In this document: positions 1 through 64,000 of the stretch, piece by piece
How the letters are laid out: each line of letters opens with the position of its first letter
How positions within the stretch are numbered: position 1 is the first letter of the stretch
Assembly: GCF_016863275.1 (NCBI RefSeq)
Contig: NZ_BOOO01000001.1
Coordinates: forward strand, 62,001 to 126,000
DNA: 64,000 bases
Source of the DNA: Planotetraspora mira
GTDB lineage: Bacteria; Actinomycetota; Actinomycetes; Streptosporangiales; Streptosporangiaceae
Direction of reading: 5' to 3'
The notes under the pieces: generated by a model
The model's database searches: none
What the model saw: only the letters and a program-made list of their open reading frames with translations
Told to the model about the DNA's origin: nothing
Program-made: the position numbers and the translations under genes

Positions 1-264
1 GAGCGGGCGGAGTTGTTCGCCTCCATCTACGTGGTCAGCTACCTCGCGTTCAGCGTGCCCGCGGTCCTGGCCGGTCTGGCTGTCCCGTCCGCCGGCCTGC
101 GGACCACGGCCACCGCCTACGGGGTCCTGGTCCTGGTGCTGGCGCTGCTCGCCGTGGTCGCCGGAGCCGTCCGGCGGCGGCCCCGCCCCGGCACCTCACA
201 CGCGGCAGAGGCCACGCATGCCCCCGAAGCCGTCCGGGGCCCCGAGACGGTCCGTACGCCTTGA
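1..264 (+). CDS. MFS transporter, C-terminal end (partial)
   Basis: The frame is open from the first base of the window, so the gene begins upstream. The visible 87 residues open with ERAELFASIYVVSYLAFSVP, the style of the eleventh membrane helix of a drug/sugar-type major facilitator, followed by a last hydrophobic helix (about residues 38-55) and a basic, then Pro/Ala/Glu-rich cytoplasmic tail. Substrate cannot be told from this fragment. It converges on uvrB, with a shared hairpin between the two stop codons. Confidence 0.7.
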   Translation, partial: ERAELFASIYVVSYLAFSVPAVLAGLAVPSAGLRTTATAYGVLVLVLALLAVVAGAVRRRPRPGTSHAAEATHAPEAVRGPETVRTP

Positions 265-285
265 GCCGTCCCTGCCCCGCCCCCT

Positions 286-305
286 CCCCGCCGGAGACGG
301 CGGGG
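286..305. terminator. Bidirectional hairpin between MFS gene and uvrB
   Basis: CCCCGCCG and CGGCGGGG form a perfect 8-bp stem closed by the tetraloop GAGA, between two convergent stop codons (264 and 337). There is no clear T-run on either side, as is common for actinobacterial terminators. Confidence 0.6.
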
Positions 306-336
306 CGGGAGAGGACCGATCAGGCCGGACCCGGGG

Positions 337-2448
337 TCACTTGACGCCGGCCTCGCGCATGTCGCGGACCTCGCGCTTCAGCTCCTTGATCTCGTCGCGG
401 AGCCGGGCCGCCACCTCGAACTGAAGGTCGGTGGCCGCCGCGTGCATCTGCTCGGTGAGCGACTCCACCAGCGACTCCAACTGGGCCCTGGGCATCTCCC
501 CCGCGATGGCCTTCGCGTGCTGACCGGCCCCCCGCGAGGCCAGGCCGGGAACCGGGGCCTTGCCCCGCGACTGCTGGCGGCCACCACCGCCGAGCAACTG
601 GGCGGTGTCCTCGTCCTCCCGAGCCAGGCTGTCGAGGATGTCGGCGATCTTCTTGCGGAGCGGCTGGGGGTCGATGCCGGCCGCCTCGTTGTAGGCCACC
701 TGCTTGGCACGGCGCCGGTTGGTCTCGTCGATCGCGCGTTCCATGCTCGGCGTGATCTTGTCGGCGTACATGTGCACCTGACCGGACACGTTTCGCGCGG
801 CCCGGCCGATGGTCTGGATCAGCGACGTCTCCGACCGGAGGAAACCCTCCTTGTCGGCGTCGAGGATCGCGACCAGCGACACCTCGGGCAGGTCGAGGCC
901 CTCACGTAGCAGGTTGATGCCGACCAGCACGTCAAACTCGCCCATCCGCAGCTCACGGAGCAGCTCGATGCGGCGCAGGGTGTCGACCTCGCTGTGCAGG
1001 TAGCGGACGCGGATGCCGTTCTCGAGGAGGTAGTCGGTCAGGTCCTCCGACATCTTCTTGGTCAGCGTCGTGACGAGGACCCGCTCGTCGCGCTCCGCCC
1101 GGGACCTGATCTCCTCCATGAGGTCGTCGATCTGGCCCTTGGTCGGCTTGACGACGACCTCCGGGTCGATCAGGCCGGTCGGCCGGATGACCTGCTCGAC
1201 GACGTCGCCCTTGCTCCGCCCCAGCTCGTACGGGCCGGGGGTGGCCGACAGGTAGACGGTCTGGCCGATGCGCTCCAGGAACTCCTCCCACTTCAGCGGG
1301 CGGTTGTCCATGGCGGACGGCAGGCGGAAGCCGTGGTCGACGAGGGTCCGCTTACGCGAGGCGTCGCCCTCGTACATCGCGCCGATCTGCGGGACCGTCT
1401 GGTGCGACTCGTCGAGGACGAGCAGGAAGTCGTCGGGGAAGAAGTCGAGCAGCGTGTGCGGCGCGGTGCCGGCCTCGCGGCCGTCGATGTGCCGTGAGTA
1501 GTTCTCGATGCCGGCGCAGGTGCCGATCTGGCGCATCATCTCGATGTCGTAGGTGGTGCGCATGCGCAGCCGCTGCGCCTCGAGCAGCTTGCCCTGCCGC
1601 TCCAGGTCGGCGAGCCGGTCCACCAACTCGGCCTCGATGCCGCCGATCGCCCGCTCCATCCGCTCAGGACCCGCGACGTAGTGGGTCGCGGGGAAGATGT
1701 GGAGCTCGGTGTCCTCGCTGACGATCTCGCCGGTCAGCGGGTGGAGCGTGGACAGCTTCTCGATCTCGTCGCCGAACATCTCGATCCGTACGGCGAGCTC
1801 CTGGTAGACGGGGATGACCTCGATCGTGTCGCCGCGCACGCGGAAGGTGCCGCGGGTGAAGGCCACGTCGTTGCGCGCGTACTGCATGTCGACGAGCTTG
1901 CGCAGGAGGCGGTCGCGCTCGATCACCTGGCCGACCTTGAGGCCGACCATGCGGTCGACGTACTCCTGCGGAGTGCCGAGGCCGTAGATGCAGGAGACCG
2001 AGGCGACCACCACGACGTCGCGGCGGGTCACCAGCGACCACGTGGCCGAATGGCGCAGCCGCTCGACCTCCTCGTTGATCGAGGAGTCCTTCTCGATGTA
2101 GGTGTCGCTCTGCGGGACGTACGCCTCAGGCTGGTAGTAGTCGTAGTACGACACGAAATACTCCACCGCGTTGTTGGGGAGCATCTCGCGCAGTTCGTTG
2201 GCGAACTGGGCGGCCAGCGTCTTGTTCGGCTGCATGACCAGCGTCGGGCGCTGGAGCCGCTCGATCAGCCAGGCCACCGACGCCGTCTTCCCCGTGCCCG
2301 TGGCGCCCAGCAGGACGGTGTCCTTGTCCCCGCCATTGACGCGGCGCTCCATCTCGGCGATCGCGGCAGGCTGGTCCCCGGAGGGGGTCATGCCGGTGAC
2401 GACCTCGAAGGGCGCCACCTTCCGCTCCAGCTCCGTGACAGGTCTCAT
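337..2448 (-). CDS. uvrB: Excinuclease ABC subunit B
   Basis: DNA damage recognition helicase of nucleotide excision repair; loads onto DNA with UvrA and then recruits UvrC. The 703-residue protein has the usual length. Visible motifs: Walker A GATGTGKT (about residues 48-55), the beta-hairpin rich in Tyr ([20 protein letters not shown], about 98-117), LVLDESHQT as the DEAD-like Walker B, and a C-terminal UVR domain that binds UvrC (about 660-695). The ATG at 2448 starts [14 protein letters not shown], has GGAG about 8 bases upstream, and gives the family's usual N-terminus; the frame stays open further upstream but that extension is low-complexity and Arg-rich. I saw no convincing LexA box in front of it. 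Confidence 0.96.
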
Positions 2449-2662
2449 CGGCCGATCTCCACTCTTCGCTTGCCGCGGGGCGACTCGTGCGTCGGCGGCG
2501 ACTCCGCCCGCCGCGCCGGGCCCACACCTTCTTAACCTACGCGCGGGCACCGACATTTCCCGGCGAGGATTCCGCCGTGGGCCGCGCGACCGCTCCCCGT
2601 GCGCCCCGCGACACATCGCCGGGGATGGGGCCGACATCGCTCGGCGGCCGTTTGGTCTCTTC

Positions 2663-2692
2663 TTGGCCGGGACGTTGCTCCCTCGTTACCAT
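2663..2692 (+). promoter_or_regulatory. Possible sigma-70-type promoter of the small ORF/cupin pair
   Basis: TTGGCC (2663-2668), an 18-base spacer and TACCAT (2687-2692), 37 bases before the ATG at 2729. This is a match by eye only. Confidence 0.35.
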
Positions 2693-2728
2693 GCCAGCCA
2701 AGCACACCGACGGATGCGGGGCTGACCT

Positions 2729-2860
2729 ATGGCGGGGTTCGAGGAGGTCCGCAGGCTGTTCGACCGGATCGACCTCCCGTCGCCGAAGTCCTGCGCCGAT
2801 CGCGAGGTGGTCGAGATCACCCGGAAGGCCCTGCGAGTCAAGGACCCATACGCATCATGA
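2729..2860 (+). CDS. 43-residue ORF coupled to the cupin gene
   Basis: Starts MAGFEEVRRLFDRIDL and ends VKDPYAS. An in-frame TGA two codons before the ATG fixes the start. The stop codon overlaps the ATG of the next gene (ATGA at 2857-2860), the usual sign of translational coupling. The single cysteine lies in SPKSCADRE. It has no signal peptide or membrane segment. It is too short for standard gene callers and I do not recognise the family. It could be a small partner or substrate of the cupin protein, or the decayed end of a longer gene; codon use looks like that of the neighbours. Confidence 0.5.
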   Translation: MAGFEEVRRLFDRIDLPSPKSCADREVVEITRKALRVKDPYAS

Positions 2861-3510
2861 AATATCACGACGCGCTCGACGAGCTACGCGGCGGCGGCGT
2901 CCGCGAGTGGGCCCTCGGCGCCCTGGACGAGGTCGCCGGAGGCCTGTCGGGCATCGCCGCCGTCCGCCATCCCCTCGGCTTCCTCTGCCTGCCCGTGGAA
3001 CGCGCCGGAGAGTACGGTGTGTGCGTCCATATCTGGTCGGCCACCGCTCGGCCGGCGGGGAACACGACGTCCCAGGTCCACTGCCACAGCTGGGACCTCG
3101 TCAGCCATGTGCTCTACGGCCAGGTGCACAATGTCCGCGCGGTCGTGACGGACGCCGGGCCCGACGCCGGCCACCGTGTCTTCTCGGTCACGAGCTCGCC
3201 GGAGGGCGACGTCATCCGGCCCACCGGGCGGACGGTCAGCTGCGCCACCGGCCGGATCGACATCTTCGGTCCCGGCGACACCTACACGCTCCAGGCGGGG
3301 ACGTTCCACAGCAGTGTGATCCCCGAGGGCGTGGAAACCGCGACCGTGGCGCTGGGCCGGAACAGGCCCGGACTGGCCGACCTCTCGCTGGGTCCCCTGG
3401 ACGCGCCGATCCACCACATCAGGCGGGAACACTGCGATGCCCGCGAGACCGTCCGTGCCGCCGAGCTCGCCAGGAGGAACCTAAGGACTTCGAACACGCT
3501 CGGCGGGTAG
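2857..3510 (+). CDS. Cupin-fold metal-dependent protein
   Basis: 217 residues with the look of a cupin: a first metal-binding motif HCHSWDLVSHVLYGQVHN with several histidines, and a second barrel motif around GPGDTYTLQAGTFHSSVIPEG. Proteins of this shape include cysteine-dioxygenase-like enzymes that use an Fe(II) held by histidines; the reaction here is not known. The ATG at 2857 overlaps the stop of the 43-residue ORF, so the two are probably made together. There is no signal peptide, so it is cytoplasmic. Confidence 0.6.
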   Translation: MKYHDALDELRGGGVREWALGALDEVAGGLSGIAAVRHPLGFLCLPVERAGEYGVCVHIWSATARPAGNTTSQVHCHSWDLVSHVLYGQVHNVRAVVTDAGPDAGHRVFSVTSSPEGDVIRPTGRTVSCATGRIDIFGPGDTYTLQAGTFHSSVIPEGVETATVALGRNRPGLADLSLGPLDAPIHHIRREHCDARETVRAAELARRNLRTSNTLGG

Positions 3511-3626
3511 CCCCTCCGAGGTCCGCGGTTTCGTCGCGGGCCGTCCCGGGCTCGGGAGTCGCTCCTCGTCGCCGACGCCCGGGCCCTGACCATCGGGCTG
3601 CCGCCGAGGTAGGAGGCCTCCTGGCG

Positions 3627-4382
3627 TCAGGCGGACAGGAGCGCCGCCGTGGCCTGGTCGGAGGGCAGGAACGCCTCGAGCTTCAGCTCGGCGAGTGTGA
3701 TGTCCACGGCGGTCGCGAAGGTGGTCACCGTGGTCATGAGCCGGAGCTCGCCGCGTGAGGAGCGCAGGTGCAGCGGCACGGCGAATCCCAGGTGATCAGG
3801 CGACGGCCGCATCTCGGGAACGTACGTCTCCAGCTCGGCGTGCAACTCCGCGATCCTGCCCGCGGGGTCGTGCGGGGCGGCCTGGCGGAGCCGTTCGAGG
3901 ATGTGGCGGGCCCATTCGGCGAAGTTCATGATCCGGGGCGCCAGGCCGTCCGGGTGCAGCGCCAGGCGGTAGGCGTTGGTCCCCGGCCCGACGAGCTCGG
4001 GGGCCGCCCCCTCGGTGATCAGCCCGAACGCCTCGTTGGCCGCGACGAGATCGCCGTACCGGTCGACCACGATGGCCGGATAGGGCTCGTGACCGGCCAG
4101 GATGTGCCGCAGCGCGGTCCGTACGGGCGCCAGGGCGGGGTCGTCGAGGGAGGTCTCCGGGTAGGCGGGCGCGTATCCGGCGGCCAGCAGCAGCTCGTTG
4201 CGCTCCCGGAGGGGCAGTTCCAGCGATTCCGCCAGCCGTACGACCATGGTCCTGCCGGGAGCCGACCGGCCGCTCTCGATGAAACTGAGGTGCCGCTGGG
4301 TCGTCCCCGCCCGCAGGGCGAGGTCGAGCTGGCTCAGCCGGCGCCCGGTACGCCGCTCCCGCAGCGCCTGAGGAAAGTCCAC
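3627..4382 (-). CDS. XRE-family regulator with MmyB-like ligand domain
   Basis: 251 residues. An N-terminal Cro/C1-type helix-turn-helix (RTGRRLSQLDLALRAGTTQRHLSFIESG, about residues 10-40) is followed by the MmyB-like ligand-binding domain typical of these regulators (YPAIVVDRYGDLVAANEAF; about 95-245). The start is a GTG giving VDFPQALRERR; the frame is open further upstream, but that would run into the divergent oxidoreductase gene. There is little ribosome-binding sequence, so a leaderless message is possible. Family members usually control a divergently transcribed oxidoreductase, as here. Confidence 0.85.
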   Translation of the reverse strand: MDFPQALRERRTGRRLSQLDLALRAGTTQRHLSFIESGRSAPGRTMVVRLAESLELPLRERNELLLAAGYAPAYPETSLDDPALAPVRTALRHILAGHEPYPAIVVDRYGDLVAANEAFGLITEGAAPELVGPGTNAYRLALHPDGLAPRIMNFAEWARHILERLRQAAPHDPAGRIAELHAELETYVPEMRPSPDHLGFAVPLHLRSSRGELRLMTTVTTFATAVDITLAELKLEAFLPSDQATAALLSA

Positions 4383-4418
4383 CCGGCCAGTTGTAGCCCC
4401 CGCTCCCGGGGCCCGGCC

Positions 4419-4434
4419 ATTCCCCCCGGGGAAT
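4419..4434. promoter_or_regulatory. Inverted repeat between XRE regulator and oxidoreductase
   Basis: ATTCCCC-CC-GGGGAAT, a perfect 7-bp dyad centred in the 88-bp divergent intergenic region. Its AT-containing ends stand out from the surrounding GC-rich sequence. It is a candidate operator for the XRE regulator. Confidence 0.45.
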
Positions 4435-4470
4435 TGAGACGCCTCAGGAGGGGTCGGCACGCTGGGGCAC

Positions 4471-5436
4471 ATGACCCACGACATCAGGTTCGGCGTGCTC
4501 GTGCCCACGGGAAGGGCCCAGTGGGGCGACGCCGCCGATCCCAGGGAGCTCATCGGCTTCGCCGTCCGGGCGGAACGACTCGGATACGACTCGCTGTTCG
4601 TCAACGACTCGCTGATCTCCCCGCGCGTCGAGGCGCTCACGATGCTCGCCGCCCTCGCGCCCGTCACGACGCGGGCCACGCTCGGCACCGGCGCCCTTCT
4701 GCCGTTCCTGCGCCGACCCGTGCAGACCGCGCAGGCCCTCGCCTCGATCGACCTGCTCAGCGGAGGACGGCTGGCCGTGGCGGTCGGCGCGGGCTTCCCG
4801 GGGCGTTTCGGCCGGCCCTTCTACGACCTGTCGGAGGTGCCGTGGCCGCGCCGCTTCGAAAGGCTCGACGAGACCGTCGCCCTGTGGCGCCTGCTCTGGT
4901 CGGCGGAGGGACCCACCTCGTTCCACGGCGAGATCCTGCGGTTCGACGACATCCCCGCGCCCACCCCGCCCTTCAGGAAGGGCGGGCCGCCCGTCTGGCT
5001 GGCCGGCGCGACTCCCGCGGCGCTGTCCCGCGCCGGGCGGCTCTACGACGGCTGGCTGCCCTATCCGCCGGATCCCGCCGATTACCGGTCCGGCTTGGAG
5101 ACGATCCGGGAGACGGCCGAGGCGGCCTCCCGCGATCCCGGCGCGATCACTCCGGCACTCTTCGTCTCGGTGCTGATCGCCGAAAGCGCCGAGTCCGGCC
5201 GCCGCGCTCTCGACGGGTACGCCAGGGTCGCCTACGGGCTTCCGCTGGAAGAACTCGAGACGATCCAGGCCGTGGTCACGGGACCCGTGGAACAGGTGAG
5301 GGCCGAACTGAGCCGATACACGGCCGCCGGTGCCCGCCATCTGGTCGTCAGGATCGGCGCCCTCGATCTCACCGCCCAGACCGATCAGCTTGAACGCCTC
5401 GCTGAGATCATTCCACGCCTGCGCGGCGCGACCTGA
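4471..5436 (+). CDS. LLM-class (luciferase-like) flavin/F420-dependent oxidoreductase
   Basis: 321 residues with the bacterial luciferase-like TIM barrel: FGVLVPTGRAQWGD at the start, AERLGYDSLFVNDSL, RATLGTGALLPFLRRPVQTAQALASIDLLSGGRL, VGAGFPG and PVWLAGATPAAL. Such proteins use FMNH2 or reduced F420; the substrate cannot be read from sequence. It is divergent from the XRE regulator and is probably its target. The ATG at 4471 begins MTHDIRFGVLVPTG, matching the first beta-strand of the family. Confidence 0.85.
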   Translation: MTHDIRFGVLVPTGRAQWGDAADPRELIGFAVRAERLGYDSLFVNDSLISPRVEALTMLAALAPVTTRATLGTGALLPFLRRPVQTAQALASIDLLSGGRLAVAVGAGFPGRFGRPFYDLSEVPWPRRFERLDETVALWRLLWSAEGPTSFHGEILRFDDIPAPTPPFRKGGPPVWLAGATPAALSRAGRLYDGWLPYPPDPADYRSGLETIRETAEAASRDPGAITPALFVSVLIAESAESGRRALDGYARVAYGLPLEELETIQAVVTGPVEQVRAELSRYTAAGARHLVVRIGALDLTAQTDQLERLAEIIPRLRGAT

Positions 5437-5591
5437 GCCACCACGCTCCACTCGACGACCCCTCGTGCCCGCTGGGCTTCCCGGACCAGGTAACGAAAGC
5501 CCGGAGACCCCGGCAAAGACCTCAGTGCCCCTCGCTGGACCCATTACCATTCGATCGGGGGAAATGCGCCGGAAGCCATTGAGGGGCCTTA

Positions 5592-6599
5592 ATGCGGAAT
5601 CTCCTGGCACGACTGCGGGGTCTTGCCGAGAACGCGGACATCGTCCTGGTGTTCCTGACCGCTCTGGTCGTGGGCTTCCTGGACTTGATGGATCTCGTGC
5701 CCGACGACAAGGCGAGCGGCGCGATCCTCCCGGTTCTCGCGGCGCTCGCGTTCGCCTGGATCATGGACCGTGCGCGCCAGCGGCGGGTGGCCAAGCAAGT
5801 GTCGTCGGTGGCCGTCGACACACATGATCTCAAGAGCCTGGTGGCCAACGCGAGCTCTGTGCGTGTGCTGTCCGGCCCGATGATCACCCGTGAACTGGGC
5901 GAGGCGCGGCTGGACACCGACCGGTGGTTGTTCAAGGGAGGTACGGGGACGTTCACCCGCGCTGTGACGCTTCCGGAGTGTTACGCGCACGCCGAGCGCA
6001 ACCGGCGCTCGATCGAGTTCCGGCTCGAGATCCTCGACCCCATGGACGGGGACCTATGCGCGAACTACACCAAGCTGCACCAGGATCTCGCCCCGCCCGG
6101 ATCGGAGGAGAGGGAGAGCTGGACGCCGAAGGGCACCCGTATGGACGTCTACTCCACGATCCTCGCCTGTTGCTGGTACCGGCAGCTCAACGAGCAACTC
6201 CTGGACATCGACGTGCGGCTCTCCTCGGTGATCACGCTCTTCCGGTGGGACCTGTCGTCGAGCCGTCTGGTCATCACGCAGCGCGGCCCGCGCTTCCCCG
6301 CCATCTCCTTCCCCCGGCAGAGCCCTCACTACAACCTGTGGTCCACCGAGCTGAGGAACAGTCTTCGCCAGGCACGGCGCGTCCCGCTGGAGCTGGCCCC
6401 GCGACTCAGCGACTCTCCGACGCCGGCGGAGACGTTCGCGCTGTTCGCGGCCCTCGCGATTCCACTGCCTGATGACTTCGGCGAGGACGACGCCGACGAG
6501 ATCGCCCGGAACGCGTTGAACCGTCAGGACCCCTACCGGGGACACATCCCGCCCGCCGAACAGGGTGTCTGGGCTCCTGCCGTCCCCGGCCTGGCATGA
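5592..6599 (+). CDS. Orphan two-helix membrane protein with large cytoplasmic domain
   Basis: 335 residues. Two hydrophobic helices lie near the N-terminus (about 14-36 and 44-59). A long soluble domain follows with DTHDLKSLVANASSVRVLSG, WLFKGGTGTFTRAVTLPE and FRLEILDPMDGDLCANY. I do not recognise a named family; the soluble part resembles hypothetical actinobacterial proteins. GAGGGG lies just upstream of the ATG. The gene stands alone, converging on the ArsB-type transporter with a 19-bp gap, so the neighbours give no hint of function. Confidence 0.7.
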   Translation: MRNLLARLRGLAENADIVLVFLTALVVGFLDLMDLVPDDKASGAILPVLAALAFAWIMDRARQRRVAKQVSSVAVDTHDLKSLVANASSVRVLSGPMITRELGEARLDTDRWLFKGGTGTFTRAVTLPECYAHAERNRRSIEFRLEILDPMDGDLCANYTKLHQDLAPPGSEERESWTPKGTRMDVYSTILACCWYRQLNEQLLDIDVRLSSVITLFRWDLSSSRLVITQRGPRFPAISFPRQSPHYNLWSTELRNSLRQARRVPLELAPRLSDSPTPAETFALFAALAIPLPDDFGEDDADEIARNALNRQDPYRGHIPPAEQGVWAPAVPGLA

Positions 6600-6618
6600 G
6601 CGGTTCCGCGCACGGTCG

Positions 6619-7812
6619 TCAGGCGGTCAGCAGCAGGGTCCCGACGGCCGCGGCGATGCCGGTGACCGCGAGACCCGCGCCCGTGAGCATGAACTTCACC
6701 AGAGGGACGCGCACCTCCCGGCGGCGGCACCATTCGAACCACAGCAGGGTCGCGAGCGAGCCCCACGGCGTGATCACCGCCCCCAGGTTGACGCCGATGA
6801 GCAGCGACAACAACGGGATGTGGTGGGCCGCGGGAATGACCTGCTCCCCCGCGACGTAGGCAGGCAGGTTGTTCACCACGTTGGACAGCCCCGCCCCGGC
6901 CGCGGCCGCGCGGTAGGCGCCGTCGCCGGCGCCGTCCAGCCCGATGATCACGTTCATCGCCGTTTCGAGGCCGAACCTGCCGAGCGTGGGCACGACGAGG
7001 AACAGCCCGGTGACGAACACCAGCAGCCGCCAGGGGACCAGACCCCAGCGGAGTCTTCCCCGGTCACGCCAGGAGAAGACGGCGACGACGACGAAGGCGG
7101 CGATCAGCGCGGCCACCTCGATCGGCGCGCCGGCGAGGATCCCCGCGACGAACAGCACACAGGCCACGGCGGCGACGGCGAACAGTGTCCGGTCCGCGAT
7201 CGAAGGGGCGGGCGGCGGCACGTAGCGGTCGTCCCCGCGCTCCCCCCGCCGCCAGTAGAAGATCCACAGAAACGCCATCGTGACCGCGACGCCCACCAGG
7301 GCCGGCGCCCACATGTGTGCGGCGAACTCCCTCGTACCGAGCGCCAGCCTGCTCATCGCGAGGAGATTGGTGAGGTTGGAGACCGGCAGGAGCAGGCTCG
7401 CGGTGTTGGCGAGCCACACCGTCGTCATCACGAGCGGAAGCGGCGCGATCTTCGCCCGCGGCGCCAGCGCCAGCATGACGGGGGTCAGCAACACGGCCGT
7501 CGTGTCTAGATTAAGAAATATCGTTACTAGAGATGCGAAAGCCGTACAAAGCAGGAAAAGTACGGCGTAGCTGCCGCGGCCGACGATGGCGAGGCGCGTG
7601 GCGACGACATCGAAGACCTGCGCCTGCTTGGTCAGCTCCGCCAGGACGACGACCGCGCAGAGGAAGACCAGGAGCGGCGCGATCCGGTCGACGCTCGCAC
7701 GGGCCGTCGCGGCCGGGAGCAGCCCCGTGATCACGAAGAGCACGCCCAGCGCGAGCAACCCCACGCTGATCCAGTCGAGTACGCCCAGCCGCCGCAAGCT
7801 CACCGGCGGCAT
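6619..7812 (-). CDS. ArsB/NhaD/SLC13-type membrane transporter
   Basis: 397 residues with about eleven membrane helices. It has the ion-transporter superfamily hallmarks: two re-entrant regions containing VWLANTASLLLPVSNLTNLL and GLSNVVNNLPAYVAG, and FASLVTIFLNLDTTAVLLTPVMLAL. Members move arsenite, Na+/H+ or dicarboxylates. Without arsR or arsC nearby, arsenic cannot be claimed. It follows coaE by 47 bp on the same strand. A run of AT-ending codons covers the FLNLD motif (about 7505-7560), unlike the rest of the gene. Confidence 0.75.
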   Translation of the reverse strand: MPPVSLRRLGVLDWISVGLLALGVLFVITGLLPAATARASVDRIAPLLVFLCAVVVLAELTKQAQVFDVVATRLAIVGRGSYAVLFLLCTAFASLVTIFLNLDTTAVLLTPVMLALAPRAKIAPLPLVMTTVWLANTASLLLPVSNLTNLLAMSRLALGTREFAAHMWAPALVGVAVTMAFLWIFYWRRGERGDDRYVPPPAPSIADRTLFAVAAVACVLFVAGILAGAPIEVAALIAAFVVVAVFSWRDRGRLRWGLVPWRLLVFVTGLFLVVPTLGRFGLETAMNVIIGLDGAGDGAYRAAAAGAGLSNVVNNLPAYVAGEQVIPAAHHIPLLSLLIGVNLGAVITPWGSLATLLWFEWCRRREVRVPLVKFMLTGAGLAVTGIAAAVGTLLLTA

Positions 7813-7859
7813 CTTCCCCGAGGACGGGCGACGACACTGTGGCCCGCGTCACCCGGCGG

Positions 7860-8450
7860 TCACCGGGACTGGAGACCGGCCCACACCTCGGCGACCCTGG
7901 CGTCGAGCGCGTCCAGGGAGCCCTCGTTGTCGATCACGATGTCCGCGATCTTCAGGCGGTCCTCGCGGGAGGCCTGAGCCGCGAGCCGCGCCCGCGCCTC
8001 CGATTCGGGCATGTCCCGGAACTTGCGCAGGCGCTCGAGGCGGATCTCATCGGAGGCGTCGACGACGATCACCACGTCGTAGAAGCCCGCGAGGTTGTTC
8101 TCGGCCAGCAGCGGGACGTCGTAGACCACGATCGCGTCCTCGGGCGCCGCCTGCTGGAGTTCCCCCACGCGGGCACCCACCTTGGGATGGACGATCCCGT
8201 TGAGGATCTTCAACTTCCCGGTGTCCGCGAAGACGATCGAGCCGAGTCTCTCCCTGTCGAGCGTGCCGTCCGGGCGCAGGACACCCTCGCCGAACGCCTC
8301 GAGGATCTCGGCGAGCCCCGGCGTCCCCGGTTCCACCACCTCACGGGCGATCTTGTCGGCGTCGATGACCACCGCACCACCGGCCGCGAGCCTCTTGGAG
8401 ACCTCGCTCTTCCCCGAACCTATGCCGCCCGTCAGGCCAACCTTGAGCAC
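7860..8450 (-). CDS. coaE: Dephospho-CoA kinase
   Basis: Last step of coenzyme A synthesis: ATP-dependent phosphorylation of the 3'-hydroxyl of dephospho-CoA. The 196-residue protein starts [15 protein letters not shown] with the P-loop at residues 8-15, and has [15 protein letters not shown] and a lid region with [11 protein letters not shown]. The gene lies downstream of rpsA with a GNAT gene between, the usual actinobacterial order (rpsA-coaE-uvrB). Confidence 0.95.
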
Positions 8451-8472
8451 GCCCGAAGCCTACCGAGGGATC

Positions 8473-8928
8473 TCAAACGTCGCGTCGGAGGTGTACCAGG
8501 GTCAGATGGTCCTGCACGCGCTCCCTGTGGGTCTCGCGATAGCCGAGGCGGCGATAGAGCCGGAGGTTCCCGCCGGACAGGTGACCGGTGAACAGGTCGA
8601 AGGTCGTGGCGTCCGGCAGGGCGTCGTGGAGCGCGGCGAGCAGGCCGCCCCCGATCCCCTCGCCCTGACGATCCGGGGCGACGACGAGACGCCCCACGAG
8701 GCAGGTGGAGCCGTTGAGCCTGCCCCGGACGGAGCCGACGATCCGTGCGCCCGCCGTCGCCTTCAGCACGACCCCGGTGCCGATGAACTCGCGGACCTGC
8801 TCGGCGGACTCGACGAGGGGCCCGATGAACGGGTCGCCGTACAACTGGGCCTCGGTCACGTATGCGGCCCGCTGGAGGGTGAGGATCTCCCCCGCGTCTT
8901 CGGGGAGGGCGCGCGTGATGTCCACCAC
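8473..8928 (-). CDS. GNAT-family N-acetyltransferase
   Basis: Acetyl-CoA-dependent acetyltransferase fold. Motif A is LVVAPDRQGEGIGGGLLAAL and motif B is NLRLYRRLGY. I chose the GTG at 8928 (VVDITRALPEDAG) because AGGG lies 8 bases upstream and the family begins at this strand; an alternative GTG at 8925 and an in-frame ATG at 9012 exist, but the extra residues of the latter are Arg/Val-rich low-complexity. It is separated from coaE by 22 bp. The acceptor is unknown. Confidence 0.8.
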   Translation of the reverse strand: MVDITRALPEDAGEILTLQRAAYVTEAQLYGDPFIGPLVESAEQVREFIGTGVVLKATAGARIVGSVRGRLNGSTCLVGRLVVAPDRQGEGIGGGLLAALHDALPDATTFDLFTGHLSGGNLRLYRRLGYRETHRERVQDHLTLVHLRRDV

Positions 8929-9074
8929 GTCGCAAACCCTATCGGCGGTCCGGGTGAGCGGCCGCTCCACCTCCGGCACCCGGACCCGGACCCGGGCCGC
9001 CGGGCGCTTCATTCAGGCCGCGAAGCAGGCCGCGCAGGCAGGGCATCCCCGCTCGGACATGCCCGGGAACGCGG

Positions 9075-9098
9075 AAGGCCCCGCCGAAGCGGGGCCTT
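9075..9098 (-). terminator. rpsA terminator hairpin
   Basis: AAGGCCCCGC-CGAA-GCGGGGCCTT: a perfect 10-bp stem with a 4-base loop, 22 bases past the rpsA stop codon. Confidence 0.8.
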
Positions 9099-9120
9099 CA
9101 CTGCGTTCACTTCAGTGCGG

Positions 9121-10590
9121 TCAGCTCTGGCCGCCGGCCAGCTTCTCGCGAAGAGCGGCGAGCGCCTCGTCGGACGCGAGAGCACCACCGGTCGTCGGAG
9201 CCGGGCTGGCGGTCTCGCCGGTGTAGGACGACGGGGCGGCCTCGCTGGCCTCCGCCTCCTCGGCGCGAGCCTTCTCGACCTGCGTCTTGTGCGCCTCGAA
9301 GCGGGCCTGAGCCTCGGCGTACTGCCGCTCCCACTCCTCACGCTGCTTGTCGAACCCGTCGAGCCACTCGCCGGTCTCGGCGTCGAAGCCCTCGGGGTAG
9401 ATGTAGTTGCCCTGGTCGTCGTAGGTCGCCGCCATGCCGTAGAGCGTGGGGTCGAACTCGACGTCGGCGCCGATCGCACCCTCGTTCGCCTGCTTCAGCG
9501 ACAGGGAGATGCGACGACGGTCCAGGTCGATGTCGATGATCTTGACGAAGATCTCGTCGCCGACCTGCACGACCTGCTCGGGGATCTCCACGTGACGCTC
9601 GGCCAGCTCGGAGATGTGCACCAGACCCTCGATGCCCTCCTCGACCCGGACGAACGCGCCGAACGGAACCAGCTTGGTGACCCGGCCGGGGACGACCTGG
9701 CCGATCTGGTGCGTACGGGCGAACTGCTGCCAGGGGTCCTCCTGCGTCGCCTTGAGCGACAGCGAGACCCGCTCGCGCTCCATGTCGACGTCGAGAACCT
9801 CGACAGTGACCTCCTGGCCGACTTCGACGACCTCAGAGGGGTGGTCGATGTGCTTCCAGGACAGCTCGGAGACGTGGACCAGACCGTCGACTCCGCCGAG
9901 GTCCACGAAGGCGCCGAAGTTGACGATCGAGGAGACGACGCCCTTGCGGACCTGACCCTTCTGCAGGGTGTTGAGGAACGTCTGGCGCACCTCGGACTGG
10001 GTCTGCTCGAGCCAGGCGCGGCGGGACAGGACCACGTTGTTGCGGTTCTTGTCCAGCTCGATGATCTTCGCCTCGAGCTCGCGGCCGACGTACGGCTGCA
10101 GGTCGCGGACGCGGCGCATCTCGACCAGGGAGGCCGGCAGGAAGCCGCGGAGGCCGATGTCGAGGATGAGACCACCCTTGACGACCTCGATGACCGTGCC
10201 GGTGACGATGCCGTCCTCGTCCTTGATCTTCTCGATCGTGCCCCAGGCCCGCTCGTACTGAGCGCGCTTCTTGGACAGGATCAGACGGCCTTCCTTGTCC
10301 TCCTTCTGGAGAACCAGGGCCTCGACGTGCTCTCCGACGGCGACGACCTCAGCGGGGTCGACGTCGTGCTTGATGGAGAGTTCACGCGAGGGGATGACAC
10401 CCTCGGTCTTGTAGCCGATGTCGAGCAAGACCTCGTCTCGATCGACCTTGACGACGGTGCCTTCAACGATGTCTCCGTCGTTGAAGTACTTGATGGTCTC
10501 GTCGATCGCGGCGAGGAAGGCCTCCTCGGAACCGATGTCGTTGACCGCTACCTGCGGGGTGTTCGAGGTGGCCTCAGTGCTGCTCGTCAT
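9121..10590 (-). CDS. rpsA: 30S ribosomal protein S1
   Basis: mRNA-binding protein of the small ribosomal subunit. The 489-residue protein has four S1 (OB-fold) domains at about residues 38-110, 120-190, 205-275 and 290-362 (the third and fourth carry NFGAFVDLGGVDGLVHVSEL and FGAFVRVEEGIEGLVHISEL), then a charged, coiled-coil-like C-terminal tail (QREEWERQYAEAQARFEAHK), as in other actinobacteria. The ATG at 10590 starts MTSSTEATSNTPQVAVNDIG, with GGAG 11 bases upstream; the open frame further upstream is the 5' leader. It has its own promoter and terminator. Confidence 0.96.
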   Translation of the reverse strand: MTSSTEATSNTPQVAVNDIGSEEAFLAAIDETIKYFNDGDIVEGTVVKVDRDEVLLDIGYKTEGVIPSRELSIKHDVDPAEVVAVGEHVEALVLQKEDKEGRLILSKKRAQYERAWGTIEKIKDEDGIVTGTVIEVVKGGLILDIGLRGFLPASLVEMRRVRDLQPYVGRELEAKIIELDKNRNNVVLSRRAWLEQTQSEVRQTFLNTLQKGQVRKGVVSSIVNFGAFVDLGGVDGLVHVSELSWKHIDHPSEVVEVGQEVTVEVLDVDMERERVSLSLKATQEDPWQQFARTHQIGQVVPGRVTKLVPFGAFVRVEEGIEGLVHISELAERHVEIPEQVVQVGDEIFVKIIDIDLDRRRISLSLKQANEGAIGADVEFDPTLYGMAATYDDQGNYIYPEGFDAETGEWLDGFDKQREEWERQYAEAQARFEAHKTQVEKARAEEAEASEAAPSSYTGETASPAPTTGGALASDEALAALREKLAGGQS

Positions 10591-10738
10591 GTGTGGAGTT
10601 GCTCCGAACCGGACAGATGTCGTTGTGACGGAAGCGCGGCGGACCTGTTTTCGCTCATCAGAGGCACCTGGCGAAGCATCGATGATCGAGCGCGAGCCGC
10701 TCCGTACGAGACGCGCGCGAGCCCACAGCGCAGCGATC

Positions 10739-10767
10739 AGCATATGAGACGTGGCGGGCTGGGTCAA
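10739..10767 (-). promoter_or_regulatory. rpsA promoter
   Basis: On the minus strand TTGACC (10767-10762), 17 bases, then TATGCT (10744-10739). This is close to the ideal housekeeping promoter and implies a leader of about 140 bases before the rpsA ATG at 10590. Confidence 0.75.
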
Positions 10768-10788
10768 TCCGATACAAGCTTGAACACG

Positions 10789-11862
10789 CTAGTACGCGAT
10801 GACGTTTTTAGCCCGGCTTGGAGTGATTTTGCCCCGCAGTTTCTTCGGGACCGAGATATGCGCGGGATCGCCGTCCGACGTGTAGCGCTCCCCCGGCCGC
10901 TTGTCCAGCCAATCAAGCCAGTACTGCGTGCAGTAAACGGGGCAGCCCGACTTCTTCTCGTTCGACTGCACCCGCGGGATCGCGTAGCGGTCGAAGGCTT
11001 TCGCGTAGGGCGAAACCGACGGCCGTGCCGAAGCTAGGAAAACTCCATCAAAATGATATTTTGTCCCGTCCCAGGACCCGTCATGGGCGACGCGCTGCTT
11101 CTTCGGAGCCGAGCCGTACGGCAGGGCGAACGTCGTGGACGACGGGACGCCGATCTCCTTGAGCAGCCGCTCCTGCTTGACGATCTGCTCCGACACCTTC
11201 TTGGCCTTCATCCGGTGCAGGTCGGGGTGGGTGTAGGTGTGGTTGGCGACCTCGAACCCGTGGCCGACGAGCCACTTCACCGCCCGCTCCTCCTGCGACC
11301 TGTCCCTGATCCCGAACGGGTTCCGGTTGACCCAGAAGGTCGCCACGGGCCGGAACTCCGGATGCTTCGCGGCGACCTCGTAGAGGATCTCGACCACCGT
11401 GTTCTTCTTGGGGTTCCCGTGCGTGTCGAGGGCGAAGTGACTGGGGTTCCCGTCGTCGAAGGTCAGCACGACGGGGTGCGTCCCGGCCGGGACGTTGAAC
11501 TTCCCCGACACGAACTCGGCGGCCGTGATCGGCACGTACTTCTCCCGGACCAGCCGCTCCAGTTCGGCGCGCAACTGCTTCGGGGTCCGGTCGATGGAGG
11601 CGCGGCGCTTGGCCAGCAGCCGGTGGTACATGATCACCGGGATCATGCCCGCCTCGTTGGCCTTCACCTTCCGGGCGGCCTCGGCGGCCGTCGGCTTACC
11701 GGCCGGATGGCTCACGGAGGGCACGGGAACGGGCGTGATCCTGGTCCTGACCGCCTGTCGTCCGGCGTCGGATGAGGGCAGAAGTGTCACGACGACCAGG
11801 CCGACGACGACCACGGCCGCGTTGGCGAGGACACCCGCCCGGGCAAGACTCCGCACAGTCAT
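10789..11862 (-). CDS. Membrane-anchored polysaccharide deacetylase (CE4)
   Basis: 357 residues. An N-terminal hydrophobic segment (about 12-29) anchors or exports the protein; a linker rich in Pro/Ala follows. The NodB domain shows IPVIMYHRL, the metal/base motif VVLTFDDGN and the HxxxH motif HTYTHPD. Such enzymes remove acetyl groups from N-acetylglucosamine polymers such as peptidoglycan. It lies just upstream of rpsA on the same strand, 22 bp short of the rpsA -35 element. A short run of AT-ending codons (about 11040-11070) interrupts otherwise GC-rich codon use. Confidence 0.85.
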   Translation of the reverse strand: MTVRSLARAGVLANAAVVVVGLVVVTLLPSSDAGRQAVRTRITPVPVPSVSHPAGKPTAAEAARKVKANEAGMIPVIMYHRLLAKRRASIDRTPKQLRAELERLVREKYVPITAAEFVSGKFNVPAGTHPVVLTFDDGNPSHFALDTHGNPKKNTVVEILYEVAAKHPEFRPVATFWVNRNPFGIRDRSQEERAVKWLVGHGFEVANHTYTHPDLHRMKAKKVSEQIVKQERLLKEIGVPSSTTFALPYGSAPKKQRVAHDGSWDGTKYHFDGVFLASARPSVSPYAKAFDRYAIPRVQSNEKKSGCPVYCTQYWLDWLDKRPGERYTSDGDPAHISVPKKLRGKITPSRAKNVIAY

Positions 11863-11913
11863 TTGACCTTAGTGCCGCTCTCTGCCCGAGATGGCCTGTG
11901 TTGCAATTTTTGT

Positions 11914-12840
11914 GTGGATTGGAGCCTCCGGGCATGTGGCCGGCATGGTCACGTGACGTTCGCGCCCGACGACCCCGCGCTGCGCGGCCGCCTCCGCGCG
12001 GACACCGCCATGGGCGAGGCCTGGCGGTGCCTCCGGTGCGGCGACTTCGTCGTGGGCGAGGCCCACGGGTCCGGGCCCGCGGGAGCCGCGCCGATCGTAC
12101 TGCGCGGCAGGGCTCTTCGTGACGCGACGATCCTCCGGCTGATCGCCGTGTTCCGATGGGTGAAGGGCGTGCTCGTCCTCGCCGCGGCCTACGGGGTGTG
12201 GCGCTTCCGGGCCGACCACGACGCCGTGAACCGGGCCTTCAAAGCGAATCTGCCGCTGCTCCAGCCGATCGCCGACCGGCTCGGGTGGAACCTGGACCAG
12301 TCCGGCGCGGTTCACACGGTCAGGACCGCCCTGGCGGCGACCACCACGACGCTGACCTGGATCATGCTCGCCCTGCTCGTCCTCGGCATGTTGTGGATGA
12401 TCGAAGGCTTGGGGCTGTGGCTGCTGAAACGCTGGGGCGAGTACTTCTCCGTGATCGCCACGTCGGCGTTCATCCCCGTGGAGGTCCACGAGATCGCCGA
12501 GAAGGTCACCCCGACACGTGTGGTGATCCTGTTGATCAACATCGCGGTCGTGCTCTACATCGCGCTGAGCAAACGGCTGTTCGGCCTGCGGGGCGGGCGG
12601 CCGGCCCACGAGGCGGAACGGCGCGAGGCGAGCATCCTGGAAGTCGAGGCGGCGGCCGTCCGGCGGACGGCGCACGCCCGGCCGCCGGGGGGCGATGTGA
12701 CGGCCGTGGCACCTCGTAGGCCGGCGGCGCCGCCCGCGCCCGCCGGGCAGACACCGGCTCCCCCCGTGGACGGAGACGGCTCCGGCCCCCTCAGTGGCCG
12801 GCGTCCTCCCAGGTCGAGCCGACACCGACGGAGACGCTGA
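11914..12840 (+). CDS. DUF2127 membrane protein
   Basis: 308 residues. The GTG at 11914 gives VDWSLRACGRHGHVTFAPDDP, matching the usual N-terminus of this actinobacterial group. Four cysteines in RACGRHGH and WRCLRCGDF suggest a small metal-binding knuckle. Three to four membrane helices follow (about 85-105, 135-165, 205-225), then a Pro/Ala/Arg-rich tail. Function is unknown. Its last 50 bp overlap the 3' end of polA on the opposite strand, where it encodes only a basic tail. Confidence 0.75.
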   Translation: MDWSLRACGRHGHVTFAPDDPALRGRLRADTAMGEAWRCLRCGDFVVGEAHGSGPAGAAPIVLRGRALRDATILRLIAVFRWVKGVLVLAAAYGVWRFRADHDAVNRAFKANLPLLQPIADRLGWNLDQSGAVHTVRTALAATTTTLTWIMLALLVLGMLWMIEGLGLWLLKRWGEYFSVIATSAFIPVEVHEIAEKVTPTRVVILLINIAVVLYIALSKRLFGLRGGRPAHEAERREASILEVEAAAVRRTAHARPPGGDVTAVAPRRPAAPPAPAGQTPAPPVDGDGSGPLSGRRPPRSSRHRRRR

Positions 12841-15472
12841 GCGGCACCCGCAGGGAGTAGGCGGCGCTCATCTGCTCCCGCACCATCGCGGTGAGCTCGT
12901 CGAGCTCTCCCGGAGCCACCTCGAACACCAGCTCGTCGTGGACCTGGAGCAGCATGCGCGAGCGCATCCCCTCGATCGCCCGCTGCACGTTGAGCATCGC
13001 GACCTTGATGATGTCGGCGGCCGATCCCTGGATCGGCGCGTTGAGGGCCATCCGCTCGGCCATCTCCCTGCGCTGCCTGTTGTCGCTGGTCAGGTCGGGC
13101 AGGTAGCGGCGGCGGCCGAGGATCGTCTCGGTGTAGCCGTCCGTGCGGGCCTGGGCGACGATCGCCTCGAGGTAGTCGCGGACGCCGCCGAACTCCTCGA
13201 AGTACTCGTCCTTGAGGGCCCTCGCCTCGGCGACGGGGATGTTGAGCTGCCCCGACAGCCCGAAGTCGGACAGGCCGTACGCCAGGCCGTAGTTCATCGC
13301 CTTGATCCGCGCCCGGAGCTCACCGTCCACCTGCTCGGCCGGGATGTCGAAGACCCGGGCCGCGGTCGCCTGGTGGAAGTCGTGGCCCGACTCGAACGCG
13401 GCGATCAGCGAGGCGTCCTCCGACAGATGAGCCATGATCCGAAGCTCGATCTGGCTGTAGTCGGCCGTCAGCAGCGTCTCGTAGCCCTCCCCGACGACGA
13501 AGCCCTTGCGGATGCGCCGGCCCTCGGCCGTGCGGATGGGGATGTTCTGCAGGTTGGGCTTCTCGCTGGACAGGCGGCCCGTCGCGGCGACGATCTGGTT
13601 GAACGTGGTGTGGATCCGCCCGTCGTCGGAGATCTCCTTGATCAGGCCCTCGACCGTGGTCCGCAGTTTGGTCTGGTCGCGGTGCCTCAGCAGGATCGTC
13701 GGCAACTCGTGGTCGGTCTGGGCGGCGAGCCAGGCCAGCGCGTCGGCGTCGGTCGTGTAACCGGTCTTGATCCGCTTGGTCTTGGGCAGGCCGAGCCGGA
13801 CGAACAGGATCTCCTGGAGCTGCTTGGGCGAGCCGAGGTTGAACTGCTCCCCCACCGCCTCGTGGGCCGCCTCGACGGCCTGCTTCACCGCGGCGCCGAA
13901 CTCGGCCTCCAGCGCGGCGAAATACTGCCGGTCGGAGGCGATGCCGGCCCGCTCCACCTCGGCGAGGACCCGGACCAGCGGCAACTCGACATCGGTGACC
14001 AGGCGCGTGCCGCCGCGCTTGGACAGGTGGTCCTCGAGCGACTCGGCCAGATCGCGCACGGCCTGGGCCCGGAGCGCCAGGTCCTTGGCCGCGCCGGCGT
14101 CGGCGTCCTCGAACAGGGACCCCTGCCCGCCGGGCGCGGATTCGGCCCGCAGCTCCCTGTGCAGGTAGCGCAGCACGAGGTCGTCGAGCGGGAACGAGCG
14201 CTGCCCCGGCATCGCGAGGTAGGCCGCGAGGGCGGTGTCGCAGGTGAGCCCCCGCAGGTCGAACCCGAGCGCCCACAGGGCCAGCAGCGGCCCCTTCGCA
14301 TCGTGCACGGCCTTCGGCTTCGACTCGTCGGCAAGCCACGCGCCGAGCGCCGCCTCGTCCTCCGGTGTCAGCCGCGTGGGATCGACGTAGGCCGCACCCG
14401 CCTCGGCGGCGATCGCGATGCCGTCCACCCGCCCGGTGCCGCTGCCGTACACGCCGTCGAAGGCGAGACCGGCCCTGCTCTCGGTGAGCGTGGCGAGCCA
14501 TCCGGCGACCTGGCCGGGCTCGAGCACCGTGACCTCGAGCTCGAAGCCCTCCTCCACCTCGGGCTCGGCCGTGCCGAGGGTCTTGAAGAGCCGCTCGCGC
14601 AGCTCTCCGCGGATCTGGAGCGAGTCGAGCAGCTTGTTGATCTCCTCGCGCTCCCACTCGCCCATCCGGAGGTCGGTCACCTCGACGCCGAGCTCCACGT
14701 CACGCCTCAGCTCGGTCAGCATCCGGTTGTGGATGACCTGGCCGAGGTGCTCGCGGAGCTTGTCGCCGACCTTGCCCTTGACCTCGTCGGCCCGCCTGAC
14801 CAGCTCGTCCAGCGAGCCGTACTCCGAGATCCACTTGGTGGCGGTCTTCTCGCCGACGCTGGGGATGCTCGGCAGGTTGTCGCTCGGGTCGCCGCGAAGC
14901 GCCGCGAAGTCGGGATACTGCGCCGGCGTGAGGCCGTACTTCTCCATGACGGCCGCGGGGGTGAACCGGGTCATGTCGCTGATGCCGCGGCGCGTCATCA
15001 GCACGGTGACGTCGTCGTTGACGAGCTGGAGCGCGTCGCGGTCGCCGGTGACGATCAGGACGTCCATGCCCTTGCCGGCCGCCTCGGTGGCCAGGGTCGC
15101 GATCAGGTCGTCGGCCTCGAACCCGGCCTGCCACATCCGGGGGATCCGCAGCGTGTCGAGCAGCTCGAAGATCAGCTGCACCTGCCCGCGGAAGTCCTCG
15201 GGAGTCTCGCTCCTGTTCGCCTTGTAGCCCTCGAACGCCTCGTGCCTGAAGGTGGGCTCACTTCGGTCGAAACAGACCACGACATGACTCGGCTGCTCAT
15301 CGCGGAGGACATTGGCCAGCATCGAGGTGAAGCCGTACACCGCCTCCGTGTGCTGCCCGTCGGTCGTCATGAGATTGGCGTCCTTAAGGGCGTAGAACGC
15401 ACGGTACGCAAGAGAATGGCCGTCCAGCAGCAGCAGGCGGGGACGGCTGGGGGTCGCTTCACTCTTCGGCAC
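12791..15472 (-). CDS. polA: DNA polymerase I
   Basis: Gap filling in repair and Okazaki fragment processing. 893 residues. The 5'-3' exonuclease domain (about 8-300) begins LLLLDGHSLAYRAFYAL and has FDRSEPTFRHEAFEGYKANR. The 3'-5' exonuclease-like domain (about 310-480) has lost its catalytic acidic DxE (it reads GLAFDGVYGSG), as is usual in actinobacteria, so proofreading is not expected. The polymerase domain has motif A TADYSQIELR (Asp about 671), motif B RIKAMNYGLAYG and motif C QVHDELVFE (His-Asp about 845-846). Confidence 0.96.
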   Translation of the reverse strand: MPKSEATPSRPRLLLLDGHSLAYRAFYALKDANLMTTDGQHTEAVYGFTSMLANVLRDEQPSHVVVCFDRSEPTFRHEAFEGYKANRSETPEDFRGQVQLIFELLDTLRIPRMWQAGFEADDLIATLATEAAGKGMDVLIVTGDRDALQLVNDDVTVLMTRRGISDMTRFTPAAVMEKYGLTPAQYPDFAALRGDPSDNLPSIPSVGEKTATKWISEYGSLDELVRRADEVKGKVGDKLREHLGQVIHNRMLTELRRDVELGVEVTDLRMGEWEREEINKLLDSLQIRGELRERLFKTLGTAEPEVEEGFELEVTVLEPGQVAGWLATLTESRAGLAFDGVYGSGTGRVDGIAIAAEAGAAYVDPTRLTPEDEAALGAWLADESKPKAVHDAKGPLLALWALGFDLRGLTCDTALAAYLAMPGQRSFPLDDLVLRYLHRELRAESAPGGQGSLFEDADAGAAKDLALRAQAVRDLAESLEDHLSKRGGTRLVTDVELPLVRVLAEVERAGIASDRQYFAALEAEFGAAVKQAVEAAHEAVGEQFNLGSPKQLQEILFVRLGLPKTKRIKTGYTTDADALAWLAAQTDHELPTILLRHRDQTKLRTTVEGLIKEISDDGRIHTTFNQIVAATGRLSSEKPNLQNIPIRTAEGRRIRKGFVVGEGYETLLTADYSQIELRIMAHLSEDASLIAAFESGHDFHQATAARVFDIPAEQVDGELRARIKAMNYGLAYGLSDFGLSGQLNIPVAEARALKDEYFEEFGGVRDYLEAIVAQARTDGYTETILGRRRYLPDLTSDNRQRREMAERMALNAPIQGSAADIIKVAMLNVQRAIEGMRSRMLLQVHDELVFEVAPGELDELTAMVREQMSAAYSLRVPLSVSVGVGSTWEDAGH

Positions 15473-15534
15473 ACACGCAGCCTAGTCTCCGTCTACGACA
15501 TGAATCCCGGGCTCTTCCCACAGGAGGGATCCCT

Positions 15535-15951
15535 TTGACCTTGACCAATCCCGACGAGTTCATCGCGGCCGCGAACGAGGCCGCGAAGAGCCACCTGCCT
15601 GAGCGCATGGGCATCGAGATCCTTGAGGCGAGCCCCGAGCGGGTCGTCGGGCGCATGCCCGTCGCGGGCAACACCCAGCCGTACGGCCTGCTGCACGGCG
15701 GCGCCTCGGTCGTGCTGGCCGAGACGCTGGGATCCATCGGGTCCGCCCTGCACGCCGGGCAGGGCAGGATCGCCGTCGGCATCGAGATCAACGCCACCCA
15801 TCACCGCTCGGCGACCTCCGGTCACGTGACCGGCGTCGCCACCCGGACGCACGGCGGCCGCACTCTCGCGACGTACGAGATCGAGATCACCGACGAGGAG
15901 GGCCGCCGGATCTGCACCTCGCGGCTCACCTGCATGCTGCGCGACGTCTGA
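15535..15951 (+). CDS. Hotdog-fold (PaaI-type) thioesterase
   Basis: 138 residues with the hotdog motif QPYGLLHGGASVVLAETLGS, where the Glu is the usual catalytic residue. It hydrolyses an acyl-CoA or acyl-aryl-CoA thioester; homologues include PaaI and the menaquinone-pathway thioesterase, and sequence alone cannot separate them. The start is TTG at 15535, supported by a perfect AGGAGG seven bases upstream and by the absence of a nearby ATG. Divergent from polA, as in many actinobacteria. Confidence 0.88.
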   Translation: MTLTNPDEFIAAANEAAKSHLPERMGIEILEASPERVVGRMPVAGNTQPYGLLHGGASVVLAETLGSIGSALHAGQGRIAVGIEINATHHRSATSGHVTGVATRTHGGRTLATYEIEITDEEGRRICTSRLTCMLRDV

Positions 15952-16045
15952 GAGCCCGGAAGGCGTCTGAGAGCCCGGAAAAGGCGCGACACGCGGAGCA
16001 GCACAGCGACATATCGCCGCAAAACGGATGAGGTTGCGACTCTCT

Positions 16046-16075
16046 TTGCACGCGGACCTCTCCGCTCGCTACCGT
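16046..16075 (+). promoter_or_regulatory. Promoter in front of the candidate small RNA
   Basis: TTGCAC (16046-16051), an 18-base spacer and TACCGT (16070-16075). A start about seven bases on would produce a transcript beginning near 16082, directly before the long hairpin. Confidence 0.5.
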
Positions 16076-16080
16076 TGTGG

Positions 16081-16174
16081 CCCCAGAGAGCCCGTGGAAG
16101 ACCGAGTAGACAACGTGCAGAGCCGGGGAAGCTCTGCACGGTCCCAAAGGTCAGCCACGGGCTCACTGTTTTTT
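16081..16174 (+). ncRNA. Candidate rod-shaped small RNA with intrinsic terminator
   Basis: Outer stem GAGCCCGTGG (16088-16097) with CCACGGGCTC (16155-16164), inner pairs GACC/GGTC (16100-16103/16149-16152) and GAC/GTC (16109-16111/16141-16143), then a perfect 10-bp stem CGTGCAGAGC/GCTCTGCACG (16114-16123/16131-16140) with loop CGGGGAA. Six T residues follow at 16169-16174. Internal loops interrupt an otherwise continuous rod. It does not match 6S, 4.5S/SRP, tmRNA or a riboswitch that I know. The simpler reading is only a terminator for the thioesterase gene, but the size and the promoter just before it argue for its own transcript. Confidence 0.5.
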
Positions 16175-16232
16175 CCGTGGCCGTTCAATAGAGGATCTCT
16201 CCGGCAAATCGGTTCTGACCTGGGAAGCCATT

Positions 16233-16270
16233 CTCACGTGAGTGACACGCCATGGTCACCGATTGGTGAC
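16233..16270. promoter_or_regulatory. Two dyads upstream of the liv operon
   Basis: CTCACGTGAG (16233-16242) is a perfect 10-bp palindrome, and GTCACC-GATT-GGTGAC (16255-16270) a perfect 6-bp inverted repeat, both 125-160 bases before the first liv gene. They are candidate operator sites; the regulator is unknown. The remainder of 16175-16394 shows nothing else I can name. Confidence 0.35.
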
Positions 16271-16394
16271 GAACAACCCCGAACCGGGCGACTCGGGCTT
16301 ATGCTCCGCCACAACGTCGTCGACCCGAGGCGATTGTCGTGTGTTCGGAATGGCGGGCGACCCACCCGCCATGAGCCAAATAGAGGGAGCACCA

Positions 16395-17678
16395 TTGCGC
16401 AGAGCCGTGATCGCGTTCACGGCCTTCCTGGGCGGACTCGTTCTTCTCCTCGCCTCCCCCGCCTGGGCGGAAGGGGAGGCGCTGAAGGGCACACTCCAAA
16501 ACCAAGGCCAGCCGGTGAACGGCGTCAAGATCAGCGTGGTGGCCGAGGACGGAAGCCCCGTCGCCGCGGTCACCACCGGAGCCGACGGCACGTGGGAGGT
16601 CCCCGTCTCGAAGGCCGGCAAGTACAAGGTCACCCTCGACCAGAAGACGCTTCCCTCGGGGGTCGGCCTCAAGTTCAAGGACAAGGGCACGCTCGACGTC
16701 CAGGTGTACGAGGGGAACCAGCGGAACGTGCTGTTCGCCCTCGCGCCGGCCGGGCAGCAGAACGGGGGGAACGCCTCCGGTGAGACGACCGCCTCGGTCT
16801 GGGACCGCGTCGCCCAACTCACCTTCGAGGGCTTCAACCTCGGCCTCATCATCGCGCTCGCGGCGATGGGCCTGTCCCTCGTCTTCGGCACCACCGGCCT
16901 GACGAACTTCGCGCACGGCGAGTTGCTCACGCTGGGGGCCATGGCGGCCTACTTGTTCAACGCCGTCCTCGGCGTCCCGCTCATCCTGTCCGCGGTGATC
17001 GCGGTCGTCATCGGCGGCGCCTTCGGATATCTGCAAGATCGCTTCTTCTGGGGACAACTGCGCAAACGTGGCAGCAGCCTCGTCGCCATGATGATCATCT
17101 CGATCGGCCTCGCCCTGTTCCTGCGCTACATCTTCCTGTTCCTCTTCGGCGGGGAGAGCAGGCCCTTCGCCGAATTCAACGCCCAGCCGGGCATCCAGGT
17201 CGGCCCGATCTCGGCGGCGCCCAAGAACTTCATCGCGATGGGCGTCGAACTCGCCGTCCTGGTGATCGTCGGCGTGGCCCTGCTCAAGACCCGCACCGGC
17301 AAGGCGGCCCGCGCGGTCGCCGACAACCCGGCGCTGGCCGCGTCCTCCGGCATCAACGTCGAGCGCGTCATCCAGATCATCTGGACCGTCGGCGGCGCCG
17401 TCGCCGCGCTCGCGGGCGTCATGCTGGGCCTCGCCCAGAACATCAACTACCAGATGGGCTTCCAGATCCTGCTGCTCGTCTTCGCGGGCGTCACCCTCGG
17501 TGGCCTCGGCACCGCCTTCGGCGCACTCGTCGGCTCGCTCGTCGTCGGCCTGTTCATCCAGTTGTCCACCCTCGTGGTGCCGACCGAACTGAAGACCGTC
17601 GGCGCGCTGCTGGTGCTCATCCTCGTCATGCTCTTCCGGCCGCAGGGCATCCTCGGCCGCCGCGAGCGCATCGGCTGA
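16395..17678 (+). CDS. Branched-chain amino acid ABC transporter permease with fused extracellular domain (LivH type)
   Basis: 427 residues. A signal-peptide-like segment (LRRAVIAFTAFLGGLVLLLASPAWA) is followed by an Ig/carboxypeptidase-regulatory-like domain (about 27-120; NGVKISVVAEDGSPVAAVTT, GTWEVPVSKAGKYKVTL). A LivH permease of about eight helices comes next (FGTTGLTNFAHGELLTLGA; ends LVLILVMLFRPQGILG). The TTG at 16395 has GGGAG five bases upstream; an ATG 27 bases earlier lacks a ribosome site. It forms the channel with the next gene. The extra domain is absent from ordinary LivH proteins such as the second copy in this window. Confidence 0.85.
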   Translation: MRRAVIAFTAFLGGLVLLLASPAWAEGEALKGTLQNQGQPVNGVKISVVAEDGSPVAAVTTGADGTWEVPVSKAGKYKVTLDQKTLPSGVGLKFKDKGTLDVQVYEGNQRNVLFALAPAGQQNGGNASGETTASVWDRVAQLTFEGFNLGLIIALAAMGLSLVFGTTGLTNFAHGELLTLGAMAAYLFNAVLGVPLILSAVIAVVIGGAFGYLQDRFFWGQLRKRGSSLVAMMIISIGLALFLRYIFLFLFGGESRPFAEFNAQPGIQVGPISAAPKNFIAMGVELAVLVIVGVALLKTRTGKAARAVADNPALAASSGINVERVIQIIWTVGGAVAALAGVMLGLAQNINYQMGFQILLLVFAGVTLGGLGTAFGALVGSLVVGLFIQLSTLVVPTELKTVGALLVLILVMLFRPQGILGRRERIG

Positions 17679-17691
17679 TCGGAGACCACAC

Positions 17692-18681
17692 GTGGACTGG
17701 AACACCATCTTCGTGACCACGGTCAAGGCCTCGATCGGCCTGGAGACCGTCGTCTACGCGCTCGCCGCGATCGGCGTCAACATCCAGTTCGGCTACGCCG
17801 GGCTGCTCAACTTCGGCCAGGCGGCCTTCCTCGGCGTCGCCGCGTACGGCCTTGCCGTCATCGTCTCGACGTTCGGCCTGTCGTTCTGGCTCGGCATCGT
17901 CGTGGGTCTCGCGGCCACCGTGGTCCTCGCGTTCCTGCTGGGCATCCCGACCCTCCGGCTGCGGGCCGACTACCTCGCCATCGTCACCATCGCGGCGGCG
18001 GAGATCGTCCGTCTCGTCTTCCGGTCGGTGGCGTTCAAGGACGTCTTCGGCGGCTCCGACGGGCGGCAGAACTTCTCCGGCGACTTCTACGCCATGAACC
18101 CCTACGCCCCCGGCTCGTACGGCATCGGCCCGATCAAGTTCGACGAGCGGACCACGTGGGTCCTGACGGTCGGCTGGATTCTGATCGCGCTGTCCTGCGT
18201 GCTGGTCTACCTGCTGATGAAGAGCCCGTGGGGCCGCGTCCTGAAGGCCATCAGGGAGGACGAGGACGCCGTGCGCAGCCTCGGCAAGAACGTCTTCTCC
18301 TACAAGATGCAGGCGCTCGTCCTCGGCGGCGTCATCGGCTGTCTCGGCGGCTTCATCTTCGGCCTGGGCCAGGCGTCCATCCAGCCCGACCTGTTCGGCA
18401 CCGAGTTCACGTTCTACGCGTACACGATCGTGATCCTCGGAGGCGCGGCCCGGGTCTTCAGCCCCGTCGTCGGCGCCGCGATCTTCTGGGTGCTGCTGGT
18501 CTTCGTCGGCAACACGCTGAGCGAGGCCGTCGGCGCCGGGGTCTTCGGCTCCGCGATCACCGTGACCCAGGTCGGTTCCGTGCGCTTCATCCTGGTCGGC
18601 CTCGGCCTGATGCTCCTGCTCATCTTCCGGCCCCAGGGCATCTTCGGCGACAAGAGGGAGATCGCGCTCGATGCACGCTGA
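17692..18681 (+). CDS. Branched-chain amino acid ABC transporter permease (LivM type)
   Basis: 329 residues, nine or so membrane helices. It has the LivM signature regions GYAGLLNFGQAAFLGVAAYG, IPTLRLRADYLAIVTIAAAEI and AIREDEDAVRSLGKNVFSYK, the last being the cytoplasmic coupling loop that contacts the ATPases. The gene starts at GTG 13 bp after the LivH stop and overlaps the next gene by 11 bp, so it is part of one operon. Confidence 0.93.
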   Translation: MDWNTIFVTTVKASIGLETVVYALAAIGVNIQFGYAGLLNFGQAAFLGVAAYGLAVIVSTFGLSFWLGIVVGLAATVVLAFLLGIPTLRLRADYLAIVTIAAAEIVRLVFRSVAFKDVFGGSDGRQNFSGDFYAMNPYAPGSYGIGPIKFDERTTWVLTVGWILIALSCVLVYLLMKSPWGRVLKAIREDEDAVRSLGKNVFSYKMQALVLGGVIGCLGGFIFGLGQASIQPDLFGTEFTFYAYTIVILGGAARVFSPVVGAAIFWVLLVFVGNTLSEAVGAGVFGSAITVTQVGSVRFILVGLGLMLLLIFRPQGIFGDKREIALDAR

Positions 18682-19603
18682 CACCACCGTGACCAGCAAG
18701 AAGGCCGCCGCGCTTGCGGCCTTCGAGGGAATCGCCTCCGAGCCCGGCGTACCCAAGCCCGACCCCATCCTCGTCATCGAGAAGGTCGTGCGGAGGTTCG
18801 GCGGCCTCACCGCGGTGGACGTCGACCACGTCGAGGTCCAGCGCGGCTCGATCACCGCGCTCATCGGGCCGAACGGAGCGGGGAAGACCACGTTCTTCAA
18901 CCAGCTCACCGGGTTCGACACCGCGGACGAGGGCTCCTGGACCTTCAACGGCAAGCCGCTCAGGGGCGTACCGGCCCACCGGGTGGCCCGCAACGGCATG
19001 GTGCGCACCTTCCAGCTCACCAAGGCCCTGTCCAAGCTGACCGTCATGGAGAACATGCGGCTGGGGGCGCAGAACCAGCGCGGCGAGAACTTCTTCCGCG
19101 CCCTGATCCCCAGCAGCTGGCGCGGGCAGGAAGACGAGATCACCGAGCGCGCCGAGGAGCTCCTCGAGCGGTTCAAGCTCGCGGCCAAGCGGGACGACTT
19201 CGCCGGCTCCCTGTCGGGCGGCCAGCGCAAGCTGCTCGAGATGGCCCGCGCGCTCATGGTCGGCCCCGAGCTCGTCATGCTCGACGAGCCCATGGCCGGT
19301 GTGAACCCGGCGCTGACCCAGTCCCTCCTCGGCCACGTCAAGGACCTGCGCGAGGAGGGCATGACCGTGCTCTTCGTCGAGCACGACATGGACATGGTGC
19401 GTGACATCAGCGACTGGGTCATCGTCATGGCGCAGGGCGCGGTCATCGCCGAGGGCCCGCCGGACACGATCATGTCGGATAACCGGGTCATCGACGCCTA
19501 CCTCGGGGCCCACCACGACGCTCCGATGTCGGCCGAGGAGGCCGAGGAGCAGCTGCAGGAGGCCGAGGCCGAGCTCGAGGCCGAGATCGAGGAGAAGGCA
19601 TGA
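18671..19603 (+). CDS. Branched-chain amino acid ABC transporter ATPase (LivG type)
   Basis: 310 residues. Walker A GPNGAGKTTFFNQLTGF, signature SLSGGQRKLLEMARAL, Walker B LVMLDEPMAGVNP and switch histidine VEHDMDMV place it in the LivG branch of HAAT transporters. It has an N-terminal extension of about 30 residues and an acidic, Glu-rich C-terminal tail, longer than usual. The gene overlaps the permease before it (11 bp) and the LivF gene after it (ATGA, 19600-19603). Confidence 0.93.
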   Translation: MHADTTVTSKKAAALAAFEGIASEPGVPKPDPILVIEKVVRRFGGLTAVDVDHVEVQRGSITALIGPNGAGKTTFFNQLTGFDTADEGSWTFNGKPLRGVPAHRVARNGMVRTFQLTKALSKLTVMENMRLGAQNQRGENFFRALIPSSWRGQEDEITERAEELLERFKLAAKRDDFAGSLSGGQRKLLEMARALMVGPELVMLDEPMAGVNPALTQSLLGHVKDLREEGMTVLFVEHDMDMVRDISDWVIVMAQGAVIAEGPPDTIMSDNRVIDAYLGAHHDAPMSAEEAEEQLQEAEAELEAEIEEKA

Positions 19604-20511
19604 GCGAGCCAGAGCCGAACGCCGAGCGCGCCGAAGGCGCCGACGACGCGGTGGCCGTACCGGCCGCGCGCGCCGCGGAGCAGGACGCCCCTGAGCCCGC
19701 GGACGACACCGCGGACACTGCGGAGGACACTGCGGAGGAGACCACCTCCGTCGCCGTCACCGACCGCTCCGACCACCTGGCCGGGGCGCAGGACGCGGTC
19801 CTGCGCGCCGACGAGCTGTACGCGGGCTACGTCCCCGGCGTCAACATCCTCAACGGAGCCGACCTCTACGTGAAGAAGGGCGAGCTCATCGGCATCATCG
19901 GCCCCAACGGAGCCGGGAAGTCGACGCTGCTCAAATCCCTGTTCGGGCTGGTGAACGTGCGCACGGGCACGGTCACGCTGAACGGCGAGGACATCACCAA
20001 CCTCAAGGCCCACTCGCTGGTCGCCAGGGGCGTCGGGTACGTCCCGCAGACCAACAACGTGTTCCCCAGCCTCACCATCGAGGAGAACCTGGAGATGGGC
20101 GCCTTCCAGGTGCCCGGCAAGTTCAAGGAACGCTTCGAGTTCGTCTGCGAGATCTTCCCGGCGCTCAAGGAACGTCGCAAGCAGCGGGCCGGATCCCTGT
20201 CCGGCGGCGAGCGCCAGATGGTCGCCATGGGCCGGGCGCTCATGACCGAGCCGTCGGTCCTCCTGCTCGACGAGCCGTCGGCCGGTCTGTCGCCCAAGCT
20301 GCAGGACCTGGTCTTCATCCAGGCCCAGCAGATCAACAAGGCCGGGGTGACGATCATCATGGTGGAGCAGAACGCGCGCCGCTGTCTGCAGATCTGCCAT
20401 CGGGGCTACGTCCTGGACCAGGGCCGCAACGCCTACATGGCCAGCGGACGCGACCTCATCAACGACCCCAAGGTCATCCAGCTCTATCTCGGCACGCTGG
20501 CCCGCGCCTAG
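19600..20511 (+). CDS. Branched-chain amino acid ABC transporter ATPase (LivF type)
   Basis: 303 residues. The ATPase core begins near residue 67 (VLRADELYAGYVPGVNILNG), with Walker A GPNGAGKSTLLKSL, signature SLSGGERQMVAMGRAL, Walker B LLLDEPSAGLSP and switch VEQNARRCL. The first 60 or so residues are an acidic Ala/Glu/Asp/Thr-rich extension (ADDTADTAEDTAEETT) not needed for the fold and probably disordered. It closes the operon; a strong hairpin follows. Confidence 0.92.
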   Translation: MSEPEPNAERAEGADDAVAVPAARAAEQDAPEPADDTADTAEDTAEETTSVAVTDRSDHLAGAQDAVLRADELYAGYVPGVNILNGADLYVKKGELIGIIGPNGAGKSTLLKSLFGLVNVRTGTVTLNGEDITNLKAHSLVARGVGYVPQTNNVFPSLTIEENLEMGAFQVPGKFKERFEFVCEIFPALKERRKQRAGSLSGGERQMVAMGRALMTEPSVLLLDEPSAGLSPKLQDLVFIQAQQINKAGVTIIMVEQNARRCLQICHRGYVLDQGRNAYMASGRDLINDPKVIQLYLGTLARA

Positions 20512-20520
20512 CGCCGCCGT

Positions 20521-20562
20521 CACGAGGGGCCCCGGGTGGTTCGCCGCCCGGGGCCCTTCGTG
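20521..20562 (+). terminator. liv operon terminator
   Basis: GGGCCCCGGG (20527-20536) pairs with CCCGGGGCCC (20547-20556), with an inner GG-TTCG-CC tip and an outer CACGA/TCGTG extension. Confidence 0.8.
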
Positions 20563-20633
20563 GTCTCCGGTACGGCGCAATGCCACCGCCTTGTGACCTT
20601 TTGCCCGCGAGACCGCGGAACACGGCGACCACA

Positions 20634-21113
20634 ATGGGCGTCATGACCCGAAACACATTGGGGTCGGCGTCGGCCCTCATGGCGCTCACGATCGTCCTGA
20701 GCGCCTGCCAGAGCCCCCCTCACGACACCCCGGGGGGATCCGGGTCCTCGACCGCGACGGCCGGCGCCTCGGCGGACAGGGCCGTCTACGTGACCGGCGC
20801 CCGGCCCGACGACGACGCCTGCACCCGGGTGGTCTCCGCCATCGGCTATCTAGAACTCTCCCTGCTTCCCTCCGGCCAGGAGGACGCCCAGCGCTACGAC
20901 GGCGACGTGCGCGGCCGCTTCGGCTACGTGCGCGGCACACTCGCGATGTACGGCCCGCATCTCCCCGCGTCCCTGGCCGGCCCCGTCGCGACCATCGAGG
21001 AGGTCGGCACGCCCCTGTCCACGGCTGCCACAGCGCCCTCCACGCGGCCCGCTCTGCTCCGCGAGTACCGCAAGGCCTCCCGCACCATCACCTCGGCCTG
21101 CCCGAGGCCCTGA
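20634..21113 (+). CDS. Small lipoprotein of unknown function
   Basis: 159 residues. The N-terminus (MGVMTRNTLGSASALMALTIVLSAC) is a lipoprotein signal ending in lipobox LSAC, so the mature protein is tethered to the outside of the membrane. A Ser/Thr/Gly-rich linker precedes a compact domain with two further cysteines (DDDACTRVV and ITSACPRP) that could form a disulfide. Start may be 20634 or the ATG nine bases later; neither has a clear ribosome site. The neighbouring operon may be unrelated because a terminator separates them. Confidence 0.7.
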   Translation: MGVMTRNTLGSASALMALTIVLSACQSPPHDTPGGSGSSTATAGASADRAVYVTGARPDDDACTRVVSAIGYLELSLLPSGQEDAQRYDGDVRGRFGYVRGTLAMYGPHLPASLAGPVATIEEVGTPLSTAATAPSTRPALLREYRKASRTITSACPRP

Positions 21114-21156
21114 CGCGACGCCAGGCGTACGGCGGGGGCAGTGGCGGGCACGCGAA

Positions 21157-21186
21157 AAGGGCCCGGTCCGCCAGGACCGGGCCCTT
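21157..21186. terminator. Bidirectional terminator between lipoprotein and livK
   Basis: AAGGGCCCGGTCC-GCCA-GGACCGGGCCCTT: a perfect 13-bp stem with a 4-base loop between convergent genes, with an A-run on the left serving as the T-run of the minus strand. Confidence 0.88.
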
Positions 21187-21225
21187 CACGTCAGCACTTC
21201 GTCTACAGCGCTGCCATCACCGACG

Positions 21226-22515
21226 TCAGCCGTCGATCTTGCCGGTGTTGAAGGCGATGTTCTTGTTGGTGTTGTCCGCGCCGTACTGGTAGATGCCGAT
21301 GGTGGCCTCTGCCGGGTCACCGGCGGCGTTGAACTCGACCGGGCCCGAGACACCGTCGTAGTCGATGTCCTTGCCGGCCGCGAGCAGGTCGGCGCAGGAC
21401 TTGAAGTCCTTGCACTTCTCGCCGCCGCTGGAGACCTCGGTCAGCTTCGCCGCGATGTCCGCGCCCGCGTCGCTCTTGGCCGCGGTCGCCGCGAGAGCGG
21501 TGAGGATCGTGGCGTCGTAGGACTCGGGACCGTAGTTGAAGTCCTTCAGGCTCGGGTCGGCCGTCTTGAGCTTCGCCTTGAAGTCGTCGGAGACCTCGGC
21601 GCCGGGCTGGGTGCCCTTCGCGCCGTCCAGCGTGCCCTTGGGGAAGCCGTCCTTGCCGGTGCCGTAGTTGGACAGGTTGCCGTCGACGAAGTACCACTTC
21701 ACCTTGTCGGCGGTCAGGCCCTGCTTGACCAGCTCAGGCACGATCTTCTTCGTCTCGTCGAAGCCGATCAGCGCGATGGCCTTGGGGTTGGCTTCCTTGA
21801 TCTTCGCGACGTCCGCGGAGAAGTCGGCCGCCTTCGGGTCGTAGATGACCTTCGAGACGACCTGGCCGCCGCCGCCCTCGACCGCCTTCTGGACGTTGTC
21901 CGCCAGGCCGGTGCCGTACGCGTCCTGGAGGGCGAGGATGCCCACGCTGTCGCTGCCGTCGGCGAGGATGAGGTCGCCGAGCACGCGGCCCTGGAGAACG
22001 TCCGGCGGAGCCGTACGGAAGTACAGGCCCTTGTCGTTGTACGTCGTGAACTCGTCAGAGGTGTTGGCGGGCGAGATCTGCACCACGCCGGCGCCCGTGA
22101 TCTTGTCGATGACCGACAGCGAAACAGACGAGGACGCCGCACCGATGATGGTGTCGGCGTTCTGCTGAAGCAGCTTGTCAACCGACTGCGAGGCAATGTT
22201 GGTCGAGGTGTCACCCGAGTCGGTGTCGATCTCGACGGCCGGCTTGCCGAGGACGCCGCCGGCGGCGTTGATCTCCTGAACCGCCAGCTTGACACCCGCG
22301 AACTCCGGCGGGCCAAGGAAGGCGAGCGAACCGGTCTGCGGCAGCAGCGTGCCGACGGTGAGAACGCCGTCGCCCTTGGCAGCGGCGGGCGCTGAGGAGG
22401 CGGGCGCCGAAGACGTCGGCGCGGCGGTCTCCTCGCCACCGCCACAGGCCGTCAGGGCGAGGCTGGCGGCCGCGGCGACGGCCAGCACGCGCCCAAGGGG
22501 GGCAATGCGGATCAT
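21226..22515 (-). CDS. Branched-chain amino acid-type ABC substrate-binding lipoprotein (LivK type)
   Basis: 429 residues. The signal ends in lipobox LTAC, followed by a Ser/Ala/Pro linker. The mature domain is a periplasmic-binding-protein type I fold (VLTVGTLLPQTGSLAFLGPPEFAGVKLAVQEINAAGGV). GAAGGAGAT precedes the ATG by seven bases. It is the binding partner of the permeases and ATPases at 16395-20511 but is transcribed on its own from the other strand, which allows it to be made in excess of the membrane parts. Confidence 0.92.
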   Translation of the reverse strand: MIRIAPLGRVLAVAAAASLALTACGGGEETAAPTSSAPASSAPAAAKGDGVLTVGTLLPQTGSLAFLGPPEFAGVKLAVQEINAAGGVLGKPAVEIDTDSGDTSTNIASQSVDKLLQQNADTIIGAASSSVSLSVIDKITGAGVVQISPANTSDEFTTYNDKGLYFRTAPPDVLQGRVLGDLILADGSDSVGILALQDAYGTGLADNVQKAVEGGGGQVVSKVIYDPKAADFSADVAKIKEANPKAIALIGFDETKKIVPELVKQGLTADKVKWYFVDGNLSNYGTGKDGFPKGTLDGAKGTQPGAEVSDDFKAKLKTADPSLKDFNYGPESYDATILTALAATAAKSDAGADIAAKLTEVSSGGEKCKDFKSCADLLAAGKDIDYDGVSGPVEFNAAGDPAEATIGIYQYGADNTNKNIAFNTGKIDG

Positions 22516-22643
22516 GAAGCATCTCCTTCATCCAGGCCGGGAAACGGCAGCATCGCCGACCGGTCCCGATCGAATGGTGGAAACGTACATACCGCAAGGG
22601 ACCTCCGACCAGGCATGCGTCAGAACTGTCCACACTTGGTTGC

Positions 22644-22660
22644 GGAGTCGTAATAACTCC
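22644..22660. promoter_or_regulatory. Inverted repeat upstream of livK
   Basis: GGAGT-CGTAATA-ACTCC lies about 130 bases before the livK start in an unusually AT-rich patch of a 272-bp gap (22516-22787). No clear promoter could be assigned; the rest of the gap is unremarkable. Confidence 0.3.
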
Positions 22661-22787
22661 TCAACTTATGGGGGGAACCTTTCTGAGCAGGAGCCCGGTG
22701 TGCGCTCTCTCCGTACATTTCGCCACAGGCGTCCCAACCGGCACTCGGATACCACTGAGCACCGAAATTCACTCCGCCATAAAGGCG

Positions 22788-23384
22788 TCACGCGGACGGC
22801 GCGGCTTCTCCGGCGCCGTCGTCGACGACGGCCTGGGCCACCTGGCGCATGCTCAGCCGCCGGTCCATCGACGCCTTCTGGATCCACCGGAACGCCTGCG
22901 GCTCGGTCCACCCGTGCCGGGTCATGAGCAGGCCTTTCGCCCGCTCCACCAATTTCCTGGTCTCCAGCCGCTCGGAAAGGGTGGAAACCTCCTTCTCCAG
23001 CGCCGAGATCTCCTCGTGGCGGCTGACCGCCATCTCGATCGCCGGAACCAGGTCGCCCTTGGTGAACGGCTTGACCAGATAGGCCATGGCCCCCGCGTCC
23101 CTGGCGCGCTCGACCAGATCGCGCTGCGAGAACGCGGTCAGGATGAGACAGGGCGCGATCCGCTCGGACACGATCCGCTCAGCGGCCGAGATCCCGTCGA
23201 GGACCGGCATCTTCACGTCGAGGATCACCAGGTCGGGCCGCAACTCCATGGCCAGCTTGACCGCGGTCTCGCCGTCGCCCGCCTCCCCCACGACGGCGTA
23301 GCCGTCCTCTTCGAGCATCTCCTTGAGGTCGAGACGGATCAGTGCCTCGTCTTCCGCGATCACCACTCGCCGCTGCGTACTCAC
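22788..23384 (-). CDS. ANTAR-domain response regulator (PdtaR-like)
   Basis: 198 residues. The receiver domain (about 8-120) has the acidic pair EDE, phosphorylatable Asp in LVILDVKMP, Thr in LILTAFS and Lys in YLVKPF. A coiled-coil linker leads to the C-terminal ANTAR RNA-binding domain (about 137-190: LVERAKGLLMTRHGWTEPQAFRWIQKASMDRR). Such regulators bind paired hairpins in mRNA leaders to prevent termination. I chose GTG at 23384 (VSTQRRVVIAEDEAL) over the TTG two codons earlier. The partner kinase is not in this window. Confidence 0.9.
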   Translation of the reverse strand: MSTQRRVVIAEDEALIRLDLKEMLEEDGYAVVGEAGDGETAVKLAMELRPDLVILDVKMPVLDGISAAERIVSERIAPCLILTAFSQRDLVERARDAGAMAYLVKPFTKGDLVPAIEMAVSRHEEISALEKEVSTLSERLETRKLVERAKGLLMTRHGWTEPQAFRWIQKASMDRRLSMRQVAQAVVDDGAGEAAPSA

Positions 23385-23457
23385 GCACAAGAGGTTACCG
23401 ACGTCCGCTACATTAGGACCACGCCAGGGGCCACGCGGTCGATCATCTCTCCGCTAA

Positions 23458-23487
23458 GCTCTATGACGACGGGTTCGGACAAGTCAA
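23458..23487 (-). promoter_or_regulatory. Possible promoter of the ANTAR regulator
   Basis: On the minus strand TTGACT (23487-23482), 18 bases, then TAGAGC (23463-23458), about 74 bases before the GTG start. Confidence 0.45.
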
Positions 23488-23504
23488 CGTATGTCCGGAT
23501 TGAA

Positions 23505-23579
23505 GCCCCGGTACCCCAATTGGCATGAGGGAGCGGATTCAAAACCCGTACAGTGTGGGTTCGAGTCCCACCCGGGGCA
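23505..23579 (+). tRNA. Class I tRNA with anticodon CAA (unusual tRNA-Leu-like)
   Basis: Acceptor arms GCCCCGG and CCGGGGC pair over 7 bp; T arm GTGGG-TTCGAGT-CCCAC is perfect; D region CCC-AATTGGCATGA-GGG contains the conserved GG. The anticodon loop is TTCAAAA, so the anticodon is CAA (23540-23542), which reads UUG leucine codons. The anticodon stem GCGGA/CCCGT is weak (one G-U pair, one A-C mismatch at the loop edge). The variable region is only five bases (ACAGT), whereas bacterial leucine tRNAs have a long variable arm. No CCA is encoded. It is either an odd but functional tRNA or a tRNA pseudogene. Confidence 0.7.
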
Positions 23580-23690
23580 CTTGCAGTAATCGTAAAAATC
23601 ATCTCCGAAATCTCACCGGCGGACGCCGTCATCGGCGCACGCGACCCGGTCGACGCGATTTCGGGCTCTTTGCCTGCTTCCCGACACCGA

Positions 23691-24860
23691 TCAGGTGTCC
23701 GGCAGGAGCCGTACGGCATCGAGGGCGAGGGACAATTCCACGGCGTCGCGCGGCCGCGACGGCGAGCGCCCGGTCATCTGCTCGATCCTGCGCACCCGGT
23801 TGAAGACCGTGTTCCGATGGCAGTACAGCTCGCTCGCCACCCGCACCGCCGAGCCCTCACACCGGAGCCAGGCCTCCAAAGTGGCCAGGAGCACCCCGCG
23901 CTCCGGTGAGGACAACACCGGCCCGAGCACGCCGCTCGCCAGGTGCCTGGCCAGCTCGGGCTGGCAGACCACCAGCGCGGCGGGCAGCCGCCGGTCGAGC
24001 CTCGCGATCTCCGGCCGGGTGCCGGAACACGTCCGCATGGCGAGCTCGGCCATCCGCCGGGCGTTGCCGAGCTCCGCGAGCCCCTCGACGACGGGGCTGA
24101 TGCCGGCGATCCCGCACACGATGGGCCTGATGGCCTCGACGAGGTCGTCCAGCGACCGGTCGCCCATGAACACCACGGCCATCTCGTAGTCGGTCCGCAT
24201 GCGCCACAGGAACAGCATGCCGCCGATGATCTCGGGCCGGTGGACCCGCTCGGGGAGCCGCGTTGTGACGACCGCATAGCGGCCGTGTTCCGGGAGCTCC
24301 AGGGCGGCCGCCGCGACCTGTCCGACGGCCGCGTCCGCCCGCCCTTCGAGCAGGGCGTCCAGCATCGCGTGCACCCGCTCGTTCCCCCGGCCGAGCAGCT
24401 CGTTCTCCCGGCGGCGGTAGGCGTCGGCGGCCGCCACGGCCTGCCGGTCGATGGCGTGCCACACGTGAGTGGCGCTGCGCAGCAGTGCGGGCAGCTTCTC
24501 GGGGTTCCGGTCGCCGACGATGTCGATGAAGCCGTTCCACGTGACCTGGGCGGCCAGCCGGTAGCTGCGCATGAGCGAGTCGAGCGGCAGCCCGTGCTCG
24601 GCCCGCCTGCGCCCCACCGTCTGCGCGTACTCGACGTCGCGTCGTTCGTGCCGCGGCTGGAGGATGGCGGTGATGCCGATGCGCAGCCCCTCGTAGGTGC
24701 TCTTCCAGTGATCCTCGATGGGGATGTTGATCCGGTAGGCCTCGTCGTTCTCCCTGCCGCGTTTCACGAGCTCGTCGGTGAGCTCGGGGATCCGTTCCAG
24801 CAAGAAGGCGGCGGAGGTCCTCAGCAGTTCCCGGATCTCGGATTCCGTCCTGGACCTCAT
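23691..24860 (-). CDS. PucR/CdaR-type transcriptional regulator
   Basis: 389 residues. An N-terminal sensory region is followed by a GGDEF-like middle domain and a C-terminal PucR helix-turn-helix ([42 protein letters not shown], about 330-372). The ATG at 24860 begins [20 protein letters not shown], the family's usual start. It is divergent from the second liv operon and probably regulates it; two dyads lie in the shared intergenic region. Confidence 0.87.
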
Positions 24861-24924
24861 GGGTCCGAATGTGCCAGCACTTCGGGTCTGGAACAAGGTT
24901 CGGTTCTCGTTTCGTGACCGTGGA

Positions 24925-24956
24925 TTGTGCTGTCGCACAAGTCGTGTGTCAACGAC
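24925..24956. promoter_or_regulatory. Paired operator-like dyads between PucR regulator and liv2 operon
   Basis: TTGTGC-TGTC-GCACAA (24925-24940) is a perfect 6-bp dyad and is directly followed by GTCGT-GTGTCA-ACGAC (24941-24956), a perfect 5-bp dyad. Both lie in the 187-bp divergent region, nearer the regulator. Confidence 0.5.
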
Positions 24957-25047
24957 ATGGGCTGAGGACCCGACTTGCCGGGCAGATCTGGACGCGGCTC
25001 GACGCGATGGGTTGTCTGTGCCTTCATCGGAGTCACAGGAGGGGTTG

Positions 25048-25878
25048 ATGGCTGGTGAGGCAGGCCTGGAGATCGCGGATCTGGCGGTGCACTACGGCCC
25101 CGTACGCGCGTTGAGAGGAATCCGCGTCACCGTTCCGCGCGGTGCGGTGGTGGCGGTCCTCGGTGCGAACGGCGCGGGCAAGACGACGCTCCTTCGCGCC
25201 GTGTCGGGCACGCTGAGGTTCCACCGGGGCGGGGTCACCTCCGGCACGGTGTCCTTCGGCGGCTCACGGCTGAACGGGTCGCCGGCGACCGCCGTCGCAC
25301 GTGGCGTGGTCCAGGTGCCGGAGGGCCGCCGCGTCTTCGCCCGGATGACCGTGGCCGAGAATCTGCGGGCCGGGGCGCTGGGCGTCCGCGATCGCGCGAA
25401 GGCGGGCGAGGCGCGCGACCGGGTCCACGCGCTGTTCCCGATCCTCGCGGAACGGGCGCACCAGAGGGCGGGCCTGCTGTCGGGCGGCGAGCAGCAGATG
25501 CTCTCGATCGGACGGGCCCTGATGGCGAACCCGTCGATGTTGCTGCTCGACGAGCCCACTCTCGGCCTCGCTCCGAAGATGGCGGCCCGCATCGCGGCCA
25601 CGATCAGAGAGATCAACGCCCAGGGCACCTCCGTGCTCCTGGTGGAGCAGAACGCGGCGATGGCCCTGGGGCTGGCGTCCCACGCGTACGTGCTGGAGGT
25701 GGGCGAGGTCGCCCTGTCGGGCCCGGCGGCGGAACTGGCCGCCAGCGACGAGGTACGGCGCCGGTATCTGGGCGTCGGCACGCCCGAGACAGACCGACCG
25801 GTTGGTATCAACGCGGAGAACGCCCCGCCGGACGACCCGCCCCGACCGGTCCGGACATTGTCGAGGTGGACGGCGTGA
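25048..25878 (+). CDS. HAAT-family ABC transporter ATPase (LivF type), second operon
   Basis: 276 residues. Walker [17 protein letters not shown], signature [16 protein letters not shown], Walker [14 protein letters not shown] and switch [15 protein letters not shown] lies four bases or so before the ATG, making this the well-expressed first gene of the operon. The C-terminal 30 residues are Pro-rich. The substrate may be an amino acid, amide or another small polar compound; the HAAT family is broad. Confidence 0.92.
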
Positions 25879-26654
25879 TCCCGGAACTCGTGGTCAGCGA
25901 CGTCACGGTCAGGTTCGCCGGCCTCGTCGCGCTCGACGCCGTGAGCTTCACGGTCAGGCCCGGCAGCACGCACGCGCTCATCGGGCCGAACGGCGCGGGC
26001 AAGTCGACGTGCTTCAACGTGCTGTCCGGCGTGTACCGGGCGACGTCGGGGAGCGTGCGGTTCGGCGACGCGGAACTGACGGCGTCGCGGCCGCACCAGG
26101 TGGCGGCGCTCGGAGTGGCGCGCACGTTCCAGAACATCGCGTTGTCCCCTCGGCTCACGGTGCGGGACAACCTCATGCTCGGCCGTCATCGGCTGACCAG
26201 GAGCGGCTTCGTCTCCGCCGGGCTGCGGCTGCCCTCGGCCCGGCGGGAGGCCGTACGGCACGGCGCGCGGGTGGAGGAGATCGCCGCGTTCGTCGGCGTC
26301 GCCGACGCGCTGCCTACTCCGGTCGGGCTGCTGCCGTACGGGACGCAGAAGCGCGTCGAGCTCGCCCGGGCGCTGTGCATGGAGCCGCGCCTGCTGCTCC
26401 TCGACGAACCGGTCGCCGGCATGAACAGCGAGGAGCGGCGGGAGATGGCCGACCTGATCGTCTCCGTCCGGGAGAGCCTCGGCATCTCGATCCTGCTGGT
26501 CGAGCACGACATGGGGATCGTCATGCGGATCGCCGACTCCGTGACCGTCCTCGACTTCGGCAAGCGCATCGCCGACGGCGAGCCCGACGAGATCCAACGC
26601 GATCCCGAGGTGATCCGCGCCTACCTCGGCGACATCGAGGAGAGCCCCTCATGA
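25866..26654 (+). CDS. HAAT-family ABC transporter ATPase (LivG type), second operon
   Basis: 262 residues. Walker A GPNGAGKSTCFNVLSG and Walker B LLLLDEPVAGMN are standard, and the switch is VEHDMGIVM. The signature motif is LPYGTQKRVELARAL rather than LSGGQ, a variant common in LivG proteins. The gene overlaps the LivF gene by 13 bp if it starts at GTG 25866; a GTG at 25875 (GTGA overlap) is an alternative start. It overlaps the next gene by ATGA. Confidence 0.92.
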   Translation: MDGVIPELVVSDVTVRFAGLVALDAVSFTVRPGSTHALIGPNGAGKSTCFNVLSGVYRATSGSVRFGDAELTASRPHQVAALGVARTFQNIALSPRLTVRDNLMLGRHRLTRSGFVSAGLRLPSARREAVRHGARVEEIAAFVGVADALPTPVGLLPYGTQKRVELARALCMEPRLLLLDEPVAGMNSEERREMADLIVSVRESLGISILLVEHDMGIVMRIADSVTVLDFGKRIADGEPDEIQRDPEVIRAYLGDIEESPS

Positions 26655-27541
26655 CCACCTTCCTGGAGCTTCTCGTCAACGGGATCTCCGTCGGAGCCGT
26701 GTACGCGCTGATCGCGCTCGGGTTCGTCGTCATCTTCAAGGCGACCGAGGTGGTGAACTTCACGCACGCCTCGCTGCTGCTCGCGGGCGGGTTCCTGGTC
26801 GCGAAGCTGCATCCGGCGCTCGGCTTCTGGCTCGCCCTCGCGGCCGGGGTCGCGGGCGCCGCGCTGGTCGGGGCGCTGATCGAGTTCCTGATCATCAGGC
26901 GGGCGCGGGTCGGTTCGCACGGCGTGCTGGCGATCGTGACGATCGGCGTGGACATCCTGCTGACGACCGAGCTCACCCGGGAGATCGGAACCGACGTCCT
27001 CGCCCTGGGGGATCCGTGGCGGGACCAGGTCCTGCACCTGGGCCCGATCACGATCGCCGAGACCCGCATCGTCGCTCTGGGGGTCGCCGCCGCACTGATC
27101 ACGGCGTTCCTGCTGGCGTTCAAGTTCACGGGGTGGGGCGTGGCCATGCGGGCCACCGCGGAGGACGCGGAGACCGCCGCCCTGATGGGCGTACGGCTTG
27201 GCCGGGTCTCGCTCAGCGCCTGGGCCGTTGCGGGTGCGCTCGCCGCGATCGCGGCCCTGTTCCTGTGCGTCTTCCCCACGCCGGGTCTGGACCGCAGCAC
27301 GACGGCCGCCGCCATGAAGGCCTTCCCCGCGGCGATCCTCGGCGGGCTGGACTCGACGACCGGCGCGCTGGCCGGCGGGCTGATCGTCGGGGTGACCGAG
27401 GCGCTGATGAGCGGATACCAGAGTCAGCTGGCCTTCCTCGGACGCGGCATCGGCGACGCCGCGCCGTTCCTGGTGATGATCGTGATCCTGCTGTTCCGGC
27501 CCGCCGGGATCTTCGGCACGAAGGAGTTGGCCCGTGTCTAG
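26651..27541 (+). CDS. HAAT-family ABC transporter permease (LivH type), second operon
   Basis: 296 residues, about eight membrane helices. Typical LivH regions are GISVGAVYALIALGFVVIFKATEVVNFTHASLLLAGG and MRATAEDAETAALMGVRLGRV (coupling loop), ending ILLFRPAGIFGTKE. Unlike the first copy it has no extra N-terminal domain. The ATG overlaps the stop codon of the ATPase gene before it. Confidence 0.93.
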   Translation: MTTFLELLVNGISVGAVYALIALGFVVIFKATEVVNFTHASLLLAGGFLVAKLHPALGFWLALAAGVAGAALVGALIEFLIIRRARVGSHGVLAIVTIGVDILLTTELTREIGTDVLALGDPWRDQVLHLGPITIAETRIVALGVAAALITAFLLAFKFTGWGVAMRATAEDAETAALMGVRLGRVSLSAWAVAGALAAIAALFLCVFPTPGLDRSTTAAAMKAFPAAILGGLDSTTGALAGGLIVGVTEALMSGYQSQLAFLGRGIGDAAPFLVMIVILLFRPAGIFGTKELARV

Positions 27542-28622
27542 GAGATCGAGGTGGATCACGCTCGGCGCCGTCTGGGGGGTGGTCGTGGTGGCCGCGGTCG
27601 TCGCGCCCTTCTACCTGGAGGGCTTCTGGCTCCAGACGGGCCTGTTCGCGATGTCGGCGGCGGTCGGCGCCATCGGCATCAACCTGCTGACCGGGGCGAC
27701 CGGGCAGTTGTCGCTCGGCCACGCGTTCTTCCTCGCCGTCGGCGCGTACGCCTACGTGTACCTGTCGACCGACGTGGGGCTGCCGACGCCGCTGGCCGCC
27801 GTCGTCGCGGTGATCCTCGCGGGCGTCGCGGGCGGGTTGTTCAGCCCGATCGCGGGACGTCTGAAGGGCGCCTATCTGGGCATCGCCACCCTCGCATTGA
27901 TCTTCGGGGGTCAGCACGTGCTCTTCAACGCCGAGCCGCTCACGGGCGGCTACAACGGCCGCGCGGTGCCTCCGATGGAGCTGTTCGGCTTCGTGTTCGC
28001 GGACTCCCCCGGCCTCGTGCTGCTCAACGTGCCCTTCGGGGCGCTGGAGCGGCTGTGGTTCCTCGGTCTCCTGGTGCTCGCCGCCGCGGCGGCGTTCGCG
28101 CGGGGCGTGCTGCGCGGCCGTCCCGGCCTCGCCATGAACACCATCAGGGACCACGAGATCGCGGCGGGGGTGATGGGCGTCCCGGTCGCGCGTTACCGCG
28201 CGGGCGTGTTCGTCCTGTCGTCCATGTACGGCGGGCTGGCCGGCGTGCTCGTCGCCCTGGTCTTCCAGCGGGCGGTGCCGGACTACTTCGGCTTCCTGCT
28301 GTCGCTCGACTATCTCGCCATGATCGTGATCGGGGGTCTCGGATCGGTCGCGGGGGCCGTCATCGGAGCGGTGTTCGTCTCCCTCCTCCCCCAGCTGCTG
28401 ACGCGTTACAGCGACGCCCTGCCGCTGGTGGCCGAGCCCGGTTCCGGCGGGGTGTCCCCCGCCGAGGCCGCGCGCATCCTCTACGGCGCCGCCGTCGTGA
28501 CGGTGGTGCTGTTCCTGCCCGGCGGTCTGCTCGGGCTCGCCACGCGGCTCCGCCGCGTCATCCCTCGAATCAAGGAGCTCAGATGGCCAAATTCGGCACC
28601 CGCGCCCGCATCGCGACGCTAG
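27534..28622 (+). CDS. HAAT-family ABC transporter permease (LivM type), second operon
   Basis: 362 residues with about ten helices. LivM hallmarks: NLLTGATGQLSLGHAFFLAVGAYAYV, GRLKGAYLGIATLALIFGG and the coupling loop TIRDHEIAAGVMGVPVARYRAGVF. GTG start, overlapping the previous gene by 8 bp and the binding-protein gene by 40 bp, an unusually long overlap. Confidence 0.92.
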   Translation: MSRRSRWITLGAVWGVVVVAAVVAPFYLEGFWLQTGLFAMSAAVGAIGINLLTGATGQLSLGHAFFLAVGAYAYVYLSTDVGLPTPLAAVVAVILAGVAGGLFSPIAGRLKGAYLGIATLALIFGGQHVLFNAEPLTGGYNGRAVPPMELFGFVFADSPGLVLLNVPFGALERLWFLGLLVLAAAAAFARGVLRGRPGLAMNTIRDHEIAAGVMGVPVARYRAGVFVLSSMYGGLAGVLVALVFQRAVPDYFGFLLSLDYLAMIVIGGLGSVAGAVIGAVFVSLLPQLLTRYSDALPLVAEPGSGGVSPAEAARILYGAAVVTVVLFLPGGLLGLATRLRRVIPRIKELRWPNSAPAPASRR

Positions 28623-29845
28623 CCGTCCTCGCCCTGGCGGCGGCCTCCTGCGCCAGCGACAAGGCGGTGGGCGGAGCGCCCGCCACCGGCGGCGACGGCG
28701 TGAAGACCGGCCCGGGCGTGACCGCCACGACGATCACCGTGGGCGTGGTCACTGACCTGACCGGACCGTACGCCTCGCTCGGGAAGAGCCTGACCCAGGC
28801 GCAGCAGCTGTACTTCGAGCAGGCCAACGCCGCGGGCGGAGCGTGCGGACGCAAGTACGAGGTCATCGTCCGCGACCACGGCTACGACACGCAGAAGGCG
28901 GTCGCCGCCTACACGGAGATCGGGCCGAAGTCCGCGGCGATCCCGCAGTTCATCGGCTCGCCCATGGTCACGGCGCTCAAGCAGCGCATCGACACCGACA
29001 AGCTCCTCACCATCCCGATGGCATGGGCGACGTCCCTGCTGGGCAGCCGGGCGATCCAGGTGACCGGCACGACGTACGACATCGACATGATCAACGGTGT
29101 GGACTTCCTCACGAAGGAGAAGGGCATCAAGGCCGGCGACAAGGTCGGGCACCTGTACTTCGAGGGCGACTACGGCGAGAGCGCGCTCAACGGCTCGAAG
29201 TACGCCGCGGACAAGCTCGGCCTGGAGATCGTGGAGCAGAAGATCAAGGCCACCGACCAGGACATGAGCGCGCAGGTCGCCGCGTTCAAGGCGGCGAAGG
29301 TCAAGGCCGTGCTCGTCTCGGTCGGGCCGAGGCAGGCCGCGTCGCTCGTCGGGGTCGCACTGGCGGGCGGCATGGACGTGCCGTTCGTCGGCAGCAACTC
29401 CGCCTACTCGCCGCAACTGCTCGGCACCCCGGCGGCGCCCGCGCTGCTGAAGGACTTCTACGTCATGACGGCCGGAGCGCCGGTGAGCGCGCCCATGCCC
29501 GCGATGCAGAAGCTGGTCGCCGACTATCAGGCGAAATATCCCGGGCAGACCCTCGACAACGCCGTCCCCACCGGCTGGAGCGCCGCCATGATCGTGGATG
29601 AGGCGGTCAAGAAGGCCTGCGCCGCCAAGGACCTCAGCCACGAGGGCATCCTGGCCGCGCACCGCTCGCAGTCGACCTTCGAAGGCGGCTTCGGCACCCC
29701 GATGGACTTCACGTTCTTCGACAAGCCGGCGTCCCGGGCGTCCTACATCCTCAAGCCCGACAAGGCGGCGGTCGGCGGCTCGGTCGTCCTCAAGGAGGCC
29801 GCGGTCTCCGACCTCGCCAAGGACTACCCGGTCCCGGTCGGCTGA
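28583..29845 (+). CDS. HAAT-family substrate-binding lipoprotein, second operon
   Basis: 420 residues. The signal ends in lipobox AASC. The type I periplasmic binding fold starts ITVGVVTDLTGPYASLGKSLTQAQQLYFEQANAAGG. AAGGAG precedes the ATG by six bases or so, inside the end of the LivM gene. Having the binding protein last, in the same operon as both permeases and ATPases, differs from the first transporter in this window. Confidence 0.92.
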   Translation: MAKFGTRARIATLAVLALAAASCASDKAVGGAPATGGDGVKTGPGVTATTITVGVVTDLTGPYASLGKSLTQAQQLYFEQANAAGGACGRKYEVIVRDHGYDTQKAVAAYTEIGPKSAAIPQFIGSPMVTALKQRIDTDKLLTIPMAWATSLLGSRAIQVTGTTYDIDMINGVDFLTKEKGIKAGDKVGHLYFEGDYGESALNGSKYAADKLGLEIVEQKIKATDQDMSAQVAAFKAAKVKAVLVSVGPRQAASLVGVALAGGMDVPFVGSNSAYSPQLLGTPAAPALLKDFYVMTAGAPVSAPMPAMQKLVADYQAKYPGQTLDNAVPTGWSAAMIVDEAVKKACAAKDLSHEGILAAHRSQSTFEGGFGTPMDFTFFDKPASRASYILKPDKAAVGGSVVLKEAAVSDLAKDYPVPVG

Positions 29846-29874
29846 CCGCGAGAACCCGGCGGACCCGGAAGCCG

Positions 29875-29904
29875 GTACGGCTCGCGTGGGAGCGCGAGCC
29901 GTAC
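29875..29904. terminator. Terminator after the second liv operon
   Basis: GTACGGCTCGCG-TGGGAG-CGCGAGCCGTAC, a perfect 12-bp stem with a 6-base loop, 30 bases past the stop. The ABC exporter converges from the other side and may use it too. Confidence 0.8.
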
Positions 29905-29989
29905 GGCGGTTCCACCCGGCCGCCGGGCGGTCAGGCGGAGACGGTCAGGCCGAGGCAGGTCGGGCCTGCGCGGGCCAGGCCGGCGCGGG

Positions 29990-31804
29990 TCAGGCGAGGC
30001 TGTCGACCCAGGCCTGATGGAGCCGGGAGAAACGGCCGGATCCCTCGATGAGCCGGTCGGGCGGGCCGTCCTCGACGATGCGCCCGCCCTCGATGACGAG
30101 CACCCGGTCGGCGATCTCCACCGTGGAGAGGCGGTGGGCGATGATCAGCGCGGTCCTGTCGGCGAGGATGGTCCGCAGGGCCCGCTGGACCATCCGCTCG
30201 CTCGGCACGTCGAGGCTCGAGGTCGCCTCGTCGAGGATCAGCACGGCGGGGTCGGCGAGGAACGCCCTGGCGAACGCGACGAGCTGGCGCTGCCCCGCCG
30301 ATATCCGGCCGCCCCGCTTGCCGACCTGGGTGTGGTAACCCTCGGGGAGGGCCGTGATGAACTCGTGGGCGCCGATCGCCTCGGCGGCCTCGACGACCGC
30401 CTCCATGGGCGCGCCGGGACGGCCGAACCCGATGTTGTCCGCGATCGTCCCGGTGAACAGGAAGTTCTCCTGGGTCACCATGACCACGAACCGCCGCAGC
30501 GTGGCCTCGTCCAGGTCGCGCAGGTCCACGCCGTCGAGCATGACCCGCCCGGACACGGGGTCGTAGAAGCGCGAGATGAGCTTGGCCAGCGTCGTCTTGC
30601 CCGCGCCCGTCGTCCCCACCACCGCGACGGTCTGGCCGGCGGGGATCTCCAGGTCCAGCCGGGGCAGGACCCGCGGACCCTCCCCGTAGGCGAACTCGAC
30701 GGCGTCGAACCGCAGCGCCCCGCTCGCACGGGTCAGCTCCCGGGGGCGGCGCGGTTCCGCCACGCCCGGCTGCTCCTCCAGCACCCCCGACAGCTTCTCG
30801 AGGGCGGCGCCGGCCGACTGGAGCGCGTTGTAGAACTGGCTGATCTCCTGCATCGGCTCGTAGAACTGGCGGAGGTAGAGCAGGAACGCCGCCAGCACCC
30901 CCACCGTGACCGTGCCGTGCAACGCGAGCCACCCGCCGTACAGCAGGACGAGGGCGACCGTGACGTTGCCGATGAGCTTGATCCCGGGCATGAAGATCGC
31001 GATGAGTCGCGACCCGCGCGTGTTCGCCTCGCGGTAGTCGGCGTTGAGCCTCTCGAAGATCTCCTGGTTGCGCGGCTCCCGGCGGAAGGCCTGCACCGCG
31101 CGGACCCCGGTCATCGACTCCACGAAGTGAACGATGACCAGCGCGACGGTCTCACGCGTCCGGCGGTAGGCGGCGCTCGACTCCCGGCGGAACCAGCGCG
31201 TGAACAGCAGCAGCACGGGCAGCGGCAGCAGCGCGACGAGCCCGAGGTGGACGTCGAGCACGAGGAGCATGGCGGCCGTGCCGAACAGTGTGAGCACCGC
31301 GGTGACCAGGCCGTCGAAGCCGGAGTCCAGCAACTCGGCGATGGCTTCGACGTCGGAGGTGAGCCGTGAGATCACCCGGCCGGACGTGTAGCCCTCGTGG
31401 AACGACAACGACAACTTCTGGAAGTGCGTGAAGACCCGGCGCCGCAACTCGAGCAGGATGTCCTGCCCGATCCGCCCGGCGAGCTGGAGGAACGCCTGCC
31501 GGGTGACGGCCTGGACCAGCGCGGCCCCCACGATCGCCGCCACGATCGTCAGCAGCGTGCCCGAGCCCCGCCCGTCGGCCATCGGCGGGATGCCGCTGTC
31601 GATGCCGGTCTTCACCAGGTACGGCAGGGCGAGGCCGGCCGCGTTGGACACCACGATGACGGCGGTCAGCAGCGCGATCGCCCTCCTGTGCGGGCGCAGG
31701 AGATCGCCGAGCAGTCGGCGGGAGCGGGACCGCAGCAGGAGGGAGACGTTCTCGGGGATGTGGTCCTTGTCCTCGGCCGCGACCCCGCGCCAGGAGTCGC
31801 TCAC
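29990..31804 (-). CDS. ABC exporter half-transporter, catalytically complete subunit
   Basis: 604 residues: six-helix exporter domain (about 30-330) and ATPase. The ATPase has Walker A GTTGAGKTTLAKL, Walker B VLILDEATSSLD with the catalytic Glu, and switch AHRLST. The signature is ISAGQRQLVAFARAF, altered from LSGGQ. The GTG start overlaps the stop of the partner gene by GTGA, so the two are translated together. It forms a heterodimer of the TM287/288 or BmrCD kind; substrates of such pairs include drugs and lipids. Confidence 0.88.
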   Translation of the reverse strand: MSDSWRGVAAEDKDHIPENVSLLLRSRSRRLLGDLLRPHRRAIALLTAVIVVSNAAGLALPYLVKTGIDSGIPPMADGRGSGTLLTIVAAIVGAALVQAVTRQAFLQLAGRIGQDILLELRRRVFTHFQKLSLSFHEGYTSGRVISRLTSDVEAIAELLDSGFDGLVTAVLTLFGTAAMLLVLDVHLGLVALLPLPVLLLFTRWFRRESSAAYRRTRETVALVIVHFVESMTGVRAVQAFRREPRNQEIFERLNADYREANTRGSRLIAIFMPGIKLIGNVTVALVLLYGGWLALHGTVTVGVLAAFLLYLRQFYEPMQEISQFYNALQSAGAALEKLSGVLEEQPGVAEPRRPRELTRASGALRFDAVEFAYGEGPRVLPRLDLEIPAGQTVAVVGTTGAGKTTLAKLISRFYDPVSGRVMLDGVDLRDLDEATLRRFVVMVTQENFLFTGTIADNIGFGRPGAPMEAVVEAAEAIGAHEFITALPEGYHTQVGKRGGRISAGQRQLVAFARAFLADPAVLILDEATSSLDVPSERMVQRALRTILADRTALIIAHRLSTVEIADRVLVIEGGRIVEDGPPDRLIEGSGRFSRLHQAWVDSLA

Positions 31805-33591
31805 CGCAGCGCCCTGTCGGGGTCGAGGTCGGCGTCCTGGGCGAGCAGGGCCCGGTATTCGGGGACCGTGGCGAGCAGGTCGGGATGTCGGCCGACGTGC
31901 TGGATGGTTCCGTCCCTGAGCAGGGCCACCCGGTCGGCGAGCAGCACCGTCGAGGCCCTGTGTGCGACGACCAGGCCGGTCGCGTCGGCGAGGACCCGGC
32001 GCAGCGCCTCCTCCACCAGCGCCTCGGTCTCGACGTCCAGCGCCGACAACGTGTCGTCCAGGACGAGGATCCGCGGCTTGCCGAGGACCGCGCGGGCGAG
32101 GGCGAGCCGTTGCCGCTGGCCGCCGGACAACGACATCCCCTGCTCGCCGATCCTGGTGTCCAGGCCCCACGGCAGGTCGTACACGAACGTGGCCTGGGCG
32201 ATCTCCAGGGCCTCCCGGACGTCGTCCTCACCGGCGTCGCCGTGGCCCAGCATGACGTTCTCCCTGACGCTCATCGAGAACAGCGTCGGCTCCTCGAACG
32301 CCGTCGCGACCACCGACCGGAGCGCGGGCAGCGTCAGGTCGCGGACGTCGTGCCCGTCGATGGTGACGCGGCCGCCCGTGACGTCGATGAGCCGCGGGAC
32401 GAGTGCCGTGAGCGTGGTCTTCCCCGAGCCCGTCGCCCCGACGACGGCGATGGTCTCCCCCGGCCGCACGTCCAGCCAGACGTCGCGCAACACCGAGCGC
32501 GCGCCGCCGGGATGGCGGAACTCCACACCCTCGAACCGGAGATGCCCGCGTGGGTGCTCGATGACCTCGGTCCCTCCGACGATCTCCGGGACGGTGTCCA
32601 GCACCTCGGTGACGCGGTCGGCCGAGGTCATGGCCTCCTGTCCCATCGCGAGGATGTAGCCGAGGGAGGCGACCGGCCAGACGAGCTGGAGTACGAGCGT
32701 CGTGAACGCCACCAGCGTGCCGAGGGTGAGCGCGTCACGTGCGACGGCGAGCGCGCCGACGAGCACGACCATGGCCAGGGTGACGTTCGGGACCACCTCG
32801 AGGAAGGTGAAGAACCGCGAGGCCAGCCGTACCTTGGCGAGCGACGTCCGGTGGATCCCGCGGGCGGTCTCGTCGAACCCCTCGTAGAGATGCCGGCTGC
32901 GGCCGAACGCCTTGATCGTCCGAATGCCCACCGCCGCCTCCTCGACGAGGGTGGCGAGGTCGCCCTGCTGGTCCTGGACCCGGCGGGAGATGCCGATGTA
33001 CCGCTTCTCGAACCGGAGCGACAACACGACGATCGGCACGGCCGAGACCGCGACGATCAGGCCGAGCGGCCAGTACATGTGGAACAGGACGATGGTGACG
33101 GCGATGAGTTGGAGCACGTTCATGACGAGGAACAGCGCGCCGAACCCGAGGAACCTGCGGATCGTCGAGAGGTCGGTCGTCGCCCTCGACAACAACTGGC
33201 CCGACTGCCATTCGCCGTGGAAGCTCATCGGCAGGCTCTGCAGCCGGCGGTAGAGGTCGTCGCGGATCGCCGTCTCCAGGCCGAGGACCGGTCCCGCCTG
33301 CGACCATCTCCGGACGAAGATGAGGACCGCCTCCGCGATCCCCAGCACGAGGGCGAGCAGGCCGAGCGGCAGGAGGCCTCCGAGGTCACCGTGGCCGACG
33401 GGCCCGTCGATGATCTGCTTGCCCACGAGCGGGACGGCGGTGCCCGCGGCGATGCCGAGGAAGGCGGCCACCCACGACACGACGAGCACGCGGTTGTAGG
33501 GCCTGAGGTAGGACTTCAGCCGCCACAGCGCGCGCCACGAGAGTTGCCGGGCGCCCGGGGCCGCATCTGGATCATCGTCATCTGAAGGCAT
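31801..33591 (-). CDS. ABC exporter half-transporter, degenerate-site subunit
   Basis: 596 residues, six helices plus ATPase. Walker A GATGSGKTTL and signature [16 protein letters not shown] are normal. The Walker B is ILVLDDTLSALD, with Asp in place of the catalytic Glu, and the Q-loop reads AFEEPTLFS. The partner's signature is altered instead. That complementary pattern is what heterodimeric exporters with one degenerate ATP site show. I chose ATG 33591; a GTG at 33606 is possible but has its AGGA directly abutting. Confidence 0.88.
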   Translation of the reverse strand: MPSDDDDPDAAPGARQLSWRALWRLKSYLRPYNRVLVVSWVAAFLGIAAGTAVPLVGKQIIDGPVGHGDLGGLLPLGLLALVLGIAEAVLIFVRRWSQAGPVLGLETAIRDDLYRRLQSLPMSFHGEWQSGQLLSRATTDLSTIRRFLGFGALFLVMNVLQLIAVTIVLFHMYWPLGLIVAVSAVPIVVLSLRFEKRYIGISRRVQDQQGDLATLVEEAAVGIRTIKAFGRSRHLYEGFDETARGIHRTSLAKVRLASRFFTFLEVVPNVTLAMVVLVGALAVARDALTLGTLVAFTTLVLQLVWPVASLGYILAMGQEAMTSADRVTEVLDTVPEIVGGTEVIEHPRGHLRFEGVEFRHPGGARSVLRDVWLDVRPGETIAVVGATGSGKTTLTALVPRLIDVTGGRVTIDGHDVRDLTLPALRSVVATAFEEPTLFSMSVRENVMLGHGDAGEDDVREALEIAQATFVYDLPWGLDTRIGEQGMSLSGGQRQRLALARAVLGKPRILVLDDTLSALDVETEALVEEALRRVLADATGLVVAHRASTVLLADRVALLRDGTIQHVGRHPDLLATVPEYRALLAQDADLDPDRALR

Positions 33592-33714
33592 CGTCGGGCG
33601 CAGCACTCCTCACCGGCGCATGGAGACGGGATCGGGCCTCTCGCACCTGCCATGGTTCATCAGGGGCATGGCGCGATCAACCGGTTTTCCCGGGCCACCG
33701 GGAGTCACACGCAG

Positions 33715-33742
33715 AACGGCCACCGCCGGAGCGGTGGCCGTT
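33715..33742 (-). terminator. pyk terminator hairpin
   Basis: AACGGCCACCGC-CGGA-GCGGTGGCCGTT, a perfect 12-bp stem with a 4-base loop, 16 bases past the pyk stop codon. Confidence 0.85.
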
Positions 33743-33758
33743 GTCTGGGCGGAGTCGA

Positions 33759-35189
33759 TCAGCGGGTGTTGGACACCGCGGAGCCGATCGTGTGCACCCG
33801 GAGCGCGTTGGTCGACCCGGGGTTCCCGGGCGGGGAGCCGGCGACGATGACGATCTTGTCGCCCTTCTCGCAGTGGCCGAGGGTCAGCAACGACGCCTCG
33901 ACCTGGCGGACCATGTCGTCGGTGTGGTGCACGAACGGGACCTCGAAGGTCTCGACGCCCCACGTCAGCGCGAGCTGGCCGCGGACCTGCGGGTTGGAGG
34001 TGAACGCCAGCAGCGGGATCGACGACCGGTAGCGGGCGAGGCGGCGGGCGGTCTCGCCGGACATCGTGAAGGCAACCAGTGCCTTGGCCCCCACGATCGC
34101 GCCGACCTCAGCCGCGGCGCGCGCGATGGCGCCGCCGGTGGTCTCGGGCAGGCGGTCGAGGTGGTGGGTGGCGTGCAGCGTGGTGCCCTCGGCGGCGGTG
34201 GCGATGCGGGCCATCGTGGCGACCGACTCGATCGGGTAGGTGCCCACCGAGGTCTCGCCGGAGAGCATGACCGCGTCGGCGCCGTCCATCACCGCGTACG
34301 CGACGTCGGAGGTCTCGGCGCGGGTCGGGCGAGGGGCGCTCATCATCGAGTCGAGCATCTGGGTGGCCACGATGACCGGGTGGGCCTTCTCGCGGCACAG
34401 CTCGATGCAGCGGCGCTGCACGATCGGGACCTGCTCGAGCGGGAGCTCCACGCCCAGGTCGCCACGGGCGACCATGACGCCGTCGAACGCGTCGACGATC
34501 TCCTCGAGCTGATCGACCGCCTGCGGCTTCTCGATCTTGGCGAGGAGCGGCAGATGCACGCCCTCCTCGTCCATGATGTCGCGGACCACCTGGGCGTCCT
34601 CCGCCGTCCGCACGAACGACAGGGCGATCATGTCGAAGCCCGTGCGGAGTGCCCAGCGCAGGTCCGCCTCGTCCTTCTCGGTGAGCGTCGGGGCGCTGAC
34701 GGCGACACCCGGGAGGTTGAGACCCTTGTTGTCGGAGATCATCCCGCCGATGACCACACGCGTGACGACGCGCGGGCCCTCCACGGCGGTCACCTCGAGG
34801 TTGAGGCGGCCGTCGTCCACGAGGATCGTGTCACCCGGATTCACGTCACCGGGCAGACCCGCGTAGGTGGTGGAGACGATGTCCCGGTCTCCGGGGACGT
34901 CCTCGGTGGTGACGGTGAACACGTCGCCGAAGCCGAGCCGTACGGGACCGGACGCGAACCGGCCGACGCGGATCTTGGGACCCTGGAGGTCGGCGAGTAC
35001 GCCTACGGCCTCACCCAGCTCGTCGGCGGCGGCCCTGACCCGGTCGAACACCTCCTTGTGCAGCTCGTGGCTGCCGTGGGAGAGGTTGAAACGGGCCACG
35101 TTCATCCCTGCGGCGATGAGCTCGCGCAATCGCTCCGGGGAGGAGGTGGCGGGCCCAAGGGTACAGACGATCTTTGCTCGACGACTCAC
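33759..35189 (-). CDS. pyk: Pyruvate kinase
   Basis: Final ATP-forming step of glycolysis (phosphoenolpyruvate to pyruvate). 476 residues: MSRRAKIVCTLGPATSSPERL (GTG start), NVARFNLSHGSHE, LADLQGPKIRVGRF, the active-site Lys in LLAKIEKPQAV, VMVARGDLGVELP, and MLSGETSVGTYPIESV. The C-terminal allosteric domain is complete. GGGTGGGG lies just before the GTG; an ATG-like start further up would give residues unlike the family. Confidence 0.95.
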   Translation of the reverse strand: MSRRAKIVCTLGPATSSPERLRELIAAGMNVARFNLSHGSHELHKEVFDRVRAAADELGEAVGVLADLQGPKIRVGRFASGPVRLGFGDVFTVTTEDVPGDRDIVSTTYAGLPGDVNPGDTILVDDGRLNLEVTAVEGPRVVTRVVIGGMISDNKGLNLPGVAVSAPTLTEKDEADLRWALRTGFDMIALSFVRTAEDAQVVRDIMDEEGVHLPLLAKIEKPQAVDQLEEIVDAFDGVMVARGDLGVELPLEQVPIVQRRCIELCREKAHPVIVATQMLDSMMSAPRPTRAETSDVAYAVMDGADAVMLSGETSVGTYPIESVATMARIATAAEGTTLHATHHLDRLPETTGGAIARAAAEVGAIVGAKALVAFTMSGETARRLARYRSSIPLLAFTSNPQVRGQLALTWGVETFEVPFVHHTDDMVRQVEASLLTLGHCEKGDKIVIVAGSPPGNPGSTNALRVHTIGSAVSNTR

Positions 35190-35298
35190 ATACCCCACCC
35201 TAATTGGTACAGACCACTTGGTAGTGACGACCCACATACCTGTCGCCAAATGTTCAGAGACTTCACGTGATCACCTACGTGCCCTAACGTGACCATCC

Positions 35299-36150
35299 AT
35301 GGGACGTTTCCGGGCATTCGGTGCCGTCGTGGCGCTCTTCTTGGCGGCTGCCTGTTCAGCTCAGACTACCGAATCGGACCAGCCCCCGGCCGGGGTTTCC
35401 GTGTCGCTGAACCAGTGGCGCAGTGGCGAGGCCGCGCACGCGATCGAGGTGTCCGTCCGGAACGACACCACGACGCCGGTGCGATTCCAGGACGTGCAAC
35501 TCGTCACCGCCTCGTTCGTGAAACTTCCCCCTGAACGGGTGGACACGACACTCGGCCGGACTCCCCGGACCGACCTCCGGATCCCGTACGGCCAGGCCCG
35601 CTGCGATCCGGCACGGATCCCCGCGGTCCGGCCGGCGACGGTGATCGCCCACATCCAGGTGGGAAACGGGCCGCTCCGGAAGGTCACCTTCACCATTCCG
35701 CATCCCGACCCGACGCTGAGCGGGCTGGTGAACGCCGAGTGCGGGGCCTTCATCCTGCGGGAGTCGGCTGACGTCACATTCGGCGACTCCTGGACGCACG
35801 AGGGCAAGGAGTTGCGCGGGGACCTCCTGGTCACGAGGAAGACCGGCAACGAGGCGGTCGCCATCGACGACCTCGGCGGCACCACCCACTTCAACATCCT
35901 GCCGGTGTCGGGCAAACGCCATCCGGTCGTGGTGCTCGAGCCGGGAGTGCGGAGCCTGGAGATCCCGGTGGTCGTCACCCCCGCGCGTTGCGACCCGCAC
36001 GCGTTCGGCGAGGCCAAGAAGGCGTTCCTGTTCCCCGTCTGGGGCACCGTGGCCGACGGGGAGACCTACTGGCTGATCGCCACTCCGTCGAAGCAGACGC
36101 AGGCGACCATGTTGTCGTACGCCGAGGACACCTGCGGCATCTCCAACTGA
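35299..36150 (+). CDS. Secreted lipoprotein of unknown function
   Basis: 283 residues. A signal ending in lipobox LAAAC, then two beta-rich halves: VSVSLNQWRSGEAAHAIEVSVRNDTTTPVRFQDVQL resembles an Ig-like fold. Four cysteines in the mature part (ARCDPARI, NAECGAF, PARCDPHAF, DTCGISN) could form two disulfides. Family not recognised. Its TGA is directly followed by the TCA stop of the convergent DUF2784 gene, leaving no intergenic base. Confidence 0.7.
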   Translation: MGRFRAFGAVVALFLAAACSAQTTESDQPPAGVSVSLNQWRSGEAAHAIEVSVRNDTTTPVRFQDVQLVTASFVKLPPERVDTTLGRTPRTDLRIPYGQARCDPARIPAVRPATVIAHIQVGNGPLRKVTFTIPHPDPTLSGLVNAECGAFILRESADVTFGDSWTHEGKELRGDLLVTRKTGNEAVAIDDLGGTTHFNILPVSGKRHPVVVLEPGVRSLEIPVVVTPARCDPHAFGEAKKAFLFPVWGTVADGETYWLIATPSKQTQATMLSYAEDTCGISN

Positions 36151-36552
36151 TCAACGGGCCGTGTTCCCGGGGGACGGGGTCGCCCCCGCGACTTCGGCGC
36201 GACGCCGGAGGCGGAAGAGGAAGCCCGCCCACGAGACCAGGATCACGGACACCACGATCAGCCGTACGAGGGCGATGTGGTCCGCGGGGTAGACCACGCC
36301 CTCGATGTAGGTGTCGATGAAGCCGCCGGGAGCCAGGCCGCGCTCCCCCGCGTGGGCCCGTGCCCAGTTCTCCAGGGCCGTCAGGGGGCACTCCACCAGG
36401 CCGGTGAGCTGCACGAGGCCCCAGGCGCACGCCAGCAGGTGCGGCCAGATCAGCCGCGGCCGGTACCAGGCCAGGAAGCCGCCCAGACCGATGTAGGCGA
36501 TGACCAGGAAGTGGACCACCATGGTGGCTTCTGAGATGACGCGATAAGTCAT
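36151..36552 (-). CDS. DUF2784 membrane protein
   Basis: 133 residues with three to four membrane helices. The family pattern is clear: a first helix with VVHFLVIAYIGLGGFLAWYRPRL, then WPHLLACAWGLVQLTGLVECPLTALENWARAHAGE, then GGFIDTYIEGVVYP. Role unknown. GGAGGGCAGATCA precedes the ATG. The first 53-bp repeat array begins 95 bp upstream of its start, in the region where its promoter should be. Confidence 0.8.
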   Translation of the reverse strand: MTYRVISEATMVVHFLVIAYIGLGGFLAWYRPRLIWPHLLACAWGLVQLTGLVECPLTALENWARAHAGERGLAPGGFIDTYIEGVVYPADHIALVRLIVVSVILVSWAGFLFRLRRRAEVAGATPSPGNTAR

Positions 36553-36646
36553 TGATCTGCCCTCCGCCCCCGAAAGTAGATCGCCCCCTCCCCCAGAACA
36601 TCCGTACTCCTACTCACCCTCCCTTGAGTGCGCTCGTGATTTGGGG

Positions 36647-36999
36647 GTGATCATGCACAGGTTCGGCGAAGGGGCCGCCGACGTGCGCGAACTTGGTCCG
36701 TGATCATGCGCGGATTCGGCGAAAGGCCGCCTGACCTGCGAATCCCGATTTCGTGATCATGCACAGATTCGGGGAAGCACCCCACCACCAGGGCGAATTC
36801 AACGCGTGATCATGCAACGAGCCGGCCGCTGCATGATCACGGCCGATATCGGCCCAGGTCGACGACCCGATCGCCGAAAGTGCGCATGATCACGCCCACC
36901 GTTTGGCCAGGTCACGCGGCAAGATTCCGAACCTCTGCATGATCACGGACCAAGTTCGCGCACGTCAGTGCACCTGCCCCCGAACCTGTGCATGATCAC
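36647..36999. repeat. 53-bp-pitch inverted repeat array 1 (4 forward + 4 inverted units)
   Basis: The unit GTGATCATGCACAGGTTCGG (20 bp, small changes allowed) starts at 36647, 36700, 36753 and 36806, exactly 53 bp apart. Its reverse complement ends at 36840, 36893, 36946 and 36999, again exactly 53 bp apart. Units 4 and 5 form a 35-bp centre with perfect 11-bp arms (GTGATCATGCA/TGCATGATCAC). The 33-bp spacers share a loose GACCTGG-like core; the outermost spacer on each side has the same 20 bases (36680-36699 and, inverted, 36947-36966). The pitch is not a multiple of three, so it is not coding. It fills most of the 473-bp gap between the DUF2784 and subtilase genes. Confidence 0.95.
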
Positions 37000-37007
37000 C
37001 CTCCATC

Positions 37008-37023
37008 CCCCCCACGAGGGGGG
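37008..37023 (-). terminator. Subtilase terminator
   Basis: CCCCCC-ACGA-GGGGGG, a 6-bp all-GC stem directly after the stop codon at 37026. Confidence 0.6.
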
Positions 37024-37025
37024 TG

Positions 37026-38663
37026 TCAGGGGGTGAGGGTGGCGGCTTGGGCGGCGTTGGCTATGCCGTGGCCGAAGAAGCCGTTCCGCTCCTTGGTCCC
37101 CTCACACGTCTGCGTGGCCGTGCCGTACTTGAAGGCGCGCGGCGTCGGGCAGGACGTCTGGGTCGCCGACGCGTACAGGAGTTTCTCCACCTGGTTCGGG
37201 TCCATGGTCAGACCGCCCTTGCCGGGCACGCCGAACCGGCTGATGATGATCGCCGCGATTCCCGTCACATGCGGGGCGGCCATCGAGGTGCCCTCAAGGT
37301 ACTGGTAGTAGGCGCACGTCCCCCCACGGCAGTCGCGCACGACGGACGCGTCGACCGGGTTGCCGTTGCCGTCGATCTGGTGCCCGGCCTTCAGCACGGC
37401 GGTCGGGGCCGCGGCGAGGATCTCCCTGCGCTCCCCGACCAGAGAGGTCCCGCTGTCGAAGATGTCGCCGCCCGGCGCCGCGATGTCGGTCTGCTCGACC
37501 CCGTAGTCGGAGTAGGCGGCCTTCTGGCCGCTGGGGCCCACCGAGGAGACCGCGATGACTCCGGGGAGTTCGGTCGGCACGTTGAGGCAGGTGTTGTCGA
37601 CCGTGCGCTCCTTCTCGGCCCCGAGCGGATAGTCGGGGCTGGCCGTGTCCTTGCTCGGCTTGCCCAGGTCGGAGCCGCTGTTGCCGATGGCGGTGACCAT
37701 GGTGACGCCGCGCTGGTGTGCGTAGGCGACGGCCCTGCGCATGCCGACGAGGATGCCGCGCTGGGCCAGTTGGTCGGCCCGCGAGTCCTGCGGGCTGGCC
37801 GCGCAGTTGAACGTCCAGGGGTCGACGTAGAAGCTCATGTTGACCACGTCGACACCCACGTCGCCCGCGTAGGCCAGGGCGTCCATGGTCGGCTTGAGGA
37901 AGAAGTAGCCGGAGTCGGTCCCGGCCCTCAGGTTGACCAGCGACACGTCGGGTGCGACCCCGGCGACGCCGATACCGTTGATCGGCGAGCCGATGGTGCT
38001 GGCCACATGGGTGCCGTGCCCGTCGTCGTCCACGTCGGCGGGGTCCTTGCAGCCCGCCACCTCGCAGGCGCCGTCGAACTTCTTGCCGTTGACGTCGTTC
38101 GGCAGGTCGGTGACGAAGTTGCGGCTCAACTGGCGGTTGAAGTTGGCCGCGATGTCGGGGTGGTTGCCGTCGACCCCGGTGTCGATGATGCCCACCAGCA
38201 CCTGGTGGTTGCCCCGCGCCTTGGCGTACGACCCGGTGGGCGTGGCGCCGATCATTCTCATGTCCCACTGCCGGTCGGACAGCGGGTCGCCGGCCACGGC
38301 CTTCGCTCCCCCCGACGTCTTCGGCGGGGGTGCCGCCATCGGCATGTCGGCGGCGGAGCCGATGGGGAGGTCGGGCGTGACCCCGACGACGGAGGGGCTG
38401 TCCGCCAGCGGTTCCGGAGCCGGGGCGCGTACGACGAGGTAGCCGAGCCTGTCGTCCTGGGACTCGATCACGCCCCCCGCGGCGGTGACCGCACGTGAGG
38501 CCGTGTCACGGGCACCGTCGGCGTAGAAGACCAGGTAGTCGCCGCCCTTGACGGGCGGGACGGACTTGACGGTCGGCATCGAGACACCGGCCGTGGCAGC
38601 GCTCGCGACGCCCACCAGTGCGATCGAAAACAGTGCCTTCGCGACACGCCCCCGTGATTTCAA
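37026..38663 (-). CDS. Secreted subtilisin-like serine protease (S8)
   Basis: 545 residues. A TTG start with GGAGGAG just upstream gives a signal peptide (LKSRGRVAKALFSIALVGVASAATA). A short I9-like propeptide (about 40-95) precedes the catalytic domain. The triad is Asp in GIIDTGVDG (about 161), His in GHGTHVAS (about 216) and Ser in GTSMAAPHV (about 460), with the oxyanion Asn in VTAIGNSG. Six or more cysteines suggest disulfides, as expected outside the cell. It lies between array 1 and the solitary repeat unit. Confidence 0.93.
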   Translation of the reverse strand: MKSRGRVAKALFSIALVGVASAATAGVSMPTVKSVPPVKGGDYLVFYADGARDTASRAVTAAGGVIESQDDRLGYLVVRAPAPEPLADSPSVVGVTPDLPIGSAADMPMAAPPPKTSGGAKAVAGDPLSDRQWDMRMIGATPTGSYAKARGNHQVLVGIIDTGVDGNHPDIAANFNRQLSRNFVTDLPNDVNGKKFDGACEVAGCKDPADVDDDGHGTHVASTIGSPINGIGVAGVAPDVSLVNLRAGTDSGYFFLKPTMDALAYAGDVGVDVVNMSFYVDPWTFNCAASPQDSRADQLAQRGILVGMRRAVAYAHQRGVTMVTAIGNSGSDLGKPSKDTASPDYPLGAEKERTVDNTCLNVPTELPGVIAVSSVGPSGQKAAYSDYGVEQTDIAAPGGDIFDSGTSLVGERREILAAAPTAVLKAGHQIDGNGNPVDASVVRDCRGGTCAYYQYLEGTSMAAPHVTGIAAIIISRFGVPGKGGLTMDPNQVEKLLYASATQTSCPTPRAFKYGTATQTCEGTKERNGFFGHGIANAAQAATLTP

Positions 38664-38830
38664 CGACTCCTCCTCGATCCGGGCCCGGCATCCCTCGCAA
38701 GTGCCCGCCATCCAGCGCGCGAATCAACCACCTTGCAGGGATACTTCCCGTTTTGTACGGCTATCGCCCCCGCCGCCACGACCAGGCACAGGCTCCGGGA
38801 CCTTACCCCTCCCCGGCGAAAAGCCCGGCC

Positions 38831-38850
38831 GTGATCATGCAAAGACTCGT
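38831..38850 (+). repeat. Solitary copy of the 53-bp array unit
   Basis: GTGATCATGCAAAGACTCGT matches the first 11 bases of the array unit exactly and 14 or more of its 20 positions. No further copy occurs 53 bp on either side. It lies in the 274-bp gap between the subtilase start and gltD end. The rest of that gap holds only the gltD terminator. Confidence 0.6.
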
Positions 38851-38894
38851 CCCGACCGGCTGATGTCCGGCGAAACGGGCCGCACCGGCGAGGT

Positions 38895-38928
38895 CCCGTG
38901 CGCGATCGCCCCCACGATCACGCACGGG
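38895..38928 (-). terminator. gltBD operon terminator
   Basis: CCCGTGCGCGATCG (38895-38908) pairs with CGATCACGCACGGG (38915-38928) with one C-A mismatch and loop CCCCCA, just past the gltD stop codon. Confidence 0.75.
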
Positions 38929-38937
38929 TCCCCGGCG

Positions 38938-40422
<1,485 letters not shown>

Positions 40423-40434
40423 CTGGTGTGCCCC

Positions 40435-44958
<4,524 letters not shown>

Positions 44959-45115
44959 CTAGTCACTCCCGTCGTCATCGTCTGTTCGAAACAGAGGGAC
45001 GACGTTGGCCCTGCTGCAATTATGGTACGTAGAGATTACCGCACCCTGCCGGAATAGTCCCCGTGGGTCCGCTTCGCGAATCTTCATTGGTTAACACGAT
45101 GGATACAGTTGCCGC

Positions 45116-46681
45116 ATGGCGGCTCATGAGGCGATCGATCAGCTCTTGACCTCGGCGGGCGTGGACAGCCGCCGTCTCCGCAGGGCGCTCGGCCTTCTCG
45201 GCGGCGGCGACTGGTGGACTCTGGCCGATCTCGTCCGGGAGACCGCGACATCGCGGCGTTCCATCGAGTCGCTGCTGCGTGAGCTCACCCTTGAGCGCAG
45301 CGGCGATCGCTTCCGGCTGCCGGCCGATCGCGCCCGACGTTATAACGAAGCCTTCGGTCCCGATATTTCGGACCTGACGGATCCGGTCGCCGGCCTGGCC
45401 GGGGAGCACGCCGAGACCCTCGAGCGGCTGAGGGAGCTGATCGCCAAGGCCCCGCGGGGCCGCCACACGCTCGACCATGTCGCCGCGACCGCCGACACGG
45501 TCCTGCGGCGGGCCCTGCTGCTCGGGGCCCGCTTCTGGCTGCCGGGCGCCAGGCTGCTCTGCGTGGGCGATCACGACCTGACCTCCCTCGCCGTACGGAT
45601 GATCCATCCGGATGTGGACGTCACGGTCGTCGACATCGACGAGCGGATCCTCGACTACATCGACGCCCAGGGCCTCGGTGTCAGGACCCGCTGGACGGAC
45701 CTGCGCCTGGGCCTCGCCCCGTCCGCGCGCGGTCAGGCCGACCTGGCGATCACCGATCCGCCCTACACGCCCGACGGGATCGGCCTGTTCGTGGCACGCG
45801 CGGCCGAGGGGCTGCGGGACCGCGACCACGGCCGGATCCTCCTGGCCTACGGCGCGTCCGAACGCACCCCCATGCTGGCCCTCAAGGTACAGAACACCTT
45901 GTCTGACCTAAATCTTCTTAATGAAGCGATATTTCCGGACTTCAATAGGTACGACGGGGCCGAGGCCATCGGCAGCGCCGCCGACCTCTACATTCTCCGG
46001 CCGACGACCAAGACGTGGCCTGCCGTCGCCTCCCGGGTCGACAGGCTCGCCACCGCGATCTACACCCAGGGTCCCCAGTCCGTCGAGGCCGCCTCTGCGG
46101 CGGGTGCGCCCGCCGGAGAGGATCTGGCGGAGTTCGCCCCCGCCCTGCTCGCCGGGGAATGGCCCCGAGAACTGCTGCCGAAGGTGCCCAGGACGAGGCT
46201 GTCCACCCTGCTCGCCAAGCCGTACGCCGCCGCGCCGGAACGGGTGGCCGTGGCCATGCCCGCCGGGCTTGAGACGGCCCTTCCCCGGTTGCTGCTCGCG
46301 ACCCGGGCCAGGCACGTGCGCGTCCTGCTCGCCGCCAGGCCGGACGACCTGCCCGCGCTGACGGAGGCGGTCCGCCCCGTGTACGACGTCACCTGCCGGT
46401 CCACCGGCGCGGGGGCCGTCCTCGACGCCGTACGGCTGCCGCTCCCCGACGCCGATGTCGCGCGGATCGTCCGGCGGATCCTCGACAGCGCGCACGGCAA
46501 GGTGGCCAACACCTGGCGCGAGGCGCTGGCCGAGACGGCCGGGCTGACCAGGAAGGAGGCCAGGGCCGTGGTCGAGGAGGCCGCGCCGTGGGCAGGGGAT
46601 CTCACCGCACTGGAACTGCCCCTTCACCGCCTCGCCGGGCTTCCCGCCGACGTGTCGGAGACACTGGCCGGGGCCCGTTGA
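45116..46681 (+). CDS. Bis-aminopropyl spermidine synthase-family protein (BpsA-like)
   Basis: 521 residues. An N-terminal winged-helix-like segment (about 20-70; LADLVRETATSRRSIESLLREL) precedes the Rossmann aminopropyltransferase-like domain with LLCVGDHDLTSLAVRM, VTVVDIDERILDYI and the motif ADLAITDPPYTPDG. Named relatives add aminopropyl groups from decarboxylated S-adenosylmethionine to make branched polyamines. The C-terminal 170 residues (Ala/Arg/Leu-rich) are extra. Divergent from gltB. A cluster of AT-ending codons (about 45900-45952) covers LNLLNEAIFPDFN. Activity in this organism is inferred only. Confidence 0.75.
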   Translation: MAAHEAIDQLLTSAGVDSRRLRRALGLLGGGDWWTLADLVRETATSRRSIESLLRELTLERSGDRFRLPADRARRYNEAFGPDISDLTDPVAGLAGEHAETLERLRELIAKAPRGRHTLDHVAATADTVLRRALLLGARFWLPGARLLCVGDHDLTSLAVRMIHPDVDVTVVDIDERILDYIDAQGLGVRTRWTDLRLGLAPSARGQADLAITDPPYTPDGIGLFVARAAEGLRDRDHGRILLAYGASERTPMLALKVQNTLSDLNLLNEAIFPDFNRYDGAEAIGSAADLYILRPTTKTWPAVASRVDRLATAIYTQGPQSVEAASAAGAPAGEDLAEFAPALLAGEWPRELLPKVPRTRLSTLLAKPYAAAPERVAVAMPAGLETALPRLLLATRARHVRVLLAARPDDLPALTEAVRPVYDVTCRSTGAGAVLDAVRLPLPDADVARIVRRILDSAHGKVANTWREALAETAGLTRKEARAVVEEAAPWAGDLTALELPLHRLAGLPADVSETLAGAR

Positions 46682-46685
46682 CCTG

Positions 46686-47597
46686 TCAGGTGGCCGGCGG
46701 AGGAGACTCGGACTCCCCGTATCCTCCGGACCCCGGATCGGGCTCGCTGGGCGGCGCTTCCGACGGCTGCGCCGTGTCGTCTCCCTCGTCCCCTCCGGCG
46801 GGGGCCGCGGGCAGCCCGGCGACCGCGACCACGCGGCGGTAGAGCGCCTTCTCCGACTCCCGGACCGCCAGCCCGAGCGTGACGAAGTCGTCCTTGCCCC
46901 CCGGCTCGGCGCCGTCCGCGCGGCCGATCCAGGCGAGGCCGACGAAGTGCCCCATCGCCTGGCCGCTGGCCTCCGTATACCCCTGGAACTGCGCCTTCTC
47001 CGACTCCAGCGGCAGCACCCAGCCGTCGTGGTGCAGGGCCTTGAGGTTGTCGACGAGTTCGTTCGCGGCGTCCACGTCGGCCAGGTTGAACATCGTGTAC
47101 TGGGCGACGTAGTCGCCGTCGGCGGTCGCGTACAGCCCGCGGACGGCCTGCTCGCAGCCCGCGTCGGCCAACTCTCCCGCCAGGCCGCCCCACACGGTGC
47201 CGCCGCAGTTGTCGTCCAGGCGGCTGGCGATCCTCTTCAGGGCGATCCTGCCCGACGTGAGCGTCTTGGCGCCGAAGACCTCCTTGGCCGTGAGCGGCGC
47301 CGCGTCGGCCTTCCTGTCGGCTATAGGCCCGAACTGCTTGGGGGACGGCCATGCCTGGTAGAGGTCCGGCCGGGCCTTCCCGAAGGGGTCCGACCCCTGC
47401 TCGTCCGGCGCCGCGGCGTTCCCGGTTATCGAGGTGGCCAGCAGGACCAGGCCCAACGCGGTCGCGAGGGTGGCGGCGATCGACCCGGTCCACACCAGGA
47501 CGCGCCGCTGACTGTCGCTCATCCCCGACTCGGCGGGGGGTGCCGAGTCGGCCCATCTGTCCCGGGAACCGGACGTCCGGCGCTTTCGCTTGGTCAT
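46686..47597 (-). CDS. Single-pass membrane protein of unknown function
   Basis: 303 residues. A basic N-terminus (MTKRKRRTSGSRDRW) is followed by one membrane helix (about 32-54), then an external domain with two cysteines (DDNCGGTVWGG and DAGCEQAVRG) and a Pro/Glu/Ser-rich tail. Not a family I can name. Its ATG overlaps the stop codon of the VIT1 gene (ATGA), so it is translated from the same message as VIT1 and lgt. It converges on the BpsA-like gene with a 4-bp gap. Confidence 0.7.
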   Translation of the reverse strand: MTKRKRRTSGSRDRWADSAPPAESGMSDSQRRVLVWTGSIAATLATALGLVLLATSITGNAAAPDEQGSDPFGKARPDLYQAWPSPKQFGPIADRKADAAPLTAKEVFGAKTLTSGRIALKRIASRLDDNCGGTVWGGLAGELADAGCEQAVRGLYATADGDYVAQYTMFNLADVDAANELVDNLKALHHDGWVLPLESEKAQFQGYTEASGQAMGHFVGLAWIGRADGAEPGGKDDFVTLGLAVRESEKALYRRVVAVAGLPAAPAGGDEGDDTAQPSEAPPSEPDPGSGGYGESESPPPAT

Positions 47598-48313
47598 GAA
47601 CCGCCGGCTCCGATGAGCGTGCCAAGCCCCCAAGTCAGACTCGCCGCGAGGCCGCCGACGAGGAGCTGGCGCAGGCCGCTGAACCACCAGCTTCGCGCGG
47701 TCACCCTGGAGACCAGCGCGCCCGCGGCGAACAGAGCCAGCATCGACGCGACCGCCGGGATCCACAGGACCGTCAGCCCGAGGAGGTACGGCACCAGCGG
47801 GATGAGCGCCCCCACGCCGAAGGAGACGAAGGACGAGGCCGCCGCGAGGACCGGCGAGGGCAGGTCCTGCGGGTCGACGCCGATCTCCGCCCGCGTGTGG
47901 ACCACGAGCGCCTGCTCCGGGTTGCGGGAGATCTGCCTGGCGACCTCCCTCGCGGTGTCCGGCTCCACGCCGCGCTGCATGTAAAGCTGCGCCAGCTCGT
48001 CCTCCTCCGACTGAGGATTGCGCGCCAGCTCTCGCCGTTCGATGTCGATCTCGGCCTCGGCCAGCTCCCGCTGGCTGGCGACCGACACGTACTCGCCGCC
48101 CGCCATGGAGAACGCGCCGGCCGCAAGGCCCGCCACACCCGCCAGGGAGACGATCTTCGTGTCGGCGGTTCCTCCCGCGACACCGGCGATCAGGGCGAAA
48201 TTGGAGACCAAGCCGTCCATCGCACCGAACACCGCAGGCCTGAGCCACCCACCGGTGACGTCCCGGTGCTGGTGATGGATCTCGGCCCGCGCCCCCGAGC
48301 CGCCTTCGGTCAT
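47594..48313 (-). CDS. VIT1/CCC1-family transporter
   Basis: 239 residues with five membrane helices. The family motifs are clear: GAMDGLVSNFALIAGVAGG (first helix) and AGAFSMAGGEYVSVASQREL before a charged cytoplasmic segment with ELARNPQSEEDELAQLYMQRGV. Relatives carry Fe2+ or Mn2+ out of the cytosol; metal specificity is not known here. It overlaps lgt by ATGA and the membrane-protein gene after it by ATGA. Confidence 0.88.
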   Translation of the reverse strand: MTEGGSGARAEIHHQHRDVTGGWLRPAVFGAMDGLVSNFALIAGVAGGTADTKIVSLAGVAGLAAGAFSMAGGEYVSVASQRELAEAEIDIERRELARNPQSEEDELAQLYMQRGVEPDTAREVARQISRNPEQALVVHTRAEIGVDPQDLPSPVLAAASSFVSFGVGALIPLVPYLLGLTVLWIPAVASMLALFAAGALVSRVTARSWWFSGLRQLLVGGLAASLTWGLGTLIGAGGS

Positions 48314-49575
48314 CTCTGGCCGGCCTCCCGGTCAGGTACGGCCTGAGCCTCGCCTGCCGCCCGTTCGCCGTCCTGACCGTCCTGGACGTCCTGACCGTCC
48401 TGGTCGTCTGCCGAGGCGGGGTCGGGAGCCGTCACGGGCGGGGCGATGTCGGACTCGTCCGCCTGGTCCCGCTGGTGCGCCGGGTCGACCCCGTCCGCCT
48501 CCTCCGCGGCCTCGGCGACAGCGACCTCCGCTGTGTCGGACGCTGATTCGGCCGCTGTGTCGAACGCTGCGCCCGCTGCCGTGTCCGCCGCCGCGTCGCC
48601 CGCCGTCTCCCCGACCGGTTCGCTCGTGAAGGCGGCGACCTTCGTCTGCCCTGCCGCTAACTCGGAACCGTCCGCACGCTCCCCCGCGGATCCGTCCTCG
48701 CTCGCGTCGGCTGCGGCGTCCGCCGCGGGCCCGTCACCGTCGGCGGGCTCCACGGGGACGTCGACGATCTCCTCGCCCTTCCTGTTCCTGGCGAACCAGA
48801 AGTACGCCACGGCCAGGATGAAGATGACCACCGAGGTCCACTGGTTGAGCCGGAGCCCGAGGATGTGGTGTGCGGGATCGACCCGCAGCCCCTCGATCCA
48901 GAACCTGCCCAGGGTGTATCCCGCGACGTACAGCGCCAGCAGGCGGCCGTGGCGCAGGGTGAAGCGCCTGGCCAGCAACACCAGGACGCCCGCGAGGGCG
49001 AGATCCCACAGTGACTCGTAGAGGAACGTCGGGTGGTAGGTCTCCACGCCGGCGATCGCGCCCGGACGGCCAGGATCGATCTCGAGGCCCCAGGGCAACG
49101 TGGTCGGGCTGCCGAACAGCTCCTGGTTGAAGTAGTTGCCCCACCGGCCGATGGCCTGGGCCACCGCGACCGCGGGGGCGAGGGCGTCGGCCACCGCGGT
49201 GAAGGAGATCCCGCGCCGCCGGCAGCCGATGTAGACACCGAGCGCGCCGAGCGCGATCGCGCCCCAGATGCCGAGGCCGCCCTTCCAGATGAAGAGCGTG
49301 TCGATCGGCCGGTTGGGCGCTTCGGATCCGAAGTACAGCTGCCAGTCGGTGATGACGTGATAGAGACGCCCGCCGACCAGGCCGAACGGCACGGCCCAGA
49401 CGGCGAGATCGGTGATCGTTCCAGCCGCGCCGCCGCGGGCGCGCCAACGGTGCTCGCCGATCCAGACGGCGACGATGACGCCGAGCACGATGCACAGCGC
49501 GTAGGCCCGGATCGGGATCGGGCCGAGATCCCAGACACCCTGTGACGGACTGGGAATCGAGGCGAGGGGTGGCAT
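48310..49575 (-). CDS. lgt: Prolipoprotein diacylglyceryl transferase
   Basis: First step of lipoprotein maturation: moves diacylglycerol from phosphatidylglycerol to the lipobox Cys. 421 residues. Family signatures are GGRLYHVITDWQLYF, GGLGIWGAIALG and GRWGNYFNQELFG, with HPTFLYESLWDL. The ATG at 49575 starts MPPLASIPSPSQGVWDLGP. The catalytic body ends near residue 275; the remaining 145 residues are an acidic, Ala-rich tail with short repeats (QDGQDVQDGQDG). Several lipoproteins in this window would need this enzyme. Confidence 0.95.
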   Translation of the reverse strand: MPPLASIPSPSQGVWDLGPIPIRAYALCIVLGVIVAVWIGEHRWRARGGAAGTITDLAVWAVPFGLVGGRLYHVITDWQLYFGSEAPNRPIDTLFIWKGGLGIWGAIALGALGVYIGCRRRGISFTAVADALAPAVAVAQAIGRWGNYFNQELFGSPTTLPWGLEIDPGRPGAIAGVETYHPTFLYESLWDLALAGVLVLLARRFTLRHGRLLALYVAGYTLGRFWIEGLRVDPAHHILGLRLNQWTSVVIFILAVAYFWFARNRKGEEIVDVPVEPADGDGPAADAAADASEDGSAGERADGSELAAGQTKVAAFTSEPVGETAGDAAADTAAGAAFDTAAESASDTAEVAVAEAAEEADGVDPAHQRDQADESDIAPPVTAPDPASADDQDGQDVQDGQDGERAAGEAQAVPDREAGQR

Positions 49576-49640
49576 GTCAGGTGACGTTACCGTAAGTCCG
49601 CCCGCCCTCGGTGCACACCGCGGAGTACAGGTGCCGAAGC

Positions 49641-50387
49641 TCACTTGGCCGCATCGAGAACGGCCTCCCGCAGAGCGCTCGGCACGAACGCGGTGGTTCC
49701 CAGACTCTGCCCGTCCAGCATGACGGTCGGCGTCCCGGGCAACTTCTGAGTGGCGATGACCTGGGCGGAGTACTGCTGGTGGGCGGCGACGTTCTTCTGG
49801 TCGCGCACGCAGGTCTCGAAGTCCGCGCCCGTGACGCCGATGTCACGGCCCCAGCGGACCAGGTCGTCGGCGCCGAACCCGACCGACGTCTCGCTCGGCT
49901 GCTCCTGGTACAGCCTGTCGTGGTACTTGATCCATTGGGCGCCGTCCGTCACGCACCGGGCCGCCGAGGCCGCACGCAGCGAGTTCGACATCGTCGGCTC
50001 CTGCTTGAAGATCGTGAGCAGGTGGTAGACGACCTTGGCCTTGCCCTCGGCGGCCAGGTTCTTCAGTGTCGACCCGCTGGTCAGCTCCAATTGCTTGCAG
50101 GCGGGGCACTGGTAGTCCTCGTAGACGTCGATCACGGGCGCGGTGACTCCTGGCCTCGCCATGACGATCGGGCCGTCCGGCTGGATCGTGACCGGCGCGA
50201 GAGCACCCGTGACCTGCTCCGACGCGCTCTGCCGTACCGACCACCAGGTGACCGCGCCGGCGACCACGACGATCACGCCGATCGTGGTCAGCATGGTCGT
50301 GCGCTTGCGCTGCTCCTGTTTGCGGACCGCCTCGCGCTGAGCCGCGGCCCGCGCCTTGGCCGAGGCCTCCCGTGCCCTCTTACTCAA
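49641..50387 (-). CDS. Membrane-anchored DsbA-like thiol oxidoreductase
   Basis: 248 residues. A basic Ala/Arg/Gln-rich N-terminus (SKRAREASAKARAAAQREAVRK) precedes one membrane helix (about 32-50), and the outside part is a thioredoxin/DsbA fold with active site YEDYQCPACKQLE and cis-Pro region LPGTPTVMLDG. It probably forms or passes disulfides in exported proteins. The TTG at 50387 begins the usual Ser-Lys-Arg start of this group. MauE lies upstream on the same strand and may supply the redox partner. Confidence 0.88.
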   Translation of the reverse strand: MSKRAREASAKARAAAQREAVRKQEQRKRTTMLTTIGVIVVVAGAVTWWSVRQSASEQVTGALAPVTIQPDGPIVMARPGVTAPVIDVYEDYQCPACKQLELTSGSTLKNLAAEGKAKVVYHLLTIFKQEPTMSNSLRAASAARCVTDGAQWIKYHDRLYQEQPSETSVGFGADDLVRWGRDIGVTGADFETCVRDQKNVAAHQQYSAQVIATQKLPGTPTVMLDGQSLGTTAFVPSALREAVLDAAK

Positions 50388-50461
50388 GCAAGCCCCCCGT
50401 GGCTGCTCCGCCGGCCATCCCGCGCCGGCCTCAGACAGATCGCGGTGAGCCCGCGACCTCG

Positions 50462-51037
50462 TCAATCCGTATCGCTGCCGTCCTCGTCGTCCTCGTCGTC
50501 GCCTGCGGTGCCGAGTTCGCGCGAACCGGCCAGACCGAGCGCCGAGTCCATCGCGAGCCGGCCGGGGGGCCTGTAGACGATCCAGGCGGCGCAGAGGAGA
50601 AAGCCGACGTCGCGCAGAAGCTCCCAGATGTATCCGGGGTCCTGATCCGCGCCCACCGTGCCGCCGCCGCCGAAGCAGCCGCAGTCTATCCGCAGGCCAC
50701 GCGCCCACGCCGAAGAAATGCCGACGATGAAGGCCACCATCAGCAGACCGCCCACGACGGCCGAGGGCCGGGTGAGCAGGCCGAGGACGAGCAGGATTCC
50801 GACGATGATCTCCACGATCGGCAGGCCGTGTCCCACCACCGTGGCCAGAGTGTCCGGCAGCAGTTCATAGGCCTTGACCGCCTGCACCGAGACCGCGGGC
50901 GCGCCGATCTTGATCGCACCCGCGACGAAAAGAGAGACGCCGAGCACGAGTCTCGCAAGGGTCGTCACCCACGAGAGCGCCGTGGCCACGGACTGTAACG
51001 GACTCAACACCGGCCTGCCCGATGCCAACTGAACCAT
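50462..51037 (-). CDS. MauE/DoxX-type membrane protein
   Basis: 191 residues, four or five membrane helices, with KAYELLPDTLATVVGHGLPIVEIIVGILLVLG and the cysteine motif RIDCGCFGGGG typical of MauE, which supports disulfide formation of partner proteins. The tail is acidic (DDEDDEDGSDTD). It lies 74 bp before the DsbA-like gene, so the two probably act as a periplasmic thiol pair. Confidence 0.82.
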   Translation of the reverse strand: MVQLASGRPVLSPLQSVATALSWVTTLARLVLGVSLFVAGAIKIGAPAVSVQAVKAYELLPDTLATVVGHGLPIVEIIVGILLVLGLLTRPSAVVGGLLMVAFIVGISSAWARGLRIDCGCFGGGGTVGADQDPGYIWELLRDVGFLLCAAWIVYRPPGRLAMDSALGLAGSRELGTAGDDEDDEDGSDTD

Positions 51038-51129
51038 CGTCTCCCTCGTCCCGCTCGGCAACCCCGGGTGAACAATATCGGGACCAGCACAGCATGTGAC
51101 GGATAAGAGCACGGTAAGCAGGGGTTTTA

Positions 51130-51154
51130 CCGGCCTTACCGAGGGGTGGGCCGG
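51130..51154 (-). terminator. Possible trpA terminator
   Basis: CCGGCC/GGCCGG 6-bp stem with a 13-base loop; on the minus strand it is followed by TAAAACCCC. Weak. Confidence 0.35.
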
Positions 51155-51173
51155 AAATGACCCTCCTTGCGCC

Positions 51174-51968
51174 TCAGCGCCGGACGCCTCGCGCCAACTC
51201 CTGCGCGAGCTCGCGAACCTCGGCGAGTCCCGTCTTCTCGTCCGGCGCGTCGAGGAGGCGCCTGATGAAGGCCGAGCCGACGATGACCCCGTCCGCGTAG
51301 GCGGCCACCTCCGCCGCCTGCCGGCCGTTGCCGACACCGAGCCCGACGCAGATCGGCAGGGAGGTGTGGGACCTGGTCCGCTTCACCAGCCCCTCGGCGG
51401 CGGAGCCCACGGATTCCCTCGCGCCGGTCACGCCCATCAGCGAGGCCGCGTAGACGAATCCGGTGCAGCAGGACGCGACCCGGCTGATCCGCTCGTCCGG
51501 TGAGCTGGGCGCGACCAGGAAGACGGTGTCGATCCCCGCCTCCTTGCTCGCCGCGAGCCAGGGCTCGGACTCCTCCGGCGTGAGGTCGGGCGTGATCGTC
51601 CCCGCCCCGCCCGCCGAGGCCAGGTCGCGCGCGAAGCGCTCGGCCCCGTAGCGGTCGACGGGGTTCCAGTACGTCATGACGAGCGTGGCGGCACCCGACG
51701 CGGCCACCCCTTCGACGGTGCGCATCACGTCACTGATGCGGGTGCCGTTCACGAGAGACCGGTGCACCGCGTCCTGGATGGTGGGTCCGTCCATGAGCGG
51801 ATCGGAGTACGGCAGGCCGATCTCGATCACGTCGCAGCCGGCCTCGACCATGGCGGTCGCGGCGGCCACGGCCCCGTCCTTGCTGGGGAAGCCGGCGGGC
51901 AGGTATCCGACCAGAGCGGACCTGTTCTCGGCGCGCGCCTTCTCGAAGACCGTCTGGAGTGTCGTCAT
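51174..51968 (-). CDS. trpA: Tryptophan synthase alpha chain
   Basis: Cleaves indole-3-glycerol phosphate to indole and glyceraldehyde 3-phosphate. 264 residues. Catalytic Glu is in CDVIEIGLPYSDPLMDGPTIQ (the usual Glu49/Asp60 pair), and phosphate binding in YAASLMGVTGARE and GLGVGNG. I chose ATG 51968 because GAGG lies six bases upstream; a TTG 12 bases earlier is the alternative. It follows trpB by 18 bp. Confidence 0.95.
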   Translation of the reverse strand: MTTLQTVFEKARAENRSALVGYLPAGFPSKDGAVAAATAMVEAGCDVIEIGLPYSDPLMDGPTIQDAVHRSLVNGTRISDVMRTVEGVAASGAATLVMTYWNPVDRYGAERFARDLASAGGAGTITPDLTPEESEPWLAASKEAGIDTVFLVAPSSPDERISRVASCCTGFVYAASLMGVTGARESVGSAAEGLVKRTRSHTSLPICVGLGVGNGRQAAEVAAYADGVIVGSAFIRRLLDAPDEKTGLAEVRELAQELARGVRR

Positions 51969-51986
51969 CGGTTGCCTCAACGGATG

Positions 51987-53261
51987 TCAGAGGTTGAAGT
52001 ACTTCATCGCGGTGCCCATGTCCTTGTCGCCACGGCCGGAGAGGTTCACCAGGATGGTGGCCTCGGGGCCGAGCTCACGGCCGAGCTTGAGCGCTCCCGC
52101 GAGGGCGTGCGAGGACTCGATGGCCGGGATGATGCCCTCCGTGCGGGCCAGGAGGGAGAAGGCCTCCATCGCCTCGGCGTCGGTGACGCCGTGGTAGACG
52201 GCGCGGCCGGAGTCCTTGAGCCAGGCGTGCTCGGGACCGACGCCCGGGTAGTCGAGGCCGGCCGAGATCGAGTGCGACTCGATCGTCTGGCCCTCCTCGT
52301 CCTGCAGGACGTAGGTGCGTGAGCCGTGCAGCACGCCGATGCTTCCCTTGGTCAGCGTCAGCGCGTGCTCGCCGTTTTCGGCGCCCCGCCCGCCGGCCTC
52401 GTAGCCGTGGAGCTGGACGTCCTCGTCGTCGAGGAAGGCGTGGAAGATGCCGATCGCGTTCGACCCGCCGCCGACGGCCGCCGCGACCGCGTCGGGAAGC
52501 CTGCCGGTGAGCTCCAGGACCTGGCGGCGGGCCTCGACCCCGATGACGCGGGCGAAGTCACGGACGATCTCGGGGAACGGGTGCGGCCCCGCGACCGTGC
52601 CGAACAGGTAGTGGGTGCGGTCGACGTTGGTGACCCAGTCGCGGAAGGCCTCGTTGATGGCGTCCTTGAGGGTCTGGCTGCCGTTGGTGACCGGGACGAC
52701 GGTGGCCCCGAGCAGCTTCATCCGCGCCACGTTGAGCGCCTGACGCTCGCAGTCGACGGCGCCCATGTAGATGACGCACTCGAGCCCCATCAGCGCCGCG
52801 GCGGTCGCGGTGGCGACGCCGTGCTGGCCCGCGCCCGTCTCAGCGATCACGCGGGTCTTGCCGAGGCGCTTGGTGAGCAGCGCCTGGCCCAGCACATTGT
52901 TGATCTTGTGGGCGCCGGTGTGCGTGAGATCCTCGCGCTTGAGCAGCATCCGCGCGCCGCCGGCCTGCTCCGCGAAGCGCGGCACCTCGGTGATCGTCGT
53001 CGGCCTGCCCGCATACGTGCGCAGCAGGTGGTCGAACTCCCGGATGAAGTCCAGGTCGGTCTTGGCCTTCTCGTACTCCGCGGCCACCTCGTCGAGCGCG
53101 GGGATCAGCGCCTCGGGCACGTAACGGCCGCCGAAGACGCCGAACTTGCCGCGGATGTCGGGATCGTCGCCCCGGACGCCGCCACCGGCCAGGTCGGCGG
53201 GGGTGATCAGGACCCCTCCCGCCCCCGTCGTCCGCTCTTGTCGATGAACGCTGTCTGTCAC
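51987..53261 (-). CDS. trpB: Tryptophan synthase beta chain
   Basis: Joins indole and serine to form tryptophan using pyridoxal phosphate. 424 residues. The cofactor lysine is in [11 protein letters not shown]; other marks are [19 protein letters not shown], and the phosphate cup GGGSNAIG. The C-terminus [11 protein letters not shown] is normal. GTG start, with AGAGG about five bases upstream, two bases after the trpC stop. Confidence 0.96.
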
Positions 53262-53263
53262 GA

Positions 53264-54082
53264 CTACCTCTCGGATCCCGTGTCCAGGCGTGAGGCCGGA
53301 TGCGCTCCGGCCGTCACCAGATCGTTGACGGCGGCCCGGGGGTCACGCCCCGTCACGAGGCTCTCCCCCACCAGCACCGCGTCGGCGCCCGCCCGGGCGT
53401 AGGCGAGCAGGTCGTGCGGGCCGCGGACACCCGACTCGGCGATCTTGATGACGCCGTCGGGCACCTTCGGCGCCAGCCGGGCGAAGACCTCGCGGTCGAC
53501 CTCGAGGGTCTTGAGGTCCCGCGCATTCACTCCGATGATCTTGGCGCCCGCCTCGACGGCCCGGTCGAGCTCTTCCTCGGTGTGCACCTCGACCAGCGGC
53601 GTGAGCCCGATCGACTCCGCCCGCTCGATGAGCGACACCAGGGCGTTCTGCTCGAGGGCGGCGACGATCAGCAGGGCGAGGTCCGCGCCGTAGGCCCGGG
53701 CCTCCCACAACTGGTAGGAGGTGACGATGAAGTCCTTGCGCAGGATGGGGATGTCCACCGCCGCACGGACGGCGGCGAGGTCGTCGAGCGTGCCGCCGAA
53801 TCTGCGCCGCTCGGTCAGCACGCTGATGACGTGAGCTCCGCCCGCCTCGTAGTCGGCGGCGAGTGCGGCGGGGTCGGCGATGGCGGCCAACGCGCCCTTG
53901 GAGGGGCTCGAGCGCTTCACCTCGGCGATCACCGAGACCTTGTCGCCTCCGAGCGCGGGGTAGGCGTCCCGGGGCCCCGGCGCGCGCGACGCCCGCTTCT
54001 TGAGCTCCTCGATGGGCACGGTCCGCTGCCGCTCTTCGAGGTCTTCTCGCACGCCCAGGATGATGTCCTCGAGAACACTCAC
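53264..54082 (-). CDS. trpC: Indole-3-glycerol phosphate synthase
   Basis: Closes the indole ring from carboxyphenylaminodeoxyribulose phosphate. 272 residues with a TIM barrel: [13 protein letters not shown] (catalytic Lys), [35 protein letters not shown] and IAESGV. The GTG start has GAGGAGG seven bases upstream. It heads a tight trpC-trpB-trpA unit. Confidence 0.96.
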
Positions 54083-54226
54083 GCGTCCTCCTCGCCCTCG
54101 GCTCGGATCCCGCGCGAAATACCAGTCCGCTCGCTCACGCGTAAGGGTCCCTCCGGTCGGCTGCGCTCCCTGTCTTGCCTTGCGATGCTATCGGCCCGGC
54201 TCGCGCCGCTCCGCCACTGGGTCTCG

Positions 54227-54658
54227 TCAGGGTGCGAGGAATTGGCCGAAAGGTGTGTTCCGTACGACCCCGAACACGAGTACGACGACGAACAGTCCCC
54301 AGATGTACGCCGGATGCGCCAGGCTCGTGCGCGCAGGGCGTCCCTGCCATGATCGCAGCGTCCACCGGCCCCACCAGAAGAGGAGGAACGGGAGGGTCGC
54401 GACAGCCAGCGGATTGAGCCCGAGAGCAGACACGAAATCGGCGTGTCCCAGGGCGTGCATCGCCCGCAGCGAGCCGCACCCGGGACAGTAAAGGCCGGTG
54501 AGGAACAGGAACGGGCAGGTCGGATAGTGACCGGGCTGGTTCGGGTCGACGGCGCCGACATACGTGAACGCCGCGCCGGTGACCGCCGCCACGCCGAGCG
54601 GCGCGAGCACGGACCGAAGCCGGTCCACCCTCCGCCGCCCGCGGACGATCTGCGTCAT
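54227..54658 (-). CDS. DUF2752 membrane protein
   Basis: 143 residues with three membrane helices. The DUF2752 signature is CPFLFLTGLYCPGCGSLRAMHALGHADF, with a CxxC that could bind metal. Function unknown. It follows the dispanin gene by 5 bp, and the same pairing occurs in other actinobacteria. Confidence 0.82.
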   Translation of the reverse strand: MTQIVRGRRRVDRLRSVLAPLGVAAVTGAAFTYVGAVDPNQPGHYPTCPFLFLTGLYCPGCGSLRAMHALGHADFVSALGLNPLAVATLPFLLFWWGRWTLRSWQGRPARTSLAHPAYIWGLFVVVLVFGVVRNTPFGQFLAP

Positions 54659-54663
54659 GCCCG

Positions 54664-55083
54664 TCAGTATGACGAGGTGGAGGACGACAGGCCTGCGCCG
54701 ACCCCGATGACCACGACCAGGATGATGTACAGCACGGATAGGACGATGCCCGAGATCAACGCCGCGATCCACCACTTCTTGGCCGACTCGGACGAGGCGA
54801 GGGCGCCCTGGTAGTCGCCCACCGCCCACTTGGAGTTGACCTGGCTGGCGAAGACGATCGACACGATGCCCAGCGGAAGGCAGCAGAGGATCGTGGTGAT
54901 GATCGCCATGACCAGGTGGTTGTTCGGCGGCGTGGGAGGCGCGCCGTACCCACCCGGAGGGGGGTAACCACCGGGGGGGTAGTTCCCACCGGGAGGCGGG
55001 TAACCCCCGGGAGGGCCGTACCCTCCGCCGGGCGGCGGCGTCCCATGACCTCCCGTGTCGCCCGGCTGATTTTCGTAGCTCAT
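54664..55083 (-). CDS. CD225/dispanin-family membrane protein
   Basis: 139 residues. The first 50 residues are a Pro/Gly/Tyr-rich low-complexity repeat (PPGGYPPPGGNYPPGGYPPP). Two membrane helices follow (about 55-80 and 105-132) around the CD225 core (VFASQVNSKWAVGDYQGALASSESAKKW). Bacterial members are poorly understood; eukaryotic relatives curve membranes. GGGGAGCATCA precedes the ATG. Lies in the trp cluster with DUF2752. Confidence 0.8.
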   Translation of the reverse strand: MSYENQPGDTGGHGTPPPGGGYGPPGGYPPPGGNYPPGGYPPPGGYGAPPTPPNNHLVMAIITTILCCLPLGIVSIVFASQVNSKWAVGDYQGALASSESAKKWWIAALISGIVLSVLYIILVVVIGVGAGLSSSTSSY

Positions 55084-55194
55084 TGATGCTCCCCTGAGAT
55101 CATTCGTTGCGGCCGGAAGCCTATCGACGGCGACGGCTGATCTGGAGGAAACCTCAAGGTTGTGGACAAGTTGTGATCTGGGCCCAAAGCGGCG

Positions 55195-55878
55195 CTAGGA
55201 ATCGTGGGACTGCCGGGGCTCCAGGGTCGGGTCGGCGCCCTCGTCGAGGGCCTCCCACAGAGCCCGCTCTCCCGTGACCTTGCGGGGGCGCGCGCTGCGC
55301 CGTTCCCCGGACGATCCGGTACGGCTCCCGCCGTCGGCCCGGTCGTACCGGCTCGACATGCCGGGCCATCTCGCGCTCCCGACGACGGCCACCACTCCGG
55401 CGGCCACCAGCACGAGCCCGCCTGCGATGGACAGCAGGGGCCACGCCCACACCAGGGACTCCGAGACGGGCCTGCCGCTGGACATCATCGACGAGGTCGC
55501 GTGCTCGCGCGCCGCGGCCGCGATCGCCTCCGACCGCGTCCCCGTGCAACTCGCCGCCGCGACCGCGACGCCGCACAGGCCGATCACCACGGCGATCGCC
55601 CGTCTGGCCAGGCCACGGGTGGCGAGCACGGCGACCGTGGCCGCCAGGGCCGCCAGGGTGGCCGGCGTGAGGGAGGCGACGATCTCGGTTCCCGTGACGG
55701 CCACCTTGCCCGGTCCGAGCGCGCCGGCCTGCGACCGGAAGGTCACCGTGGCCCACGCGCGCCCGGCGGCCACCAGCACCAGCCCGGCACCCACCGCACA
55801 CGTGATCAGCCAGGCCGTCAGCGCGCGCCGTGCCGTACGAGCCGGGTCGGGCGCGGGCGTCCCGTCCTGCGCGGTCAT
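55195..55878 (-). CDS. Tryptophan-locus-associated membrane protein (TIGR02234-like)
   Basis: 227 residues with four membrane helices (near 20-40, 70-87, 93-110 and 145-165) and a basic/acidic cytoplasmic tail. This family sits next to trp genes in many actinobacteria; its role is unknown. Its ATG overlaps the hisI stop codon (ATGA). In relatives trpE normally lies between hisI and this gene; here it does not. Confidence 0.75.
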
Positions 55879-56225
55879 GCGTTCTCGCTTACCTCGAGCA
55901 CGTCCGCATCGAAGCAGGTGCGGTCGCCGGTGTGGCAGGCGGCCCCCACCTGGTCCACCTTGAGCAGAATCGTGTCGCCGTCGCAGTCGAGCGCGACGTG
56001 CCTGACCCACTGCACGTGACCCGAGGTGTCGCCCTTGACCCAGTACTCCCCGCGACTGCGGGACCAGTAGGTCGCCCGGCCCGTGGTGAGCGTGCGGTGC
56101 AGGGCCTCGTCGTCCATCCAGGCGAGCATCAGCACCTCGCCGGTGTCGTGCTGCTGCACGATCGCGGGCACGAGCCCGTCAGCGGTGCGCTTCAGCCGTC
56201 CGGCGATCTTCGGGTCGAGTGCCAT
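55875..56225 (-). CDS. hisI: Phosphoribosyl-AMP cyclohydrolase
   Basis: Third step of histidine synthesis. 116 residues. Zn and Mg ligands lie in [29 protein letters not shown]; the entry motif is [28 protein letters not shown]. Length and motifs are complete. No other his gene is upstream in the window. Confidence 0.95.
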
Positions 56226-56260
56226 GTGCCCAATTCTGCCGCACCGGCTGCCGCCGGTCG

Positions 56261-56737
56261 TCAGGCGAAGGCGTGGAGGAGCTGTTCACTCCGCTTCGCC
56301 GACCAGCGCATCACCAACCGGGGCTCGTCTTTCCCGAAGTAGTCGGGGACCTTCCCCTCGGTGGTGAAACCCAGGCTCTCGTAGAGTCCGATGGCGATCT
56401 GGTTGTCCGGTTCCACGGTCAGGTGGATTGTCCGGTAGCCGTGATCGACGGCTCGGCTCAGGACCAGGCGGGAGAGCGATCGCCCTATCCCTCTCTTGCG
56501 CCAGTCTCCCCGCACCGCCAGCGCCACCAGCCAGGCCTCCCCTTCCGAGACGGCAGGCAGAGCGATGGTATGACCGATCACCTCGCCGTCCTCGACCGCG
56601 ACGATCACCAACGGACCCGCTATGTCGAGGAACTGGCGCAACACAGTCGAGGAATAGGCGTGGCCGACATAGACGTCCCGCTCCACCCGAGTGAGACCGT
56701 CGACCTCCGCTACGGTTGCCTGTCTAATCTCGGGCAT
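56261..56737 (-). CDS. GNAT-family N-acetyltransferase
   Basis: 158 residues. Motif A is [27 protein letters not shown], followed by [23 protein letters not shown] and a conserved [13 protein letters not shown] ending, similar to RimI-like enzymes. Target unknown. It marks the point at which the conserved his/trp order stops. Confidence 0.85.
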
Positions 56738-56757
56738 TCCGGCCGCCTCTATCCGTC

Positions 56758-57294
56758 TTACCAGGTCTTACGGAATACCCGCGAAAGAGGATTTGCATTC
56801 GTAGCCCGGTTCGGGGGCGATTCTAGCGGCCTCGCAACGAGCGCGTCCACATAGGCGACGAAGGGCGGGGCGAAGAACTCACGGGCGGCCGGCCACATCT
56901 CACGGAACTCCGTGACGGCGAAGTCGGCCTCGAGAACCTTGTTCCACGCGGTCCAGATATGTCTGGGCAGGAGTCCCGCCTCATAGTTCAGATAGTTGAA
57001 CTCGTGGAGCTCGATCTCGACGATGATGTACAGCCTCTTCTTGTTCATCCTGCGCCTCGAGGCTCCGTAGCCTCGGTGCGACAGATGCCACGCCAAGAGG
57101 GCGGGGTCCTTGTTGAAGAACGTGATCCTGGAATTGGTGTTGGACTGGACGAGGGCCTGGTACACCGTCTGGCGGAGAGAGGAGGCGATGGAGGCGTTCT
57201 GCTGGCCCAACGCGCGTAATTGCATGATGTTCAGAATGAGGGCGACTATGACCACGAGAACCGAAACCGCCTGGAACCAGTCGCCTGGACTCAT
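56758..57294 (-). CDS. Orphan single-helix membrane protein
   Basis: 178 residues. One hydrophobic helix (about 7-26) then a soluble part with QTVYQALVQSNTNSRITFFNKDPALLAWHLSHRGY and FNYLNYEAGLLPRHIWTAWNKV. It resembles short actinobacterial membrane proteins of DUF6082 style, but I am not certain. The 112-bp gap before it (57295-57406) is AT-rich and holds no recognisable signal. Confidence 0.6.
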   Translation of the reverse strand: MSPGDWFQAVSVLVVIVALILNIMQLRALGQQNASIASSLRQTVYQALVQSNTNSRITFFNKDPALLAWHLSHRGYGASRRRMNKKRLYIIVEIELHEFNYLNYEAGLLPRHIWTAWNKVLEADFAVTEFREMWPAAREFFAPPFVAYVDALVARPLESPPNRATNANPLSRVFRKTW

Positions 57295-57406
57295 TAAGTC
57301 TTAGCCCCCACATGACCGCCAAAATCCGACCAAAGCATCTACAACGTAGAAGATCAGTTTTCGATCGCTTATTACCGGACTCGTGATAATTTTGTAACGG
57401 CCTGCC

Positions 57407-58147
57407 CTATTTTTCGAGAATGTCGCAGCTCCGGGCCGTAACCAGGGACAGCGGCAGGTCGCGCACGGGCCGTACGGCGAAGCCCTGGGCGCCTCGATAG
57501 AGGGATCCGGCGACCCAGCGCGCTGTGTTCGAGGCGACCACGCGGCCGCTCGCGTTGACGAGGAACGCCGGGGCGGGGATCTCGCGAAGTGCGGGGAGCA
57601 CGGCGCCATCGAAACGGCGGACGAACACGTCGGCCGCCGCGACGCCGATGAACGCGCCGTCGAGGACGACCGGCACCGAAAGCGTGAGGCTGTACTCGTC
57701 CGTGCACAGATAGTCGACGTACGGCCCGCAGATCGTGTGCTCGGCGCCGGAGAGCGGGCCGGTGTACCAGTCCCAGTGGGTGTAGTCGTAGAAGGCGCTG
57801 CTCGACGGGTCGAGGTCGCGCAGCAGTTGGACCGGGGCGCCCGAGGGGTTCTCCTGCCACCATTCGAGGTACCAGTGAGCGTCGGCCAGCAGGCCCGGCG
57901 CCGCGATGAACCCGATGCCCGCGATGAGCGCCGCGACGCCGTTCCCGTTCAGGTGTGCCCACAACGACGGCCGCAACCCGGCGAGGTCGGCGGCCACCGG
58001 CCGGCGGCCCCGGCGCCGCACGCACCGGGCCGACGCGTCGCGCACCTCGCGCAGAGTCCCGAACACGCCCTCGATCGCGTCTCCCACGCGGGTGAGCACC
58101 CCGGCGACGGCGGGGCTGTGGTGGCCGGCGTCCACATCAGTGATCAT
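57407..58147 (-). CDS. Cache-domain sensor protein
   Basis: 246 residues with no signal peptide. The Cache-like region runs from about 60 to 190: GNGVAALIAGIGFIAAPGLL, YLEWWQENP, WDWYTGPLSG, GPYVDYLCTDEYSLTLSVPVVLDGAFIGVAAADVFV. A short PAS-like end (FLVNASGRVVASNTARW) follows. These proteins often sense amino acids or amines. It is 3 bp from the GntR regulator on the same strand and divergent from the polyamine importer, so it probably senses for that system from inside the cell. Confidence 0.78.
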   Translation of the reverse strand: MITDVDAGHHSPAVAGVLTRVGDAIEGVFGTLREVRDASARCVRRRGRRPVAADLAGLRPSLWAHLNGNGVAALIAGIGFIAAPGLLADAHWYLEWWQENPSGAPVQLLRDLDPSSSAFYDYTHWDWYTGPLSGAEHTICGPYVDYLCTDEYSLTLSVPVVLDGAFIGVAAADVFVRRFDGAVLPALREIPAPAFLVNASGRVVASNTARWVAGSLYRGAQGFAVRPVRDLPLSLVTARSCDILEK

Positions 58148-58150
58148 TTC

Positions 58151-58894
58151 TTACTCCTGAAGCCCCAGCCGAAGCTCGATGAGATGTTCTATCGCGTCGA
58201 GCACGTGCCGCTCGGCGAGGGCTCTGGCCTGGTCGCCGTCGCCGATCTCGATGGCGTGGGCGATGGCGTGGTGCTGTGCGGCCATCTCATCGTGCCCGCC
58301 CAGCGCCTCATGAGAAAGCCAGAGCAGAGGTCCGATGTCGGCCTGTAACCGGATCTCCTCCTGAGTGAGTCGCGCGGACTGCGAGGCCGCCGCCACCTCG
58401 ATGTGGAACCGCCCGTCGAGTCTCCGGAGCCGGGCGATCATGCCCGGGGGCGTCTGCGCGGCGACCGCGGCCATCTCGTCGAGGGACCGCCACAGTGGGG
58501 CGACGTCGGAGGGCAGTGAGCGCTGGGCGGCCAGCCGCGCCGCCGCCCCCGCGATGGCCGTGTAGTGGTCCCCCAGGTCGCGCAACTCGTCGACGGCGAA
58601 CAGGCGCAGGCGTGTGGCCACGTCGATCTCGGAGGGAGCGCGGACGAAGCTGCCGCCCCCGCGTCCGCGCCGGGTCTCGACCATCCCCTGCTGGCGCAGG
58701 GCCATGAGGGCCTCCCGGAGGGTGACCGTGGAGACGCCGAGGCTCGCGGCCAGTTCTGCCTCACTGGGAAGCTGCTCGCCGTCGGCGAGCAGTCCGACGG
58801 CGATCGCATCGGCCAGGCGGCGGACGACGACGTCGACCCGGGCGGTGCTGTCCACAGGCGAGAAGACGGCGAGCCGGGCGGCGTTCACCACCAT
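58151..58894 (-). CDS. GntR/FCD-family transcriptional regulator
   Basis: 247 residues. The winged helix-turn-helix is VVRRLADAIAVGLLADGEQLPSEAELAASLGVSTVTLREALMALRQQGMV (about 20-70). The FCD ligand domain has the metal-binding pattern with DGRFHIEVA and ERHVLDAIEH. The ATG at 58894 has GGGGA upstream. Divergent from the importer genes, which it most likely represses. Confidence 0.88.
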   Translation of the reverse strand: MVVNAARLAVFSPVDSTARVDVVVRRLADAIAVGLLADGEQLPSEAELAASLGVSTVTLREALMALRQQGMVETRRGRGGGSFVRAPSEIDVATRLRLFAVDELRDLGDHYTAIAGAAARLAAQRSLPSDVAPLWRSLDEMAAVAAQTPPGMIARLRRLDGRFHIEVAAASQSARLTQEEIRLQADIGPLLWLSHEALGGHDEMAAQHHAIAHAIEIGDGDQARALAERHVLDAIEHLIELRLGLQE

Positions 58895-59039
58895 GCCGTC
58901 CCCACCGCCTTCGCCGTCCCAGCTGAGAGCGAGCCGATCGGTCGCCGCCGGCCGCACACCCCCGGGCCGGCGCTCCGCTGCGCCAGAAGTTAACACGGTG
59001 AATCCGGTCCGGGACTTTACGAGAAACATTTAACCCCAT

Positions 59040-60119
59040 ATGTTTTCGGCCATGCCAGACCAAGCAGTCAGCCTCCGCGGCCTGCGCAAGAGCTTCGGAA
59101 GCGTCGAGGCGGTCGCCGGCGTAGATCTCGATGTCGCCGACGGGGAGTTCTTCGCGATGCTCGGGCCCTCCGGTTCGGGCAAAACGACCGTGCTGCGGAT
59201 GATCGCCGGATTCGAGTCGCCGACGGCCGGGACCGTCGAGTTGGCCGGCCGTGACGTCACCCGGCTCGCGCCGTTCGAGCGCGACGTGAACACCGTCTTT
59301 CAGGACTACGCCCTGTTCCCGCACATGAGCGTGCTGGAGAACGTGGAGTACGGCCTGCGGGTGAAGAAGGTGGCCAGGTCTCCGCGGCGGGAGCGGGCCC
59401 TGGAGGCCCTGCGCTCGGTGCGTCTCGAAGGCTTCGACAAACGGCGCCCGGGCCAGTTGTCGGGAGGCCAGCGCCAGCGTGTGGCGCTCGCCCGCGCCCT
59501 CGTCAACCGTCCGCGCGTGCTCCTGCTCGACGAGCCCCTCGGGGCGCTCGACCTCAAGTTACGCGAGGAGATGCAGGTCGAGCTGAAGGCGATCCAGCGC
59601 GAGGTCGGCATCACCTTCCTGTTCGTCACCCACGACCAGGAGGAGGCGCTCACGATGAGCGACCGGGTCGCGGTGTTCAACCAGGGCAGGATCGAGCAGA
59701 TCGGCACTCCGGCCGAGATCTACGAGCGGCCCGCCAGCGCGTTCGTGGCCGGTTTCGTCGGCACGTCGAACCTGATCTCCGGCGAGGCGGCCCGGGCCGT
59801 CCTCGGCAAGGAGGGCACCTTCAGCGTCCGGCCGGAGAAGCTGCGGGTGGTCGCGGGTGACGGCGAGACACCGGGGCCGGACGAGCACAGCGCGTCGGGG
59901 ACGGTGTCCGAGGTGGTCTACGCCGGGCCGGCGACCCGCTTCGTCGTCGACCTCGACGCCGGCGTGCGGCTGATCGCTCTGCAGCAGAACCTGCAGGTCT
60001 CGTCCATGGACGTCATGGGCCTGCGGGGCACCAGGGTCAGCCTCGTGTGGCACCGCCGGCACGAGTTCGCGATCGCGGACGTGAGCCTGGCCGTACCCAG
60101 GGAAGCGGCACACCCATGA
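59040..60119 (+). CDS. potA: Polyamine-type ABC importer ATPase (PotA-like)
   Basis: 359 residues. Walker [18 protein letters not shown], signature [16 protein letters not shown], Walker [12 protein letters not shown], switch VTHDQEEAL; a C-terminal TOBE domain (about 280-350) carries [12 protein letters not shown]-loop region [21 protein letters not shown] is typical of PotA. Start may be 59040 or the ATG at 59052; neither has a ribosome site, so a leaderless message is possible. The substrate (spermidine/putrescine) is assigned by family. Confidence 0.85.
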
Positions 60120-60133
60120 CGCCCGCGGGCGGC

Positions 60134-60167
60134 GTTCCGGACATCGCGCGGTTCCGGACATCGCGCG
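60134..60167 (+). repeat. Exact tandem duplication of 17 bp
   Basis: GTTCCGGACATCGCGCG occurs twice back to back in the potA-potD gap. Probably a replication slip; it moves the potD ribosome site away from potA. Confidence 0.9.
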
Positions 60168-60204
60168 GCGAGTCATGAACCGTCATCGAACAAGGAGAAC
60201 CCCC

Positions 60205-61428
60205 ATGTCATCCCCCCACCGGCGTATCGGCCGGCACAGTCTCATCGCCACCGCCGCGCTGGCGCTCGCCGCCGTGGCGGGCTGCGGCGGTTCGTCCACG
60301 ACGGGCTCGGCCCCCGCACCGGGGAGCACCGGTTTCACCCCGCCCAAGATCGAGGCGCTGAAGTCGCTCGGGCAGGGCGAAGGCCAGGTCAACCTGGTGG
60401 CCTGGGCGGGGTACGCCGAGGACGGCTCCAACGACCCGAAGGTCGACTGGGTGCACCCCTTCGAGCAGGCCACCGGCTGCAAGGTCAACACCAAGACCGC
60501 CGGCACTTCGGACGAGATGGTCAACCTGATGAAGACCGGCGAGTACGACGCCGTGTCCGCCTCGGGTGACGCCTCGCTGCGGCTGATCGCCTCGGGCACG
60601 GTCGCGCCGGTGAACACCGACCTCATCCCCAACTACAAGGACGTGTTCGAGGGCCTCAAGCTCAAGCCGTGGAACTCCGTCAACGGGGTCCCCTACGGCG
60701 TGCCGCACGGCCGTGGCGCGAACCTCCTGATGTGGCGGACGGACAAGGTCACGACGCCGCCGGACTCGTGGAGCGTCGTGTTCGACGGGGCCTCGCCGTA
60801 CAAGGGGCACGTGACGGCGTACGACTCGCCGATCTACATCGCCGACGCGGCGCTGTACCTGATGTCCACCAAGCCCGAACTCGGCATCAAGGACCCGTAC
60901 GCGCTGGACGACAAGCAACTCCAGGCGGCGGTCGACCTGCTGAAGCAGCAGAAGGCGAACATCGGCGAGTACTGGTCCGACTACACCAAGGCGGTCCAGA
61001 GCTTCAAGAGCGGCGACACCGTGGTGGGGACGACCTGGCAGGTCATCGCCAACCTGACCGAGGCCGAGAAGGCGCCGGTCCAGGTGACGTTGCCCAAGGA
61101 GGGCTCGACCGGCTGGTCGGACACCTGGATGGTCGCGGCCAAGGCCCAGCACCCCGACTGCGCGTACGAGTGGATGGACTGGATCATCTCCCCCAAGGCC
61201 AACGCCCAGGTGGCGGAGTGGTTCGGCGAGGCCCCGTCCAACGCCAAGGCGTGTGACGAGACGTCCGACAAGACGTTCTGCGACACCTTCCACGCAGCCG
61301 ACGAGAGCTACTTCTCCAAGGTCCACTACTGGACCACGCCGATCGCCCAGTGCCTCGACGGCCGTACGGACGTCAAGTGCACCGACTACTCGGAGTGGAC
61401 CCGAGCCTGGACCGAGATCAAGGGCTGA
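60205..61428 (+). CDS. potD: Polyamine-type ABC substrate-binding lipoprotein (PotD-like)
   Basis: 407 residues. Lipoprotein signal ending AVAGC. The fold is the type II periplasmic binding protein of the PotD/PotF group: NLVAWAGYAEDGSNDP, GTSDEMVNLMKTGEYDAVSASGDASLRLI, NGVPYGVPHGRGANLLMWRTD. AAGGAG lies eight bases before the ATG. Between it and the permease genes is the second repeat array. Confidence 0.9.
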   Translation: MSSPHRRIGRHSLIATAALALAAVAGCGGSSTTGSAPAPGSTGFTPPKIEALKSLGQGEGQVNLVAWAGYAEDGSNDPKVDWVHPFEQATGCKVNTKTAGTSDEMVNLMKTGEYDAVSASGDASLRLIASGTVAPVNTDLIPNYKDVFEGLKLKPWNSVNGVPYGVPHGRGANLLMWRTDKVTTPPDSWSVVFDGASPYKGHVTAYDSPIYIADAALYLMSTKPELGIKDPYALDDKQLQAAVDLLKQQKANIGEYWSDYTKAVQSFKSGDTVVGTTWQVIANLTEAEKAPVQVTLPKEGSTGWSDTWMVAAKAQHPDCAYEWMDWIISPKANAQVAEWFGEAPSNAKACDETSDKTFCDTFHAADESYFSKVHYWTTPIAQCLDGRTDVKCTDYSEWTRAWTEIKG

Positions 61429-61450
61429 CCCCACCCCCCTTTTTTTGGCC

Positions 61451-61856
61451 GTGATCATGCACAGGTTCGGAAACAGGCCCGCTGACCAGGCCAAACCCCA
61501 AGCGTGATCATGCACAGGTTCGGCGGCAGGTCCGTTGACCAGGTGAAATCCAGTTCGCGATCATGCACAGGTTCGGAGATACGCCGGCCCAGCTGGGAGA
61601 ACACGGTCCGTGATCATGCAGTCGGCGACGGCGTGCATGATCACGGACGGCGTCACCGCAGGTCGGGCGGGACGTGCACGAACTTGCGCATGATCACGGA
61701 AGGCGTCACCCCAGGTTGGGCGGCACGTGCGCGAACCTGCGCATGATCACGACGTGCGTCGCCGCAGCTCAGCCCAGCTGATCACGAATGTGTGCATGAT
61801 CACGGCGGGGGTTGGGGCAGGTCGCTCGGGGTGCCCACGAATGTGTGCATGATCAC
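61451..61856. repeat. 53-bp-pitch inverted repeat array 2 (4 forward + 5 inverted units)
   Basis: Forward units start at 61451, 61504, 61557 and 61610, exactly 53 bp apart; inverted units end at 61644, 61697, 61750, 61803 and 61856, again exactly 53 bp apart. The first two forward units are the perfect GTGATCATGCACAGGTTCGG. The centre, 61610-61644, is 35 bp with perfect 11-bp arms, the same layout as array 1 at 36806-36840. Spacers of 33 bp share a GACCAGG/GACCTGG core. An eight-base T-run directly precedes the array. It fills most of the 465-bp gap between potD and potB, on the transcribed strand of the operon; nothing else recognisable lies in that gap. Confidence 0.95.
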
Positions 61857-61893
61857 GCGCAAGAGAGGCGTGGAGAGTGAGAGAGAAGGAAGC

Positions 61894-62769
61894 ATGACGG
61901 CGAGTGCTGCTTTGGGGGATGGGGAGGCCGCGGGCCTTCGGCGGCGGGTGGCGGCCTTCTTGCACAGACACGCCCGCGTACGGCTGTCGCTGCTGCTGTC
62001 GGCTCCCCTCGCCTGGCTGGGCCTGGCATACCTGGGCTCCCTGGCCGCCCTGTTCGTGACCGCTTTCTGGTCGACCGACACCTTCACCGGCGACCTGGTC
62101 AAGGTCTTCACCTGGGCCAACTTCCAGGACCTCGTCACGGGTGAGGTCTACCGGACGGTCGCCCTGCGCTCCCTCTGGGTCGCCGCCGCGGTGACGGTCA
62201 TCGACCTGGTGATCGCCTTCCCCATGGCGTTCGCGATGGCCAAGCTCGCCTCGCCGCGGTCCCAGCGGTGGCTGGTGATCCTCGTCCTCACTCCCCTGTG
62301 GGCCTCCTACCTGGTCAAGGCGTACGCCTGGCGGGTGTTGCTCTCGTCCGGCGGCATCCTCGGCTGGGGGTACGGCCTGACCGCGACGATCGCGACGCTC
62401 TCCTACCTCTGGTTGCCGTACATGATCCTGCCGATCTACGCGGGTCTCGAACGGCTGCCCAACGCCCTGCTGGACGCGTCCGGCGACCTCGGGGCCCGCG
62501 GCTGGCGGACGTTCAGGACCGTGGTGTGGCCGCTGACGTTCCCGGCCGTCGTCGCGGGCTCGATCTTCACGTTCTCGTTGTCGCTGGGCGACTACATCAC
62601 CGTGAAGATCGTCGGCGGCAAGTCGCAGCTCATCGGCAACGTCGTCTACGACAACATCGGCGCGGCCAACAACCTCCCCTTCGCCGCGGCCGTGGCCACC
62701 GTCCCAGTCCTGATCATGCTGGTCTACCTCGCGGCCGTCCGCCGTACCGGCGCGCTGGACAACCTGTGA
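61894..62769 (+). CDS. potB: Polyamine-type ABC importer permease (PotB-like)
   Basis: 291 residues with six helices. It has the binding-protein-dependent permease loop DASGDLGARGWRTFRTVVWPLTFPAVVAG (the EAA-like loop that docks on PotA) and LTPLWASYLVKAYAWRVLL. AAGGA precedes the ATG. It begins 37 bp after the repeat array ends. Confidence 0.9.
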   Translation: MTASAALGDGEAAGLRRRVAAFLHRHARVRLSLLLSAPLAWLGLAYLGSLAALFVTAFWSTDTFTGDLVKVFTWANFQDLVTGEVYRTVALRSLWVAAAVTVIDLVIAFPMAFAMAKLASPRSQRWLVILVLTPLWASYLVKAYAWRVLLSSGGILGWGYGLTATIATLSYLWLPYMILPIYAGLERLPNALLDASGDLGARGWRTFRTVVWPLTFPAVVAGSIFTFSLSLGDYITVKIVGGKSQLIGNVVYDNIGAANNLPFAAAVATVPVLIMLVYLAAVRRTGALDNL

Positions 62770-62782
62770 AGAAGGAGACGCG

Positions 62783-63580
62783 GTGAATCTGTCCCGTCCG
62801 GCCCGCCTGCTGCTCAGGACCGCGCTGGTCCTCGGCCTCGGCGTCATCTACGTGCCGCTGGCCGTGGTGATCCTCAACTCCTTCAACTCCGACCGCACCT
62901 TCGGATGGCCGCCCCCGGGGCTGACGTTCCAGTGGTGGCATTCGGCATGGAACTCCAGCGGTGTCCGCGACGCCCTGTGGACCTCGGTCCAGGCGGGGCT
63001 CGGCGCCACCGCGATCGCCCTCGTCCTCGGCACGATGGCCGCCTTCGCCGTACAGCGTTACCGGTTCTTCGGCAAGAACAGCGTCTCGCTGCTCATCGTG
63101 CTGCCGATCGCGCTGCCGGGGATCGTGACCGGCATCGCGCTGAGTAACACCTTCCACACGGTCCTGGGGATCCCCCTCGGAATGCTGACGGTGATCGTCG
63201 GGCACGCCACCTTCTGCGTGGTCACGGTCTACAACAACGTGCTGGCGCGCCTGCGCCGGATGGGTCTGGGGCTCGAGGAGGCGTCGGCCGACCTGGGCGC
63301 CGACACCTTCACCACGTTCCGCCTGGTCACGTTCCCGATGATGCGGTCGGCACTGCTCGCGGGCGGCCTGCTGGCCTTCGCGCTCTCGTTCGACGAGATC
63401 ATCGTGACCACGTTCACCTCGGGGGCGGGAGTCAGGACCCTGCCCATCTGGATCTTCGAGAACCTCTTCCGCCCGAACCAGGCTCCCGTGGTCAACGTGG
63501 TCGCCGCCGCCCTCATCGTCGTCTCGATCGTCCCCATCTACCTCGCCCAGCGGCTTTCAGGCGAGACGACCACGCACTGA
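62783..63580 (+). CDS. potC: Polyamine-type ABC importer permease (PotC-like)
   Basis: 265 residues with six helices. EAA-like loop is EASADLGADTFTTFRLVTFPMMRSALLAG; FDEIIVTTFTSGAGVRTLPIWIFENLF near the end is typical of PotC/PotI. GTG start with GAAGGAG upstream, 13 bp after potB. Its TGA is directly followed by the TCA stop of the convergent ABC exporter gene. Confidence 0.9.
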   Translation: MNLSRPARLLLRTALVLGLGVIYVPLAVVILNSFNSDRTFGWPPPGLTFQWWHSAWNSSGVRDALWTSVQAGLGATAIALVLGTMAAFAVQRYRFFGKNSVSLLIVLPIALPGIVTGIALSNTFHTVLGIPLGMLTVIVGHATFCVVTVYNNVLARLRRMGLGLEEASADLGADTFTTFRLVTFPMMRSALLAGGLLAFALSFDEIIVTTFTSGAGVRTLPIWIFENLFRPNQAPVVNVVAAALIVVSIVPIYLAQRLSGETTTH

Positions 63581-64000
63581 TCAGGAGGAATGGGTGGCCG
63601 ACGTCCAGGAGTCGTAGAGGTCGGCGTAGACGCCCGGCTCCTGGACCAGGACGGCGTGGGGACCCCGCTGGACGATGCGCCCGTGCTCGAACACGATGAC
63701 CTCGTCGGCCGCCTGGGCGGTCGACAGCCGGTGGGCGATGGAGACGGCGCTGCGGCCGCGGGTCACGCCGTCGAGCGCGCGAGCCAGCCGCACCTCGGTG
63801 GCCGGGTCGACGGCCGAGGTGGCCTCGTCCAGCAGCAGCAGGTCGGGATCCGCCAGGTAGGCCCTGGCGAGCGCCACGAGTTGCCGCTCCCCCGCCGACA
63901 GCGACTCCCCGCGCTGGCCCACGGCCGTGTCCAGCCCCGCGGGCAGGCCGTCGACCCAGTCGGCCAGGCCCAGTTCGGTCACGGCCAGCCGTACGTCGTC
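63581..64000 (-). CDS. ABC exporter, C-terminal end (partial)
   Basis: The frame runs off the window, so only the last 139 or so residues are seen: signature SLSAGERQLVALARAYLADPD, Walker B LLLLDEATSAVD and switch histidine SIAHRLST. This is the end of an exporter-type ATPase. The complete transporter and its partner lie outside the window. Confidence 0.85.
   Translation of the reverse strand, partial: DDVRLAVTELGLADWVDGLPAGLDTAVGQRGESLSAGERQLVALARAYLADPDLLLLDEATSAVDPATEVRLARALDGVTRGRSAVSIAHRLSTAQAADEVIVFEHGRIVQRGPHAVLVQEPGVYADLYDSWTSATHSS

Follow-up and report, generated by a model that had tools for sequence, protein, structure and literature searches.

REP/BIME elements occur in hundreds of extragenic copies, often behind stop codons, and have been proposed to act in termination and to bind proteins (PMC3733652, PMC2817692, PMC12306157), traits in which they resemble the repeat arrays of Planotetraspora analyzed below. 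REP/BIME are palindromes of 20–40 bp in alternating orientation (PMC2817692) with a GTAG/CGTC tag at one end (PMC3733652), whereas in the Planotetraspora arrays direct repeats phased at 53 bp form arms that face inward, and their consensus carries no such tag. REPs are also described as supplying, at times, a stop codon (TAG), the counterpart of which in the Planotetraspora arrays is the TGA of GTGATC. RhoTermPredict takes as a RUT site 78 nt with a C/G ratio above 1 in which C recurs at regular intervals, and looks for a pause site after it (PMC6407284). The arrays share the 78-nt C>G zone with spaced C before a stall point, but the pause sites of the predictor are not repeats, while the stall point proposed here is a phased array of protein sites.

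Reb1 sites and the Sal boxes of TTF-I are roadblock terminators. According to a review, DNA-bound Rap1 and LacI stop the polymerase, Rap1 in an orientation-dependent manner (PMC10310618). The present arrays differ in having up to ten sites per place, one or two arms and ~140 bacterial places, and their protein sites are putative. Among actinobacteria, the mycobacterial MIRU are intergenic tandem units of ~50 bp at stop codons and are one-directional; we know of no inward-facing arms or core-plus-pitch rule among them. The ends of Tn7 and Mu carry inward-facing repeated transposase sites. The arrays share inward-facing repeated sites with these ends and with MITEs, as well as terminal inverted repeats in the related genus g86, but differ in that no target-site duplications were seen, the sites are shared across species and the sequence dialect changed in place. 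No description of these repeats was found in the open-licence literature searched; the letters of GTGATCATGC occur in 48 papers and those of GTGATCTTGTAGTTTGTCGC in 6, with unrelated titles among the matches listed.

Organization of the arrays and their units

The window, a stretch of 64,000 nucleotides from P. mira (positions 62001-126000 of contig C1), carries two arrays, at 36647-36999 (4+4 cores) and 61451-61856 (4+5). The arrays and their neighbors are as follows, in window coordinates.

36151..36552, minus strand: gene for a DUF2784 protein, 5' end toward array 1
36569..36646, plus strand: left lead-in of array 1, C-rich and G-poor (C 31, G 16 of 78; C/G 1.94)
36647..36815, plus strand: forward arm of array 1, GTGATCATGC cores at 36647, 36700, 36753 and 36806, with three 43-bp spacers
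36816..36830, no strand: centre of array 1, 15 bp separating the innermost cores
36831..36999, minus strand: reverse arm of array 1, cores at 36831, 36884, 36937 and 36990, ending at 36840, 36893, 36946 and 36999
37000..37077, read on the minus strand: right lead-in of array 1, C-rich (C 35, G 22; C/G 1.59), containing the subtilase stop codon
37026..38711, minus strand: subtilase (Peptidase_S8) gene, stop codon 26 bp from array 1
60205..61428, plus strand: extracellular solute-binding protein (SBP_bac_8) gene, stop codon 22 bp ahead of array 2
61373..61450, plus strand: left lead-in of array 2 (C 28, G 20; C/G 1.40, below the 1.5 mark), with a C tract right behind the stop codon
61451..61619, plus strand: forward arm of array 2, cores at 61451, 61504, 61557 (= GCGATCATGC) and 61610
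61620..61634, no strand: centre of array 2, 15 bp separating the innermost cores
61635..61856, minus strand: reverse arm of array 2, five cores, ending at 61644, 61697, 61750, 61803 and 61856
61857..61934, read on the minus strand: right lead-in of array 2 (C 40, G 11; C/G 3.64)
61948..62769 (start codon provisional), plus strand: ABC transporter permease (BPD_transp_1) gene, downstream of array 2

All steps in array 1 are of 53 bp, and its centre measures 35 bp when counted with the innermost cores (36806-36840), so that the unit coordinates, pitch, inverted 4+4 layout and centre reported for it in a first-pass annotation were all confirmed, and array 2, the nearness to stop codons and the C-rich lead-ins are additions to that annotation; array 2 has the same pitch and centre, and sits within an apparent operon. 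Exact cores numbered 17 in the window, against 0.11 expected from dinucleotide shuffles. A single exact GTGATCATGC core, outside any array, was also observed at 38831-38840 (plus strand), where it lies ~120 bp outside the subtilase gene on the side of its 5' end.

The P. mira genome (9.03 Mb) contains 972 exact copies of GTGATCATGC, 475 forward and 497 reverse, while the reversed control gave none; at seven cores per array, we estimate ~140 arrays per genome. Array structure was analyzed in a sample of 81 arrays with both flanking genes, taken from seven contigs of six genomes and 20 further P. mira stretches; contig C1 of P. mira was covered almost completely (370 of 382 kb), whereas the presence of arrays was the reason for choosing the other P. 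mira stretches, and six of these were selected for exact two-sided centres. When the distance from each exact core to its next neighbor on the same strand was taken without filtering, within a limit of 300 bp, 327 of 363 were of 53 bp (52 of 59 in C1 alone). The remainder comprised nine distances of 52 bp, two of 54, seven of 105-106, in which one unit is missing or altered, and 18 of 18-35, which are off-phase cores. For array assembly a core had to have a partner on the same strand 51-55 bp away, a pre-filter after which 365 of 377 steps were of 53 bp.

Arms were arranged forward-then-reverse in 87 cases and in the opposite order in one, with 49 one-sided arrays, in a count that pools four species, in which orthologous arrays recur, and that scores arms more than 220 bp apart as one-sided. 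The centre varied from 30 to 162 bp, 35 bp being the commonest length (14 of 43 two-sided arrays); the pitch is thus fixed inside an arm, not between arms. Strong hairpins were found in 2 of 11 P. mira centres of at least 30 bp; the long centres at G000:C1:278946-279524 and G000:C2:206368-206910 hold strong hairpins of terminator-like form (z -3.9 and -3.0), and the arms there accordingly flank a hairpin. At G000:C4:463483-465253 a gene reading as a cytochrome P450 (463707-464981), adjoining a second such gene, lies between a five-core forward and a five-core reverse arm, and arm pairs likewise hold genes at a further locus (L243, UbiA-like by eye) and in g86 (arms ~1.3 and 2.7 kb apart). The genes within three such separated pairs (P450, UbiA-like and a small protein, read directly and not by family search) included no transposase and look ordinary.

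In terms of unit anatomy, the conserved positions of 212 internal P. mira units are CGTGATCATGCAC, TTCG at 16-19, tGACCTG at 33-39 and A at 45, within the consensus CGTGATCATGCACaggTTCG...tGACCTGC. Conservation after the core was lost at 66 innermost cores, compared with the 212 internal units, and the TTCG and GACCTG spacer elements thus appear only between two cores. Beyond the outermost core there is a C tract, followed by T at -6 and GGC at -3 to -1. The earlier proposal that the pitch places all units on the same DNA face proved to be arithmetic only, since in a Fourier analysis of conservation along the unit the share at 10.6 bp was not significant (permutation p = 0.20).

Several described families were rejected on their defining features, in line with the first-pass exclusion of CRISPR and REP/BIME, which holds for the features tested. 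REP/BIME was rejected for the lack of palindromic pairing, of the tag, of alternation (87 versus 1) and of a RAYT in P. mira, copy number and nearness to stop codons being the features shared. The RAYT transposase family PF01797 was detected in 5 of 13 genomes searched (G001, G007, G060, G091 and G109), with no correlation to arrays, and had no match in G000 (P. mira), G002-G004, G077, G085, G209 or G238. A CRISPR array was rejected since the spacers share TTCG and GACCTG and the arms of two-sided arrays are inverted, and a target-duplicating MITE of the DDE type, whose terminal inverted repeats the arrays share, since there was no clear excess of target-site duplications. The arrays are rated as a new kind of element, because they lack a tested defining feature of each of REP/BIME, CRISPR and MITE; they would be a variant if any extragenic repeat family counts as one kind.

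Conservation and dialects within and beyond the genus

A search of related genomes for the unit at 53-bp spacing, as suggested in the first-pass annotation, found it to be numerous in all five genomes of the genus and in one sister-genus genome, and thus did not refute that annotation. Pairs of TGATCATGC at 53 bp numbered 305+333 in P. mira, 346+333 in P. thailandica (G001), 74+53 in G002, 261+284 in P. kaengkrachanensis (G003), 329+315 in P. silvatica (G004) and 179+210 in sp. A-T 1434 (G085). Within the family, 10 of 297 genomes had any such pair; apart from these six, the others were all from g86, with 1 to 9 each. A five-core pattern searched in one genome per species (84,980 species) matched 81 stretches, and the 80 listed were all from Planotetraspora, the P. 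mira genome itself being perhaps outside that set.

Counterparts of the 13 P. mira C1 arrays, matched by order, coordinates and context, were found at 13 of 13 sites in P. silvatica and 12 of 13 in P. kaengkrachanensis, and where P. thailandica is collinear with C1 it had 7 of 8. For four P. thailandica arrays (96770, 106375, 108281 and 153943) no counterpart was found. Site 60118 lacks the array in G001, G002 and G003, where the gene content differs. At site 278946, arrays were observed in Planotetraspora including sp. A-T 1434 and in none of seven genomes of g86, g55 and g72; by eye, a GC hairpin occupies the place in some of the seven. G002 shares array places but carries few units, 1+1 at 98647 and 2+2 at 123451, the outermost units of the latter being recognizably homologous, and so offers a natural experiment in array shortening.

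Among 59 orthologous units of P. mira and P. silvatica, positions 20-32 had changed in 17.6% and the core in 0.8%, the latter a figure biased by the unit search, which was made by core with up to two mismatches. The comparison covers unit pairs in which over 36 of the 53 bases are identical. Positions 17-19, with ~1% change, and 33-39 played no part in the search and are therefore free of the core-search bias. As to the first-pass view that spacers vary more than units, the spacer sequence is not unconstrained, since the TTCG, tGACCTG and A45 elements stay conserved wherever a spacer has a core on both sides.

Species also differ in dialects of the unit, which were genome-wide within the units sampled. 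CAGAA was found in 138 of 154 P. thailandica units, in none of 193 from P. mira or 301 from P. silvatica, and in one of 144 from P. kaengkrachanensis; TTCC characterized 15 of 21 units of sp. A-T 1434. In arrays 270254 and 215334 the spacer was recognizable across species though positions 12-15 differ, and judged from these comparisons the dialects in the arrays examined have evidently changed in place. In array 98647 the outer spacers, compared arm against arm, showed an identity of 0.85 in P. kaengkrachanensis, 0.76 in P. mira and 0.44 in P. silvatica, with sequences that differ between species. Such homogenization of the arms points to probable conversion between inverted arms, which is perhaps the source of the good arm pairing in part of the arrays.

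Beyond the genus, three g86 genomes that were read carry mostly GTGATCTTGTAGTTTGTCGC as outer cores and GTGATCATGC or GTGATCTTGC as inner ones, with a pitch of 53 and GACCTG in phase. These arrays adjoin stop codons at most loci, and 13 of 20 edges were C-rich (C/G >1.5), versus 9 of 73 convergent stops. The 20-bp GTGATCTTGTAGTTTGTCGC stands at both outer ends, and at least ten elements of 235-237 bp were found in G209. The neighbors of 3 of 13 g86 loci were located in the sampled Planotetraspora sequence, with a common array position in two and not in the third, a comparison biased in that both matching loci were sampled because they carry arrays. When one mismatch was allowed, a GTGATCNTG pair was found in 39 of 100 family genomes (control total 1), mostly 1 to 3 per genome, a level that we regard as close to chance; the exception is genus g55, with 30+37 and 144+157. 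At class level, exact GTGATCWTG pairs occurred in 6 of 296 genomes (control 0); outside the family, G377 has five pairs, and G430 and G537 have one each. The five of G377, a genome from another actinobacterial family, are 53-bp GTGATCATG pairs and differ in dialect. Within g86, arrays are present in G143, G209 and G238, and G091, G122, G162 and G177 gave no hits at class level. In G113:C5 (genus g67) a repeat of another kind was observed, with GTGATCTTG and CAAGATCA, perhaps of an unrelated family.

Gene ends and the C-rich lead-in

Genes were called by a simple codon-score script, with which start distances are rougher than stop distances. The stop-facing array edges of P. mira lay at a median of 19 bp from the stop codon, 39 of 48 within 40 bp, while start-facing edges lay at a median of 78 bp, 9 of 32 within 40 bp (p = 1.5e-5). 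The corresponding fractions within 40 bp, stop-facing versus start-facing, were 42/59 versus 3/27 in P. silvatica, 15/31 versus 2/13 in P. thailandica and 18/27 versus 2/11 in P. kaengkrachanensis. Of the arms that follow a stop in P. mira, 34 of 40 began within 35 bp, and in 7 of 40 the TGA of the first core (GTGATC) is the stop codon of the gene itself. Gene-pair contexts in P. mira showed a tendency only, relative to the genome (convergent 11 of 40, p = 0.21; divergent 3 of 40, p = 0.18).

The idea of arms as gene-oriented terminators, for which the one-sided arrays served as the test, was unsupported, with no clear tie to gene direction: a match was seen in 10 of 14 in P. mira and in 7/13, 6/10 and 4/6 in three other species, and when only co-directional contexts were counted, gene direction was followed in 6/10, 4/9, 1/5 and 0/1.

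The sequence leading into the arrays is rich in C and poor in G. In the gap between stop codon and array the fractions were C 0.59 and G 0.18 (n = 33), versus 0.37 and 0.34 in the 25 nt behind other stops (n = 311; p = 5.5e-15). Start-facing edges, read into the array, gave C 0.54 and G 0.18 (n = 24) versus 0.32 and 0.32 (n = 319; p = 3.8e-10), so the C-richness belongs to the array edge. The open ends of one-sided arrays had C 0.37 and G 0.35 facing stops (n = 5) and 0.47 and 0.27 facing starts (n = 4). Four start-facing edges of P. silvatica showed no skew (mean C-G -0.04).

The C skew rises across ~60-80 nt toward the array edge and extends into coding sequence. The last 60 coding nt of array-ended P. 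mira genes had a skew of 0.136, compared with 0.024 (p = 2.9e-6), or with 0.052 in other convergent genes (p = 6.9e-4); at 90-150 nt upstream in the array-ended genes it was absent. The coding skew agreed in P. thailandica (p = 1.8e-3) and P. silvatica (p = 3.9e-3), and in P. kaengkrachanensis had the same direction, not significantly (p = 0.06).

When the 78 nt up to the outer edge were scored, C/G exceeded 1.5 at 51 of 66 P. mira edges, versus 17 of 186 other convergent stops (odds ratio 34, p = 4e-25) and 43 of 520 of all other stops; for C/G >2 the counts were 34 of 66, 0 of 186 and 1 of 520. With six C spaced 11-13 nt required in addition to C/G >1.5, they were 44 of 66, 17 of 186 and 41 of 520, and the zone thus corresponds to the 78-nt C>G sequence rule for Rho terminators. 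Three of the four edges in the window lie above 1.5 (1.94, 1.59 and 3.64) and one below (1.40). In contig controls at the same threshold, edges versus convergent stops were 11/15 versus 8/83 in P. thailandica, 12/17 versus 9/92 in P. kaengkrachanensis, 15/19 versus 7/93 in P. silvatica and 3/4 versus 2/16 in sp. A-T 1434. In a wider set, consisting of array loci plus the same contigs (for P. silvatica, loci without the contig), the edges above 1.5 were 36/55, 25/47, 57/79 and 6/16, respectively, the last being weaker. Open ends, with the zone begun 20 nt beyond the last core, exceeded 1.5 in 1/14 (P. mira), 2/19 (P. thailandica), 1/14 (P. kaengkrachanensis), 3/13 (P. silvatica) and 1/4 (A-T 1434). 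The C-rich zone ends where the arm starts and is missing at open ends, and each arm therefore has a direction. From the composition of the lead-in we infer the probable signature of Rho loading sites. No intrinsic terminator (GC hairpin plus T run) was found in 36100-37100, the region of array 1, and the window compared with Rfam at gathering scores yielded only the tRNA and nothing at the arrays.

A proposed directional roadblock and its alternatives

A pitch that does not vary, cores that hardly change and dialects that shifted in place are together what would be expected if a single trans-acting DNA-binding protein used these sites. Neither RNA pairing nor a dead transposon would need any of the three, for which reason the protein reading is preferred, and the pattern argues for selection for recognition by a candidate DNA-binding protein. 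Of the two targets of selection considered in the first-pass annotation, protein binding has indirect support from the strict pitch, the near-frozen cores at orthologous sites, the in-place dialects and the absence of pairing covariation inside the unit.

We propose, with a probability of about 0.45, that the arrays are directional Rho-loading zones combined with a protein roadblock, vertically inherited and placed mostly at gene ends. A sequence-specific protein would occupy the cores at the 53-bp pitch and contact TTCG and GACCTG between two cores, so that each arm would form a regular multi-site complex. A polymerase entering an arm from its outer end would just have made ~80 nt of C-rich, G-poor RNA, on which Rho could load; it would then meet the protein-filled arm as a roadblock, and the transcript would end. 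Two inward-facing arms would shut the interval from both sides, and a one-sided array would guard one direction. Release of the polymerase could be carried out by Mfd in place of Rho; the review on roadblocks calls the role of Rho there unclear and names Mfd among factors that release polymerase (PMC10310618). From DNA sequence we infer the protein and its occupancy as well as Rho loading and termination, the protein-site part being the most secure and the Rho part the least. With ~140 arrays in a 9-Mb genome, such a system is not a general terminator. Against the proposal, full termination at array 2 would be costly inside the apparent operon, and the C-richness could reflect an insertion preference instead.

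A domesticated or fossil miniature transposon, in which the outer cores would be terminal inverted repeats and the inner ones subterminal transposase sites, and which landed beside stops or terminators, is regarded as unlikely. The inward-facing order of the arms (87 to 1), the GTGATCTTGTAGTTTGTCGC at both outer ends of g86 arrays together with the G209 elements of uniform length, and the dispersed, intergenic copies with no clear tie to gene direction would all suit it. The earlier statement that the arrays fit no transposon terminal structure is weakened by the outer ends, which are inverted repeats like those of transposons; as to target-site duplications, there was no clear excess over mismatched flanks at 2-9 bp in 49 two-sided arrays. 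The sites common to P. silvatica, P. kaengkrachanensis and the testable part of P. thailandica, the frozen cores and in-place dialects of old copies, and the ordinary-looking genes between the three separated arm pairs also speak against a transposon. In addition, no array match was found when a three-core pattern was searched against IMG/VR viral contigs, array 1 against plasmids and array 2 against phages.

There is likewise a rather small chance that the arrays are chromosome-architecture anchors for a nucleoid-associated or loop-forming protein, for which gene ends would be the least harmful place and inward arms the geometry of the anchor. Any abundant site-specific protein would be compatible with the number of sites, their strict pitch and rule of orientation, and with the constraint and the dialects, and one-sided arrays have no clear link to gene direction; a C-rich, G-poor zone at the outer edges only, reaching into coding sequence, is not predicted by such anchoring.

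Least probable, and indeed quite improbable, is an RNA element resembling REP/BIME, in which the transcript of a two-sided array would form a giant hairpin and thereby either shield the mRNA upstream or make ribosomes or polymerase stall; it is at variance with the weak folding of one-sided arrays, the lack of covariation and an exact 53-bp pitch that pairing does not need. Two-sided arrays do fold strongly: array 1 gave z -16.1 with 100 shuffles (-11.5 with 15), and 23 of the 26 two-sided P. mira arrays (three longer than 480 nt being omitted) a mean z of -13.3. Array 2 lies between solute-binding-protein and permease genes, the type of junction at which, in E. coli malE, REPs reportedly stabilize the upstream message. 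For one-sided arrays the advantage over shuffles was slight (mean z -2.2, n = 14). The arms of an array paired better with each other than in the median chimera with foreign arms in just 14 of 24 cases (p = 0.084), and in five arrays 7 changes in both arms were observed where 4.4 were expected, one of them matched. Inside the 212 internal units no base-pair covariation was detected, the strongest dependencies being between neighboring bases with no pairing preference. The RNA hairpin was thus rejected as a general conserved feature.

Returning to the roadblock with a Rho-loading entry, a broader proposal, which we advance tentatively and hold to be somewhat doubtful, is that of a transcription-boundary system: a dedicated protein would fill 53-bp-phased, inward-facing arrays at ~140 places, for the most part gene ends, each with a Rho-loading entry, and would co-evolve with ~1,000 sites to give species dialects, and another actinobacterial family may have a diverged version. 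If this is true, bacteria would own a regular, multi-site, two-way transcription barrier made of phased, protein-filled DNA and a Rho-loading zone, a boundary element absent from the open-licence literature searched. The arrays might then serve as insulators in actinomycete engineering, and the species dialects would constitute a natural experiment in which one protein and about a thousand sites have been changing together.
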